A stretch of DNA of 56,863 bases, taken from Planctomycetota bacterium (GTDB taxonomy: Bacteria; Planctomycetota; Planctomycetia; Pirellulales; Pirellulaceae). Under the pieces are notes generated by a model. It was not told the DNA's origin. It saw only the letters and a program-made list of their open reading frames with translations, and made no database searches. Numbering within the stretch: position 1 is the stretch's first letter; every line of letters begins with the position of its first letter. Of the stretch, positions 1 to 56,863 are shown piece by piece. The DNA lies in the NCBI GenBank assembly GCA_026692905.1, contig JAPLNL010000028.1, positions 1 through 56,863 of the forward strand, in the 5' to 3' direction. A program made the position numbers and the translations under genes.

Positions 1-81
1 CCTAAAAGGGGCGAGGGGAGTAATTCCAAAAAGACTCTCACCTAAGTTTGGCGAGGGGAGCAACGTCAAAAGATTTGGGCT

Positions 82-1854
82 ATGACTAGTCACGTTACAA
101 CACCTACCAATGAACCCAGCGTTGCATCTGGGCCTGCTGCCGATGATGCTCATCGGGCTGAGATGCTGGCTTACTACTGGCAGAAGGGCATCCCCTCCGT
201 CATCTTGGCTATCGTTACGCTCGTGCTGGCTGGCTATAGCTATTGGTTCGTTCAGCCCAACGTAAAACAACGCTACCGCGATCTCTGCGCTCGCAACTTC
301 TTACTCCTCGAAGGCAACTCCCCCGACCTGAAGAAGCCCGAAAAAAACGAGACCAAGCAGCCTTGGCAATTTGAAACGAATGACAACAACTCTGCGACAG
401 ATGCGAGTCAACGTGGTTCCGACGAACGCCGGCGCTTACTCGAACAAACGCAACTTTGCCTGCGACGACTGATCATCGGGGATAAATCGGATGACTCCGT
501 TCGATATCAATCCGCACTCGTCGCAAACCTCTTGGCCGATTGGTATCTCGATCGCGCTCGAGCTCTGCCGCCCGGAGAAGGAAACCAAGACGATATGGGA
601 TCGCTCGTCTCGCGCTCCCTGGCCGAACGCAAGAAAGCTGCCGATGCCATGCGAGCCGTGCAAAAGCTGGATGGCAAGTTCGCAGCCAAAGCTCTCTTGT
701 GGACAACTCGGCAGCAACTTCACGACAATCTTGAACTGCCCCCCGATGAGCTTGCAACCATGGCGACGCGGATTTCCGAGTTGCTTGCTAATGGGGATGG
801 CAGTGCAGAGGAGATCAAGGTCGAGGTTGGTGCGTGCCTTGCCGAGATCTTCGTTCGACGCTCGCTGAGCGTCGCCAGTTTGGATCGCGTCGATAAAGAG
901 GCGACAGAGAACAAGGTCGAAACGCTAGAGATCCAACCACAGGTCCTGTCGTTTTTCGACACTGCGAAGAACGCTTCGATCGCGGACTTGGCTTGGGCGG
1001 CGGAAGCGATGTCGATAGTGGACTTGACTGCTGGCCAAGCAATGGCCACTAGAGCGATGCAAGCGTTTTGGGCGAAAGGGGAGAACGATCCTGTCTCGGT
1101 CGAGACCTTGGTCTCGGTTTTTCGCAGTCTGATTCTTGTCAACAGTATCAAGGAGTCGCAAGTCCTCCTTTCAGAACGTATCCCACAAATCGCTCCTTTC
1201 GAGCAAGCGCGATTTCGATCGCTTGCCGCCGCGGCTTGTCTTCGACAAATTGTGCTAAACGCCATCGCAGATAAGCAGGGTACCGATTCCACTCAGACTT
1301 GTCCGGTACTGTTTTCGCTGTCGTTGCAACTCAATCCTGAATCCGAGCAAGCGCTCGCGATGCTTGAGATGGTTAGCAACCCAATGAAGCTGGAAGCGAG
1401 TTCGCTTCGGATGAAAAAGCTGATGGGGATGAGTGTCGAAGGCGCCAAGTTAGGTCGGACCGATCCGGGCTTGGATGGCGGAATGCGATCGCTGTTGAGC
1501 GCAAGCGTTGGTTTGCACGAAAGCCCAATTAGCGATGAAGCGTTATCAAATCTAACGGCGGCGGTCAAAGCGACTGCTGTGCATGGAATCGTAGCGAGTC
1601 GACTTGCGATGCGCTTGGTGGCTTCGGAATCGATTCGAGTGGAGGAGGCGATTCGATGGATCGGTGCGATCAATGTTGCATCGCCTGAGGTGTTGGGCGC
1701 TTGGTCGGATCGTGCAAAGTTGCATTTGCAGAACAAGGAATATGCGAAAGCGATTGAGTGCTATGAGTTTATGCTTGGGAAGCTACCTGGCAATGAGCAG
1801 GTGGTCGAAGCGATCGAGGCGGCGAAGAGTCAATTGAATGGTGAGGCGAAGTGA
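82..1854 (+). CDS. Membrane-anchored TPR-like protein, function unknown
   Basis: 590 residues. A hydrophobic helix at about residues 36-57 follows a short polar N-terminus, so the protein is probably anchored in the inner membrane with a large soluble C-terminal part. The remainder is alpha-helical in character, and residues about 550-585 (AWSDRAKLHLQNKEYAKAIE) read like a tetratricopeptide repeat. No catalytic motif is visible. The ATG at 82 is the first in frame and only a weak purine-rich stretch precedes it. The gene ends just before a palindromic repeat. The next gene on the same strand is a glycosyltransferase, so a role near the envelope or in polysaccharide assembly is possible, but this is guessed from position only. 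I do not recognise a named family. Confidence 0.75.
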   Translation: MTSHVTTPTNEPSVASGPAADDAHRAEMLAYYWQKGIPSVILAIVTLVLAGYSYWFVQPNVKQRYRDLCARNFLLLEGNSPDLKKPEKNETKQPWQFETNDNNSATDASQRGSDERRRLLEQTQLCLRRLIIGDKSDDSVRYQSALVANLLADWYLDRARALPPGEGNQDDMGSLVSRSLAERKKAADAMRAVQKLDGKFAAKALLWTTRQQLHDNLELPPDELATMATRISELLANGDGSAEEIKVEVGACLAEIFVRRSLSVASLDRVDKEATENKVETLEIQPQVLSFFDTAKNASIADLAWAAEAMSIVDLTAGQAMATRAMQAFWAKGENDPVSVETLVSVFRSLILVNSIKESQVLLSERIPQIAPFEQARFRSLAAAACLRQIVLNAIADKQGTDSTQTCPVLFSLSLQLNPESEQALAMLEMVSNPMKLEASSLRMKKLMGMSVEGAKLGRTDPGLDGGMRSLLSASVGLHESPISDEALSNLTAAVKATAVHGIVASRLAMRLVASESIRVEEAIRWIGAINVASPEVLGAWSDRAKLHLQNKEYAKAIECYEFMLGKLPGNEQVVEAIEAAKSQLNGEAK

Positions 1855-1864
1855 GCTAGCGCGA

Positions 1865-1914
1865 ACCTCCTCATCCCCCGGCCCCTTCTCCTCCCGAGGA
1901 GGAGAAGGGGAGGA
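1865..1914. repeat. GC-rich palindromic repeat, family A copy 1 (forward)
   Basis: Begins CCTCCTCATCCCCCGGCC and carries a hairpin CTTCTCCTCC/GGAGGAGAAG. It lies 10 bases after the stop of the preceding gene. The same element occurs at 1997-2043 (reverse), 2235-2284 (forward) and 3603-3654 (reverse). The open frames that run through these copies and read SSPGPFSSRGGEGEE are translated repeat, not genes. Confidence 0.85.
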
Positions 1915-1996
1915 AGAACACGTGGGGACTGGTATGTCAAGTTCACAGCTTCCTTGTGTTGGCGACGCAGGACCGCGTCGCCCTCTAGGAACTAGC

Positions 1997-2043
1997 TCCC
2001 CTTCTCCTCTTTTGGAGGAGAAGGGGCTGGGGGATGAGGAGGT
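1997..2043. repeat. GC-rich palindromic repeat, family A copy 2 (reverse)
   Basis: Reverse complement of the copy at 1865-1914, ending GGGGGATGAGGAGGTT. A different small inverted repeat (GGCGACGC/GCGTCGCC, about 1961-1983) lies between copies 1 and 2. Copies 2 and 3 point in opposite directions and bracket the DUF559 fragment. Confidence 0.85.
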
Positions 2044-2044
2044 T

Positions 2045-2234
2045 GATCTTGGTTACGCAATCTCATGATGACATTATCGATCGCTAACAGTACGCGTTGT
2101 GTATCGTTCTCGATTTGATCGCTGTTGAATCGAATCACTTCTATGCCTTGGCTATTCAACGATTTTGTTCGAGCCCGATCTCTTTCGATGCCCTCAGGAG
2201 TAAAGTGCGGCTGGCCGTCGCATTCAACACTCCA
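2045..2234 (-). pseudogene. DUF559 (Vsr/MutH-like) endonuclease C-terminal remnant
   Basis: Reading leftward from 2234 the frame is open for about 60 codons and gives WSVECDGQPHF, then a DRARTKSLNSQGIEVIRF stretch and a final VLLAIDNVI. That is the core of the DUF559 family of small PD-(D/E)XK endonucleases: the hydrophobic-E-x-D-G-x-x-H motif, then D-x-x-R, then G-x-x-V-I-R-F. The N-terminal third of the family is missing and there is no start codon; an in-frame TGA lies in the palindrome just upstream. The fragment sits exactly between inverted copies of the family A palindrome (1997-2043 and 2235-2284). It is most likely a dead copy of a small repeat-associated endonuclease unit. Confidence 0.7.
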
Positions 2235-2284
2235 ACCTCCTCATCCCCCGGCCCCTTCTCCTCCCGGGGAGGAGAAGGGGAGGA
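2235..2284. repeat. GC-rich palindromic repeat, family A copy 3 (forward)
   Basis: Near-identical to copy 1, same orientation, one base different in the hairpin loop. It abuts the truncated 5' end of the DUF559 remnant and lies about 45 bases before the glycosyltransferase start. Confidence 0.85.
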
Positions 2285-2330
2285 AAAAGTTGATACTTTG
2301 TTCCCTATTTTATAAAAACCAATCGGCTGC

Positions 2331-3596
2331 TTGAAGCCGTTTTACACTAGAAAACCGAATAATTTGTCTATCGTCTTTTTGAATCGTTGCTACTGGCCGG
2401 ATAGCGAAGCTACTGGACAACTGCTCACCGAACTTTGCGAATTCCTTGCTCCGCGTTGGGATGTGTCCGCGGTTGTGGGACAACCGAACTGGGATACAGA
2501 AAAAGAAGGCTTCGTTCGCTCTGGTACCCAAGAACGCAACGGTGTCCAAATCCATCGCTTGCTGCACAGCAAACTCCCCAAAGGACAACGCTTTGCTCGC
2601 ATTCGTAACTTGATTTCGTTCACGCTCGCGGTCCGAAAATGGGGAAAACAATTTGCTCAGCAAGTGAGGTCGAAACAGTTCGCCTCGACTCCAATGCTGG
2701 TCTGCGAGACAGATCCGTTTTTGCTACCGCTTGTGGTTGGGCCATTGGCCCGCAAAACGAAATCGCGTGTCGTCTATTACTTGCAAGATATCTATCCCGA
2801 TGTTGCCGTGGCGGTCGGAGTTGCCAAGAATAACTTCTTCATTCGAACGCTTCGGGCACGACTCAAACGAGAGTACTTGAAAGCCGATGCGATTGTCGTG
2901 CTTGACGAAGACATGAAGGATCGGCTCGTCGGTTGGGGCTTGCCCGCAGAACAAATGAAGATTGTTCCTAACTGGATGGATTGCTCTGTCGTAAAACCGA
3001 TCAAGACGAACAACCCGTTTCGAGTCGAACATCGGGTCGACGATCGCTTTGTGGTCATGCACTCGGGCAATATGGGGATGACGCAACGATTGGATGTGCT
3101 GGTCGATGCGATGAAGTTGATGCCAGAAAGTTCAGCAACGCTGATGCTGGTTGGGAACGGAGCGAAACGAGCTTCGCTGGAGGAGCGAGCGAGTGGATTG
3201 GCGAACGTCAAATTCTTAGACTACCAGTCTCGCGAGAAGCTTTCTGAAAGTCTTTCGGCAGCCGATCTGCATGTGGTTTCCATGGACCAAGCCATCACCG
3301 GATGTTTGGCGCCAAGCAAACTTTATGGCATTCTCGCGAGCGGTACACCCGTGCTTGCGATCGTTCCTAAAGAGAATGCCGTCTGGCGATTGGTCGACCA
3401 AGAGAAACTTGGTTGGACAGTAGAGCCGGGTGATACCGTGGGAATCGCAAAAGCGATTCAGGAAGCCGCGTCGCTTGATCGCGATGAGCTTCGTGAAATC
3501 GGACAGCGTGGGCGCGTGCTGGCTGAGAGGTTGTTTGACAAGCGGATTTGTTGCGAAGCGTTTGAGAGTGTTATTCGGCAGGTGACCAGCGAGTAA
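2331..3596 (+). CDS. Glycosyltransferase family 4 (WcaI/WbuB-like)
   Basis: 421 residues, the usual size of a GT-B fold glycosyltransferase. The N-terminal half has FLNRCYWPDSEATGQLLTEL, typical of WcaI/WbuB-type enzymes that extend exopolysaccharide or O-antigen units. The C-terminal nucleotide-sugar domain shows VVMHSGNMGMTQRLDVL (phosphate loop region) and LAPSKLYGILASGTPVLAI, the family 4 acceptor/donor motif. It should transfer a sugar from an NDP-sugar to a lipid-linked acceptor on the cytoplasmic face of the membrane. The called start is TTG at 2331 with no clear ribosome site; a start slightly downstream is possible because conserved sequence begins around residue 11. No other polysaccharide gene is present, so donor and product cannot be named. 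Confidence 0.85.
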   Translation: MKPFYTRKPNNLSIVFLNRCYWPDSEATGQLLTELCEFLAPRWDVSAVVGQPNWDTEKEGFVRSGTQERNGVQIHRLLHSKLPKGQRFARIRNLISFTLAVRKWGKQFAQQVRSKQFASTPMLVCETDPFLLPLVVGPLARKTKSRVVYYLQDIYPDVAVAVGVAKNNFFIRTLRARLKREYLKADAIVVLDEDMKDRLVGWGLPAEQMKIVPNWMDCSVVKPIKTNNPFRVEHRVDDRFVVMHSGNMGMTQRLDVLVDAMKLMPESSATLMLVGNGAKRASLEERASGLANVKFLDYQSREKLSESLSAADLHVVSMDQAITGCLAPSKLYGILASGTPVLAIVPKENAVWRLVDQEKLGWTVEPGDTVGIAKAIQEAASLDRDELREIGQRGRVLAERLFDKRICCEAFESVIRQVTSE

Positions 3597-3602
3597 GGTT
3601 CT

Positions 3603-3654
3603 AACTCCCCTTCTCCTCTTTTGGAGGAGAAGGGGTTGGGGGATGAGGAGGTTG
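3603..3654. repeat. GC-rich palindromic repeat, family A copy 4 (reverse)
   Basis: Reverse orientation, six bases after the glycosyltransferase stop. Contains the hairpin CCTTCTCCTC/GAGGAGAAGG followed by GGGGGATGAGGAGGTT. Its place right after the stop codon would let its stem act as a transcript end, though there is no T-run. Confidence 0.85.
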
Positions 3655-3672
3655 GCAAACTGTACCTGTGCC

Positions 3673-3868
3673 GCTCCTTCAGAGCTCTAAATCTAATTGG
3701 GTAATGTACCTGGGGTTGCGTTCGCAGAGCGAACTTACCCCAGGCTATAAAATGTCATCGCATTCGCGATTTAGTCGCAACATGCCTCTGGCGATTCCAT
3801 CGCATTCGCGATTTAGTCGCAACATGCCTTTGGCGATTCCATCGCGTTCGCGATTTAATCGCAACACG
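3673..3868. repeat. Composite dispersed repeat plus 42-bp tandem repeat
   Basis: Two parts. First, about 3673-3747: CTCCTTCAGAGCTCT followed by the inverted repeat CCTGGGGTTGCGTTCGC / GCGAACTTACCCCAGG; the same composite recurs at about 20221-20296. Second, a 42-bp unit starting CATCGCATTCGCGATTTAGT in two near-identical copies (3756-3797, 3798-3839) and a diverged partial third (3840-3868). The unit itself contains the inverted pair GCGATTTAGTCGC. The 93-codon frame over this stretch is repeat translation. Confidence 0.8.
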
Positions 3869-3884
3869 TTACGTCGGCCTCGGC

Positions 3885-4613
3885 CTAATTGGCCCGAGCT
3901 GGTTCCGTTGGTCGGGCCACGTTTGGCTGGATTGGCGGGTTGGGAATAGAACGTGATCCAAAATTAGCGGGATATTGTGGGTATGGGACGAATGATCCGT
4001 TCGGAATATATCCGCTACTGCTGTTCGGCGGTACAACGAATGGAACAGTCATAACATTCGGGCCATCGAATCTCTGCAGCTCATTGAACGACTCGGGAAA
4101 TGAAAGACCTTCGGCGTCGTTCTCCATCAATTGCATTCGCAGTTCGATGATCTTGCTTTTGGACTGCTCGCGTTTATCTAGTTGCTTTCTCAACTTCGAG
4201 ACTTGCTCTTCAAGTCTAGTGACCTGTTCGCGGCGCATCTTTTGATCTCGCTCGAACTCGTCCTCTAAAAACTTTTCGATCGCAGCGCGCGCTTCCTTCT
4301 TGTCGGATTCCGAGGCGTCTGGTGCGCGGAGTTTCGACTGGGCTTCGCGTAGTGCTTGTCTGCCTTCTTCGTGACGTGGGTCTCTTGGGACAGGACCGCT
4401 TGGACCGGCGTAAAGTTCTCCACCTGGAAAAGCAGAGCTATAGGGCAGACGTTGGTTTTGCTCAAGGAATTGACCATTTGGCTGACTTTGACGATTGGAG
4501 CCACCTCCGTTTGGCTGTTGGTTTGGCTGTTGGCCCAATAACCTTACACCGCTTGCCGATGCAATCGTCAGAATGCAGCCAAGTCCGAGAAATCCGAGTA
4601 GAGTCCATTTCAT
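3885..4613 (-). CDS. Secreted coiled-coil protein, function unknown
   Basis: 242 residues. Residues 1-21 form a signal peptide (MKWTLLGFLGLGCILTIASA) with likely cleavage near residue 21. Residues about 28-60 are rich in Gln, Asn and Gly. Residues about 85-165 are highly charged with heptad-like spacing (TRLEEQVSKLRKQLDKR), so a coiled coil is likely. The C-terminal 70 residues are Pro/Asn rich and low in complexity. Coiled coils after a signal peptide suggest a periplasmic or cell-surface structural protein. It is flanked by repeats on both sides and shares no operon. I do not recognise a family. Confidence 0.75.
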   Translation of the reverse strand: MKWTLLGFLGLGCILTIASASGVRLLGQQPNQQPNGGGSNRQSQPNGQFLEQNQRLPYSSAFPGGELYAGPSGPVPRDPRHEEGRQALREAQSKLRAPDASESDKKEARAAIEKFLEDEFERDQKMRREQVTRLEEQVSKLRKQLDKREQSKSKIIELRMQLMENDAEGLSFPESFNELQRFDGPNVMTVPFVVPPNSSSGYIPNGSFVPYPQYPANFGSRSIPNPPIQPNVARPTEPARAN

Positions 4614-4760
4614 AACAATTCTCCGTTTTCAAAAAGTTCGTTTGTTTGGGTTTTGTGCCGCTCGTACCAGTAGACGGTCACTTTCGGCAAAAGTGACCCA
4701 CGTAAGTAGACACAGATAGCAGGGCCAAATCTTTCAGTCAAAACCAAAAACAAATGGGAG

Positions 4761-4966
4761 AGCGAGGCCACCGCTGTAAACATCTTTGCAAAGTCAATTC
4801 CATTGAAAACCTTAGGGAGGGAAAACCTTAGGGAGGGCGAGGCTCCTGCCGAGCCAACGGTCCAAAGGTTCGGCAGGAGCCTCACCCTCCCGAGCAATGA
4901 ATGACTTAGGTAAACTCGTTGGAGACATGTTTACAGCGGTGGCCTCACCCTCCCGAAGATCTTAAC
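4761..4966. repeat. Dispersed repeat cluster, family B (GGGAGGGTGAGGCTCCTGCC)
   Basis: Inverted arrangement of a family whose core is CTCGGGAGGGTGAGGCTCC and CGGCAGGAGCCTCACCC, linked by GCTGTAAACAT. About 110 bases here (4775-4884) match 18293-18404 with about one difference, including an internal direct duplication of AAAACCTTAGGGAGGG. Further copies lie at 38968-39031 and 56627-56863. The stretch 4614-5386 holds no gene: this repeat, the hairpin at 4995-5022 and the family C repeat at 5241-5338 fill most of it. Confidence 0.85.
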
Positions 4967-4994
4967 TGGACTTGGCAACTGAAGGGAAGCTAGA

Positions 4995-5022
4995 GTAGCC
5001 ACCGTCTGGCGACGGTGGCTAC
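4995..5022. repeat. Perfect 12-bp hairpin
   Basis: GTAGCCACCGTC, a four-base loop TGGC, then GACGGTGGCTAC. A perfect stem without a T-run, between a leftward and a rightward gene; a repeat-type hairpin rather than a clear terminator. Confidence 0.7.
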
Positions 5023-5240
5023 TACTTGGAATCGCAAGTGGGTTGGGAATTGATTAAACAGACAGCTTTTTCCCTTGTTTGCCTATTGGCGGTTGTGCCA
5101 ACGACAAAATCCGAGAAAATATTCGGTCTGGAACGAACCGTTGACCTAACGTGTCAATCGCTGATGGCCTAATAAAGAAAGCGGGTTCCGCTAGCATTCT
5201 TTTTTTCAGGTTAGTCGAGCGGCAGAATTAAAACTACCGT

Positions 5241-5338
5241 AGCACGACGCGCAAGCTAGTGAATTGGATCGTAATTCACTAGCTTGCGCGTCGTGCTAGG
5301 TATGATCGCAGGATCACTAGCTTGCGCGTCGTGCTACG
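5241..5338. repeat. Dispersed repeat, family C (GACGCGCAAGCTAGTGAA), three copies
   Basis: One forward and two reverse copies of AGCACGACGCGCAAGCTAGT, the first two forming an inverted pair around ATTGGATCGTAA. The same family is found at 11773-11906, 40928-41050 and 46525-46652. This cluster ends about 70 bases before the start of the large helicase-nuclease gene. Confidence 0.9.
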
Positions 5339-5407
5339 GTATGATCGTGCTAGGTATATTGGTACTCGCCGCTCGCCCTAGGAACTGTGCAAGGAAGTGA
5401 TTCTGTT

Positions 5408-8400
5408 ATGGCTACCACCAAAATTCCATTTCGTCAGCGTCGACCGCTCCTCGAGCAATCGCAGTCCATCCAAGTTCATTACCTTGGCTGGAATGGCCCA
5501 ATTCTCCATGCTGCATGCGATTATTTGCAAAAGCAATATACACGCGGCAGCAAATGGGATATGGACCAATGCCTCCTCGTTCTCCCCGGCGGTTTCGCTG
5601 GTCGACGATTGACTCAGCTCATGGCCACCCGTGCCAGCGAACAATCGCTGGTCCTGCGGCCGCCTGAACTGCTGACCATCGGTACCTTGCCGGAAAAACT
5701 CTATACCGCCAAACTCCCATTTGCGAGCGACTTGGAACAAGTGCTGGCGTGGACCAAAGTGCTGCGGGCCGCCGATCATGATCTGCTCATCCCGCTGCTC
5801 TTCGAAGTCCCCGATTCGGCCGAGTTGCGACCTTGGATGGACCTGGCTCGTATCTTGAGCACGCTCCACCGTGAGCTCTCCTCGGACTTGGTCGACTTCG
5901 ATGACGTAGTGCAAGAACTCACCGGCTCACCCGAAGAAGTTCGCTGGAAGGTTCTCTCCAAACTCCAGCGCGCTTACTTGGACGAATTGCATACCGCTGG
6001 CCTTTGGGATGTGCAGTCCGCACGGCGGTTCGCAATCGACAACCAAGAAGTCCGCACGGATCGTGAAATCATCTTGGTGGGTGCCGTCGACTTGAATCGC
6101 GCGCAGCGACGATTTCTTTCCGAAGTTGCCGATAGTGTGCGCGTTCTCATCGGTGCCCCCGAGTCGTACGCAGCCGGCTTCCATCAAGACGGCACGCTTG
6201 CTTCCGAATACTGGCAAGACATCGAAGTGCCGATCGATGAAGAACAACTGCATGTCCGGTCGAGTGCCAACGATGCAGCCAATGAACTCGCAACCCAACT
6301 GGCCAACCTCGGCAACGACTACTCCGTCCAAGACATCACCGTCGGCATCCCTGATCCACAAATTGTACCGGCCCTTCAAGAGACACTTGCACGCGGCGGC
6401 ATCACCCTACGTTATGGCCCGGGCGGTTCGGTCACGCAAACGCCACCGTTGCAAGTGATCGAACGGATCGGCGACTATCTCATCGATGGCTCAATCGATA
6501 TCTTCAGCAGCTTGGTCCGATCACCAGCCATTCATGATTGGCTTATTCGCTCGGCCAAAGATTCGCCAGAAGCCGCAGCGCTTCCAGGTGACTTCCTAGC
6601 TCGCTTGGATGAGTATCAGCAGTCCACTTTACTCCGCAGTGTCAACGTTCCGGAATGGCCGGAAGGCAAAGGGAAAGAGAGTTTCTTGGCTGTCTTGACC
6701 AAGCTGGATGAATGGTTGAAGCCGCTTCGGATGCTCAATGCCAAACTGACGCAGTGGGCCAACCCGCTTCGACAAGTGATCAAGACAATTTACGAAGGGG
6801 TCCAAGTCGATCGGAACGACGTTGCTGGCAATCTATCGCTTCGAGCTTGTGGTGAAATCAATATAGCGTTGTCGAAACTAGCGGAACTGCCGACCAACCT
6901 CGACGCTCAAGTGACCTTTCAAGAGGCGATGGCTTGGTTGCAAAGCCAACTCGAAACGGTCAACGTCCCGCCGCCACAAGATGACTCGGCCGTTGAGATG
7001 TTAGGCTGGCTGGAATTAACCTTGGATGACACTCCGGTCTTGATGTTGACTGGGATGCATGATGGGATTGTTCCAGAGAGTGTCAATGGCGATGCGTTTC
7101 TTCCGAACCAATTGCGTTCCGATTTGGGATTGATGGACAATGCACGTCGTTATGCTCGTGATTGTTATGCGATCTTGGCGATGCTCAACACCCGCGAGCG
7201 AATCGATTTCGTTCTCAATCACTTGAGCCTCGATGGCGATCCGCAGACACCGAGCCGTTTGCTGCTGGCCGTTCCGTCCGATTTGTTGGCTCGCCGAGTG
7301 AAGCTCCTCTTGTCGCCAAAAGAAACGGCCGACGATGCGTTGATTGCCGACGCTTGGGTGCCTCGCGAAACGCAAACCAATATCCCTATCCCGATTCCGG
7401 ATACGAACAAAGTCGTTCGGGACATGGCGGTGACCGATTTCAAAAAGTACGATCAGTGCCCATATCGTTTCTATCTAAACCGGGTCGAAAAAGTCCGAGC
7501 GTTTGAGCACGATCGGCTTGAGCTGGATGGGGGTGGATTTGGCGATCTATTGCACTTGTGCCTCGAGGGTTTAATCGACTCGCCGGTTGCGGCATCCACC
7601 GATGCGCATGCGACGGCCGATTGGTTGACGGAGAACCTGAAAGCGATCGCCAGGAAACGATTTGGAGTGAAGCCGACACCGGCGTTGCAGATCCAAATTG
7701 AGCAAGCGGTTCGTCGTCTCGAAGCGTTTGCAGAACATCAGGCGGCTCAGATCGCAGCCGGATGGCGAATCAAGTACATCGAACACAAAGTCGAAAAGTC
7801 GCACGGCATCACGCTCGAAGTCGACGGCCAATCGATGATCGTTCACGGACGCATCGACCGAATCGATTACCATCCACGCGATGGCCGCTTTGCGGTTTGG
7901 GATTATAAAACAGGTGACCTTGCGGGCAAACCGAAAGAAGCACACTTGAAGCCGAACGGCACTTGGACCGATTGGCAGTTGCCGCTGTATGGCCTTTTGA
8001 TCAAGACCCTCAAGATCGAGGACTTGTCGAAGGTTAGTTTCGGTTACATCCTATTGCCCAAGAACCCGGCCGACACCCAGTTTGTCATTGCTGACTTCCA
8101 ATTGGAACAGCATGCTCAAGCGATCGAGTCGGCTAAAGGGATTGCACGCAAGGTGATGGCTGGAGTGTTCTGGCCGCCGAAGTACAAAGGTATTTCGAAC
8201 TTCGACGAATGCAACGCGATCACGCAGTTGCCGGTCGTGCGACGCTGGGACGAGTCGGTCGCAAAACAAGAGATCGAGTCGGCTCGGCAACGCGAATTGG
8301 CGGCTGCGATTCATCCTGTTCCCGAGCTCCAACTCGATAGCAACGTTGACAACAGCTTAGCGCAAAGCGAAACCGAAAACAAACTTCGCCTGGATCGCTC

Positions 8401-11400
8401 GCATGAGGCGATCTACGAAAAACGCCATTTGAACGCAGAGCGCCCGCCGAACAAGCTGCAATTGGAAAAGCATTTGGCGAAGGGGCAAGCGGACAAGGAT
8501 TGGTTTACTCCGCAAATGATTCTCGCTTCGGCAGGCACCGGCAAGACCTACAATCTGGCTTCGCGTGCCCTGCGATTGCTGTTCACCGACCAAGAGCTCG
8601 ATTCGATTTTGGCGACTACGTTCACGAGAAAAGCGGCGGGCGAAATCCTTCATCGTATTTTGACGTGGCTTGCGGATGGGGTTGAAAACGAAGAGGGTTT
8701 TGCTCGTTTGGTCGGCGTCTTGAAGCCGCTTGAAATCACGCGCGACACCGTTCGGTACCAACTGGGCCGGCTTTGTTCGCATTTGCATCGTTTCCGCGTT
8801 AGCACGCTGGATAGTTTTTATTCGCAACTGGCTCGTTCGTTTGCGCTGGAGCTAAAGCTGCCGCCAGGTTGGACGCTGTCCGATCCATTCCAAACGGACC
8901 AATTGCAACAAGAAGCCATCAGTCGAATGTTCGACACGATGGACCGATCGGCGCTCAAATCGTTGGTGTCGCAATTGTCCAAGGGTGAAGCGACGCGCGG
9001 CATTCGTCGCGAAATTGAAAACGTGGTATCGACCGGCTACGACTTGTTCCGAAAGACGAACGAAGAAGCCTGGAATCAATTGACGGTTCCTAAAGGGCCA
9101 TCGGCAGAGGAGGCTGAATCGGCACTAAGGGTTTTCCGAGGTTCGCAATTGGAGCACAAAAGTTACGCAGGCGCACGCGACAAAGCGGTCGCGAAATTCG
9201 AGTCGGGTGAGTGGGCTGAGTTCCTCGGTCTCACCTTGATTCAAAATGCGGACGCCAAGATCGCGAAGTATTCGTCCAAGGAGTTGCCAGACGAGACGGT
9301 CAAGGCATTGCTGGTCCTGGCAAAGAAGTCGGCCGTCGAAGAGTTGGCCAGCCGAAGAGCTCAGAACGAAGCCGCCTATCGGATGCTTGCTAACTATCAC
9401 GAACAGCTCCAGTTTGTCAAAACCAAACGCCGTATCGTATCTTTTGATGATATCTCAGAGCGGCTCTCCAAGTGGATGCAGGAGACCATTGCCAAGCACA
9501 AAGATGACGACCTTAGGGAGCAGACTTCGACGGCCTTGACGACGAACAAGAAAGAGGACGAAGCGATGAAAGGAATCGCTTATCGTCTCGACTGCCCGAT
9601 CGATCACTTGTTGTTGGACGAGTTTCAAGACACTTCACCGATGCAGTGGAACATCATCAAGCCGTTTGCCGAGGCGATCGTGGAGGGTTCGATAAAGGAC
9701 AAATCGTTCTTTTGCGTGGGGGACAGCAAGCAAGCGATTTACGGTTGGCGCGGCGGTGTTTCCGAAATTTTCGAATCGGTTGGAAAGCAGATCGAGCATG
9801 TTCGGCAAGAGAAGCTGGTCAAGAGTTATCGAAGTTCTCCTGTTGTTATCGAGTTCGTGAACTCGGTCTTTACGCAGCTTGCGAAACACGATCGCTATTA
9901 CAATGACGACGAGTCTGAGATCATCGCCAGTGATACGCAAGCGGTAACCGAATGGATGGGGCGTTATTTTTCCAATCACGAAACATCACGCGATGGATTG
10001 CCTGGCTATGTCGAGTTCCGAAACGCGGACTGCGAGAAGAACAGGGACCAGGACGGTGAAGAAAGCAGCTATGGGCTGTTCGATGAGGTTGCGGATCGTA
10101 TTGCCGAGTTGCACAAGAATTCTCCGCACGTGGAGATCGGCGTCTTAACCCGAACCAATCGCGACGTCGGTCGAATGATCGGCCTGTTGCGAGAACGCGA
10201 GGTTGAGGCCAGCCAGGAAGGTGGAAATCCGTTGGTGGATTCGGCTCCGGTGTTGCTTTTGCTGAGTGCGATGAAGCTGGCCAATCACCCTTCGGATTCG
10301 TTGGCATTTTTTCACGTGGCCCATTCTCCGCTGAGCGATCGGCTGCCTGGCGATGTGACAAAGGATGCCATTGGATTGTCGGCTTTCTTCCGCAAGCAAT
10401 TGGCGGACTTCGGTTTCGGACGAACGCTAGGACTGTTTTCGAACTTGATCGCGAACGAATGCACGGAGCGGGATCAGGATCGACTTAAGCAATTTGTGCA
10501 ATTGGGATATCGATTCGATGCGATGCGAAATCATCACATCAATGACTTCGTGGAATATGTTGAGCGTCAGAAGGTTTCCGTTCCGGGCATGAGCACGGTA
10601 CGAGTCATGACGATTCACCAGTCCAAGGGTTTGGAGTTTGACGCTGTCTTTTTGCCCACCCTCGATCAAACCATTATTTCGCGACCGCCTACCTTTGTGG
10701 CCATGTACGAGGATCGAACGAAGCCGCCGATCGGCGTTTTGCGTTACATGAATCGGGACATGCAGAAGTATTTGGAAGACTCATGGCGGATCGCGTTTCG
10801 AGAGTTTGCGAATCAGCAGTTGTCTGAGGCGTTGTGTGTGTTTTATGTTGCACTCACTCGAGCGCGACACGCTTTGTACCTTTACACGTCGCCGTCATCG
10901 AGTCCGAAGAAGCGTTGGGGATCGGTTCTGCATTCGATCTTTGCCACCCCTGGTCAGAGCGAGCAAGCGGGAATCGTCATTCGCAGTTTCGGAAACGAGA
11001 ACTGGTATGAGTCCATCAAGCCAGCGGATATGGAAGTCGAGCAAGATGAACCAAAAGCGATTGAGCATCGAGTGCGAGGCCGTACTATCCTTTTGAAACG
11101 CGACGCAACCTCGATGCGACGCTTGCCTTGGCTGCGTCCGAGCCAGAGCGTGATGCCAACCGTGGTCGATCTGGCTACGCAGTGGTCGGACGACAATTCA
11201 TCGGGTGCGGTCATTGGTAAATTGGTGCATCGTTGGTTCGAAGAGATTCGCGGTTGGATCGAAGACTACAAGCCGAGCAAAAAGCGGCTCAAGGAGATCG
11301 CTTCTTCGACGCTGACTCAAGAAGAAATGGGGCAGGTCAAGCTGAACGATTGGGTCGACCGCTTCGTGAAGTATTGCGAGATGCCATCGGTATTATTGGC

Positions 11401-11758
11401 GTTAAGTGCAGATCGCTATCGGCCATGGCATCAACCGAGGATGCTCCATTTGGAGGTTACCAATGAGCGACGATTGTTGCAGATTGTGGATGGCCAGATG
11501 TTGCGCGGGGTTATTGACCGCTGCGTCTTGGGCTTCGATGGCGACCGGGTGGTACGGGCCGAGATCTTGGATTTCAAAACGGACCGCAGACCTGATTCGA
11601 TGCCGATTGAGGAGTGGTCCAAAGAGCGCGCAGAGCACCACGGCATACAGCTGCAGTACTATCGTCGTGTTTTGTCAGACCAATTCGGGCTACATCCGAA
11701 TGACATCGAGCTGACGTTGCTTTTGTTGAGTGAAGATTTGCAAGTTGCGATTCAGTAG
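5408..11758 (+). CDS. Single-chain AddB-AddA helicase/double nuclease
   Basis: 2116 residues when started at ATG 5408, chosen because AAGGAAG lies about 10 bases upstream; an upstream GTG at 5387 would add seven residues. The N-terminal half is AddB/RexB-like: an AddB-type hydrophobic core without a Walker A lysine, a RecC/AddB-like GMHDGIVPESVNGDAFLP segment, and a PD-(D/E)XK nuclease with RIDRID and WDYKTG (831-836) plus a Q-x-x-x-Y. After a polar linker (about 950-1030) the second half is a superfamily 1 helicase: Walker A ASAGTGKT (1040-1047), Walker B DEFQD (1404-1408), GDSKQAIYGWRGG, KSYRSS, MTIHQSKGLEFD and VALTRARHALY. A second nuclease follows: GVIDR, then ILDFKTD (2053-2059), then QLQYY. 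AddA and AddB are normally separate subunits that resect double-strand breaks for RecA; here both are one polypeptide in addB-addA order. The usual AddB iron-sulfur cysteines appear absent. Very probably functional: every motif is intact. Confidence 0.9.
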   Translation: MATTKIPFRQRRPLLEQSQSIQVHYLGWNGPILHAACDYLQKQYTRGSKWDMDQCLLVLPGGFAGRRLTQLMATRASEQSLVLRPPELLTIGTLPEKLYTAKLPFASDLEQVLAWTKVLRAADHDLLIPLLFEVPDSAELRPWMDLARILSTLHRELSSDLVDFDDVVQELTGSPEEVRWKVLSKLQRAYLDELHTAGLWDVQSARRFAIDNQEVRTDREIILVGAVDLNRAQRRFLSEVADSVRVLIGAPESYAAGFHQDGTLASEYWQDIEVPIDEEQLHVRSSANDAANELATQLANLGNDYSVQDITVGIPDPQIVPALQETLARGGITLRYGPGGSVTQTPPLQVIERIGDYLIDGSIDIFSSLVRSPAIHDWLIRSAKDSPEAAALPGDFLARLDEYQQSTLLRSVNVPEWPEGKGKESFLAVLTKLDEWLKPLRMLNAKLTQWANPLRQVIKTIYEGVQVDRNDVAGNLSLRACGEINIALSKLAELPTNLDAQVTFQEAMAWLQSQLETVNVPPPQDDSAVEMLGWLELTLDDTPVLMLTGMHDGIVPESVNGDAFLPNQLRSDLGLMDNARRYARDCYAILAMLNTRERIDFVLNHLSLDGDPQTPSRLLLAVPSDLLARRVKLLLSPKETADDALIADAWVPRETQTNIPIPIPDTNKVVRDMAVTDFKKYDQCPYRFYLNRVEKVRAFEHDRLELDGGGFGDLLHLCLEGLIDSPVAASTDAHATADWLTENLKAIARKRFGVKPTPALQIQIEQAVRRLEAFAEHQAAQIAAGWRIKYIEHKVEKSHGITLEVDGQSMIVHGRIDRIDYHPRDGRFAVWDYKTGDLAGKPKEAHLKPNGTWTDWQLPLYGLLIKTLKIEDLSKVSFGYILLPKNPADTQFVIADFQLEQHAQAIESAKGIARKVMAGVFWPPKYKGISNFDECNAITQLPVVRRWDESVAKQEIESARQRELAAAIHPVPELQLDSNVDNSLAQSETENKLRLDRSHEAIYEKRHLNAERPPNKLQLEKHLAKGQADKDWFTPQMILASAGTGKTYNLASRALRLLFTDQELDSILATTFTRKAAGEILHRILTWLADGVENEEGFARLVGVLKPLEITRDTVRYQLGRLCSHLHRFRVSTLDSFYSQLARSFALELKLPPGWTLSDPFQTDQLQQEAISRMFDTMDRSALKSLVSQLSKGEATRGIRREIENVVSTGYDLFRKTNEEAWNQLTVPKGPSAEEAESALRVFRGSQLEHKSYAGARDKAVAKFESGEWAEFLGLTLIQNADAKIAKYSSKELPDETVKALLVLAKKSAVEELASRRAQNEAAYRMLANYHEQLQFVKTKRRIVSFDDISERLSKWMQETIAKHKDDDLREQTSTALTTNKKEDEAMKGIAYRLDCPIDHLLLDEFQDTSPMQWNIIKPFAEAIVEGSIKDKSFFCVGDSKQAIYGWRGGVSEIFESVGKQIEHVRQEKLVKSYRSSPVVIEFVNSVFTQLAKHDRYYNDDESEIIASDTQAVTEWMGRYFSNHETSRDGLPGYVEFRNADCEKNRDQDGEESSYGLFDEVADRIAELHKNSPHVEIGVLTRTNRDVGRMIGLLREREVEASQEGGNPLVDSAPVLLLLSAMKLANHPSDSLAFFHVAHSPLSDRLPGDVTKDAIGLSAFFRKQLADFGFGRTLGLFSNLIANECTERDQDRLKQFVQLGYRFDAMRNHHINDFVEYVERQKVSVPGMSTVRVMTIHQSKGLEFDAVFLPTLDQTIISRPPTFVAMYEDRTKPPIGVLRYMNRDMQKYLEDSWRIAFREFANQQLSEALCVFYVALTRARHALYLYTSPSSSPKKRWGSVLHSIFATPGQSEQAGIVIRSFGNENWYESIKPADMEVEQDEPKAIEHRVRGRTILLKRDATSMRRLPWLRPSQSVMPTVVDLATQWSDDNSSGAVIGKLVHRWFEEIRGWIEDYKPSKKRLKEIASSTLTQEEMGQVKLNDWVDRFVKYCEMPSVLLALSADRYRPWHQPRMLHLEVTNERRLLQIVDGQMLRGVIDRCVLGFDGDRVVRAEILDFKTDRRPDSMPIEEWSKERAEHHGIQLQYYRRVLSDQFGLHPNDIELTLLLLSEDLQVAIQ

Positions 11759-11772
11759 GGATGCCCAAGGAT

Positions 11773-11906
11773 CAAGCTAGTGAATCCTTAGCACGACGCG
11801 CAAGCTAGTGAATCCTTTGCACGACGCGCAAGCTAGTGAATCCTTTGCACGACGCGCAAGCTAGTGAAAACCACTATCCAATTCACTAGCTTGCGCGTCG
11901 TGCTAG
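11773..11906. repeat. Dispersed repeat, family C, four copies
   Basis: One partial and three full direct copies of GCACGACGCGCAAGCTAGTG in a near-tandem array of period about 28 bases, closed by one reverse copy (about 11881-11906). It starts 15 bases after the helicase-nuclease stop, so that gene is bracketed by family C on both sides. Confidence 0.9.
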
Positions 11907-12143
11907 ATGTATGGAAAGCCGTCACTCGCCGACTCCGTCGAATGGGAAACTTCGGCATAACCTGCAAAATCACACCATTTTCCGATGCAGGGCTTGCTAG
12001 CGGGCTATTTTTCAAGAGCGCTTTTGGCGGTTTTTTGCGCCCGAGGACTGGTTGTCGATCACAATAGGGGAAGGGCGTTTGTTCGAGGCGCACAAACTTC
12101 TGATTTGACCCAGGTGTGTTCGGTACTTGATCCAAGGTGCAAA

Positions 12144-13334
12144 ATGCTTAAGGCCTACACGGCGATTTTGATGCATGGCTCTCGATTCTGCATCGCCATT
12201 CTTTTGAGTTCTCGATTTGCGGCGGCACAGGTCGCGGAAACCGAGGATGCAGCCCCATCGAAGACCGCGGCCAAAGCGGATTCCAAGGCTTCGTCTGCGC
12301 GCAAGGCCGGTGCGGCGAAAGGAAAGTCGAAAAGCGAGGAGGCCGACGCTGCAAAGGAAGACGTGGTCACGACTCCGGGTATTGAGTTGATGGCGCCCCG
12401 AAAGATGGAAATGAGGTTTGGAATGAAATTCAATTCCAACGACAACTTCTGTTCAGACTTGTATGCAACAATTCCCTTTCCGATGAACTGGCCGGAGCAA
12501 AAAGTGACCGTGCTCCACTCCAACATCCCCGCAGGGGCTGTTTTGGATCGGCGAGATTTGCCGATCGGTTCGAAGCAGAATGCGCTGGCGCGACAACTAC
12601 TCATGAAGATTCCCAGCTTAGGGCCCGATAGCCAGCTGGACCTAGTGGTGACAGTGGAAGTTGAAAAATCGTTTATCGATGCGCCTGCTGATCCAACGGT
12701 CTTTGTCATCCCCAAAAAAATCAGCAATGATCTGCGGTTCTTTGTGGGTAAGGGAAGTCCCTATATCGACCACGAGTTGGGGGAAGTCAGAAAGGTCGCC
12801 AAACAAATTGCGGATGACAAGCCTGAAAATGCGTGGGCTCAGGTCGAGCGTATCTACGATTGGGTTCGTGACAATATCCAATACCGCAAAGGCAAGATCC
12901 GTCATATCAAAGAGGCGCTCAAGGACAAGAAGGGGGACTGCGAGGAAATGACGGGCTTATTCGTAGCCATCTGCAGAGCAAGCAATATTCCGGCCCGTTG
13001 CGTTTGGATTCCTGAGCACTGTTACCCTGAGTTCTATCTAGAGGATCCGCAGGGAGTGGGGCATTGGTTTCCATGTCAGGTTGCGGGCGACCGACAATTT
13101 GGTCAAATGCATGACTATCGACCGATTCTTCAAAAAGGGGATCGATTCAAGGTTCCGGAGGATAATGCGCCGCAGCGTTACATTGCTGAGTACTTTACTT
13201 GCAAACAACGCGCTGCCAGACCTGGAGTGAATCCGAGCGTTGATCGGATCATGGATTTGGGACCACTCAAAGCGGAGTTGGAAGCGTTGGAGCAACAAAA
13301 TGCTCCATCGCCACAGCAGCAGCCCGAAAAATAA
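12144..13334 (+). CDS. Exported transglutaminase-like protein
   Basis: 396 residues from ATG 12144, preferred over a frame-open ATG at 11985 because AAGGTG lies four bases upstream and a signal peptide follows (FCIAILLSSRFAAAQ). After a Lys/Ala-rich linker comes a beta-rich domain and then the transglutaminase/protease-like core: RIYDWVRDNIQYRKGK, the catalytic cysteine in KKGDCEEMTGLF (Cys266), and histidine in WIPEHCYPEFYLED (His292), followed by an Asp-containing loop and GHWFPC. Such domains act as thiol proteases or acyl transferases. The chain should work outside the cytoplasm. It is followed after 33 bases by a protein kinase on the same strand, so the two are likely co-transcribed. 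Substrate unknown. Confidence 0.85.
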   Translation: MLKAYTAILMHGSRFCIAILLSSRFAAAQVAETEDAAPSKTAAKADSKASSARKAGAAKGKSKSEEADAAKEDVVTTPGIELMAPRKMEMRFGMKFNSNDNFCSDLYATIPFPMNWPEQKVTVLHSNIPAGAVLDRRDLPIGSKQNALARQLLMKIPSLGPDSQLDLVVTVEVEKSFIDAPADPTVFVIPKKISNDLRFFVGKGSPYIDHELGEVRKVAKQIADDKPENAWAQVERIYDWVRDNIQYRKGKIRHIKEALKDKKGDCEEMTGLFVAICRASNIPARCVWIPEHCYPEFYLEDPQGVGHWFPCQVAGDRQFGQMHDYRPILQKGDRFKVPEDNAPQRYIAEYFTCKQRAARPGVNPSVDRIMDLGPLKAELEALEQQNAPSPQQQPEK

Positions 13335-13367
13335 GTACACGCACGACAATGTAATGGCGGTTACAAA

Positions 13368-16013
13368 ATGGCGAATGATCCGAATGAACCGAATGACAAA
13401 GGCAGACCGCGCCCGATTGCAACGCGTACCTTTTCGTTGGACGATTCAGAACGATTGGGCCAAATCGCCGATAACAGCGAATCGGACTTCGACGTCGCGG
13501 AGGAGTTTGTAGACAACGCGACGTCACTCCAAAATTCGCCGCTGTCTCTTCCCATTTTGGGCGAATACCAGATCGAGGAGTTGATCGGCGCAGGGGGAAT
13601 GGGGCAAGTGTTTCGGGCACGGCACCGAACGATGGACAGGCAGGTCGCTATCAAGATACTGCCGCGGTCCGTATCCGACGATGAGCATGCGGTCGAACGT
13701 TTTTATACGGAGGTGCGAGCCACTGCCCGTTTGATGCATCCGAACATCGTGACTGCTTTTGATGCCGGTTGCCATCGTTCGGGCGAAAAGCCCATCCACT
13801 ATCTCGTGATGGAGCTCATTGAGGGTGAGCTTCTGTCGCAACGGATCGCTCAATCCGGTCCGATGAACGCGAACGAAGTCGTCGAGATCCTCAAACAGTC
13901 AGCCTCGGCTTTGGCTTATGCGCATGCTCAAGGCATTGTGCATCGCGACATCAAGCCTAGCAACATGATGATTACTCCCTCCGGGGTTTTGAAGATTTTG
14001 GATTTCGGTCTGGCAGTACTTCGCGGGCATTTGGATAAGAAAGGGGCCAAGGAAACGCACCTGGTTGGAACCGTCGAGTTCATGTCACCCGAACAAATCA
14101 ATGCACCGGACACTGTAGACAACCGCAGTGATCTTTACTCTCTCGGGGCAACGATTTTTTATCTCCTGACGGGGCGTCCGATGTTTCAGGGAGAGATGGT
14201 GCAAACCGCGCTCGCCCAGGTCAACACGCGACCTCAAGCGTTGTACGAAGTTCGTAGCGATGTCGACATTCGACTCGATTCCGTTTTCCAGTCGCTTGTG
14301 GCTAAGTCGCCTGTAGCGCGATGTCAATCTGCAAGCGAACTTATGGAAAAATTGATTTCCATGAATCTGATCGAGCGGCCCACGACACAAAGTCCGGTTC
14401 GCGGCCCTGAGAGCCGGTTGCCCAAAATGGGTTACGAGTATCCAACCAGCGTAGGGCAAGGAAAGTCGACATCGCAACGCGCGTTCGCATCCATTGGGAT
14501 TGAACTGGGAATGATTCACTCTCGAGTGAGCTACGTCGATGCCGCGCACAAGGTGGAAGAAGTCTTAGTGGACCGCGATTCGACCAAGCTTCGCAATATG
14601 TTGTTAAGTGATGGCGATACGATTGCGATCGGCGAGAGCGCCGTTGAAAATCGGGCCGCGAAACCAAACCAAATTTTCTACGGCATGCAACGTTGGTACG
14701 GACTGCCGTTGCTCGAACGTACGTTTGGTGGTCGGCAGGTACCGCCTGAAGTGTTAGTGGCCTGCATCATCCGTCAGCTATTGGTGGGTGCACGTCACCA
14801 GTTGCCCAATGCCTCGCATGCGGTAGTTACAGTTCCCGCGTGCTATGACCAGATGCACAGGCTCAGCACAAAGACCGCATGTGCGATTGCCGGGGTCGAG
14901 GTGTTACAATTGCTCGATAAACCGTTGGCAGCGACGCTTGCTCATGTTGAAATTGAAACGCGGTTAGCGCAGGCTGCGGGGACTTCCAATACGTATAAAA
15001 AGACATTCTTGGTAGCGATGCTCAACGGAACGGCATGTGAAGTCTCGGTTGTATCCGTGGAGGGATTGGCTGTCCGATTGCTTAGCTCGGTCGGTGATTG
15101 CAAACGGGGTACAACGCGATGGCACGATGTGGCTACGAAGCGACTGGCAACGGAGGTCGAGACGAAATTGGGAGCCAGCGCTCGCGATGATTTAAACGTT
15201 GCATCGCGTTTGCAACGCACGATGGAGAAAGCATTTGATCGATTGCGGATTAGTCCAAACGTTCCGTTTGTCTTCGAGTCCTCTGCGGGCAAGATTGAAC
15301 GCATTTTGGATCGAGAGCGATTGGGAGAGTGGGTTGGCGATTTAGAAAACGATTGCGGGTCGTTCGCCAAGGAAGCGATCGAACGCTCGAAAGTGGATCC
15401 AGCGGAGATCGACGCGATTCTGCTCGTTGGCGATGCGCGTTGGATGCCTGTCATTCATCGGCAATTGAGCCGTCTGACCGGTCCGCAGGCAAAGTTGACC
15501 ATGCTGAAATCCAACGATATGGCTCGGGGGGCTGCCATTCAAGCCAAGAACATCATGCCGCCGATGGATCCGAATTCGCCTGTCGCGCGGGCGGTCTCGA
15601 GCTACGATCTTGGAGTGATCATTCAAGAAGATGTGAGCCGAATTAGTCAGCCCAAGGTTCTTATCGGCAAAGATACGCCGACCCCTGCGCTGAGCACACG
15701 CACCTTGCGATTTACGAACGATGGCAGGGAGCAGCCTCAGCTTCAGTTTGTCGAAGGCTCGAGGCTGGGTGCGAGCACGTGGAATCGATTGGGAAAGATC
15801 GATTTGAAGACATGTTTTCCAGGTCGGTCGGTTTCGGATCCGTTGCAATTGAGGATTGATATCGACACGAGCGGTATCTGGACGGGGTCTTTGATTTGGC
15901 TTGCGGGAAACAAGCAGTTAGCTATCCCAGCGTTGATAGACCCGTTGATGGATGTTGTGTCTACCAAACGTTGGAGAGATTGGCTCGAGTCGCTTATGCT
16001 ATGCAATGGGTAG
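13368..16013 (+). CDS. Serine/threonine kinase fused to degenerate Hsp70
   Basis: 881 residues. Residues about 68-340 are a Hanks-type kinase with all key residues: glycine loop GAGGMG (74-79), Lys96 in VAIKIL, catalytic HRDIKPSN (192-199), DFG (Asp212) and an SPE in MSPEQ. No transmembrane helix is evident after the kinase. Residues about 372-720 resemble the Hsp70/DnaK ATPase domain: VVTVPACYD with KTACAIAGVEVLQLLDKPLAATLA matches DnaK's VPAYF and IAGLEV..NEPTAAALA region. The first phosphate loop reads GIELGMI instead of GIDLGTT, and the second DLGGGTFD loop has become MLNGTACE, so ATP hydrolysis is doubtful. Residues about 765-860 resemble the Hsp70 substrate-binding sandwich (LIGKDTPTPA, LGKIDL). 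Likely a kinase whose Hsp70-like tail binds clients or regulators. It follows the transglutaminase gene closely. Confidence 0.88.
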   Translation: MANDPNEPNDKGRPRPIATRTFSLDDSERLGQIADNSESDFDVAEEFVDNATSLQNSPLSLPILGEYQIEELIGAGGMGQVFRARHRTMDRQVAIKILPRSVSDDEHAVERFYTEVRATARLMHPNIVTAFDAGCHRSGEKPIHYLVMELIEGELLSQRIAQSGPMNANEVVEILKQSASALAYAHAQGIVHRDIKPSNMMITPSGVLKILDFGLAVLRGHLDKKGAKETHLVGTVEFMSPEQINAPDTVDNRSDLYSLGATIFYLLTGRPMFQGEMVQTALAQVNTRPQALYEVRSDVDIRLDSVFQSLVAKSPVARCQSASELMEKLISMNLIERPTTQSPVRGPESRLPKMGYEYPTSVGQGKSTSQRAFASIGIELGMIHSRVSYVDAAHKVEEVLVDRDSTKLRNMLLSDGDTIAIGESAVENRAAKPNQIFYGMQRWYGLPLLERTFGGRQVPPEVLVACIIRQLLVGARHQLPNASHAVVTVPACYDQMHRLSTKTACAIAGVEVLQLLDKPLAATLAHVEIETRLAQAAGTSNTYKKTFLVAMLNGTACEVSVVSVEGLAVRLLSSVGDCKRGTTRWHDVATKRLATEVETKLGASARDDLNVASRLQRTMEKAFDRLRISPNVPFVFESSAGKIERILDRERLGEWVGDLENDCGSFAKEAIERSKVDPAEIDAILLVGDARWMPVIHRQLSRLTGPQAKLTMLKSNDMARGAAIQAKNIMPPMDPNSPVARAVSSYDLGVIIQEDVSRISQPKVLIGKDTPTPALSTRTLRFTNDGREQPQLQFVEGSRLGASTWNRLGKIDLKTCFPGRSVSDPLQLRIDIDTSGIWTGSLIWLAGNKQLAIPALIDPLMDVVSTKRWRDWLESLMLCNG

Positions 16014-16255
16014 GGCGTTAGAAACTGGTGGTCTGCACCACCTTTCCACCACCGGCAGAGGATGTGTCAGCCGTTGGGGCTTTTGAGTTCTTTTCTGGTT
16101 CTGCGACCGGTGGTTTACGCGGCCCACGCCACCGGCAGGGATGTATCGCCCGCCGGGCTATTCTGTTCTATCGCCCGCCGGGCTAGTCTGTTCTATCATT
16201 AGCTGGCCAGGTTGGATCGACAGGCTGGAAGCCTATCCCACTTTTGGGCTGCCAA
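16014..16255. repeat. Short intergenic repeats between kinase and enolase
   Basis: Between two convergent genes. Contains a 25-bp direct tandem (unit TATCGCCCGCCGGGCTATTC, copies at about 16144 and 16169) and inverted stretches around CACCACC/GGTGGT and CCGGTGG/CCACCGG. No gene is visible. The hairpins could end both convergent transcripts, but no T-run is present. Confidence 0.6.
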
Positions 16256-18002
<1,747 letters not shown>

Positions 18003-18600
18003 TTACTTACGATTCTTAAGCATTGTCTTCGCTTGGTTCACAAACTCGGTAACCTTTTCCGAGGGCTTAGCCGCAACATCGAAGTCATAAACGATCAGCT
18101 TACCCAAATCCGCTTCACCATCTGGCTTCGCAAGTTTGGCTTGCCCGCCACCGAATGGAACGATAGCAGCAGCACCACCACCCTTCATGGCATTGGCCAT
18201 CATCGCTTTCATGGGTTCGTGGTATTGCAATGAATACTCGATACCGACAATCTCTTTGGCCGCAATTTATCACTCGGGAGGGTGAGGCCACCTCTGTAAA
18301 CATCTTTGCAAAGTCAATTCCATTGAAAACCTTAGGGAGGGAAAACCTTAGGGAGGGCGAGGCTCCTGCCGAGCCAACGGTGCAAAGGTTCGGCAGGAGC
18401 CTCACTTAAGAAACGCAATCAAGGCGTACGAACGGTCTTTAAAGGTGCAGGCAAACTCCGTATGCTGTACCAAAAGGGTCGACAACGATTGTCAAGACCA
18501 GCGGCGACTTGAACAGTACTACTTGAGCCTGAGACGCTAGCGGCGTTTTTGATTCGGTCGGCTCAAATAGATCTCGATTGGTAAATCCCAGCCTGTCAGA
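18003..18600 (-). pseudogene. Decayed gene split by a family B repeat
   Basis: Leftward C-terminal fragment, open from 18266 to the stop at 18003 (88 codons), reading IAAKEIVGIEYSLQYHEPMK, a Gly/Ala stretch, then IVYDFDVA and ending QAKTMLKNRK. Immediately upstream, at the edge of the repeat at 18273-18404, the frame hits TAA and TGA. On the far side of the repeat another leftward fragment reads KDRSYALIAFLK and stops at the repeat edge, preceded in a second frame by VVLFKSPLVLTIVVDPFG (stop at 18439). I infer one gene broken by the repeat and by at least one frameshift; the exact upper end near 18600 is a guess. Family not recognised. A 75-residue protein from an internal TTG at 18230 is possible but unlikely. 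Confidence 0.5.
18273..18404. repeat. Dispersed repeat, family B, inside a pseudogene
   Basis: CTCGGGAGGGTGAGGCCACC, then TGTAAACATC, a doubled AAAACCTTAGGGAGGG, and the inverted arms GGCTCCTGCCGA / TCGGCAGGAGCC. About 110 bases are almost identical to 4775-4884, which argues for recent copying. Its two ends coincide with the stop codons that end both halves of the surrounding gene remnant. Confidence 0.85.
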
Positions 18601-18644
18601 CAGACACTCCCCCATTTCCACGACGCGCGAGAAACTTTTTTCGA

Positions 18645-19922
18645 ATGCAAGAAACGACCATTGCAATTCAAATGCAGCGTTGGACGTCGATCTCCGCACT
18701 GGCTCTGATTGCCGCAACCTACACCCTTTGGATTCCGCAAACCGTATTCCCACAAGTCCCCGTGTTTGAAGTCCTTTGCGAATCGCCCGGATTCTACGAT
18801 TGGATTAGTTTTGTAGGCTTGATTGTCGGTCTTGTCCTGTCGGTTGCATGGCCAGCCTCGCGGTTCCGAAGCGTTGCGGGCGTTTTGATTTTGGCATCGT
18901 TGGTCTCGATTGTCTGTCTCGACCAACATCGTTTTCAGCCCTGGGCATACCAGTTGGGTTTGTTCACTTCCCTCTGGCTTTGCTGTCGCAGCATCCCGCT
19001 TCGTCTGAACTTAATGCGTTACCTGATCATCGGCATCTATTTTTACTCAGCGATTGGGAAACTCGACTTTGAGTTTTTGCATTCCGTCGGCCAGCAGATG
19101 CTTGGGGCTATGGCGAAATGGACAGGGAACGATCTTGCGACGATTTCAGACACTTCGCGGCTCGCTTTGGTCGCAGTTTTCCCTGTCGTCGAACTTGCGA
19201 TTGCGATCGGGTTACTCTGGACCAAGAGTCGCCGTGTTGCGGGGGTTTTTGCGATCGGGTTGCACTTGGTCTTGATTGCCGTGCTTGGGCCGCTTGGTCT
19301 CAATCATCGCCCCGGAGTCTTGATTTGGAACGGCCAGTTTGCTATCCAAGCGTTTCTGCTTTTTGTTATTACGCAGGCAGCCGATCGCCAAATTGAAGTA
19401 AACGTGAATGAAGCGAGGCAAATTTGGTTCTTCCATTGGATTCACCGAATCCAAGAATCGCTCTGCATTGCGATGGTCGTAGTCGTAAGCATCATGCCTT
19501 GCTCAGAGCGATTTGGGATTTGGGATCACTGGCCAAGTTGGGCACTTTATGCGCCTCACAGCAGTCGAGTACGTGTCGAGATTGCGAGTTCAAGCGTTGA
19601 GCGTCTTCCCACTACGCTAGCAGCACTAATCATCTTGCCTCCAGCAAACGAAGAGGAATCCGTTGTTTGGCTGCCTGTGCCGATAGACGCTTGGTCGCTC
19701 AAAACATTAGACACGCCCATTTACCCACAGTCTCGTTTTCAACTCGGTGTCGCGCGGTATCTTGTAAACGAGATCGATTCGGAATTTCAAATTCGAATGA
19801 CCCTATTCGGAACTGCCGATCGGTTTACAGGTCAACGCAAAATATCGATCTTGGAAGGGAACGAACAAATCGCCAGATCAAGCGAATTGTTTTGGTTGAA
19901 TAGCAAGCCACGGCGAAAGTAG
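18645..19922 (+). CDS. Polytopic membrane protein (HTTM/DoxX-like)
   Basis: 425 residues with about eight hydrophobic helices between residues 15 and 290, followed by a soluble C-terminal domain of about 130 residues. The segments YFYSAIGKLDFEFL and LWTKSRRVAGVFAIGLHLVL, then a GLNHRPGVLIWNG loop, resemble membrane proteins of the HTTM (vitamin K-dependent carboxylase-like) and DoxX/MauE groups, but I cannot decide between them. Start ATG 18645 has only a weak GAGAAA upstream; an ATG at 18672 is an alternative. It stands alone, divergent from the pseudogene, and its 3' side is filled with palindromes. The cytoplasmic or periplasmic location of the tail is not clear. Confidence 0.75.
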   Translation: MQETTIAIQMQRWTSISALALIAATYTLWIPQTVFPQVPVFEVLCESPGFYDWISFVGLIVGLVLSVAWPASRFRSVAGVLILASLVSIVCLDQHRFQPWAYQLGLFTSLWLCCRSIPLRLNLMRYLIIGIYFYSAIGKLDFEFLHSVGQQMLGAMAKWTGNDLATISDTSRLALVAVFPVVELAIAIGLLWTKSRRVAGVFAIGLHLVLIAVLGPLGLNHRPGVLIWNGQFAIQAFLLFVITQAADRQIEVNVNEARQIWFFHWIHRIQESLCIAMVVVVSIMPCSERFGIWDHWPSWALYAPHSSRVRVEIASSSVERLPTTLAALIILPPANEEESVVWLPVPIDAWSLKTLDTPIYPQSRFQLGVARYLVNEIDSEFQIRMTLFGTADRFTGQRKISILEGNEQIARSSELFWLNSKPRRK

Positions 19923-20437
19923 CGCCGGTTCCATCGGGAGAATGTGTCGCCCCTTCGGGCCCTTCTGGGCTCGTCTATCGATTGGTCTCCAAACCGTGGC
20001 TTATCAGCCACGACTAAAGATGCTTATGCCTTTTAGGCCTAATTCCATCGCACTGGCTTAAACTGCGGAGCAGTGGCATTTGATAGCCACGGATGAAATC
20101 CGTGGTGAACAATGCGTAGGTTGTGAGCGAGTCGCAACGCGACGGCATTCCCACAATTGCTTGAGAGGAAAATGCGAATCGACATTGCGATTGGTGGGGC
20201 AATCGATTCGTGGCCAATGCAGCTCCTTCAGAGCTCTCAACGCACGGGGCTACTTGACCTGGGGTTGCGTTCGCGATGCGAACTTACCCCAGGCTGAAAA
20301 CTGCCATCGCATTCGCGATTCAATCGCGCAGATTGAGCTTCGCAATTGCGAATGTCATTCCGTGCGATGGAATTTGCGCAACTTCAAAACGCACGCATAG
20401 GGTTCCCATTCACGGTACTACTTTGCGGCTGCCGAAG
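19923..20437. repeat. Repeat-rich intergenic region
   Basis: Contains several hairpins: CCGTGGCTTATCAGCCACGA near 19998, ATAGCCACGGATGAAATCCG near 20087, GTCGCAACGCGAC near 20131, and the composite CTCCTTCAGAGCTCT plus CCTGGGG...CCCCAGG at 20221-20296 that also occurs at 3673-3747. GCATTCGCGATTCAATCGCG at about 20309 echoes the 42-bp unit at 3756. Small open frames here have no family features; I see no gene. Confidence 0.75.
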
Positions 20438-20923
20438 TTACTTAGACAAGATATCGGATCGGCCGCAATCGACGAGACATCGTCCGGCGAGAGCTGAGCG
20501 GCCGATGAGCATGCGACACTCGAGGGTTTCTCGATTGCTAAGGGTCACTTCGATGGACCATTGGAAGCCCGCGATGTAGAGAGTGGTTTCAATGACCGGG
20601 CGGGATTCGATCGAACCATTGGAAGAGCGAATGTTGCGGTACTCGATCAATTTCGCATTGCAGTGGTAAGGGGTTTCTTCGCGATCATGGTCGCCGATGA
20701 CGAAGAATCGCACCCAAGTATTCGCGCCTCTTTTGAACTCTTCGATTCGCTCCGCATGCAGGGAAGACATGGTCGCACCGGAATCGAATTTGGCGTGAAG
20801 TCGATCCACGCCGAATTCAGGCAATGCGATCCATTCTTTCCAGCCGACCAAAAGAAGGTCTTCGCAGTCCTGGGTCAACATTGGGTGTTCGTGACGATCA
20901 AAAGTGTTGACTACAGGCCGCAT
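20438..20923 (-). CDS. Retropepsin-like RimB-type (ATP-dependent zinc protease) protein
   Basis: 161 residues. Matches the family annotated as putative ATP-dependent zinc protease (PF05618, RimB-like), now viewed as a pepsin-fold aspartic protease: VGWKEWIALPEFGV, then KFDSGATMSSLHA (Asp47-Ser-Gly-Ala-Thr in place of the usual D-T-G-A-x-T-S), then VIGDHD, RPVIETTLYI and LECRMLIGRSALAGRCLVD. The signature Asp is present, with Ser replacing Thr. In other bacteria this family sits near the ATP-grasp ligase RimK; no rimK is seen here. It is the last gene of the leftward cluster, 15 bases after the DUF971 gene, so co-transcription is likely. Confidence 0.85.
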   Translation of the reverse strand: MRPVVNTFDRHEHPMLTQDCEDLLLVGWKEWIALPEFGVDRLHAKFDSGATMSSLHAERIEEFKRGANTWVRFFVIGDHDREETPYHCNAKLIEYRNIRSSNGSIESRPVIETTLYIAGFQWSIEVTLSNRETLECRMLIGRSALAGRCLVDCGRSDILSK

Positions 20924-20938
20924 CTAGAACCTAAAGTA

Positions 20939-21265
20939 TCAGGACGGAACAGGCTTGCCGATTTCCCTCAGCAGATCCATTGTAAACAGTCCTGAGCTAT
21001 GACCATCGGAAAAATTGATGTTGTACGCATAATTTCCAACCGGCCGCATTTGAGTAACCGCCAACGGGACCGTTTCCGCTGCGGAAAGGACTTGCAACAG
21101 CCCTTTGGGTTTGGACTCTTCCGCTCTCTTTTTTTCTCGGCAAGTCGCACAGGGGCATGCATTTCTTAGGACTCCAAACGGATAATTTAGAGTTTCGCCA
21201 TCGCTCCAAGTGATTTCAACGGAGCGATTTTCGGTGAGCTTAATTGCTGTGGGTTGGAAATCCAT
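20939..21265 (-). CDS. DUF971 domain protein
   Basis: 108 residues, the usual size. Shows the DUF971 pattern (the domain also found at the N-terminus of gamma-butyrobetaine hydroxylase): P-T-x-I-K-L at the start, LTITWSDG-like VEITWSDGETLNYPF, the cysteine cluster LRNACPCATCRE (Cys37, 39, 42), PVGNYAYNINFSDGHSSGLFT and a final LREIG. The cysteines probably bind a metal such as zinc. Biochemical role is not settled in the family; links to iron-sulfur assembly have been proposed. It starts six bases after the ThuA gene stop and is probably coupled to it. Confidence 0.9.
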   Translation of the reverse strand: MDFQPTAIKLTENRSVEITWSDGETLNYPFGVLRNACPCATCREKKRAEESKPKGLLQVLSAAETVPLAVTQMRPVGNYAYNINFSDGHSSGLFTMDLLREIGKPVPS

Positions 21266-21271
21266 GTCGTC

Positions 21272-22240
21272 TCAGTCAAATTTCCGTTGTGAGGATTTGT
21301 CGGCCGTAGGGAAATCACTCGGGATGGTCGCGTCGACCACGGAGCCGGTCGCAGCCCAGTCTGTGCCACGCTTCAAGATGGTGATGAATCCGACGCATTC
21401 CATGGAATAGTCAGCGTGTCCCATCGGTGTATGAAAGACGCGGCCTTTGCCGTAGTCGATCGTCATGATCATCGGCTCATGCCTATCCGTGCCACCCTGT
21501 GCTTTGGATGAGAAAGAGGTTGCTAATACTTTCATATTTTGCGCTGGTCCGCGAAGGCGATCATAGAGTTCATCCTTGGTATGGAGCCAATTCTTGGGTA
21601 GTCCTTTGGTGATTGGGTGTTCTGAGTCGCGAACGATCAGCGAGAATTCATGTTGGGAGCCGTGACTGCCGCCATTGCCTGGGGTTGGATCCACAACTAG
21701 CTTCTCTTCTGCGTCTAAGTAGACATAGGGACCGCTCTTTTCATTGCGATTTCCCCAGCCGCCTAGTCCTATCATTTTGTTGTATTCGTCCCAGTCACCG
21801 AAACTGTTGTCGGCTGCGTGAAGGATCACGAGCCCGCCACCTTCGGACACGAACTTGACAAAGGCTGCGTTGGTCTCTGCTGGCCACGGGGCTGCACCGT
21901 GTCCGAAATTGTTGATCACGACATTGTATTTTGAGAAATCCGGTTTGAAGTCAGGGTCGGGAACGGCATTCTTTTTGGATTCTCGCTGGATGCCGTCGTT
22001 GAGAGGATACAGCTTGAGCAGCTCGTCACCTTGCGTTGTGTACTTGGTGCGGGCAATGTCAACCGTGTATCGTTTGGTATCTTCGAGATACTTCTTGATC
22101 ATCATGGTGGTTTTCGGCCACGCGCTATGATTGTTTTGGCCATCGATGATCAAGGCTCGAATCGGGGCTGGCGATTGGCCTGATACCATTCCCGAGAAAA
22201 GGAGAAAAAGACAAAATGCATGGACAATAACTCGAGGCAT
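21272..22240 (-). CDS. ThuA-domain exported protein
   Basis: 322 residues with a signal peptide (VIVHAFCLFLLFSGMVSGQ). The mature part is a ThuA-like, class I glutamine amidotransferase-type fold: RALIIDGQNNHSAWPKTT at the start, YNVVINNFGHGA, FVSEGGGLVILHAADNSFG, the HPITKGLP motif, and GKGRVFHTPMGHADYSM near the end. ThuA proteins were named from trehalose utilisation, and planctomycete genomes carry many secreted ones near carbohydrate and sulfatase genes; the reaction is not established. No nucleophilic cysteine of a true amidotransferase is obvious. It lies between the Cdd1-like gene (98 bases upstream) and the DUF971 gene. Confidence 0.92.
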   Translation of the reverse strand: MPRVIVHAFCLFLLFSGMVSGQSPAPIRALIIDGQNNHSAWPKTTMMIKKYLEDTKRYTVDIARTKYTTQGDELLKLYPLNDGIQRESKKNAVPDPDFKPDFSKYNVVINNFGHGAAPWPAETNAAFVKFVSEGGGLVILHAADNSFGDWDEYNKMIGLGGWGNRNEKSGPYVYLDAEEKLVVDPTPGNGGSHGSQHEFSLIVRDSEHPITKGLPKNWLHTKDELYDRLRGPAQNMKVLATSFSSKAQGGTDRHEPMIMTIDYGKGRVFHTPMGHADYSMECVGFITILKRGTDWAATGSVVDATIPSDFPTADKSSQRKFD

Positions 22241-22338
22241 TTTTGGATAATCCTAGCGGGAGAAGCTCGAACAGAGAACGTTACACTCTGAGAAATTGTC
22301 CTTGCCGAAGCGGTTGTTGTCCACAGGTAATCAAAAGG

Positions 22339-22626
22339 CTAATCCGCGAGAGTACGCTTGCGTAGCTCGGTAAAGTCCCACCAAGGCTTTGGTTCACCGC
22401 CATTTGCGAAATGGACCAGCGAAAGAAAAACATCGATCACACATGGGTCGTGTTTCACTTTGGTTAATGCGCAGAGCCTTTCATGCATTGCGAACGCATC
22501 TTGGCCGGCGAGTTGTTCTGGCTTGGATATCCCGAGCAGTTTTAGATCGCCTGCTGTGGCGGGTCCGACGTTAGGTAAATCCAAGAGGGATTTTACCTGT
22601 TCACGTTTTACCTTGGATGGGTTCAC
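22339..22626 (-). CDS. Cdd1-like helix-hairpin-helix protein
   Basis: 95 residues. Resembles the small Pathogenicity locus (Cdd1) family: LLDLPNVGPATAGDLKLLGI is a helix-hairpin-helix motif, then LAGQDAFAMHERLCALTKVKHDPCVIDVFLSLVHFANG and PKPWWDFT. HhH motifs bind the DNA backbone without sequence preference, so a DNA-binding role is likely though none is demonstrated for this family. The start is GTG at 22626, and that base is also the last base of the upstream gene's TAG, in the arrangement TAGTG. This one-base overlap suggests translational coupling to the DUF11 protein gene. Confidence 0.88.
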   Translation of the reverse strand: MNPSKVKREQVKSLLDLPNVGPATAGDLKLLGISKPEQLAGQDAFAMHERLCALTKVKHDPCVIDVFLSLVHFANGGEPKPWWDFTELRKRTLAD

Positions 22627-24968
22627 TAGCGACGATCACCTTTGACACTTGTTGCCAGGTATCGGGTCGATTCTTCTTCGAGGAGATCGGTGTCGCTTCC
22701 TTTGCTCTTTACCTCAACACGGAAACGGTGAACGCCTGCTTTGGAGGCTTCCGCATGGATTTTCAAGACCAGTTTTTCGTTGGCACCAATCGTGGGAATC
22801 GAGTTGAAGATGGCTTGGCCTGGAACGATGCGCCCGGTTTGCCCTTCCAACCGAATCGGTTCGATGCCTTCCGAGAACTGGGTGATAACGTCCACATTGG
22901 TGGCTGGTTTCTTTCCTCGATTGGCGATAACGACTTCGTAGACAACCGGTTGGCCAACTGGAGCGGGAGCTGTCGGGTCGACGACGGTGAGATGTAGGTC
23001 GGCGATCGAGTCGATACTGGTTTTTAGTTCTGCTTTGGCATCGCTTGAGGAGCTGCAATCTGCGGCGAAGCTAAGTTGGTTTTCGCCTATTTTCGTCAGT
23101 GAGACCTTCAGAGGGAAAACGAGTTTCTCTTGGGGATCGAGTTTCTTAACTTCCCATTTGATGTTATCACCTGCTCGTGTGGCACCTGGAGGCATGGAGA
23201 CGACTTCGGCGCCAGCTGGTAGGTTGAGTACGCAGTTGGTTCCTACCGCAGCGATCGAACCATGGTTGATAAGTTCGAGTTCGTAGTCGATAACGCTACC
23301 TTGGTAGAATTCGGTAGGACCGTACATCGTAGCGACCAGTTCCGATTGTCGGACCTGAACGTCGATTGCACTTCTCGCATCCACCTTCGATACGGAACTC
23401 GAAGCGGTTGCGACGATGGGTAGAGTTCCTGACTGCTGGAAGGTGAGTTCCACTTCTACCACGCGTTCACTGCCAGCTGCGATGTCACCGACATCGGACT
23501 GATTGCTTCCATATGGTTCTGCGGTCATCGCGACCGACACAGCTCGCACATCTGCGTTTCCTGTGTTGCGAACGCGAATGCGATACAGCTGAGGTTTACC
23601 GAAAATGACCTCCGATGGTCCCTCGAGGGCAATAGCCAATTGCGGCTGTTGAACTTCGATTTTCATTTCCGCGTTTTGCGGAAGCATAGTCCATTCGACT
23701 CCCAACGCGAAGTGCTCGGCCACCGGGGTTTTCAGCTTCAGGGCTGCAGACTTGGTGGCGCCTGGCGGAATTTGTCCGATTTCCCATACGATGGCGTTGC
23801 CTTCTGGGCTGTTATCAGGATGAGCAACACCATCGGTCACAGCTACATTTCCGACGCCCACTTGAGGAGGAACGACGATCTGCACGATCAGGCCGTTTAG
23901 GCTTTCTGCACCTTCGTTTTTTGCAATGACTTCATACAAACCTTCTTCGTTAACCAAGATCGAACTAGGTCCGTTTACCGTTACTCGAACACCCGGGACC
24001 GCCATTTCGCGATGGATGGCGGAAACAGTGGACTGTGTGGAGGACTTGGGCACGGAATTCAACGTGACAGGTTTTTCTGTCGGGGCTTGTTTGGCTACAT
24101 AGCTGTTTGCTGAGTGAGTTGCTTTGGGTGCATCTGCTTGTTTTTTGGAGGAGTTGTCTTGCTCTCGTTTTGTTTCGCTAACCGTAGAGAGTAGATCTGC
24201 AACTGGCTTTTCATTCTGCTGTCCTAAGTCAACCAAGTTTTTAGATTCGGCCCATCGCCCAGTTTGATTCATTGCGGCCTGCTTGGTGCCAGAAGTAGGA
24301 TAAGCGTTCTTTTTATCCTCGATGAGGGGTTTGGAAATCTCTGTTATTTTAAGTGAGGCATCCAAATCCATCGCGGTCCTTCGCGAAGTTGAGTTGGATT
24401 CGATCACGATGTCTGGCGTTGCGGTTTTTGAGTTGCCTGCAACGACTGGCTTGGAATTCGTTTTGGATTGAGCAAGGCTTTCGTTTCCAATTTTGTCTGC
24501 TTTCACGATCGGTGCAGGAGTGGTCATTTGCTCAGGGGCAATTTGCTCGACTCGAAGATCGACAGTATCCCGCTCCCGCTCCCGTTCGCGTCGCTCTTGA
24601 ACGCGAGGCAAATTCTTGAACGGTTCACGAGGGATTCGGGGCTGTGTCAGACGCGGTGGTGCTTCGTCTACGAATTCTTCGACCTCTTCCGGTTCAGCAC
24701 CTCGAAAGACTCGTGAAAACGACTTGAGAGGGACCAAGAACCCCGATCGGTTTGGTTTTCCGGACGTTAGCGTGGCGGGAACTTTTGGTTTGTTTTTGGG
24801 CGTTGTCGTCGAACTCCCAAAAATCTTGTCAAAAACGCCTTGCTGAGGCTTTGAATTGGAAGGATTAGGAGAATCCTCCTGGGCCTGGGAGAGGCTGGAA
24901 ACACTTAGCGTTGCGATCAAAGCCAATGCCCAAGCCAATTCCGTTTTGCGATTGGTTTTATGAAGCAT
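22626..24968 (-). CDS. Exported DUF11-repeat protein
   Basis: 780 residues. A signal peptide (TELAWALALIATLSVSSLSQ, cleavage near residue 30) is followed by about 270 residues of charged, Ser/Thr/Lys-rich low-complexity sequence. From about residue 325 to the end there are about four immunoglobulin-like repeats of the DUF11/CARDB kind: the phrases GPSSILVNEEGLYEVIAKNEG, GPSEVIFGKPQLYRIRVRNTG, GPTEFYQGSVIDYELELINHG and APVGQPVVYEVVIANRGKK recur at intervals of about 115 residues. Such repeats are surface or periplasmic spacers. Likely a cell-surface or secreted structural protein. First gene of the leftward cluster, divergent from the VWA protein gene. Confidence 0.88.
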   Translation of the reverse strand: MLHKTNRKTELAWALALIATLSVSSLSQAQEDSPNPSNSKPQQGVFDKIFGSSTTTPKNKPKVPATLTSGKPNRSGFLVPLKSFSRVFRGAEPEEVEEFVDEAPPRLTQPRIPREPFKNLPRVQERRERERERDTVDLRVEQIAPEQMTTPAPIVKADKIGNESLAQSKTNSKPVVAGNSKTATPDIVIESNSTSRRTAMDLDASLKITEISKPLIEDKKNAYPTSGTKQAAMNQTGRWAESKNLVDLGQQNEKPVADLLSTVSETKREQDNSSKKQADAPKATHSANSYVAKQAPTEKPVTLNSVPKSSTQSTVSAIHREMAVPGVRVTVNGPSSILVNEEGLYEVIAKNEGAESLNGLIVQIVVPPQVGVGNVAVTDGVAHPDNSPEGNAIVWEIGQIPPGATKSAALKLKTPVAEHFALGVEWTMLPQNAEMKIEVQQPQLAIALEGPSEVIFGKPQLYRIRVRNTGNADVRAVSVAMTAEPYGSNQSDVGDIAAGSERVVEVELTFQQSGTLPIVATASSSVSKVDARSAIDVQVRQSELVATMYGPTEFYQGSVIDYELELINHGSIAAVGTNCVLNLPAGAEVVSMPPGATRAGDNIKWEVKKLDPQEKLVFPLKVSLTKIGENQLSFAADCSSSSDAKAELKTSIDSIADLHLTVVDPTAPAPVGQPVVYEVVIANRGKKPATNVDVITQFSEGIEPIRLEGQTGRIVPGQAIFNSIPTIGANEKLVLKIHAEASKAGVHRFRVEVKSKGSDTDLLEEESTRYLATSVKGDRR

Positions 24969-25503
24969 ACCGAAAACCCCAGTGAATTCGAATCTTTACG
25001 AAAGTACCTTTCGTCGTCATCGGAAGTTCGCTTTGGTAGAATTTAGCGGATCGGGAGATTTTGACGGATTTTCTTGTTTTGCGGTTTGTTCCGACCAAGG
25101 CAATTGGCCGAGTGTTCGATTTTGCACATTCTAACTTTTTTGTGTTGCATCTTGCACGGCCTCCGGCGGCGAAGGGCAAAACCGATTCAAGAAGAGCACA
25201 GTTAAGGTGGCTATTTAGCAGCAAATGCTATTCAGCTAGCCGTAAACAGAAAAATCCCTGTTTTTGGATCGGGATTTGCTGTAAGTGTGGTTCAGCTGGC
25301 TCGGGAGCACCCGGGAACATTCATAATCGTTGATTTGGTCTGTTTTTTAATGGCGTTTCGCTTGGATCAGAAATACGATTAGGGGTACGTTCGGGATCAG
25401 AGGATCTTGAAAAGTCGTTCAGTTTCCATTGTCCAATTTCGTAGCCGGTAGATTTATGTCTTTCGTCCACAACTCCATTCGAGCCAAATCGGAGCGAATC
25501 ACC
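24969..25503. other. Divergent intergenic region
   Basis: 535 bases between the leftward DUF11 gene and the rightward VWA gene. It must hold both promoters. I see no convincing boxes, RNA or repeat. An open frame at 25061-25333 has no ribosome site or family motif and I leave it out. Confidence 0.5.
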
Positions 25504-28500
25504 ATGTCGAGTCGTACTATTTCAGCTATTCCAAAGCGGCTTTTCAGGGCAACTTTGTCGTCCGTTTTTGGACTGGGACTGGTCGTTGGAACCGGCCTCC
25601 CGGGCTTTTCTGCGGAAGCGATCAACAATCGCCTGGTTACTTACCAGGATGATGGAAAGACGCTATTCGCATTGAGTTTATTGCCCACGCAGGAATTGGC
25701 GGCAAAGAGTTTGCCGCGAGTTTGCTTGATTGTGGATACGTCAGCCTCTCAGAATGGTGACTTCCGAACCGATTCCATTGAGATTGCAAAGTCCATCGTT
25801 GAGGCGTTGCCTTCGACCTCCATGGTTAGTTTGTTTGCATGTGATGTTGAGCCGACACTATTGTCGGCGGCCTCTGCTCCGAATGCGGAGTCCATTGCGG
25901 CTGGGTTCAAAAAACTAGAAATGCGGATTCCGCTTGGAACGACAGATTTGGCGGCCGCGTTGCGAGCAGCTGTCAAGGAATTTGGAAAGCAGCAAGACGG
26001 CAGTATTATTTATCTTGGCGACGGGATGCATCTCTGTAACCTGTTGAATACTCGTGAGTTTGAGTCGTTGATCAACGAAATGCGTGAGACTCGGACCAGC
26101 GTTAGCTCAATGGCGATCGGGCCTAAAACGGACTGCGAGTTGCTCTCGACCATTTGCAATCATACCGGCGGCAAGATTTTTGTTCGTCAAGGAATCACCG
26201 ATGCAACCTGTCAGCAAATTGGAGATGCGTTGGCTAAGGTTGCGTTAGAGCCTGTTTTCTGGCCTACCAAGTCGACTTGGCCGAAGGGGGTTGCAACATT
26301 TTTGCCAACCCAATTGCCGCCATTGCGACTAGACCGCGACTCGATCGTGGTTGGAAGTCTTAAGGAAGACGCGGTTGCAGGTAGCTTGCAACTGGACGGC
26401 ATCGTGGGCGGTAAGTCGAGTTCGATGCGATGGGAACTCAAGAGTGAGCCTTCGAACCCTGACTTTGCGTTTCTTGCCCAAGTCGTAACGAAATCGACAC
26501 CCAATGCTGGCTTGATGATGCCCACAGCTGGCTCGGCAGCGTTGCAGGAGCTAGGTGCAGTGCTGGCAAGTTCATCCGATCAATTGGTGAAAGATGCGCG
26601 ATTCGCGTTGAACTCGGGTGACACAGATGCTGCCATCAATATTGCAAAAGAAGCGATCAAACGTTCTCCAAATAATCTAGCAGCCCAAACTGTCTTGGCA
26701 GCAGCTGAGGAAACAAAGAAACCAGCCAAGCCGGTAAAGACGGAGAGTGCTTCGCCGAAAATTGTGAAGTTTATCTCGTTCCAGGTTCCTGAAGATCCTT
26801 TTGCCGATCCTCCAAAGGGCGACGCAACTCCGGCCCAAGAGGACGATATGCCTGCAACGACCAATCCGTTCAGCGACGATTCGGTTCCTGCGACTCCGGC
26901 TCAACCAGCTACGGGGTCGGGCTTGGACTTACCGAGGGCTCCTTCTCCTTTTTCACAGGCAAGCGACCCGTTCGGTGAACTATCTGCAGCGAACGAACTT
27001 CTGGCGGAAGACGAAGGAATGCGTCGAGTGATTGCCCAGCAATTGGAGTCGCAAGTGAAAAGCGAACTCTCTCTGGCTCGCAATTCGAAGGATCCTACGA
27101 GTGCCAAGATTTCGCTCAAGGGTTTGCAAGATCAGATCCGACGTTCGTCCGAGTTGGACGCCGCCGGTCGCGCTCGTTTGGAAGCCCAAATTTCTACCGC
27201 GATCCAAGCTGCGGCTCGGGCGGAAGCGAATCAGCGTGAACGCATTTCGCGAACGGAGGCCGTCCAGTCGAGTCAATCCGCTTCGAGGCGTTTGCTCGCA
27301 GAGACCGAACGGCGTAACGCAACGGTACAGCAACTAGTGGAGCGTTACAATTCGCTGATGGCTCAGCAAATGTTTACGCAAGCCAACAACGAGATTGCTC
27401 CACAAATTACAGCTATCGACCGTGATACGGTGATCGATCGCGTTACGAACATTGAATCCGCGATGGCATCCAATGAGCAATTGATTATGGATGTTGTCAA
27501 AAAGCGAAGTCGGGCGTTTGTGGATTCGTTGTACTTGAACGAGCAAGCGTTGGTTCCATTCGTGGATAATCCACCCATCGTGTATCCACCGGCTGATGTT
27601 TGGCAGGCGTTGAGTGCTCGTCGATTGGAGCGATACGGTTCGATCGATTTGTCTGGCGGCAAAGAGTCCGAGCGAAAGATCTATCGCGCACTCAATGAGA
27701 AGGGTGATGTTTCTTTCAATGCGACTCCATTGTCAGGCGTCATGAAAATCTTCAGGGATCAATACGGCATTCCGATCGTGATCGACGACAAAGCGCTTGA
27801 GGCGGAGAACATCACACCCGAAGAGCCTATCACGTTGGAGCTTCCGACTGTTTCGTTCCGTTCTGCCTTGAAGCTGATCTTGGAACCGTTGCAACTGACC
27901 TATGTTATCGAGGACGAAGTGATGCGAATCACGAGCAAGAAGACCTCGGCGAATGTGGTACGCGTGTACCCTGTCGGTGACCTGGTCGTTCCTGTCAGCT
28001 CGATGGGCGGCGGCGGCATGATGGGTGGTATGGGCGGCGGCATGGGTGGCATGGGAGGTGGCATGGGCGGCGGCATGGGAGGCGGCATGGGAGGCGGCAT
28101 GGGAGGCGGCATGGGAGGTATGGGCGGAGGCATGGGCGGCATGATGAAAGTTGACGACCAACCGTCAAAGGGCCAACCATCGAAGTCCGTTGAAAAGTCT
28201 GCCTCGCAGCTTGTCGAAGAATTGGTTGCGAGCGAAGGCGGAGAACGCCTCGTAGCTGAAGCCGCACTCAAGAGTTGGGTGGTCAACAAAATGATGCTCG
28301 CCAAGCGTGCGTCGATGTCCAATCAAGACCAAGAAGTTCGAAAGCACTTTCAAGACGTGATTGATACCATCGGGGATGCAATGAGAAAGACGCTGCCGGC
28401 TGCTTGGATGTATCAAGCATTGAGTACAGCGATGGAGGGTTGTGAGTATCCTGGATCGGAAATCCGACGCGTACTTTTGTCCAGTATTGACTTCGGCGCT

Positions 28501-29649
28501 GACGTCGATGCCGCGATCAAAATTGGCAAGTACTTGTCTGGTCAAGGAATGAAGAAGGATGCGCTAAGTGTCTTCCACGACGCACACCGTTCGAATCCAA
28601 TGTTGAAAGAGCCTCTTGAGCTTGGCCTAGAAATCAGCTTGGACATCCAAGACCAAGATGGCATTCGCTGGGCTAGCACAGGAATTCTTAGCCAAGCTTG
28701 GACAGACGATCATGTGCCGATGATTCAGAAAGCACTCATTGCTGCCGAAGCCGCCTACACCCGGCTCAAGAATGCCAAGGAAACCACCAAAATGGCCGCC
28801 TTTGAGCAAGAATTGAACCAAGCACAATTGCGGGACCTAATGGTCCGAGTGGTTTGGACTGGAGACGCGGACATCGATGTTTCCGTAGAGGAACCGACCG
28901 GCTCTGTATGCGACAAGAACAATCCTCGTACACTTGGTGGCGGATTGCACTTGATGGATGGATCTTCGCTGGACAAACCAAGCAAAGATGGTTTTTCCGA
29001 AATGTATGTTTGTGCGAGCGGATATTCTGGGCAGTATCGAATTCTTATTCGTAAGGTGTGGGGAGAAGTCTCGGGAGGTAAAGTGACTGTCAATTTGGCG
29101 ACAGATTTCGGCACACCAGACCAAAAGATTACTCAACACATCATTCCTCTGCAGCAAGATGCTGTTTTGGTAACGGAAGTAAAAAATGGGCACCGCAAGG
29201 AACCGATTGTCGAAGCGCAACTTGCTCAAGTGCAAAAGCGAATGAGTGAAACGGGTGCTGTGCTTGCCCAAATGGCTCCAACATCCTCAAGCGGTTCAAG
29301 CTCGTCCTACCAAAACTTGTTGCGATCACTTTACGGTGGACCAAATGGTGTTGGTGGAAATGGTCAAGGCGGAGTCGGTCCATTTATCGGACGCAATGTT
29401 GTTGGTTACAGGCCGATTCTGACCTTCATTCGTCAAGGTACGCAAATGTTTACGACAGCTGTCATCTCGGGTGACAGAAGATACGTGACCGTGGCCCCCT
29501 CTCCGAACTTCAGCGACATTATCGCTGTGGATACGTTCAATACGTTTACGGGCCAAACCGCAACCGGACAAGGCGGTGGCGGCGCGGGTGGCGGCGGCGC
29601 ACAGGGTGGTGGAGGTGGCGGCGGTTTCGGCGGCGGCGGAGCACAGTAA
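25504..29649 (+). CDS. Exported VWA / STN / Gly-Met-rich / DUF2135-like mosaic protein
   Basis: 1381 residues from ATG 25504, chosen because GGAG lies about 13 bases upstream and a basic, then hydrophobic signal peptide follows (VFGLGLVVGTGLPGFSAEA); ATGs at 25429 and 25456 are alternatives. Domains in order: a von Willebrand factor A domain (about 70-240) with the metal site DTSAS, a T in LGTTDL and LGDG; a helical TPR-like part (about 360-400); a Pro/Asp linker; a charged coiled-coil stretch (about 500-660); an STN-like domain (about 735-815) with FRDQYGIPIVIDDKAL and LTYVIEDEVMRITSK, as in secretins and TonB receptors; a run of GGM/GGGM repeats (about 835-881); and a DUF2135-like domain (about 1108-1203, WTGDADIDVSVEEP). 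It ends in a Gly-rich tail. Probably a large periplasmic or surface protein; function unknown. A terminator follows. Confidence 0.88.
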   Translation: MSSRTISAIPKRLFRATLSSVFGLGLVVGTGLPGFSAEAINNRLVTYQDDGKTLFALSLLPTQELAAKSLPRVCLIVDTSASQNGDFRTDSIEIAKSIVEALPSTSMVSLFACDVEPTLLSAASAPNAESIAAGFKKLEMRIPLGTTDLAAALRAAVKEFGKQQDGSIIYLGDGMHLCNLLNTREFESLINEMRETRTSVSSMAIGPKTDCELLSTICNHTGGKIFVRQGITDATCQQIGDALAKVALEPVFWPTKSTWPKGVATFLPTQLPPLRLDRDSIVVGSLKEDAVAGSLQLDGIVGGKSSSMRWELKSEPSNPDFAFLAQVVTKSTPNAGLMMPTAGSAALQELGAVLASSSDQLVKDARFALNSGDTDAAINIAKEAIKRSPNNLAAQTVLAAAEETKKPAKPVKTESASPKIVKFISFQVPEDPFADPPKGDATPAQEDDMPATTNPFSDDSVPATPAQPATGSGLDLPRAPSPFSQASDPFGELSAANELLAEDEGMRRVIAQQLESQVKSELSLARNSKDPTSAKISLKGLQDQIRRSSELDAAGRARLEAQISTAIQAAARAEANQRERISRTEAVQSSQSASRRLLAETERRNATVQQLVERYNSLMAQQMFTQANNEIAPQITAIDRDTVIDRVTNIESAMASNEQLIMDVVKKRSRAFVDSLYLNEQALVPFVDNPPIVYPPADVWQALSARRLERYGSIDLSGGKESERKIYRALNEKGDVSFNATPLSGVMKIFRDQYGIPIVIDDKALEAENITPEEPITLELPTVSFRSALKLILEPLQLTYVIEDEVMRITSKKTSANVVRVYPVGDLVVPVSSMGGGGMMGGMGGGMGGMGGGMGGGMGGGMGGGMGGGMGGMGGGMGGMMKVDDQPSKGQPSKSVEKSASQLVEELVASEGGERLVAEAALKSWVVNKMMLAKRASMSNQDQEVRKHFQDVIDTIGDAMRKTLPAAWMYQALSTAMEGCEYPGSEIRRVLLSSIDFGADVDAAIKIGKYLSGQGMKKDALSVFHDAHRSNPMLKEPLELGLEISLDIQDQDGIRWASTGILSQAWTDDHVPMIQKALIAAEAAYTRLKNAKETTKMAAFEQELNQAQLRDLMVRVVWTGDADIDVSVEEPTGSVCDKNNPRTLGGGLHLMDGSSLDKPSKDGFSEMYVCASGYSGQYRILIRKVWGEVSGGKVTVNLATDFGTPDQKITQHIIPLQQDAVLVTEVKNGHRKEPIVEAQLAQVQKRMSETGAVLAQMAPTSSSGSSSSYQNLLRSLYGGPNGVGGNGQGGVGPFIGRNVVGYRPILTFIRQGTQMFTTAVISGDRRYVTVAPSPNFSDIIAVDTFNTFTGQTATGQGGGGAGGGGAQGGGGGGGFGGGGAQ

Positions 29650-29680
29650 CGAGCCTGCCAAGAAAGAAGCAATAAAAACG

Positions 29681-29712
29681 AAAACCGCGAGTAACAACTC
29701 GCGGTTTTTTGT
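29681..29712 (+). terminator. Rho-independent terminator after the VWA gene
   Basis: Stem AACCGCGAG / CTCGCGGTT with a six-base loop TAACAA, followed by a run of Ts, 32 bases after the stop. This is the cleanest intrinsic terminator in the window and implies that the next gene has its own promoter. Confidence 0.88.
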
Positions 29713-29845
29713 TGCGCTGAAGACCAAGATTTAGCCCGTCTCACCCTTTGTACCAAGTCCATGTTGCATGTTAGGATATCTGCGGCAGGGGTCGGTAGGT
29801 TCTTGCAAATTTCGGACGAAACCTCTGTCTGGTAAAAACATCATC

Positions 29846-32668
29846 ATGAGCACAAGAATCAACCTCTCCTTGATTCCCGTAATCAAGCTGCAGGCCGCTG
29901 TAATGCCGGTTCTCCTTCTAGTCGTTACTAACTTGGCTATGGCGAAGGATGTCGACTATCAAAGCGAGATCAAACCCCTTTTTACCAAATACTGTGTTGG
30001 ATGCCACAACGACAAGGATAATGAGTCCGAAGTGCAATTGCAGTCGCTTGCTCAAATACGAAAAGGAGGCCCCAAAGGTTCCCTCCTCGATGCCAAGGAC
30101 TCGGCATCACCCTTGCTGACAAAGGTGCTTATCGGTACTCATGAACCGAAGATGCCACCTTCGGAGTCGCCGCAACCGACTGCTGTTGAAATTGCTTTGA
30201 TCCAAAAGTGGATTGAACAGGGGGCGAAAGGAAGCGACGAACACCAAAGCCTAAAATCAAGGCTGAGCCAGATCAATGTGCCATCGGCGTTTACCGGCTC
30301 TGCCCCCATCACCGCAATTGGTAGTGCGCACGGTGAATCGCTTTTGGTTGGACGATTTAATTCCGTTTATTACAAGCAAGGGCAGTGGAGTGAGCAGCTC
30401 CCATTTGACATTGTCGGTAAAGTCAGCCAAATAAGAACGACGCAGGACCGCCGCTTTACCGTTGTCGCATCGGGATTACCTGGCATTGGGGGGCAAGCAA
30501 CGGTTCTCGAAAATGGTGTTGGGATTGCAAAGTCGAAATGGTTAAGAACAGTTGAGGGCCATCTAGACACTCTTTATGCTGCAGTGCTGAGTCCCAATGC
30601 GGAAGTTTTAGCCACCGCAGGCTACGACAAAGTAATCATGCTTTGGAGCATGGAAGATGGCCGTCTGTTACGAAAATTGACGGGTCACAATGGAGCTGTT
30701 TATGATCTCGATTTCGATGCGACAGGGCAAATTCTAGCATCGGCCAGCGCTGACGAAACGATCAAGATTTGGAGAGTCGACACAGGGGAACGACTCGACA
30801 CACTGGGGCAATGCGAAGCGGAACAATATGTAGTTCGGTTTGATTCCCTTCGAAATCGAGTTCTCGCAGCGGGTGCTGATAAACGCATTCGCATTTGGAA
30901 AATCCTCTCCACGAAAACTCCATCTGTCAGCCCAATGTTGTATTCGATCTTTGCACACGAAGGGTCGGTGACTCAGCTAAATTTGAACTCGGATGGAAAG
31001 TTACTTGCGACGGCTGGAGAGGATAAATCAGTCAAGATTTGGGATGCGGAAAACGGTTCCCTGATTGGCGTTGCAGGTGAAATTGACGAGGTCCCCTCGG
31101 GGCTTATATGGAATGCGGACCAGTCGCATCTGATGATCAGCACCTTAAGCGGCAAACTCACCCAACTGGACCTAAAAGGGCTGTTGGTTACGAACCGGCC
31201 CAAAGTTGCCGAGAGCCTGTCGTCAAGTAACCTTGCAATGATTGATGTTCCAAACCAATCGATCGAGAAGCTTGAGGAGGCCACAGGGCGACACTCCGTT
31301 GCAACCCCTCAACCTATTTCGGGCCCGTGTGAAATCACTTCTGTTCTTAGCTTAGAAGATATGTCTGGCGATTCTGCTGGCGATTGGTACTCATTTGACG
31401 CCAAAGCTAGCGAGCCGTGGGTGATCCAAATCGATGCAAGCCGCAATGGCTCGCCACTCGATAGCGTTCTCGATGTGCTGGATCAAAAAGGGGAACCCAT
31501 TGTTCGAACGCGGCTTCAAGCGATACGCGAAACGTATTTCACTTTCCGAGGCAAGGACTCAACGAACCCAGATGACTTCCGCTTGCATCGCTGGGAAGAC
31601 ATGGAGCTGAACGAACTGCTTTATGCTGGCGGTGAGGTGGTAAAGCTTTGGCTGTACCCACGCGGTCCTGACTCTGGGTTTAAGGTTTATCCAGGTGTGG
31701 GTGCGCGATTCACTTTTTTTGACACGACGGCAACAACCCACGCCCTCAACGAGCCAGCTTGGATTGTGCGCGAGTTGACGGATGGCGAGCCAGCTATTCC
31801 CAACGGTTTACCGGTTTTTCCGATTTTCTATACCAACGATGACGAAGCGTCTCGCCAATCAGGCAAAGATAGTCTCGTCACATTTACCCCCAAATCGGAT
31901 GGGAGGTATTTCATCCGAGTCCGCGATTCGCGAGGACAATCGGGCGATAACTACAAGTATAAGCTTACGCTACGACGTCCAATGCCAAGATATCAATTGC
32001 GGGTGGAACAAAAAGAAGTAACGCTTCGCCCGGGAGTAGGGGCAGAGTTTGATATCGCGGCAAACCGCTTTGATGGCTGCGAAGGCGACATCCAAATCAA
32101 CATCGAAGGCGTTCCAGAGGGAGTTCGATTGTCGCAACCTCTCTCGATTCAAGCCGGACAGGCGCGGGCGATTGGTTTAATGCATTTGCCAGCAGAATTG
32201 GCGGGGACGATGAAAGAGTTTACGATCCAAATTACGAGCCACACGATGGTGGGAAACCGAAAGATTTCGGACGAGCAGAAACTATCCTTGTTGGTAAAAG
32301 TGAGCGACAAGCCAACAATGCAGATCAAGGTGGTTGCGAAAGATCAAGGGAGAGAAGCTCCGTTTCTATCGGAATTAGTCATTCGCCCAGGACAAACTAT
32401 TTCCGCGAACCTTGTGATTGAGCGAGGTGAGAACAAAGGAGATATTTCTTTTGGCGGCGACGATAGCGGACGGAATTTGCCGCACGGTTGTTATGTGGAC
32501 AATATTGGCCTAAGCGGCTTGCTGATTCCAGCCGGCCAGTCGGTTCGAGAAGTCTTCCTGACTGCCGCACCATGGGTTGACCCCCAAACTCGAATGTTCC
32601 ATCTTCGGGCGAAAGTGGACGGCAATCCAGCAACGTTGCCCATCCAAATTCGAGTTGTCAAACCGTAG
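29846..32668 (+). CDS. Exported c-type cytochrome with WD40 repeats
   Basis: 940 residues from ATG 29846; an upstream ATG at 29768 is open but would put polar sequence before the signal peptide. After the signal peptide (VMPVLLLVVTNLAMA) comes VDYQSEIKPLFTKYCVGCHND: a C-x-x-C-H heme site (Cys50, Cys53, His54) in the planctomycete cytochrome C (PSC1-like) context, then ASPLLTKVLIGTHEPKMPP. Residues about 200-470 contain WD40 repeats (GHNGAVYDLDFDATGQILAS, SADETIKIWR, GEDKSVKIWD), a beta-propeller for protein contacts. The C-terminal half is beta-rich and resembles bacterial pre-peptidase type domains. Likely a periplasmic electron-carrying or sensing protein. Substrate and partner unknown. Confidence 0.9.
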   Translation: MSTRINLSLIPVIKLQAAVMPVLLLVVTNLAMAKDVDYQSEIKPLFTKYCVGCHNDKDNESEVQLQSLAQIRKGGPKGSLLDAKDSASPLLTKVLIGTHEPKMPPSESPQPTAVEIALIQKWIEQGAKGSDEHQSLKSRLSQINVPSAFTGSAPITAIGSAHGESLLVGRFNSVYYKQGQWSEQLPFDIVGKVSQIRTTQDRRFTVVASGLPGIGGQATVLENGVGIAKSKWLRTVEGHLDTLYAAVLSPNAEVLATAGYDKVIMLWSMEDGRLLRKLTGHNGAVYDLDFDATGQILASASADETIKIWRVDTGERLDTLGQCEAEQYVVRFDSLRNRVLAAGADKRIRIWKILSTKTPSVSPMLYSIFAHEGSVTQLNLNSDGKLLATAGEDKSVKIWDAENGSLIGVAGEIDEVPSGLIWNADQSHLMISTLSGKLTQLDLKGLLVTNRPKVAESLSSSNLAMIDVPNQSIEKLEEATGRHSVATPQPISGPCEITSVLSLEDMSGDSAGDWYSFDAKASEPWVIQIDASRNGSPLDSVLDVLDQKGEPIVRTRLQAIRETYFTFRGKDSTNPDDFRLHRWEDMELNELLYAGGEVVKLWLYPRGPDSGFKVYPGVGARFTFFDTTATTHALNEPAWIVRELTDGEPAIPNGLPVFPIFYTNDDEASRQSGKDSLVTFTPKSDGRYFIRVRDSRGQSGDNYKYKLTLRRPMPRYQLRVEQKEVTLRPGVGAEFDIAANRFDGCEGDIQINIEGVPEGVRLSQPLSIQAGQARAIGLMHLPAELAGTMKEFTIQITSHTMVGNRKISDEQKLSLLVKVSDKPTMQIKVVAKDQGREAPFLSELVIRPGQTISANLVIERGENKGDISFGGDDSGRNLPHGCYVDNIGLSGLLIPAGQSVREVFLTAAPWVDPQTRMFHLRAKVDGNPATLPIQIRVVKP

Positions 32669-32697
32669 GCAGTAACTTTGACTAGGACGATTACGCG

Positions 32698-32745
32698 AAG
32701 TACGACGGCAACTTTATGTTGCTAGGCTGGCGTACTTTTTCGAGA
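32698..32745. terminator. Possible bidirectional terminator
   Basis: Imperfect inverted repeat AAGTACG ... CGTACTT with an inner GGCAAC/GTTGC pair, ending in TTTT on the + strand, between convergent genes. It overlaps the last codons of the MR/MLE gene. The stem is interrupted, so this is weak. Confidence 0.3.
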
Positions 32746-34108
32746 GCATGTTTCTAGGCCAAGCGAAGCCTATGCCTTTTCCTTCTAGCAATTCTGTTGG
32801 AACCACGCCACCAAGAATTTGGAACATTGGGCGATAAAGTGATTCCCAATCTTTGTTGCCTGCGGGACAATACTGGCGACCATTGCCTTCTACTGCCGTC
32901 ACCCCAGAGATTCTTGAAGCCAACGCAGCCGAAGTCAAAAAGGAAGCTCCAACGCAGGTTAGATCCTGGACGTAGATCTTCATACCGTAGTGCTTGGCCG
33001 CGGCAGAGAACAGCAACGAATCGCTAATCCCTTTACAAGCCTTAATGGCGATGCCAGAATAGCCTTGTTGTTTGGCAAACACGAGCGAATCCAAGTCCGT
33101 CAATGATTCATCGATGACGACCGGTTTGAGTCTGCTGACACGGTGCATTGTGACTTCTTTGCGAGCTCGAAGATCGCGTTGCATTGGCTGTTCAATGTAG
33201 TGCAACTTTTGCGTTGAGTCCTTGGACAACCGGTCCAATCGCTCTAGGAAGTCAATAACATAATCTTCGTTTTCGCAAGCTTCGTTAAAGTCGATGGAAT
33301 AGGACCAATCGCGAGTTGGCGCACATCGCATCGCGATGCGATCGATTTCGAAGACACGGCCGACGTCCGCGTCGAGATCCTGGCCGGTTATCTTGACTTT
33401 GAGGTGAGAAAGCTGTTGCTTGTTGATCCACTCCTCTAAGGTTTCAGGCAGCCCGTCTCCCACCTTGCGATTCAAATCGGCAGCGGAAAGCGGGTCAAGC
33501 GATCCAACCAAGTGGTACAAATTCAAAGTCGATGAGGCTTTTGGCAGGATTGCATCGCTGAAGTGCTTGCCAACGAAATCCTCCCCCAACCAAGGCGATA
33601 GGTCGGAACCGATGATTTCCGGCGTTAACAGATTGAAACTGTTGGTGTTGTGCAATCTACCGAATGCGTCGTGCAATGCGATGTCGGTGCTAGACATCGC
33701 CAATGCGACGGCCAAATCCGGGATCGGTTCTGTCAGCTTCATCGCTGTGGCCAGATCGACGGCTTGCTGCTTGGCGATGATCTTCAATTGGGTCGCCAAG
33801 GCAATCGGGTGCCCGGCAGGATCGAGGCTGGTAGCCGCTTGCGCGATCTTTTCCGCTAGCCCAACCACGATTCGCAAGACTTGCTCAGGTGTTAGCGTTT
33901 TGCTCGGCCATGCCCAAGCTGTCCCCATGGTCATTTCACCCATGCCGAAAGCGGTCTTCTTTTTGCTCTTGTCCTCAATCGTGACAGTCGTACGGAAAAC
34001 CGTCACATCCTTGACGACTCGTCCGCCAAATTTGAGTGGCGACCTGTAGATAAAGGGGAATTTTTCAAATTCGGCTTCGGTGACGCTGATCTTGGAGTGC
34101 TTCGACAT
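32714..34108 (-). CDS. Enolase-superfamily enzyme (MR/MLE-like)
   Basis: 464 residues. The C-terminal barrel shows the mandelate racemase/muconate lactonizing pattern: LKVKI (Lys237, Lys239), first metal ligand region SIDFNEAC (Asp273), HYIEQPM with Glu306, VVIDESL (Asp333, Glu334), and IAIKACKG with Lys356. Two lysines on opposite faces suggest proton abstraction from a carboxylate substrate, either racemisation, epimerisation or dehydration. The N-terminal capping domain is longer than usual, which explains the extra length. Substrate cannot be read; sugar acids or dipeptides are typical for the superfamily. Start ATG 34108; it is divergent from the flagellar block. Confidence 0.85.
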   Translation of the reverse strand: MSKHSKISVTEAEFEKFPFIYRSPLKFGGRVVKDVTVFRTTVTIEDKSKKKTAFGMGEMTMGTAWAWPSKTLTPEQVLRIVVGLAEKIAQAATSLDPAGHPIALATQLKIIAKQQAVDLATAMKLTEPIPDLAVALAMSSTDIALHDAFGRLHNTNSFNLLTPEIIGSDLSPWLGEDFVGKHFSDAILPKASSTLNLYHLVGSLDPLSAADLNRKVGDGLPETLEEWINKQQLSHLKVKITGQDLDADVGRVFEIDRIAMRCAPTRDWSYSIDFNEACENEDYVIDFLERLDRLSKDSTQKLHYIEQPMQRDLRARKEVTMHRVSRLKPVVIDESLTDLDSLVFAKQQGYSGIAIKACKGISDSLLFSAAAKHYGMKIYVQDLTCVGASFLTSAALASRISGVTAVEGNGRQYCPAGNKDWESLYRPMFQILGGVVPTELLEGKGIGFAWPRNMLSKKYASLAT

Positions 34109-34291
34109 GATAACTGGGGTAAGACAGACAATTTTGAGAGAACAATGGGTCCGAGGGATAGCATACGGCCCAGGAATACCGCTTCGAAACCCCTAATGCG
34201 AGGAAATTCCGGGCTGGACGCAATTACGGCGACTTCGTACAAGTCAAAGTTGGGTACCTGTTTTGCCGTATCAGCCCAATCCACCAAACCT

Positions 34292-35614
34292 ATGTCCAGT
34301 GCATCCGATCAGCGAATTCGGCACGTTGCTATCGTGCTCCAAAGCTTAGACGCAGCGACTTCTCGCGGTCTGTTGAGCCAATTGCCCCCCGCGCAAAGCA
34401 AACTCGTTCGGCAGGCCATGGTCCAGATGGGAACCGTAACACCCCAAGAACGGGCTGCTGCGTTCCAATCCATGCAGGGACTCCTTAAGACGGCAGGCCT
34501 TCGCTCCTCCCCGCCACGTCCTTCCGGCAGGGAATTGCTTTCACCTGCCGCAGCCCTATTGGCGTCACCAAATTTAGCTATGAACGACCAGGTCGAGCTC
34601 AGCCGGGAGGCCATCCAGCAGCAGAATTTGCGGGAGGACCAGGATCAGAAAAATCCATTCGAGGAAGCCGGCAGTTGGAGACATATGCCCGCCGAAGCCT
34701 TGGCTGAAATCCTCCAGGGCGAGCGGCCAATCGTGATTGCTACCGTTTTCAACCAAGTTTCTGTCGAGCGGGCGACTGCAATTTCACAAGCGTTACCCAT
34801 GCAAGTCGCAGCTGCAACTCTGGCTGCCCTCCCAAATTTGCACCTGGCCGACCCCGATTTTTTGCAAGATATCCAGCTGGAACTGGAACGCAAGATTGGA
34901 TTGTATCAATCGCCGAAGAAGGCAAGCGCTGAGGGGATTAACAAACTGCAAGCCATAGTGGCCAGTTTGCCTGCTGGCCAGCAAGACAGCTGGACACGAG
35001 CCATCTCGCAATCGAACCCAGTATTGGGAGCCAAATTAGGCTGGAGCATGGTTGGCAATTCAGCGACCGAACAGAGCAACTCAGCTCCACCAACTCCTGT
35101 CGCAACCGATACTGCCTTCGTCGGTTCCGCGACGCCAACAGCTGTGCAAGCTATTTCCTCAAATGACCTAGTCGACGACATCTTCGATTCATCGATGGTG
35201 CTACCCTTCCGCCCCATCGCAGCAGCAGGAGCTAGTCGCAAACAACGAACTGCGCCCGAGCCTGCGGAAGATATAGATGAAAAGACGCCAGCAATACCTG
35301 TGCTGCAGGATTTGCTGCAGTTCTCAGACAAGGACTTTGTGGCAGTACTGCATGCTTGCGAACCACAGACCGTTCTTCTGGCGATTAGTGGTGCATCCCA
35401 ACCATTTATCAAGCGAGTTGAAAAACTGATTCCATCCAAGGACGTAAAGCGTCTTCGAGCGCGACTTAGCACATTAAGTCCGATTCAATTGCGAGAGGTC
35501 GATGCGGCGCAAAAGGAACTCGCGAATACCGCTTTACGCATGCTGGAAAGTGGGGAGATCGGTGCGACCGCCAGTGTCTCCTTTACCGCTGTCTCCTTTA
35601 CCGCTGCCGCATAA
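34292..35614 (+). CDS. fliG: FliG-like flagellar motor switch protein
   Basis: 440 residues from ATG 34292, chosen because the FliG-like sequence starts there (MSSASDQRIRHVAIVLQSLD); an upstream ATG would overlap the divergent gene. The N-terminal part (IRHVAIVLQSLDAATSRGLLSQLPPAQ) resembles the FliF-binding domain. The middle (LAEILQGERPIVIATVFNQV, then ALPMQVAAATLAALPNL) matches the FliG armadillo segment, but its EHPQ is replaced by ERPI. The end (LLQFSDKDFVAVLHACEPQTVLLAIS, then LREVDAAQKELANTAL and LESGEI) matches the torque domain. It is longer and more diverged than typical FliG (about 335 residues). First gene of the flagellar block. Confidence 0.82.
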   Translation: MSSASDQRIRHVAIVLQSLDAATSRGLLSQLPPAQSKLVRQAMVQMGTVTPQERAAAFQSMQGLLKTAGLRSSPPRPSGRELLSPAAALLASPNLAMNDQVELSREAIQQQNLREDQDQKNPFEEAGSWRHMPAEALAEILQGERPIVIATVFNQVSVERATAISQALPMQVAAATLAALPNLHLADPDFLQDIQLELERKIGLYQSPKKASAEGINKLQAIVASLPAGQQDSWTRAISQSNPVLGAKLGWSMVGNSATEQSNSAPPTPVATDTAFVGSATPTAVQAISSNDLVDDIFDSSMVLPFRPIAAAGASRKQRTAPEPAEDIDEKTPAIPVLQDLLQFSDKDFVAVLHACEPQTVLLAISGASQPFIKRVEKLIPSKDVKRLRARLSTLSPIQLREVDAAQKELANTALRMLESGEIGATASVSFTAVSFTAAA

Positions 35615-35656
35615 CGATACAAATCCAATTCCATTGTTCACTAGTCACAATCAGCC

Positions 35657-36331
35657 ATGGCCAGCGTAATCAAATCCAACGCGTTCACTTTGGGGACCAA
35701 TACGGCTCAGACCGAGGTGTTCAATTGGGAGGACGTCGCATCCAGGGCTAAACAGTACATCGACACTGTACGAGAGCAAGCACAACAGCTGCTGCGTGAA
35801 AGTCAAATCGAATGCACTCGCATTCAAGCTTTGGCAAAAGAAGAAGGAACGCGGCTTGGCGAAAGCCATGTCGAACGTTTGGCGATGCAAATGGCGGGTC
35901 AAATTGCTGAGAAAAAGGTCCAGGAAGCAGGAAGTAGCGTCAAGGCACTCTGCGAAGACCTCGAAGCAGCAACGCAACAATGGTTGCGACAATGGCAACA
36001 CGAAACCATCACCCTTGCCATTGGCATCTCCGAAAAGATCTTGTCTCGGCAAATCGAGTCCGATCCAAGCATTCTGATTTCTTGGATCGAAGATTCAGTG
36101 AGGCTTATCCAAGGACAGCGTCATATCTTGCTTCGAATCCACCCAGAAGATGCCGCCCGACTATCCACCGCCCTTTCTGAGTTGATTGAAGACATGCAAC
36201 CGTCTGTGGAGATCCAAGTCGTCGAGGACGTTGCGGTCGGGAAGTTCGGTGTGATTCTGCAAACCCCAGATACCACCATCGATCGATCGCTACAAACGCA
36301 ACTCAAAAGGTTAGTGGAAGAGCTTCAGTAG
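35657..36331 (+). CDS. fliH: FliH flagellar assembly protein
   Basis: 224 residues. FliH binds the ATPase FliI and restrains it at the export gate on the inner face of the membrane. The N-terminal half is a charged coiled coil (TVREQAQQLLRESQIECTRI). The C-terminal half shows the FliH/YscL features: LAIGISEKILSRQI, then ILLRIHPEDAARL and VEDVAVGKFGVILQT with the G-x-x-x-x-T-x-x-G-x-x-D-type ending. Start ATG 35657 is 42 bases after the fliG-like stop, and fliI begins two bases after its stop. Confidence 0.88.
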   Translation: MASVIKSNAFTLGTNTAQTEVFNWEDVASRAKQYIDTVREQAQQLLRESQIECTRIQALAKEEGTRLGESHVERLAMQMAGQIAEKKVQEAGSSVKALCEDLEAATQQWLRQWQHETITLAIGISEKILSRQIESDPSILISWIEDSVRLIQGQRHILLRIHPEDAARLSTALSELIEDMQPSVEIQVVEDVAVGKFGVILQTPDTTIDRSLQTQLKRLVEELQ

Positions 36332-36333
36332 TT

Positions 36334-37776
36334 ATGGTAGATCCCAACCGTATTCAAAGCTTGGTGAACTCCTTTCCCAGCATCCCACGCAGCAAGCACT
36401 GGAATCACTGCTTGCAACGCATCGTTCCCTATGGAATCAATGGTCGCGTCAGAAGCATTCGCGGGACGACTGTCGTTGTCGATGGCTTGCCGGTGCCGGT
36501 TGGCGCTCTCGTTCGCATCGTTCGACGCAATCAAGAACCTGTGCAGGCCGAGGTGATCGGCTTTGACGCAGGCCGAACGATTCTTGCTCCGCTGGATAAC
36601 TTTGACGGTGTCGGGCAAGGAGACACGGTCGAATTGTTTCAAACCTATCGATCGGTCAACGTTTGCCCTGAACTGATCGGGCGTGTGCTGGATGCAACAG
36701 GAACACCGATGGACGATGGGCCTCCACTGCCCTTTGGTATCAAGATGCCGTGCGATGCAGCGCCCGTACCTGCCCTAACTAGACCTCCCATCGATAAAAT
36801 ATTGCCGACACAGGTGCGCGCGATCGATTCGTTTTTGACCATTGGCTTTGGACAGCGCGTCGGGATCTTTGCGGGTTCTGGCGTTGGCAAGAGTACACTC
36901 CTGGGCATGTTGGCTCGCGGCACACAAACCGATTGCGTTGTCATTGCTCTCATCGGGGAACGAGGTCGCGAAGTGCGTGAGTTCTTAGATCGCGATTTAG
37001 GCGAGGAGGGACGCAAGAAGTGCGTGACCGTCGTTGCAACAAGCGATCAGCCTGCCCCGAAACGTATCTTGGCAGCCAAAACGGCCACCGCCATCGCTGA
37101 ATCGCTTCGAGATCAAGGGAAAAATGTACTGCTGCTAATGGATTCGGTGACTCGATTTGCCATGGCTCAGCGCGAGATTGGTTTGGCTGCCGGTGAGGTT
37201 CCTACCACACGAGGCTATCCACCAAGCGTCTTTGCCATGTTGCCTCAACTCGTCGAACGTACAGGTATCAACCAACGAGGCAGCATTACGGCCCTCTATA
37301 CCGTTCTGGTCGAAGGGGACGATGCCAATGAACCGATCAGCGACGCGTTACGGGGCTTGTTGGATGGTCACATTCACTTGTCGAGAAGTATTGCCGCTCG
37401 AGGTCGCTATCCAGCCATCGACATTTTGCCAAGCCTTAGCCGTCTGCAGTCGCAATTGATCTCGAGAGACATGAGACTCTCAGCCGAAGCGATCCGCAGT
37501 ATGATGGCTGTCTACAAAGAAAACGAAGACTTGATCAATATCGGTGCTTACCAAAAAGGCAGCAGTCCGCAGATCGATCGAGCCATTCAGTTGCGAGCTA
37601 CGATCGAATCGCTTCTCGCTCAAGAGCAGCATGAGTTGATACCTTGGTTGCGAAGCGTAGACGAATTGACCAAACTTGCGACCATCGCCAACGCTCCCGC
37701 CTCGATACCGGCCCAAGCATCCAACAACAACGGCAATGCGTTCGCCAACGGCATCCCAGGTACGAGAGCGGCATAA
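36334..37776 (+). CDS. fliI: FliI flagellar export ATPase
   Basis: 480 residues. FliI is the hexameric ATPase of the flagellar type III export apparatus, related to the F1 beta subunit. Walker A is GSGVGKST (181-188); Walker B is in NVLLLMDSVTRFAMAQREI; the family signature PPSVFAMLPQLVERTG is present, as is the GSITALYTVLVEGDD stretch with the catalytic glutamate region. The C-terminal domain (RSMMAVYKENEDLINIGAY) is FliI-like rather than ATP synthase. Length is slightly above the usual 440 because of a short Asn/Ala tail. Starts two bases after fliH, six bases before fliJ. Confidence 0.95.
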   Translation: MVDPNRIQSLVNSFPSIPRSKHWNHCLQRIVPYGINGRVRSIRGTTVVVDGLPVPVGALVRIVRRNQEPVQAEVIGFDAGRTILAPLDNFDGVGQGDTVELFQTYRSVNVCPELIGRVLDATGTPMDDGPPLPFGIKMPCDAAPVPALTRPPIDKILPTQVRAIDSFLTIGFGQRVGIFAGSGVGKSTLLGMLARGTQTDCVVIALIGERGREVREFLDRDLGEEGRKKCVTVVATSDQPAPKRILAAKTATAIAESLRDQGKNVLLLMDSVTRFAMAQREIGLAAGEVPTTRGYPPSVFAMLPQLVERTGINQRGSITALYTVLVEGDDANEPISDALRGLLDGHIHLSRSIAARGRYPAIDILPSLSRLQSQLISRDMRLSAEAIRSMMAVYKENEDLINIGAYQKGSSPQIDRAIQLRATIESLLAQEQHELIPWLRSVDELTKLATIANAPASIPAQASNNNGNAFANGIPGTRAA

Positions 37777-37782
37777 CGCACC

Positions 37783-38271
37783 ATGGCAAAATTCCGTTTG
37801 GCAACGCTTCTCAAGCTTCGCGAGCGAGATCGCGATATGGCCGCCAAAGCAGTCCAGGATGTCTACTTGGCAATCGGAAAACTCGATGCTGCGCAACAGG
37901 AAATCGACGACGTAAACCTCCAAATGAACGAAGCCCGAAAGCAATCCAGTTTCGGAGCCATCAATCTCAATCAAATTCTCGACGCACAACGTTATCAAAT
38001 GGTATTGGCGGCTCAGTCGGCCCAAATTGCAGACCACAAAGGCAAGTTGAACCAAGAATTGGAACGCAGGCAATTCGCGTTGCTCCAATCACAAAAAGCG
38101 GTCAAATCTTTAGAAAAACTTCGTGACCAACGCTCACAAGCTGCCGATATTTACGCATTGGCGAGGCAACAAGAGCGGCTTGATGAATGGTCGAGTATAC
38201 GCCACGCAATGACAGCAATTCGCGAATCGGTGGATCCTTCAGTGAACTCAAACGGGGACCGTGCACAATGA
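37783..38271 (+). CDS. fliJ: FliJ flagellar export chaperone
   Basis: 162 residues, almost wholly helical: MAKFRLATLLKLRERDRDMAA at the start, then long charged coiled coils, and LQSQKAVKSLEKLRDQR near the end. FliJ is the stalk-like partner of FliI and a general export chaperone; its sequence is poorly conserved, so the call rests on size, coiled coil, the F-x-x-x-x-L-L-x-L-R-E start and its place directly after fliI. Its stop TGA overlaps the ATG of the next gene by four bases (ATGA). Confidence 0.82.
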   Translation: MAKFRLATLLKLRERDRDMAAKAVQDVYLAIGKLDAAQQEIDDVNLQMNEARKQSSFGAINLNQILDAQRYQMVLAAQSAQIADHKGKLNQELERRQFALLQSQKAVKSLEKLRDQRSQAADIYALARQQERLDEWSSIRHAMTAIRESVDPSVNSNGDRAQ

Positions 38272-38924
38272 AAAAACTCGTCGGGCTTTTTTTGTGGTTC
38301 TGCGCAGCAACCGTTTTGGCTCAAGTGTGCATAATTGGAATGGCCGCTTTCAAAGGGACGGTCAATCGACAAACCATTGCACAAGTTATTGGTCTATTGA
38401 ACGGCATCGATATCCAAGGCCAACGACTAAAGCAAGCGATGGTCAGCGCTCGCAATACTCCAACCCCTACGCTGGAAGAAATTCGAGATGCGAAGGTCAG
38501 TGCAGAACTTCAGCTAAGCAGCCGCGAACGCTCTCTCGACCGGCAGCAAAGTCAGCTTCTCGATCAACAACGCGAGCTGCAAAAGAAAATTGCAGACTTC
38601 GATGAACGCAGACTGCAATTCGATGTGAAGCTGGAGAAGATACGCTCCGGCAGTCAAGTGGACAATCTAAAGGAGATGCAGAAGATCCTTGAGAACATGG
38701 AGCCCTTGGAAGCAAAAAAACAACTGACTTTGATGTTGGAAAAGAAGGAGTTGTCGGATGTTGTCTCGATCCTTCAAGGCTTTCCGCCCGATAAACAAAA
38801 GAAAGTACTGGCCGAATTTACCGAGGCGAAAGACGCGAGCATGCTCTCAGAAGTATTGCAGCAAATCCGAAAAGCGGAAACTGTCAGCGAAGTGGACAAC
38901 GCATTAAAACCGAAAAAGCCGTAA
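38268..38924 (+). CDS. MotE-like flagellar motility protein
   Basis: 218 residues from ATG 38268, which overlaps the fliJ stop (ATGA). A membrane helix (KLVGLFLWFCAATVLAQVCIIG) at the N-terminus, then a coiled coil (RSLDRQQSQLLDQQRELQ), and a C-terminal helical domain (NMEPLEAKKQLTLMLEKKELSDVVSILQGFPPDKQKKVL) that resembles the MgtE N-domain-like part of MotE/YlxF. MotE-type proteins sit in the inner membrane near the stator and bind other flagellar parts. Translational coupling to fliJ supports the flagellar assignment. Confidence 0.8.
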   Translation: MKKLVGLFLWFCAATVLAQVCIIGMAAFKGTVNRQTIAQVIGLLNGIDIQGQRLKQAMVSARNTPTPTLEEIRDAKVSAELQLSSRERSLDRQQSQLLDQQRELQKKIADFDERRLQFDVKLEKIRSGSQVDNLKEMQKILENMEPLEAKKQLTLMLEKKELSDVVSILQGFPPDKQKKVLAEFTEAKDASMLSEVLQQIRKAETVSEVDNALKPKKP

Positions 38925-38967
38925 GCTTCATTCGGGGGTGTGAGGCAAAGTCTCTACCTGCCGATAA

Positions 38968-39031
38968 CTCGGGAGGGTGAGGCTCCTGCCGAACCGTTAC
39001 GTTGCCAGTTCGGCGGGAGCCTCACCCTCCC
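38968..39031. repeat. Dispersed repeat, family B, inside the flagellar block
   Basis: CTCGGGAGGGTGAGGCTCCT with its inverted partner GCGGGAGCCTCACCCTCCC around a GTTACGTTGCCAG spacer. It occupies most of the 182-base gap between the motE-like gene and fliK and may act as a hairpin in the shared transcript. Confidence 0.85.
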
Positions 39032-39106
39032 AAAGAACTTCAAATCTTTGGGCTGCCCAAACACTTTGCTTGTTTGGCCGTGCCCTCCATTTCAAGGAAC
39101 GATCTG

Positions 39107-40822
39107 ATGGCAAATGACTCTTCAATCAATCGCGTCTCGCTATCGGATTCAGTCGTTTCACCAACGCGGAAGAAACAAAACTCAGGCATAGATGTTAGTC
39201 AGCAATCGTTCTTTGAAGAACTTCTGACCATTGGGCTATTCACGTCCGATATTCCAAAGGCCACAGCAATCCCTCTAGCCAACCATGGAGACGATGACGG
39301 CAACTCCCAGGGGGATGCGAATAAAAAAGTCGATAGCGATTCGAACAAAGAGCCCACCCAGCCTGATGAGGCAGCAAATTCTTCCCAGGGCCAAGCTGCT
39401 GTCGCCGCGCAAGCCATCGCTCCGCAAATTCAGCAAGCAACACCTCAGGTCGATAAAGAAAGCGCGAGTGGAGATAAGGGGGACAAATCAGGGATAAAAG
39501 CGATTCGCAATAGGAATGGCGATGGGCAAGCGGACCCAAGGGAATCTGCGACCGGCCCTGCTGATGTCGGTGTGGTTGCCAAAGCAGCAGACGAGAATTT
39601 GGCCGCGCCTGTCAACGCGGATAACTTGGCGGCGACTACGACCGATGCTGCAACCTCCGAATCGGGTTCTCCGTTGACTGATGGCGACGTCAAAAGCTTG
39701 ACAGACAAAAAGAATCCTTTGCAATCGGTCCAGAAAGGCAGAGCGGCTGCAGATTCTTCCGATGGAAGAGGGGCTCAAACCAAAAGTGAAAGCGACAGTC
39801 TTCAATTAGTATCAAAACAGAAGGAATCCAATACCAAGCCGGGTATTTCACTGAAGGAGTTTGGCTCTGAAGGGCAATCCGATAATCAAGTGAGCAAGTC
39901 GGACAGTACCGATGGAATTTCAGATCAACCTCGCAACAAACGCGCTGAACGACTGGCACAGCGCGCTTCCGAAGGTGGTACCAACACCGACGATCGCGAA
40001 ATAGCCGCGGAGTCGTCGTTGGAATTGCAGCCAAAGATAGCACCGACACCGATCGATTCCGATTTCGCAACAAACACGTCCTCTGAATCGAGTCTCCAGA
40101 CATCGACAACTGTGCCACCCACAACGACTCCTGTGATCGCACAACCCATTATGATCAACACCCCTGGGGCATCCACGGTATCGAGCTCGAAGTCGAGCGT
40201 CGAGAGTATCGTTGGCGTGAATGCATCGGGAACTGCGAGTGGTTCGCAAGCCGGCGTTTCGAACACGACGGTTTCCGGTAGTTTCGCTAGCCCTGGGCGT
40301 GCCGATCAAGGTCGTAGCGAAGTAAGTCGAAGCAACTCAGGAACACAGATCTCCGCCTACCAAGAGGGCAAATTGGTCCAACGCGTGCTGCGTGGGATCG
40401 AGCAATTGGCCAACGGCGGAGGGCAAGTGCGATTGCGATTGCACCCGCCTGAGCTTGGAGCACTGCAGATGTCGCTACGGATGGAAGGAGGGCAGGTGTT
40501 CGCCAAGCTTGAAGTCGAAAATACGATTGCACGTGACGCTCTCTTAAACAATGTCCAGACGCTAAAAGACCGTTTGGCAGACCAAGGGATGAAGGTTGCT
40601 GCATTTGAAGTTGAGGTAAGCACGGATTCGGCAGGTTCAGGCATGGGGAGCTCAAGCTCGCAAGCTGATGGCGGTAGCGGCAACCAATCTCGATGGGAAA
40701 ATTCATCGAGTCGTTTTGTGCAACAGAATAGCAATCGTCTACCGACCGAACCCGCCCAAACCGAACGCAAGCCGAATGCGGGCTGGACCCGCAACAACGG
40801 CTCGCTCGATTTGACTGTTTAA
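39107..40822 (+). CDS. fliK: FliK flagellar hook-length control protein
   Basis: 571 residues from ATG 39107, chosen because AAGGA lies eight bases upstream; an earlier frame-open start would read through the repeat. The first 430 residues are Ser/Thr/Gln/Asp-rich and poorly structured, as expected of the FliK ruler part. The C-terminal domain (KLVQRVLRGIEQLANGGGQV, then RLRLHPPELGALQMSLRMEGG and LKDRLADQGMKVAAFEVEV) is the conserved Flg_hook domain that switches export specificity when the hook is complete. The last four codons and the stop lie inside a 23-bp tandem repeat. It is the last gene of the flagellar block. Confidence 0.9.
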   Translation: MANDSSINRVSLSDSVVSPTRKKQNSGIDVSQQSFFEELLTIGLFTSDIPKATAIPLANHGDDDGNSQGDANKKVDSDSNKEPTQPDEAANSSQGQAAVAAQAIAPQIQQATPQVDKESASGDKGDKSGIKAIRNRNGDGQADPRESATGPADVGVVAKAADENLAAPVNADNLAATTTDAATSESGSPLTDGDVKSLTDKKNPLQSVQKGRAAADSSDGRGAQTKSESDSLQLVSKQKESNTKPGISLKEFGSEGQSDNQVSKSDSTDGISDQPRNKRAERLAQRASEGGTNTDDREIAAESSLELQPKIAPTPIDSDFATNTSSESSLQTSTTVPPTTTPVIAQPIMINTPGASTVSSSKSSVESIVGVNASGTASGSQAGVSNTTVSGSFASPGRADQGRSEVSRSNSGTQISAYQEGKLVQRVLRGIEQLANGGGQVRLRLHPPELGALQMSLRMEGGQVFAKLEVENTIARDALLNNVQTLKDRLADQGMKVAAFEVEVSTDSAGSGMGSSSSQADGGSGNQSRWENSSSRFVQQNSNRLPTEPAQTERKPNAGWTRNNGSLDLTV

Positions 40823-40899
40823 CAGTAAACGATTTGACTGTTAAACAGTAAACGATTTGACTGTTTAACAGTAAACGATTTGACTGTTTAACAGTAAAC
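40808..40899. repeat. Four-copy 23-bp tandem repeat over the fliK stop codon
   Basis: Unit GATTTGACTGTTTAACAGTA plus AAC, at 40808, 40831, 40854 and 40877, with one base swap in copy 2. The first copy encodes the last residues DLTV and the stop of fliK, so the array arose by duplicating the gene's end. Each unit holds the palindrome CTGTTTAACAG and can fold. Confidence 0.92.
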
Positions 40900-40927
40900 A
40901 CTGTAGAGGCCGTAACCATGCCCACAG

Positions 40928-41050
40928 TCGACGCGCAAGCTAGCGAATGTTAGCACGACGCGCAAGCTAGTGAATCTTAGCACTATCGAATCTTAGCACG
41001 ACGCGCAAGCTAGTGAATTTGCTATCCAGTTCACTAACTTGCGTGTCCTA
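40928..41050. repeat. Dispersed repeat, family C, four copies
   Basis: Three forward copies of GACGCGCAAGCTAGTGAA (one with a base change) and one diverged reverse copy (TTCACTAACTTGCGTG), between the convergent fliK and the unknown leftward gene. Confidence 0.88.
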
Positions 41051-41794
41051 CCTAGCAGCGATGCAATTTTGCAGCGGCTTGAGAATGCTGTCGACAATGT
41101 AGTTGTCCATTAGCTCGCGAAGCAATTGCTCCAATCTTAGCACCTCTGTTTTGAACTCTTCGTCTGGACCGAGAGAATCAAAGCGGCGAACGGTAATGTA
41201 CACACTGAGCAAATCCTCGCTGTACTCACCCGACTTGGCTTGAAACACAGTCGTCCGTGTTTCAAAATGGATGCGAGCATGCGTTCGGAATACATCGTCC
41301 AATGACATTTGAATGACTGGCTCATAGCTCATGAGTTGGGAACCAGGTCGTTGTGCCATCGCTTCAAATCCCATCGGCATGCCGATCGCGTCCGCTAGAA
41401 TCTGATTGTGGTTGCCTCGACAGGCGTAGTCAAACCCGTACATGAGCCCGATTGACTCGCAATCGAGTTTGCTGATCGACATTGTGTGAGGTACCACGTC
41501 GAGTACCTCACAATGTTGCGACATGGCTTCTTCCAAGGAATTGGGATTGACGATGCCACTGCACATTCGGCGAGGTTCGGCGGCTATCCAACGATAGGCT
41601 CCGTGTTCTTTGTCTTCTTCCAAAATGAACTCGCCACGTTCGCGTTGATAGAAGTGCCGAAGTTTCGGATATCTGCGTTGCATTTGCTCGAAGAAATGCA
41701 AGACAGTCTCGCGTTGATTTGGCAAATCCATCTCTGTATGCAAGTGCATATTGACGTAAAAGTCATCACTCAGAGAACTGTAGGGATTCAACAT
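41048..41794 (-). CDS. Conserved hypothetical protein
   Basis: 248 residues from ATG 41794, chosen because GAGGAAAA lies about eight bases upstream; a longer frame to 41884 would overlap the stop of the metallo-hydrolase gene. No signal peptide or membrane helix. Visible features: EMDLPNQRETVLHFFEQMQR, RERGEFILEEDKEHGAYRW, an RMCSGIVNP stretch, and DCESIGLMYGFDYACRGNHNQ. The length and mix of helices and strands suggest a globular cytoplasmic protein. It starts 86 bases after the metallo-hydrolase gene, same strand, so an operon is likely. I do not recognise the family; planctomycete-restricted is plausible. Confidence 0.75.
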   Translation of the reverse strand: MLNPYSSLSDDFYVNMHLHTEMDLPNQRETVLHFFEQMQRRYPKLRHFYQRERGEFILEEDKEHGAYRWIAAEPRRMCSGIVNPNSLEEAMSQHCEVLDVVPHTMSISKLDCESIGLMYGFDYACRGNHNQILADAIGMPMGFEAMAQRPGSQLMSYEPVIQMSLDDVFRTHARIHFETRTTVFQAKSGEYSEDLLSVYITVRRFDSLGPDEEFKTEVLRLEQLLRELMDNYIVDSILKPLQNCIAAR

Positions 41795-41880
41795 GCTGTT
41801 TTTCCTCGCAACCTTGGGTGTAGTCCATCCATACTTAGCCACGCTGTTCGGGCTCAAGTATATGGGGATGCCCAAATGTT

Positions 41881-42651
41881 TCAAAGGCTTGACAGATCAA
41901 TCACCAAGGAATCGCTCGCCACCACAATTTGACTAGGCGTATTGCGAGGTATGTTTGCGGTTGCTTGGGCCAGCCCAACGGGATCGTATTCGCCAGCCAG
42001 CGGGTTGATATGTGCCAGGATCAGCCTCGGAATCCCTGCGTTTGCCACACTTTCCAAAACGGCACTGGTCCAACTATGACCCGTTTTGATTGCTAAATCC
42101 ACCCACTCATCTGAAAAGTTACATTCGTGTATTAGCCAGTCGACACCTTGGATCTCACGCCAGTATGCCGATTGGGGTGTTGCGGTAGTGTCGGTAATAT
42201 AGGCAAGCGACAAGCCCGGCCAATCGATGCGATATCCAACGCTTCCACCCGGATGATCCAGCGGAAACCAGCGACACGTCGCACCATTCAATGAAAACTC
42301 CGATCCAAGATCTTCGATCGCATGCCATTTGATTGGCGGCAAAACGGGAAACATCAATTCATGGAACAAATGCGTCTGGATCGCTTCCAACTTGGTCCGC
42401 TCACCATACACATGGATCTTGCGAAGAGGCGTTGTCGCGACAAAGTCCAAGAAGAAGGTCAATCCGAAAACGTGATCCAAATGAGCATGGCTGAGGAGAA
42501 TAGACATCTCTTCTCGATCGATCAACTTTTCCAGCCGAAAGACGCCGCTACCGGCATCCAACAGCAGACTGGCCTCTGGAATAAAGTAGCAGCTGGTGTG
42601 TCGCGTTGCACTGGGGTGGTATCCAGCCGTTCCTAAGCAGTGCAGTTTCAT
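41881..42651 (-). CDS. Metallo-beta-lactamase fold hydrolase (RNase Z-like)
   Basis: 256 residues. The metal motif H-x-H-x-D-H is intact in LLSHAHLDHVFGL. Other ligands: FPLDHPGGSVGY (third His), YITDTTATP with Asp, and ILAHINP with the final His. This is the RNase Z/PqqB-like branch of small metallo-hydrolases: MKLHCLGTAGYHPSATRHTS starts with the first strand and a disordered active-site loop. Real substrates could be RNA, a thioester or a cyclic nucleotide. Length fits the family. It is divergent from cobL and may share a 145-base promoter region with it. Confidence 0.88.
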   Translation of the reverse strand: MKLHCLGTAGYHPSATRHTSCYFIPEASLLLDAGSGVFRLEKLIDREEMSILLSHAHLDHVFGLTFFLDFVATTPLRKIHVYGERTKLEAIQTHLFHELMFPVLPPIKWHAIEDLGSEFSLNGATCRWFPLDHPGGSVGYRIDWPGLSLAYITDTTATPQSAYWREIQGVDWLIHECNFSDEWVDLAIKTGHSWTSAVLESVANAGIPRLILAHINPLAGEYDPVGLAQATANIPRNTPSQIVVASDSLVIDLSSL

Positions 42652-42796
42652 GCGTTGTCAGCTCTCAAAGGCCAAGCAGGAAATTCGAGTAAATCATGTC
42701 TATCCGCGCTCATCATCATAACCCATTCCGAAGGAAATGGGACGGGTTCCCTGAAAAGCACCCGGCAACGAACTTGGCGTTTGTGCAAGGAAAAAG

Positions 42797-44074
42797 ATGC
42801 GTTATAACTTTCTTATGGCAAATACATCCAAAATCATGATCATCGGCGTTGGTGACGACGGTGCAGAAGGTCTGACCAAACACGCGGGCGATTGCATTCG
42901 CGCAGCTAGTGTTCTCGTTGGCACCCAAAGCCTATTGGCAAAATTTCCGGACTTCTCAGGCCGCCAGGAAATCATCGGTTCAGACCTGGATCGATTGGCA
43001 AATTCATTGGACAAGTCGGATGCTCCGACGGTTGTTCTGGCCAGTGGTGACCCTTTGTTTTACGGCACCGCCAGGTTTCTCTGCGATCGACTTGGCAAAG
43101 ACCGTTTTGATGTCCTGCCACACGTGAGCAGCATGCAACTCGCATTCGCTCGAGTCAAAGAGAGTTGGGACGAGGCCTATTTAACCAATTTGGCATCGCA
43201 ACCGCTCGAACGCGTTGTCGAACGTATTCGCTCCGCAGAAAAAGTGGGCGTGTTCACTTCCGAAGAAGTACCTCCGGCGAGACTAGCAGAAGAGTTGCTG
43301 TCCAAAGGTATCACGTACTTCACGGTATATGTTTGCGAAAATCTAGGATCACCCGATGAAAGGGTCACGCGAAGCCCGCTGGCTGACATCGTCAACCAAC
43401 GCTTCGCTCCCCTCAACGTCATGGTCTTGGTTCGGCAAGCCGGTGTGCCTGACAAACAATCGGAATCCGACAATCGACGCTTGTTCGGAAATCCAGACGA
43501 ACTGTTCCGACAAAGCAAGCCTAAGCGCGGACTCCTGACTCCCAACGAAGTCCGATCCATCGCCTTGGGCGAAATGAATCTTCGCTCCACATCCATTGTT
43601 TGGGACATCGGTGCAGGGAGTGGTTCCGTGGCCATCGAAGCTGCCCAAATCGCTCGCAATGGCAAAGTCTACGCGATCGAGATGGACGCCGAAGACTATA
43701 ATCTACTGGTGGAAAACGCGAAGCAGTTTGGTGTTACCAATCTTGTTCCTATACTGGGCGAAGCGCCCAAAGCATGGGAATCGCTCCCCGATCCAGAAGC
43801 TATCTTCGTCGGTGGGACAGGCAGAGCCGTTACAGAACTGGTTACTCACGCTTGGCCGAGATTGCAGCCCGGTGGCTGCCTCATCGCCAACATGATGAGC
43901 ATGGACTACGTGGTCGCTTTGCAGCAACTCTTGGTGTCCAAAATGGGAATCGAACCCATGCTCTGGATGGTTCAGATCTCACGAGGTAACTATCAAATGG
44001 ACAACTTGCGAATGGAGACTTGCAATCCAAGCTTCTTGTTGAAAGCGGTTAAGCCACTTGGAGTTTCGCGATGA
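42797..44074 (+). CDS. cobL: Precorrin-6Y C5,15-methyltransferase (CbiE-CbiT fusion)
   Basis: 425 residues, start ATG 42797 with AAGGA five bases upstream. CobL methylates C5 and C15 and decarboxylates precorrin-6Y in aerobic cobalamin synthesis. The N-terminal CbiE half has [23 protein letters not shown] and [17 protein letters not shown], typical of tetrapyrrole methylases. The C-terminal CbiT half is a SAM methyltransferase: [18 protein letters not shown], then [16 protein letters not shown] (SAM loop), YAIEMDAED and AIFVGGTG. No other corrin gene is nearby. Its stop overlaps the next start by four bases (ATGA). Confidence 0.93.
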
Positions 44075-44805
44075 TCGAACGAGTAGAACGACTGGATGTG
44101 ATTGTTGTCGGAGCCCACCCAGATGACGTCGAAATCGCATGTGGTGGTACTATCGCATCCCTCGTCGAACAAGGGTACAGGGTTGGCATTATCGATTTGA
44201 CGGATGGCGAGCCAACGCCATTAAGCCCATCACCTGACGTTCGACGAGCCGAGGCTATGGCCGCCGCAAACGTCTTGGGTGTCCATGTTCGCAAAATATT
44301 GGACTTCACCAATCGCCGATTGATGGATGGATTCGACGAACGCGTAGCGCTTGCAAAAGAATTTCGACGCTATCGACCAAGAATGGTCATCGGCTTTGGC
44401 AACAAGACGCCGATGGCATCGCCAGACCACTTTCAAGCAATGCAGATCACCGATGCAGCTGTGTTCTACTCCCGGCTCACCAAATGGGACGACATTTTCG
44501 ACGGACTGCCTGTCCACACGATCGAACGCCAGTTGTACTTTCGGTTGCAATTCGAGCCCGCGGCCATCGTGGGCTTCGATAGTCAGATTACCGTAGACAT
44601 CTCGAAGACGCTCGAAAAGAAATTGGCGAGTATCGCTTGCTACGCTACCCAATTTCCGCCGGCCAAATCCCACGTGTTCGATCGTGTTCGAGGCTTGGCG
44701 GTCGCAGCGGGAGCCGCAGCAGGCTGCGACGCAGGCGAAGTCTTCGCGTGCACCCGCCCACTTGCGGCCCTGGACCTCTGCGAAGCCGTAGGGCTTCGAA
44801 GATAA
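44071..44805 (+). CDS. PIG-L family deacetylase (BshB1-like)
   Basis: 244 residues. The zinc motif [14 protein letters not shown] (His16, Asp18-19) and SPDHFQAM (His120) are intact, as in LmbE/PIG-L deacetylases that remove N-acetyl groups from N-acetylglucosamine conjugates. Overall it most resembles BshB1, which makes GlcN-malate for bacillithiol: [37 protein letters not shown], and the C-terminal [20 protein letters not shown]. The partners BshA and BshC are not in the window. It overlaps cobL by four bases, so the two are translationally coupled although their pathways differ. Confidence 0.87.
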
Positions 44806-44817
44806 TTACAAGCCGAT

Positions 44818-45276
44818 TCACCGATTTCTGGCATCGTGCACGACAGGTTCGATCGGCAAAAGTGTTGCCAGTATTGCAAAGTCTGTCGCTGGTGGGATTC
44901 CGATAGTTCGCGATTTGCGTTTCTTTTTTTTGACGTAGCAAATCCGCAACCGAAAGCGGTTTTCTCCGTGGAAAGCCAAATAAGTAGCGGTTACGGATTT
45001 GGGGTCAATAAGAAAAGCAGACTGGCCATGCTGTAGGATGATCTTGCTCTTGCTGATCGTAACTCTCGGTTGGAAGTAAGTCAGAACCGCGAGTTGAACT
45101 ATCAACAAAAGAAACAGGGCAGGTAGTTTAAACAGCAAAGGCCAAAGATTCGGAAACGCCATCAGAGGAAACGCCCATCTGAAACCTGCGAGTATCGCGA
45201 CCGATACAACGATGGTTAAAGTCGTAATCCGCAAAAGCGAGGCAAGATTCAGAATACGCCTTAGCGATTGCCACAT
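44818..45276 (-). CDS. Small two-helix membrane protein
   Basis: 152 residues. Two hydrophobic helices (about 18-40, TLTIVVSVAILAGFRWAF, and about 47-66, LFKLPALFLLLIVQLAVLTYF) precede a soluble, basic beta-rich part (TISKSKIILQHG, then RLRICYVKKKKRKSRT) that resembles the layout of bacterial PH-domain membrane proteins. Start ATG 45276 has a weak GCCGAAG upstream. It is convergent with the deacetylase gene. No family is recognised and a spurious frame cannot be fully excluded. Confidence 0.5.
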   Translation of the reverse strand: MWQSLRRILNLASLLRITTLTIVVSVAILAGFRWAFPLMAFPNLWPLLFKLPALFLLLIVQLAVLTYFQPRVTISKSKIILQHGQSAFLIDPKSVTATYLAFHGENRFRLRICYVKKKKRKSRTIGIPPATDFAILATLLPIEPVVHDARNR

Positions 45277-45563
45277 CTTCGGCGCATACGACCATCGAGG
45301 TTCGTACCAAACCAGCTTCGCGTTTTTCGTGGTCTTGTTCCTTTTTTGTTGCTTGCCTAAATCCCCAGCGAAATAAACTAGGCCGAAATGAGTCCACTCC
45401 TTGGCGCTGCTCCCAGAAAAGTTTGCCTAGAGCACTTGCCGCACGCAACCTTCGCGGAACGAAGGGAGACATTGTCGCTCGTCGCTCCGCGACGATTGCG
45501 TACAGTCAAAGTCAGCTAAGTACGCCTACGGCTGACTGTTAAACGAACGATTCAATAATTCCG
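45277..45563. other. Intergenic region, no gene seen
   Basis: 287 bases with hairpins (CGTCGCTCCGCGACG near 45481; CAGTCA...TGACTG near 45506-45540). A 114-codon leftward frame crosses it but overlaps the upstream gene in another phase and has no family motif. Confidence 0.45.
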
Positions 45564-46430
45564 TTACCAACAGATCTCGCTCGGGAAATACTCCGAGATC
45601 AATTCCTCGTAGAATGGCCGCAAGGATGCGACATCCATCCTCTCGTCTCGTTTGGTATAAAGATCGTACTGATTGAAGTCGTTGACCCACGCAAGCATTT
45701 CGCGATCGCGATCGTTTAAAAGCACTTGATACTCCCTCTCTCGGTGGATCGGATAACACGAGTGATATCGGATCATGTACAGCCCAGGCAACGGCAGGAA
45801 GTCCTTAACCACATGGTACAAGTATTCGTCATGGCCCCACGACATGATGACTTGATCCAGGCCGCAACCCGGCTCATAGATACCTAGCTCTGTCTGATAT
45901 AGTTGGTTTCGGCAATCTTCGTTGGCTTGAAAGGAATTGTAAAAGACGATCTTCTCCGAATAGCGACATCCCACTGGAAAGGTATCTCCAACGACTGCCC
46001 ACTGAGGTTCGTCCCATAAACACAAAATCTTTCCGAGATCGTGAATGAGGCCCGTGAGGATATACCAGCGAGGTCGCCCCGCCTTGCGAATCGCTTCGGC
46101 GGTTTGTAACAAATGCTCGATTTGAGGCAAGTCGATATCGGGATCGCTATCATCTACTAAGGTATTGAGATACTCCATCGCCTCCCAAATGCTCATGCGT
46201 CGTTTGCTGAGCGAGAGATATTGTTCACGTTTGCTTTTGACGAACTCCAGGGTTTGGTATTGATGGTTTAACCGATAGAAATCGCGTACCCCCGGCTTTG
46301 CCTCCGCATCGTAGTTGCGAAATGACGCGTTAGCTGTCGTAGCTGGCTCCGGATATCGACGGAGGAGATCGTCTTCCCAGTCGTCCAAACTGCTCAAAGG
46401 TCGGTTTTCGGGAACGTTCTTGGCTTGCAT
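45564..46430 (-). CDS. myo-Inositol oxygenase (MIOX)
   Basis: 288 residues from ATG 46430; an upstream in-frame start would add 40 residues lying in repeat sequence. MIOX cleaves myo-inositol with O2 to D-glucuronate using a di-iron site. All six iron ligands of the animal enzyme can be placed: His106 ([12 protein letters not shown]), His130-Asp131 ([10 protein letters not shown]), His200 (MSWGHDEYL), His223 (RYHSCYP) and Asp251 ([13 protein letters not shown]). Length equals that of the animal enzyme (about 285). Other signatures: [19 protein letters not shown] and [12 protein letters not shown] transporter lies divergently upstream, suggesting uptake of inositol or a related polyol. Confidence 0.96.
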
Positions 46431-46524
46431 GGTCGATGGTTCTAGAGATGCAAAATGAGGATCAATTAAAAGGTTAAAACGAGGGCTCCATTCTACAGAA
46501 AACGTCCTTAGGCGAGCGGCGGGC

Positions 46525-46652
46525 TCCAAAATACCTAGCACGACGCGCAAGCTAGTGAATTGGATAGTAGATTCACTAGCTCCAAAATACCTAGCACGAC
46601 GCGCAAGCTAGTGAATTGGATAGTAGATTCACTAGCTTGCGCGTCGTGCTAA
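46525..46652. repeat. Dispersed repeat, family C, with a 56-bp tandem duplication
   Basis: A 56-bp unit starting TCCAAAATACCTAGCACGAC appears twice (46525-46580, 46581-46636), each with one family C core and part of its reverse partner; a complete reverse copy closes the array at 46652. It lies upstream of both MIOX (leftward) and the MFS gene (rightward). Confidence 0.9.
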
Positions 46653-46808
46653 GGTCTTTTTCATGATGCCGATCGCCTAACAACGGAAAGTTGCCCTCTG
46701 ATATCTTTTCGAAGCAGCATTAGTTAAGCTAGCTCAAAACGCAAAACCTATCAAACCACGCAGGCTACGAGTCATCGAGTCTGCCCCTCCTCGCATTGAA
46801 ACGACTCT

Positions 46809-48164
46809 ATGGAAATGGCGACTACCAGCACCTATTCCCAGGCTCCCTCCAAAGCGACTCGAGTACGGTTTGGGATGATTGGATTGGCCATGATGGTTGC
46901 CGTGCTGTTGTATCTCGATCGCATGTGCTTTGCGACAGCATGGAAAGAAGTATCGGCAGACCTCGGCATCTCAAACGCAAACCTGGATGTTTTGTTAGGC
47001 GCCTTTTTTTGGGCTTATGCGCTTGGCCAACTTCCTGCGGGCTGGCTTGGTGATCGTTTCGGTGCTCGATGGATGCTTTCTGCGTACATCGTTTTGTGGT
47101 CGCTGAGCACTGGCCTCATGGGGATCGCCAATAGTTGGGCCGCGATTCTAATGCTTCGGCTCAGTTGCGGCCTGTTCGAAGCAGGAGCGTATCCCGTTGC
47201 TGCTGGAATCGTAAGTCGTTGGATGCCGATTGGAAGTCGGGGGTTCGCAAGTTCCGTCGTTGCTGTCGGAGGACGTTTAGGGGGTGCCGCAGCTCCCATT
47301 CTGACGATGCAGCTTATGTTGTGGTGGACGCTCGGTGACCAATGGTGGGGCGCTTCTAGCGATGCGGTTGCAGCAACGACTAGCTGGCGGCCTGTCATGA
47401 TGTTTTATGGATTGGCTGGAATCGCGATCGCGATTTTGTTTGTTTGGTTCTTTCGCGATTCACCAGCTCAACATCCAAACGTGAACCAACGCGAACGCGA
47501 TTTGATTCAAGGCGATATCATTGCGCCGAGCAAGACGAGCGAAAGAACTGCGATCCCGTTTGTGGCGATGCTGAAATCGATTCCGCTTTGGTTGAATTGC
47601 TTTGTGCAGTTTGCTTCCAATTTCGGTTGGGCCTTTTTGGGGACCAAGATGCCGCAGTATCTCAAGGACGTGCATGGATCGTCTGCGTCAGCGCAAGGAT
47701 GGCTGGTAAGCTTGCCGCTGCTAGCTGGCGTTTTCGGGTTGCTGCTTGGCGGGTTGTTCACCGATATGATGACTCGATCGATGGGATTAAGATGGGGAAG
47801 AGCTATTGCGATGTGCGCCTCCAGAATCTTGGTCGCCGTTGGTTTTCTAGGGTGTTCGTATGTCACGAACTCCACCCAAGCGACTATATGCTTGGTTATC
47901 GTTGGCTTTGCAACCGATCTTGGCATCGCGGCATGCTGGTCCTACGCCCAAGACGTGGGAGGCAAGCATGTCGGTTCAGTATTGGGATGGTCAAACATGT
48001 GGGGCAATTTCGGTGCGGCTCTCTCTCCTGTTATTCTGGGGGGAATTGTTGGCTCTTTCTCTGAATCGAAGATTGGCTGGACAGCGGCTTTCGTTGGCTG
48101 CGCCATGATCAACGTCGTCGCCGCCATCGCTGCCATTGGAGTCAACGCCAAGAAACCAATGTGA
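46809..48164 (+). CDS. MFS transporter (anion:cation symporter-like)
   Basis: 451 residues with about twelve hydrophobic helices. Near the start: MIGLAMMVAVLLYLDRMCFATA, then GAFFWAYALGQLPAGWLGDRFGARWML, the loop 2-3 motif A of the major facilitator superfamily (G-x-x-x-D-R-x-G-x-R). SRWMPIGSRGFASSVVAVGGRLGG and the overall plan recall the ACS family that carries hexuronates, galactonate or phthalate with protons. The second half repeats with FTDMMTRSMGLRWGRAIAM. Likely an inner-membrane sugar-acid or polyol importer. ATGs at 46809 and 46815 are both possible starts. Downstream is a Gfo/Idh/MocA gene. Confidence 0.9.
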   Translation: MEMATTSTYSQAPSKATRVRFGMIGLAMMVAVLLYLDRMCFATAWKEVSADLGISNANLDVLLGAFFWAYALGQLPAGWLGDRFGARWMLSAYIVLWSLSTGLMGIANSWAAILMLRLSCGLFEAGAYPVAAGIVSRWMPIGSRGFASSVVAVGGRLGGAAAPILTMQLMLWWTLGDQWWGASSDAVAATTSWRPVMMFYGLAGIAIAILFVWFFRDSPAQHPNVNQRERDLIQGDIIAPSKTSERTAIPFVAMLKSIPLWLNCFVQFASNFGWAFLGTKMPQYLKDVHGSSASAQGWLVSLPLLAGVFGLLLGGLFTDMMTRSMGLRWGRAIAMCASRILVAVGFLGCSYVTNSTQATICLVIVGFATDLGIAACWSYAQDVGGKHVGSVLGWSNMWGNFGAALSPVILGGIVGSFSESKIGWTAAFVGCAMINVVAAIAAIGVNAKKPM

Positions 48165-48333
48165 TTGGTTTGGCTAGCCGGAACGTGACAGATTCTTGGT
48201 TTCCGAAAGGCTGAACGACTGCTGCTAGTCCAAAAACCGAGCAATATCACCCCTTCCTGCAAGACGGGGGTGTCGGGTATTTTGTAGGCTGTCTTACCTT
48301 ACCCTGTTGCTTTGCCACAGTCCTAGAAAACAC

Positions 48334-49506
48334 ATGTTTCGATCAAAAGCAGCTGTCGTTGGTACCGGATTCATCGGCCCCGTTCATATCGAGGGATTGA
48401 TCCGAGCCGGAGTGCAAATCCACGGCGTGCTCGGAACAAGTCTTGAAAAGTCTCAGCGCACCGCCAATTTGTTCGGTATCAAAAAAGCTTATCGAGACAT
48501 CGATGAGTTGGTCAACGATCCCGAAGTCGACGTTGTCCACCTGACGAGCCCTAACCGATTCCATTTCGAACAGACCATTCAGTGTCTTGACGCGGGCAAG
48601 CATGTTCTTTGCGAAAAGCCGTTGGCGATGAACTCCCAAGAAAGCGGTGAACTCGTTCGACGCGCCAAGCTTGCGAAAGTCTTGGCGGGCGTGAATTACA
48701 ACGTACGCTTTTACCCGATTTGCATCGAAGCAGCCGAACGCGTCAAACGCGGGGACATCGGCGATGTGTTCCACATTTCAGGTAGCTACGTGCAAGATTG
48801 GCTTCACAAGCCCACTGATTTCAACTGGCGAGTCTTGGCGCAAGAGGGGGGCCCGCTTCGCGCACTTGCGGACATCGGAACACATTGGCTCGATCTGGTC
48901 CAAGCCATCAGTCATCTGGAGATTCATTCTGTTTGCGCCGACTTGCAAACCGTCTACCCGATTCGACAGCGGCCAGTTGGAGGTGTCGAAACGTTTTCGA
49001 GTAAAGTCAATCGCGAAGCGCAAGGTCTAGTCGATGTGCCCGTCGATACCGAAGACTACGGCGGCGTCCTGCTCCGATTTCGCAATGGAGCTCGCGGCAT
49101 CATGCACGTTTCGCAAGTGACTGCAGGACATAAAAACTGCTTGCGCTGGGAACTTGCTGGCTCCAAGCAGAGTATGGCTTGGAACAGTCAAAGGCCTGAC
49201 GAGTTATGGATCGGGAACCGCGACACAGCCAACGAAACGTTGCTTCGAGATCCTGGGTTGCTATCCGAACCAGCACGAGCCCATGCTCAATATCCAGGTG
49301 GTCACAACGAAGGCTTTCCGGATACCTTCAAGCAATTGTTTCGCTCCTTTTATTCAGCGATTGAATCGCACGAAGCCGGCAGCCAAACAGCGTTCGCTGC
49401 CTACCCAACCTTGGAAGACGGTCATCGAGAGATTTTGATGTGCGAAGCGATATTAAAAAGTGCTGCCCAGCAGCGATGGATTGACGTGGGGAATCATGAC
49501 TCTTAG
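48334..49506 (+). CDS. Gfo/Idh/MocA family oxidoreductase
   Basis: 390 residues from ATG 48334; an upstream TTG frame adds only eight residues. The N-terminal Rossmann fold shows KAAVVGTGFIGPVHIEGLIRAG, a D-V-V-H-L-T-S-P-N-R-F-H strand and LDAGKHVLCEKPLAMN, which holds the conserved E-K-P lysine. The C-terminal domain has GDIGDVFHISGSYVQDWL, ADIGTHWLDLVQ (catalytic Asp/His) and GHNEGFPDTFKQLFRSF. Members oxidise sugars, inositols or their derivatives with NAD(P). Substrate cannot be read. It overlaps the next gene by 11 bases and follows a MFS transporter, which suggests a sugar-acid or inositol pathway. Confidence 0.93.
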   Translation: MFRSKAAVVGTGFIGPVHIEGLIRAGVQIHGVLGTSLEKSQRTANLFGIKKAYRDIDELVNDPEVDVVHLTSPNRFHFEQTIQCLDAGKHVLCEKPLAMNSQESGELVRRAKLAKVLAGVNYNVRFYPICIEAAERVKRGDIGDVFHISGSYVQDWLHKPTDFNWRVLAQEGGPLRALADIGTHWLDLVQAISHLEIHSVCADLQTVYPIRQRPVGGVETFSSKVNREAQGLVDVPVDTEDYGGVLLRFRNGARGIMHVSQVTAGHKNCLRWELAGSKQSMAWNSQRPDELWIGNRDTANETLLRDPGLLSEPARAHAQYPGGHNEGFPDTFKQLFRSFYSAIESHEAGSQTAFAAYPTLEDGHREILMCEAILKSAAQQRWIDVGNHDS

Positions 49507-50593
49507 CGACTCAACCCTGATCGGGCTCTTGAACCACCAATCGGTGGGCGTGCGGTCGGCATCGCTGGAGTTGCTCAGTGGCAGCTTCTCCACGGACGCT
49601 CGGTGGTTGCCGCAAATCTTCGCTGCATGGGATCGCTATGGAGCGCAAGACGCGTTTCCTGAATTCCCACTGCTGACACACTTCGCGATACCCACCGAGT
49701 TGGTCAGCGAATGCATAGAACGTGCTCAGCGGATGTCAGTCGGTAGACCTTTAACCGACCGGGTCTGCCGATGCGCTGGAAAACTCATCGAAGCGATTTC
49801 GGTTGCTCCACCAGTGACTTTCATGAACCATGTCGAAGCCATTCACGAACTCAAACTGCAATCGAAAATCTTCTTTCGTGTCAACGACCAAAAGATGCAT
49901 GCACGTTGCGGTTGGATCGATCGCGAGTTTTCGGACCTGGCCGAGACATTGACCCAAAACCCAGGTAGCATCGTGAACCTGTACGAAGTGCTCGAAAGTC
50001 AATTCTTGCAGGGGCGGGCAGACGACGTGTTGAAGACTGCTTTTGAGTCGCTTCGGTTGGACTTGCAAGGTCGCATGGATTCTCAGGAACGCACGATGGA
50101 TCATGTGTCCCATGTCTGTCTGGAGCTCGCCACACGGTACCGAATGGTTGGCTACGAGGCATGGTTTGTCGATCTGTTGGATCATAGCGAGTCCGCGATC
50201 GCGGACGCCGCCTCGGTCGGATTGGCTCGTTGCCGAACCGATACATCGCTGTCGTTGATTGCCGATCGTTTTGCGGATTATTCCAAACCTGGACAGCTTC
50301 GGTCCATCGATGTTTTAAGACGAGGTCGAATCCCGAAAACATCCGAGCTTTTACGGTTTTTGCGAGCGCATGGACATGGCTCTCAAGTACAAAATGCCTT
50401 GCGAGCCGCAGAAGTCCTGCAGTTTGATTTTACCAGTTTGGAAGACTGGCTCGAGGCCTTGGTCGTAGTCGACGAGCCGAGCTTCGAACGACTGCGTGGC
50501 GCTCTTGGGATTGTTGAGCCTCTCACGGATTCACTGCCCTCGGCAGACAAAGCCAGAACACTTCACTTGCTGCGCAGTAGATTCAAGGACTAA
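49496..50593 (+). CDS. Helical-repeat (HEAT-like) protein, function unknown
   Basis: 365 residues from ATG 49496, inside the upstream gene, with a GTGGGG stretch just before it; an earlier GTG/TTG at 49460 is less likely. Leucine-rich alpha-helical repeats fill the chain: LIGLLNHQSVGVRSASLELL, LLDHSESAIADAASVGLAR and LRFLRAHGHGSQVQNALRAAEVL look like HEAT or armadillo repeats. No enzyme motif or membrane helix is present. Such proteins usually act as scaffolds. It is sandwiched between an oxidoreductase (11-base overlap) and tsaD (the next ATG follows its stop directly), so the three genes are likely co-translated. Confidence 0.75.
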   Translation: MTLSDSTLIGLLNHQSVGVRSASLELLSGSFSTDARWLPQIFAAWDRYGAQDAFPEFPLLTHFAIPTELVSECIERAQRMSVGRPLTDRVCRCAGKLIEAISVAPPVTFMNHVEAIHELKLQSKIFFRVNDQKMHARCGWIDREFSDLAETLTQNPGSIVNLYEVLESQFLQGRADDVLKTAFESLRLDLQGRMDSQERTMDHVSHVCLELATRYRMVGYEAWFVDLLDHSESAIADAASVGLARCRTDTSLSLIADRFADYSKPGQLRSIDVLRRGRIPKTSELLRFLRAHGHGSQVQNALRAAEVLQFDFTSLEDWLEALVVVDEPSFERLRGALGIVEPLTDSLPSADKARTLHLLRSRFKD

Positions 50594-51628
50594 ATGACAC
50601 GTTGCCTATTAGCTATCGAGTCGACGTGCGACGAAACCGCCGCTGCCGTCATTACTGAGGACGGTAAGGTCCTCGGCGAGTGCATAGCCACACAAACGGA
50701 ACTTCACGAACAGTTCCAAGGTGTGGTACCTGAGATTGCGGCTCGAGCGCATCTCGAACGCATCCTGCCGGTCATCGATACCGCCATGCAACAATCGAAC
50801 ACATCACCGGATGACTTGGTGGCCATCGCGGTTGCGACGCACCCTGGACTGCCCGGTTCGCTGCTGGTCGGTCTGTCTGCGGCCAAGGGGTTGGCGCTCG
50901 CATGGCGCAAACCGATTGTGGGTATCAATCACGTTCAAGCTCACATCTACGCTTGTGGCATGGGACTGAAAGATAGCGTTTTTCCGTGCGTTGGTTTTGT
51001 CGTAAGCGGTGGCCATACGAGTTTGTACCATTGCATTTCGCCAACGGATTGGAACTACATTGCTGGCACGATCGACGATGCCGCAGGTGAGGCGTTTGAC
51101 AAAGTCGCTGTGATGCTAGGCCTGCCATTTCCTGGCGGGCCAGCTCTTTCCAAACTGGCTGAACACGGAGACCCAAAGTCGATTCTGTTCCCTCGGCCTC
51201 TGCTCGACGACAAAACACGATTGGATTTTAGCTTCTCGGGCTTGAAGACTGCGGTTCGTTATCGTATCGCGGGGACCGGAAAGCAAAGCTGGAACGCGTC
51301 GGCATTAGCGCCCGAATTGCGAGCGAATATCGCAGCCTCATTTCAGCAGGCAATCATCGATTGCTTGGTTGGAAAGAGCATGCAAGCGGTAAAAAAGTTT
51401 GGAGTGAAACGACTTTGTGTTGGCGGAGGCGTGGCCGCCAATCGGGAGTTGCGTAATCAGTTGACGCAAGCTTGCAATCGACAAAAGATCGAATTGCACA
51501 TCGCTGCACCGGAGTTATGTACCGATAATGCAGTAATGGGGGCTCTCGCCTGGGAAAAGATCAAGCTCGGGCAGTTTGACACACTGGGCTTGGACGCGAA
51601 ACCAGGGTTGTTGAGGAAGGGGCAGTAA
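50594..51628 (+). CDS. tsaD: tRNA N6-threonylcarbamoyladenosine transferase TsaD
   Basis: 344 residues, the usual size. TsaD (Kae1/YgjD/Gcp) transfers the threonylcarbamoyl group to A37 of tRNAs reading ANN codons, working with TsaB and TsaE. Motifs: LLAIESTCDETAAAVI at the start, VVPEIAARAHLERI, PGLPGSLLVG, the metal site NHVQAH (His113, His117), VSGGHTSL, GTIDDAAGEAFDKVAVMLGL, DFSFSGLKTAV and LCVGGGVAANRELR, with a late DNAVMGALAWEK. Start ATG directly abuts the stop of the preceding gene. Normally essential. Confidence 0.97.
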   Translation: MTRCLLAIESTCDETAAAVITEDGKVLGECIATQTELHEQFQGVVPEIAARAHLERILPVIDTAMQQSNTSPDDLVAIAVATHPGLPGSLLVGLSAAKGLALAWRKPIVGINHVQAHIYACGMGLKDSVFPCVGFVVSGGHTSLYHCISPTDWNYIAGTIDDAAGEAFDKVAVMLGLPFPGGPALSKLAEHGDPKSILFPRPLLDDKTRLDFSFSGLKTAVRYRIAGTGKQSWNASALAPELRANIAASFQQAIIDCLVGKSMQAVKKFGVKRLCVGGGVAANRELRNQLTQACNRQKIELHIAAPELCTDNAVMGALAWEKIKLGQFDTLGLDAKPGLLRKGQ

Positions 51629-51654
51629 GTGACTTGGGGGGGCGAGGCTTGTGT

Positions 51655-51723
51655 GTAGCGAAAGTCGTCAAGGCTTTCGGCTGTATTGAATAAACGACCG
51701 AAACTCTTGACGAGTTTCGCTAC
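51655..51723. repeat. Inverted repeat between tsaD and the sulfatase genes
   Basis: Arms GTAGCGAAAGTCGTCAAG and CTTGACGAGTTTCGCTAC (51655-51672 and 51706-51723, one mismatch) enclose 33 bases. It sits between convergent genes and may serve as a bidirectional transcript end, but there is no clear T-run. Confidence 0.8.
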
Positions 51724-51759
51724 GAAATGTTTCACGGCGTTTACTAAGTAGGGCGATTG

Positions 51760-53352
51760 CTAGCGCTTCGGGTTATCGTTGGGTAACGGCCCATCTTCAA
51801 TATCGGATAGGGATATCCAACCAGCTTTTGGCCTTTCGCCTCGCTGATACTGATCATAAAAGCCCGCCCCACTAGTTGGGACATATTTGTCAAAGATCTT
51901 TCCATAGCCTGACATACGAGGATCACCTTGCGAACGTAGTTCCTCTTCCATTCGTTTGCGCAGTTGCATGACCAATTGAATTTGCTCTTCTTCACCGGCA
52001 ATATTGCGAACACAATTCAAGTCCTGTCTTAAGTCATACAACTCGTCGCTCGGTCTCATGCCGAAGTTGAGATGCCAGAAAGAGTTCGAGCGATCTTGCC
52101 GACCTAGCTTGAGAACCAGCGTTTTCGATGGACTTGCATCGGTATCGGTGTAGCCGGTTTCTGGGTTGCCGGCTGGCCAACGAGTCGGTTCGTAGTTTTT
52201 TAAATAGAAATGAGTACTCGTAACGATACCCCGAATCGGGTAACCCCAGTCGTGAGGGCGCCCAACGTCCGTCCGTTCTTTGCCGATCAAAGTGTGATTA
52301 CGGTGACTGAGCACTCTGCCTGCTTGCTCGCTCTCCAAAATTGGACGCCAGCTTTGCCCCGTGATGGGCATCATGCCGCTTTCGTTCTCGGTGATTCCTG
52401 CGTAATCCAAAATGGTTGGTGCGATGTCGGTGAAGTCCACAAAGTCCTCGATCACCCGGCCCGGCTTATTCAAGCCTTTGGGCCATCGGATCGCCAGCGG
52501 GATGTGGTTCGAATCTTCATAGGCATAGCCTTTGCAACGTGGAAAGGGCATGCCATGATCGCTTGTTACGATGATCAAGGTGTTTTCGAGCTCGCCTCGT
52601 TTCTCGAGTTCCGCGATCATGAGGCCAAGGTGATTGTCGGTGTGCTCGACTTCATACGCGTAGTCCAACAAGTCATGCCGAACGATCTCATCGTCCGGCA
52701 AAAATTCGGGCACTTTAGAAATGTCACTCAGTTTTTTGCCCCCTTTCTTCATGCCTGATTGAAACTCATAGCCGCGATGCGGTTCTGTGCTTCCGTACCA
52801 AAAGCACCAAGGAGAATTCTTCGGAGTCGCATCCAAAAATGCTATAAAGTTGGCTGCGTAATCGTTGTTGCTGATCTCGGTTGTCGTTGGCGTAAGCTTG
52901 TGCTTGTTGAATGCTTTGCCCGTAATCTGCCGAAGATTGCCTTCGGAGTCCTTGGCAATCCCTGGCCCCCAGCCTTTGCCTGTAATGCCCATGTGCCAGC
53001 CTTGCTGCATGAGAACTTCGGGCCAGCTTTTTAGTTTGGCAGGAAAAAACGACAGGTGGTTGCCAGCTTCTTCGTTTTGCCAAAGATGCCGTCCGGTCAA
53101 GACGATGGCTCTCGATGGAGCGCACTTGGCCATCGGAGTATAAGCATTCTTGAACAAGAGCCCTTCGTTTGCGACTCGGTCGAAGGCAGGCGTATTGACC
53201 CAAACGGTACCATAAGCGCCCGCATGCATCCCCCAGTCGTCTGCAATTGCAAACAAAATGTTAGGACGATCAGCTGCGGATAAGCTTGCTAGAGGAATGC
53301 AATACGCAGCGATCAACAACAAGCAGCGAATGGCAAGGGGAGAGGATTTCAT
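51760..53352 (-). CDS. Secreted sulfatase 1
   Basis: 530 residues. Signal peptide to about residue 26 ([16 protein letters not shown]), then the type I sulfatase fold: [14 protein letters not shown] with the calcium-binding aspartates and the formylglycine signature CAPSR (Cys77; C-x-P-x-R, followed by LTGR). [12 protein letters not shown] and [26 protein letters not shown] supply the second metal site and substrate pocket. The Cys is expected to be matured by a formylglycine-generating enzyme. It should hydrolyse sulfate esters outside the cytoplasm. Two more sulfatase genes follow on the same strand (17-base gap, then 4-base overlap). Confidence 0.95.
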
Positions 53353-53369
53353 TTTTGCTAACCTTATCC

Positions 53370-54833
53370 TTATCTTTGCGACGCAGATTGACCAAACTCA
53401 GGAACTTGTTCGAGCAGCGCCAAAAGCTCTCGAACCTTCTCCGGATTCGAAGCCGAATGATCGCGGGTTTCATCAGGATCGGATTGATAATCAAACAATT
53501 CTGTCTGCACCGAACCGGAATGGGTAGGCTGGACAATCAGTCGCCAGCGGTCGGTACGAACAGTACGTTGGCCATCGCTCCAAAAACCATAGGCTGGCTT
53601 CTCGGAGGATGCATTGGCTTCCAACAACTGCGGACGCAAACTCTTGCCGTCTAAATCGGATAAAGCCGGTAGACCGCATAGGTCGATCATGGTTGGCAAC
53701 AAATCAACCGTCTCCACCAATGACGAGCAAGTGCTTCCCGGTGATATCAATCCTGGACTACGGATCATCAAGGGCGAACGTAGTGCCTTGTCGTACAAGC
53801 AGTGTTTCCCCCAAATCGAATGCTCTCCAAGCAAGAAGCCATGATCGCTCCATAACACGACGATGGTATCCTTTTCGAGCGAAAGCTCCTTCAACGCTAC
53901 AAGGAGCTTTCCGACTTGTTCGTCCATGTAACTGATGCTGGCGGCATACGAACGTCGCATCATCAGTGCGTACTCAAGGTCGTTATCTGGATTGCGACCT
54001 TTGGCATGCCCATAGTTGTTTCGGAACTCACCGCTATTGTGCCAAGTTGATGGCCAAGACGGCTTAGACGCAACCTCAGGCAACAAGCTTAGCGAATCCG
54101 AGCGATGAAGATCGTGCCATTTTTTTGGGGCAGCGAATGGCAAATGTGGCTTGAAAAAACCGACACCAAAGAACCAGGGTTTCTTTTGCGTTGCCAGTTC
54201 CTTAAGCGTTCGAACTGCTTCGGCTGCGATCCAAGCGTCCGGATAGGCTTCGTCTGGCCCATCGTTGGCTTCCCAAGCGGGCGATTGCCCCACCTTTCTG
54301 GCATTACCATTCGCGTATCCATGCATCATGTCTTCTGGAGTACTCCAAGGGCCTTTGGGAACCCATGCTCGATCCCATGCGCCTGGCAGTTCCTCAGGCC
54401 CTTCCGCCCAGCCTTTGCCAGATAGTCCGCCTGGATAGTGAGTGATTTTCCCCAACGCGAGAGTTTGGTAGCCGTTTTGGCGAAACGTCATGGGCAGGCT
54501 ATGCGCACTCCACTTTGCTTGAGTCTGCTTAATACCGTTGTTGCCAACTTGGGAGGCGACCGTTGGATAACAACCACGCATCAAAGCGCAACGGGAAGCG
54601 CCGCATGTTGGCACTTGCACAAAGTGTTGGCTAAAGACCCTAGCGGTCTTTGCGAACGAATCCAGCTGCGGGGTTTGAGCGTGTGGAACTCCATAAACGC
54701 CAAGATCATTTCGCAAATCATCGATCGCGATGAACAAAACGTTTGGCCGATCTTCTGCATGCAATGCGTAGGGAGTTAGGCACAATAGGCTCACACCCAC
54801 CATCAGCAGGTGAACGAAGTGACGCACGGTCAT
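53370..54833 (-). CDS. Secreted sulfatase 2 (iduronate-2-sulfatase-like)
   Basis: 487 residues. Signal peptide ([20 protein letters not shown]), then [21 protein letters not shown], the iduronate-2-sulfatase-type start, and the active site CGASR (Cys77; the C-x-A-x-R variant) with C next to the arginine and MRGCYPT following. [20 protein letters not shown] is the second metal and lysine motif. The length and the AIDDLR start point to the IDS branch, which acts on 2-sulfated uronates. Its ATG overlaps the stop of sulfatase 3 (54830-54833) by four bases. Confidence 0.94.
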
Positions 54834-56365
54834 TTGGTGTTTTCCTTGCCCTTGGGTGGCTTTTCAATCGGCGCCGTTTTGGTTGGAAGATTGTCCATGG
54901 GCTGATTGGAAAATCGATACGGGTCGTCGAGTCGACGCATTTCGGATAGCAACAGTGCCTGCATCTCGGATAACTTGGCCGCATAGGCTGGGTCAGCAGC
55001 CAGGTTCAAATGCATTGGAACTGAGCTACCATGTTCCTTGAGAAGTTCATCTGGGTTGGCGGCCAAGTTGAAAAGTTGTGTCTCTGCAACTTGTCGGTCC
55101 GGGGCTTCGTACTGGATCAGCTTCCAGTCCCCATGCTTGACCGATCGTATGCCCGGCTTGCTGCCACCGCTATAGACTCCGTACATAACATCGCGCATGC
55201 TTTTGACTTTGCCTTCTAGGACTGGTCTGAAGCTGAGCCCTTCGTTGGATGTTGGAGTTGGAATACTGGCAAGATCGCAAAGCGTGGCGAGAACATCGAG
55301 CAAATAAATATTCCCCTCGGCGCGAGTCCCCGCTTTGATCCCTGGTCCCGAGACGATAAACGGTACTCGCCAGGTATGCTGATAGAGGTTTTGCTTTCCC
55401 ATCAGTCCATGCCGGCCTACGGACATTCCATGGTCGGCGGTATAAATGATATACGTGTTGTCCAGTTGTCCGATGGTTTTCAGTTTTTCCAGGACGCGAC
55501 CGATTTGGATATCGATGTTTTCGCTGCACGCGAACTCGCGACCGAGTTCATTGCGAACGCTGGCCTCGTCGCGACGATTCCAGACGCCACTAACGGCCAC
55601 TTCGTCCCGTACATCGGCATGTGAATTGTCGAACGGGTGTTTGGGCAAGTAATTTTTAGGGAGTGGTGGCTGTTTGCTATTCAATGCTGGCGGGTTCTGT
55701 GGATCGGTATGGTTGGTTGCGCCATACTTGGTATTCAATCCAGGCTTGCCATCTCTCTCGTCGTGAGGATGAGAAAAACCGAAGTAGATCAGAAATGGTT
55801 TCTCGTCTTTGGTTTCAACACGATTGTTGAGGTAATCGAGAACTTGCTCTGCATGCCAAGCGCTTCCGGTTTCGTCGGTATCGCCTCGCTTGGTCGCATC
55901 CTTGCGAACGGTAAACTGTTTATTTGCCGCCTCGTAGCTATTGCCTAATTTGCAAGTTCGCATGGTCGCGTATCCAGCGCGATTAAAAACAGCGGGGATT
56001 GTGTTCTTTTCTAAGCCGGGCGGACTGGTCTTGGCACCAGTCGGGGCGGGTGGCAAATGCCAGACCGTGCGTCCACTCATGATCATATGTCGGGACGGCA
56101 TGCAAACGGCGCCGCTAAACGAACCCATATGATAGGCTCCGTCAATGACCATTCCGCTGGCTGCCAAACGATCGATGTTGGGAGTATCGAGCGTCGACGC
56201 CGGGTCGTAGGTTTTTAGATCGAACGGAGACTGGTCATCGACCAGAATGAACAAGAAGTTCGGCCGCGAATCTACTGCATTCGCAGACGAACTGACAAGC
56301 GTGAATGCGATGATGACGCAAATCGTTAGCAGTGAATGAAGAGTGAATCGTGGATGGTGTGGCAT
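54830..56365 (-). CDS. Secreted sulfatase 3
   Basis: 511 residues. Signal peptide (SLLTICVIIAFTLVSSSANA), then RPNFLFILVDDQSPFDLKTY, and the formylglycine site CMPSR (Cys88). TADHGMSVGRHGLMGKQNLYQHTWRVPFIV supplies the second metal site and the catalytic lysine/histidine. SGPGIKAGTRAEGNIYLLDVLATL is typical of the family. Likely a choline-sulfatase or glycan sulfatase type; substrate not readable. It is the first of the three sulfatases in transcription order, preceded by the small membrane peptide gene with a 21-base gap. A Cys-type maturation factor is not in the window. Confidence 0.94.
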   Translation of the reverse strand: MPHHPRFTLHSLLTICVIIAFTLVSSSANAVDSRPNFLFILVDDQSPFDLKTYDPASTLDTPNIDRLAASGMVIDGAYHMGSFSGAVCMPSRHMIMSGRTVWHLPPAPTGAKTSPPGLEKNTIPAVFNRAGYATMRTCKLGNSYEAANKQFTVRKDATKRGDTDETGSAWHAEQVLDYLNNRVETKDEKPFLIYFGFSHPHDERDGKPGLNTKYGATNHTDPQNPPALNSKQPPLPKNYLPKHPFDNSHADVRDEVAVSGVWNRRDEASVRNELGREFACSENIDIQIGRVLEKLKTIGQLDNTYIIYTADHGMSVGRHGLMGKQNLYQHTWRVPFIVSGPGIKAGTRAEGNIYLLDVLATLCDLASIPTPTSNEGLSFRPVLEGKVKSMRDVMYGVYSGGSKPGIRSVKHGDWKLIQYEAPDRQVAETQLFNLAANPDELLKEHGSSVPMHLNLAADPAYAAKLSEMQALLLSEMRRLDDPYRFSNQPMDNLPTKTAPIEKPPKGKENTK

Positions 56366-56386
56366 GGAGAGAAACCTTGTGCATTC

Positions 56387-56554
56387 CTAATGGAAATTGT
56401 CCCTGTTTCGGACTCCTTCGCCAAAGGCGACGACGGACATCCCAATACAAATGACCAATAGGATGAAAAACGGGATGAGGAAATACCGGCTCCACAAGGG
56501 AGCAGAGCCGAGGATCAGCATCATAATCATCAAAGTTCGCAATGAAAAATTCAT
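56387..56554 (-). CDS. Small FSLRTL-motif membrane peptide
   Basis: 55 residues, too short for a usual gene caller. It starts MNFSLRTLMIMMLILG, continues with a second hydrophobic stretch (YFLIPFFILLVICIGMSVVA) and ends GVRNRDNFH. The F-S-L-R-T-L-x-I followed by a hydrophobic helix is a motif I associate with many small or N-terminal membrane segments in planctomycete genomes. Two helices separated by a short turn are expected. It begins 21 bases upstream of sulfatase 3, same strand, so it probably belongs to the sulfatase transcript. Function unknown. Confidence 0.65.
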   Translation of the reverse strand: MNFSLRTLMIMMLILGSAPLWSRYFLIPFFILLVICIGMSVVAFGEGVRNRDNFH

Positions 56555-56626
56555 TTGGTTAATGTGACCCCTCGGTGAACGCGGTATGCTTCCGGGAGAC
56601 TTAGTTTCCCAAAAAACAACTCATTA

Positions 56627-56863
56627 CTCGGGAGGGCGAGGCTCCTGCCGAGCCATTGCATCGCCATCTCGGCAGGAACCTCGCCCACCGCTGTAAACAT
56701 GTTTTCAGTGTGTTTAACTAAGCAATTCATTGCTCGGGAGGGTGAGGCTCCTGCCGAACCTTACACCGCTGGCTCGGCAGGAGCCTCGCCCCACCGCTGT
56801 AAACATGTTTTCAGCGTGTTTACCTAAGCAATTCATTGCTCGGGAGGGTGAGGCTCCTGCCGA
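56627..56863. repeat. Family B tandem array, 106-bp period, cut by the window end
   Basis: A 106-bp unit starts TCATTGCTCGGGAGGGTGAG, passes through inverted arms GGCTCCTGCCGA / TCGGCAGGAGCC and ends ACCGCTGTAAACATGTTTTC with a short AT-rich tail. Starts at 56621, 56727 and 56833, so just over two units are visible; more may lie beyond the end. Confidence 0.9.

Follow-up and report, generated by a model that had tools for sequence, protein, structure and literature searches.

AddAB is studied as a heterodimer. In the window (the whole stretch of 56,863 nucleotides analyzed here, from contig JAPLNL010000028.1 of a planctomycete draft genome), however, parts resembling both subunits lie within a single frame. 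Is this a natural single-chain enzyme, or might it be two proteins in the cell, an error of assembly, or a protein turned to some other use? A sequence-only reading had described an uninterrupted frame holding two nuclease motifs, WDYKTG and ILDFKTD, with the AddB-type part first, as in addB-addA operons. All of this stands: the frame has no stop, both motifs lie where they were placed, and the order is indeed that of the operons, here in a planctomycete (Table 1). The observation of a fusion is therefore correct, and stronger than first stated: very probably the gene encodes a natural single-chain AddAB helicase-nuclease. An alternative start, GTG at 5387, would give a product of 2123 residues; the ATG used here is the point from which the closest relatives align to the fused protein.

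Table 1. Features of the fused gene, in positions of the window
Feature	Position	Strand	Basis or remark
Fused addB-addA gene	5408..11758	+	Single stop-free frame, 2116 aa from ATG 5408
AddB module, residues ~20-940	5465..8227	+	AlphaFold2 pLDDT 88.8 (residues 1-961); best PDB matches are AddB chains
AddB PD-(D/E)XK nuclease (PDDEXK_1)	7427..8179	+	Pfam; H716, D817, D832, K834, Q857, Y861
WDYKTG motif of AddB nuclease, residues 831-836	7898..7915	+	
Linker, residues ~941-1033	8228..8506	+	Hypervariable in relatives; low model confidence at modelled ends
AddA helicase N-terminal region (UvrD-helicase)	8507..9790	+	Pfam
Only Walker A, ASAGTGKT, residues 1040-1047	8525..8548	+	Motif scan
AddA helicase C-terminal region (UvrD_C)	10475..10888	+	Pfam
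Putative AddA C-terminal PD-(D/E)XK nuclease	11195..11737	+	Motif conservation, fold; uncalled by Pfam
ILDFKTD motif of AddA nuclease, residues 2053-2059	11564..11584	+	

The identification of the first half turned on an AddB-like fold in residues 1-950. Such a fold was found: the AlphaFold2 model matches AddB chains best, and comparison of the predicted structure with the PDB gives residues ~20-640 a helicase-like fold. A motif scan finds no Walker A in residues 1-950. The six nuclease residues of Table 1 are invariant in an alignment of 49 AddB sequences, and the AddB half is, by alignment and model, a helicase-like fold joined to a nuclease with an intact predicted active site. B. subtilis AddB carries the cysteines of an Fe-S cluster, a set that does not appear in the AddB nuclease region of 24 aligned fused proteins, where C684 is the sole conserved cysteine. 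To our knowledge, Fe-S cysteines are not general across the AddAB family.

The second half has what is expected of AddA, an SF1 helicase with a Walker A motif and both UvrD domains, and it aligns structurally with AddA and RecB chains along its whole length. The Pfam search that the sequence-only reading had proposed recovered three of the anticipated domains (PDDEXK_1 on the AddB side at residues 674-924, UvrD-helicase at 1034-1461 and UvrD_C at 1690-1827) but gave no call for the C-terminal nuclease, its intact motif notwithstanding. Across 48 aligned AddA sequences, H1941, D2037, D2055, K2057, Q2081 and Y2085 of that nuclease show conservation of 90% or more, the rows having been chosen near full length and nuclease-less AddA excluded beforehand. 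The motif scan of all 2116 residues found one Walker A, in keeping with the single ATP motor of AddAB. Alignments and models thus portray a single frame in which a linker joins the AddB module to the AddA module, with one Walker A and two predicted nucleases that keep their motif residues. In one fused relative (L083, genome G493) the Walker A of AddA reads GTGTT rather than GTGKT, which might mean an inactive motor or simply an error in the sequence.

Set against known enzymes, the fused protein is a variant of AddAB, not a new kind. It shares with AddAB the operon order of its modules, the fold of its halves (compare the AddAB, or RexAB, heterodimer structures of the 3U44/4CEH family), the one Walker A and the two PD-(D/E)XK nucleases; it differs in being one polypeptide where AddAB has two separate chains, in having no Walker A in its AddB half, in lacking the Fe-S cysteine set, and in being only 10-20% identical to the solved chains. 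NCBIfam places RecB/AddA-like models on the second half and addB_alphas on residues 425-877, all far under their curated cut-offs; the alphaproteobacterial equivalogs score 210 of 861 bits (addA, TIGR02784) and 84 of 486 bits (addB, TIGR02786), below cut-off. AdnAB likewise has two nucleases and helicase-like folds in both halves, but it consists of two chains with two motor folds, whereas the fused protein is one chain with a Walker A only beyond residue 950. Its halves resemble RecB (AddA) and RecC (AddB) in fold, yet it departs from RecBCD in its single chain and its intact AddB-side nuclease motifs: the first half is no nuclease-less RecC, its motif residues being invariant in the 49 rows. 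DNA2 and bacterial Bad likewise carry a nuclease and an SF1 helicase on the same polypeptide, but each has just a single nuclease and lacks a second module of helicase-like fold.

Does the genome hold a conventional enzyme besides? The sequence-only reading had named separate addA and addB genes as evidence that would count against it. A profile search of the source assembly (a draft of 5.96 Mb in 148 contigs, 96% complete) found no separate addA, addB or recB. PDDEXK_1 occurs there once, in the fused gene, and UvrD-helicase twice, in the fused gene and in a 754-residue frame for which PcrA is the best-scoring assignment of the helicase domain. In the window itself, a REP-like repeat with core GCACGACGCGCAAGCTAGTGAAT occurs in 12 copies at no more than 3 mismatches (0 expected from shuffles), at 5242-5334, 11791-11903, 40953-41018 and 46538-46649; direct and inverted copies flank the fused gene on both sides. 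Further along, 13368-16013 (+) encodes an 881-residue protein in which residues 67-342 form a protein kinase domain and residues 445-839 an Hsp70 domain.

The fusion recurs among relatives. AddB and AddA share a junction-spanning frame in 26 of 27 genomes of genus g1 (in G534 the frame stops at a contig edge), in both genomes of g321, and in 12 of 15 genomes of g288, where the AddA frame reaches a contig end in the other three (G750, G754, G757). Single-contig genomes G490 and G749 carry it. A survey of the family with the AddA half matched 143 of 149 genomes, and the best rows, covering 137, hold at least 15 fusions: all 7 genomes of g1 in this draw, 2 of g321 and 6 of g288. Among those matches there is no further AddA frame longer than 1,349 residues; G461 and G483, which are split over contigs, were judged by separate examination of their loci. 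Overlapping draws from the order (246 genomes, 105 matched), class (347, 96 matched) and phylum (392, 123 matched) show no additional fusion among the matches listed. The order draw has a few AddA frames of 1,360-1,440 residues, too short for AddB and AddA together. Of the named loci, the best 80 of 576 comprise 4 fused (L122-L125, two Pirellula sp. and two Planctomycetota bacterium), 63 with separate adjacent addB and addA, and 13 with AddA only. The long AddA frames of G329 and G608 were set aside, as the frames overlap and the genes are unfused. Elsewhere, the addB and addA matches of complete genome G167 lie ~260 kb apart on the same contig, and in G455, G435, G400, G407, G506, G486 and G447 they are on different contigs, through real separation or contig breaks. 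Titles and abstract openings of open-access PMC literature yielded no description of a fused AddAB among the matches listed, and a word search of the main text of PMC1193525 and PMC6452273 found neither "fusion" nor "fused".

The C-terminal nuclease of AddA seems, from sequence comparisons, to have been lost in several Pirellulaceae lineages. Unfused loci of Rhodopirellula, Rubripirellula, Roseiconus and others have AddA frames of ~850-980 residues (L226, L227, L228, L135, L141, L143, L147, L151, L152, L156, L171), which match the window's protein only up to residue ~1840-1890. G413, of g288, is fused, but its frame ends ahead of the nuclease, and no nuclease match occurs in the 4.4 kb sequenced downstream (L089/L229). 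Nor is there one downstream of AddA in any of L226-L229. Pfam is uninformative on such losses because it misses the intact AddA nuclease as well.

Could a fused gene nonetheless yield an enzyme that works as two chains, whether by initiation within the linker or by cleavage of the linker after translation? Roughly 50-115 residues separate the AddB and AddA cores, and the linkers vary strongly in length and sequence; in the window the models give low confidence at 941-961, 1013-1019 and 1025-1028 and leave out 962-1012. A protease could therefore reach a linker so long, hypervariable and poorly modelled, and in 8 of 40 genomes the linker has a GTG or TTG with an upstream GGAG, GAGG or AGGA. However, none of the in-frame linker ATGs in the 40 genomes is preceded by such a sequence, and the window's linker has neither a GTG or TTG so preceded nor any ATG before M1037, which is already inside the AddA core. 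The linkers also stay in frame and stop-free, across many lengths, in 40 of 40 genomes, and altogether a two-chain enzyme is unlikely.

That two genes were merged by assembly or sequencing might be suspected from the 148 contigs of the draft, and from an apparent extra fusion in another order (G962, L220), dropped because its open stretch reads N at the junction. Conservation practically refutes the idea: nearly all congeners carry the fusion, as do two other genera and some genomes assembled as a single contig, and none of 40 fused loci scanned contains an N. Or perhaps the protein no longer serves Chi-regulated recombination and now acts in defense or in plain DNA degradation, for example. 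Its sequence is far from studied AddAB, and 24 of the 25 PADLOC matches listed are to GajB models. But these matches are confined to the shared UvrD helicase core, and a defense role was rejected on that ground; moreover, no other AddAB/RecB-like enzyme was found in its genome, and its unfused relatives form an adjacent addB-addA pair. A change of job is quite improbable, slightly more so than a two-chain enzyme. The natural single-chain AddAB remains the reading we adopt.

How did it arise? Loss of a stop codon had been offered as a simple origin, and it fails: among the 63 named loci with separate genes, addA is read in the -1 frame relative to addB 56 times, in the +1 frame 6 times and in the same frame once. 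The same-frame cases inspected (G437, G571) are separate genes, with the addA start downstream of the addB stop, and in G415, which the tree places closest among unfused relatives, addA is out of frame with addB and set off by a spacer. In 47 of the 63 a candidate addA start and the addB stop overlap within 4 nucleotides (ATGA, GTGA or TTGA), the starts having been picked mechanically, and the ancestral pair looks, from these sequences, to have been translationally coupled. Given such frames and overlaps, fusion must have needed a change of frame and new linker residues.

In trees of concatenated AddB and AddA (56 rows and 27 rows), every fused protein falls in one well-supported group that includes unfused G415, the only genome sampled from its genus, which requires two changes of state. 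In the 56-row tree the chosen outgroup fell apart, so its rooting is untrustworthy. A single fusion clade was rejected, the best tree obtained with fused rows together being 18 log units worse (p-AU 0.006), in a test made only after the first tree had been seen. A lone fusion that later came apart in G415 may account for the group with the same number of changes, two; two independent fusions are preferred. Linkers of g1 and g321 have common residues ahead of the Walker A strand (WF; M-I/L before ASAG) that are absent from g288. Perhaps, then, an obligate single-chain resection machine arose twice, in g288 and in g1 with g321, unrelated tethers replacing overlapping coupled pairs, a proposal to which we give not quite an even chance.

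In known AddAB, AddA is a 3'-5' SF1 motor with a nuclease for the 3'-ended strand, and AddB both cleaves the 5'-ended strand and reads Chi; the two chains already form a 1:1 heterodimer. By analogy, the AddA module would unwind DNA from a break in the 3'-5' direction, the AddA and AddB nucleases would cut the 3'-ended and 5'-ended strands, respectively, and the dead-helicase part of AddB would scan for a Chi-like site and leave a 3' single strand for RecA. The linker looks long enough for the modules to dock normally in cis and form the usual 1:1 complex, and the covalent tether would take over from the start/stop coupling of the ancestral operon. Since every catalytic part is kept and the tether is seemingly long enough, we anticipate that the enzyme works as AddAB ordinarily does, its 1:1 stoichiometry now being obligate. 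That a single chain fixes stoichiometry, as the sequence-only reading proposed, is fair to infer; an effect of the tether on Chi control is speculation.

A natural single-chain AddAB is a practical scaffold for single-molecule work, and fused forms with short and long linkers, together with unfused sisters, make a comparison set for subunit movement: must the subunits separate or move apart in unwinding, Chi capture or recycling? If the joining indeed happened twice, selection would seem to have favored AddB and AddA being linked in cis, and switching of the two nucleases at Chi could be altered by the tether. The fusion suggests a resection complex shifting from translational to covalent coupling.
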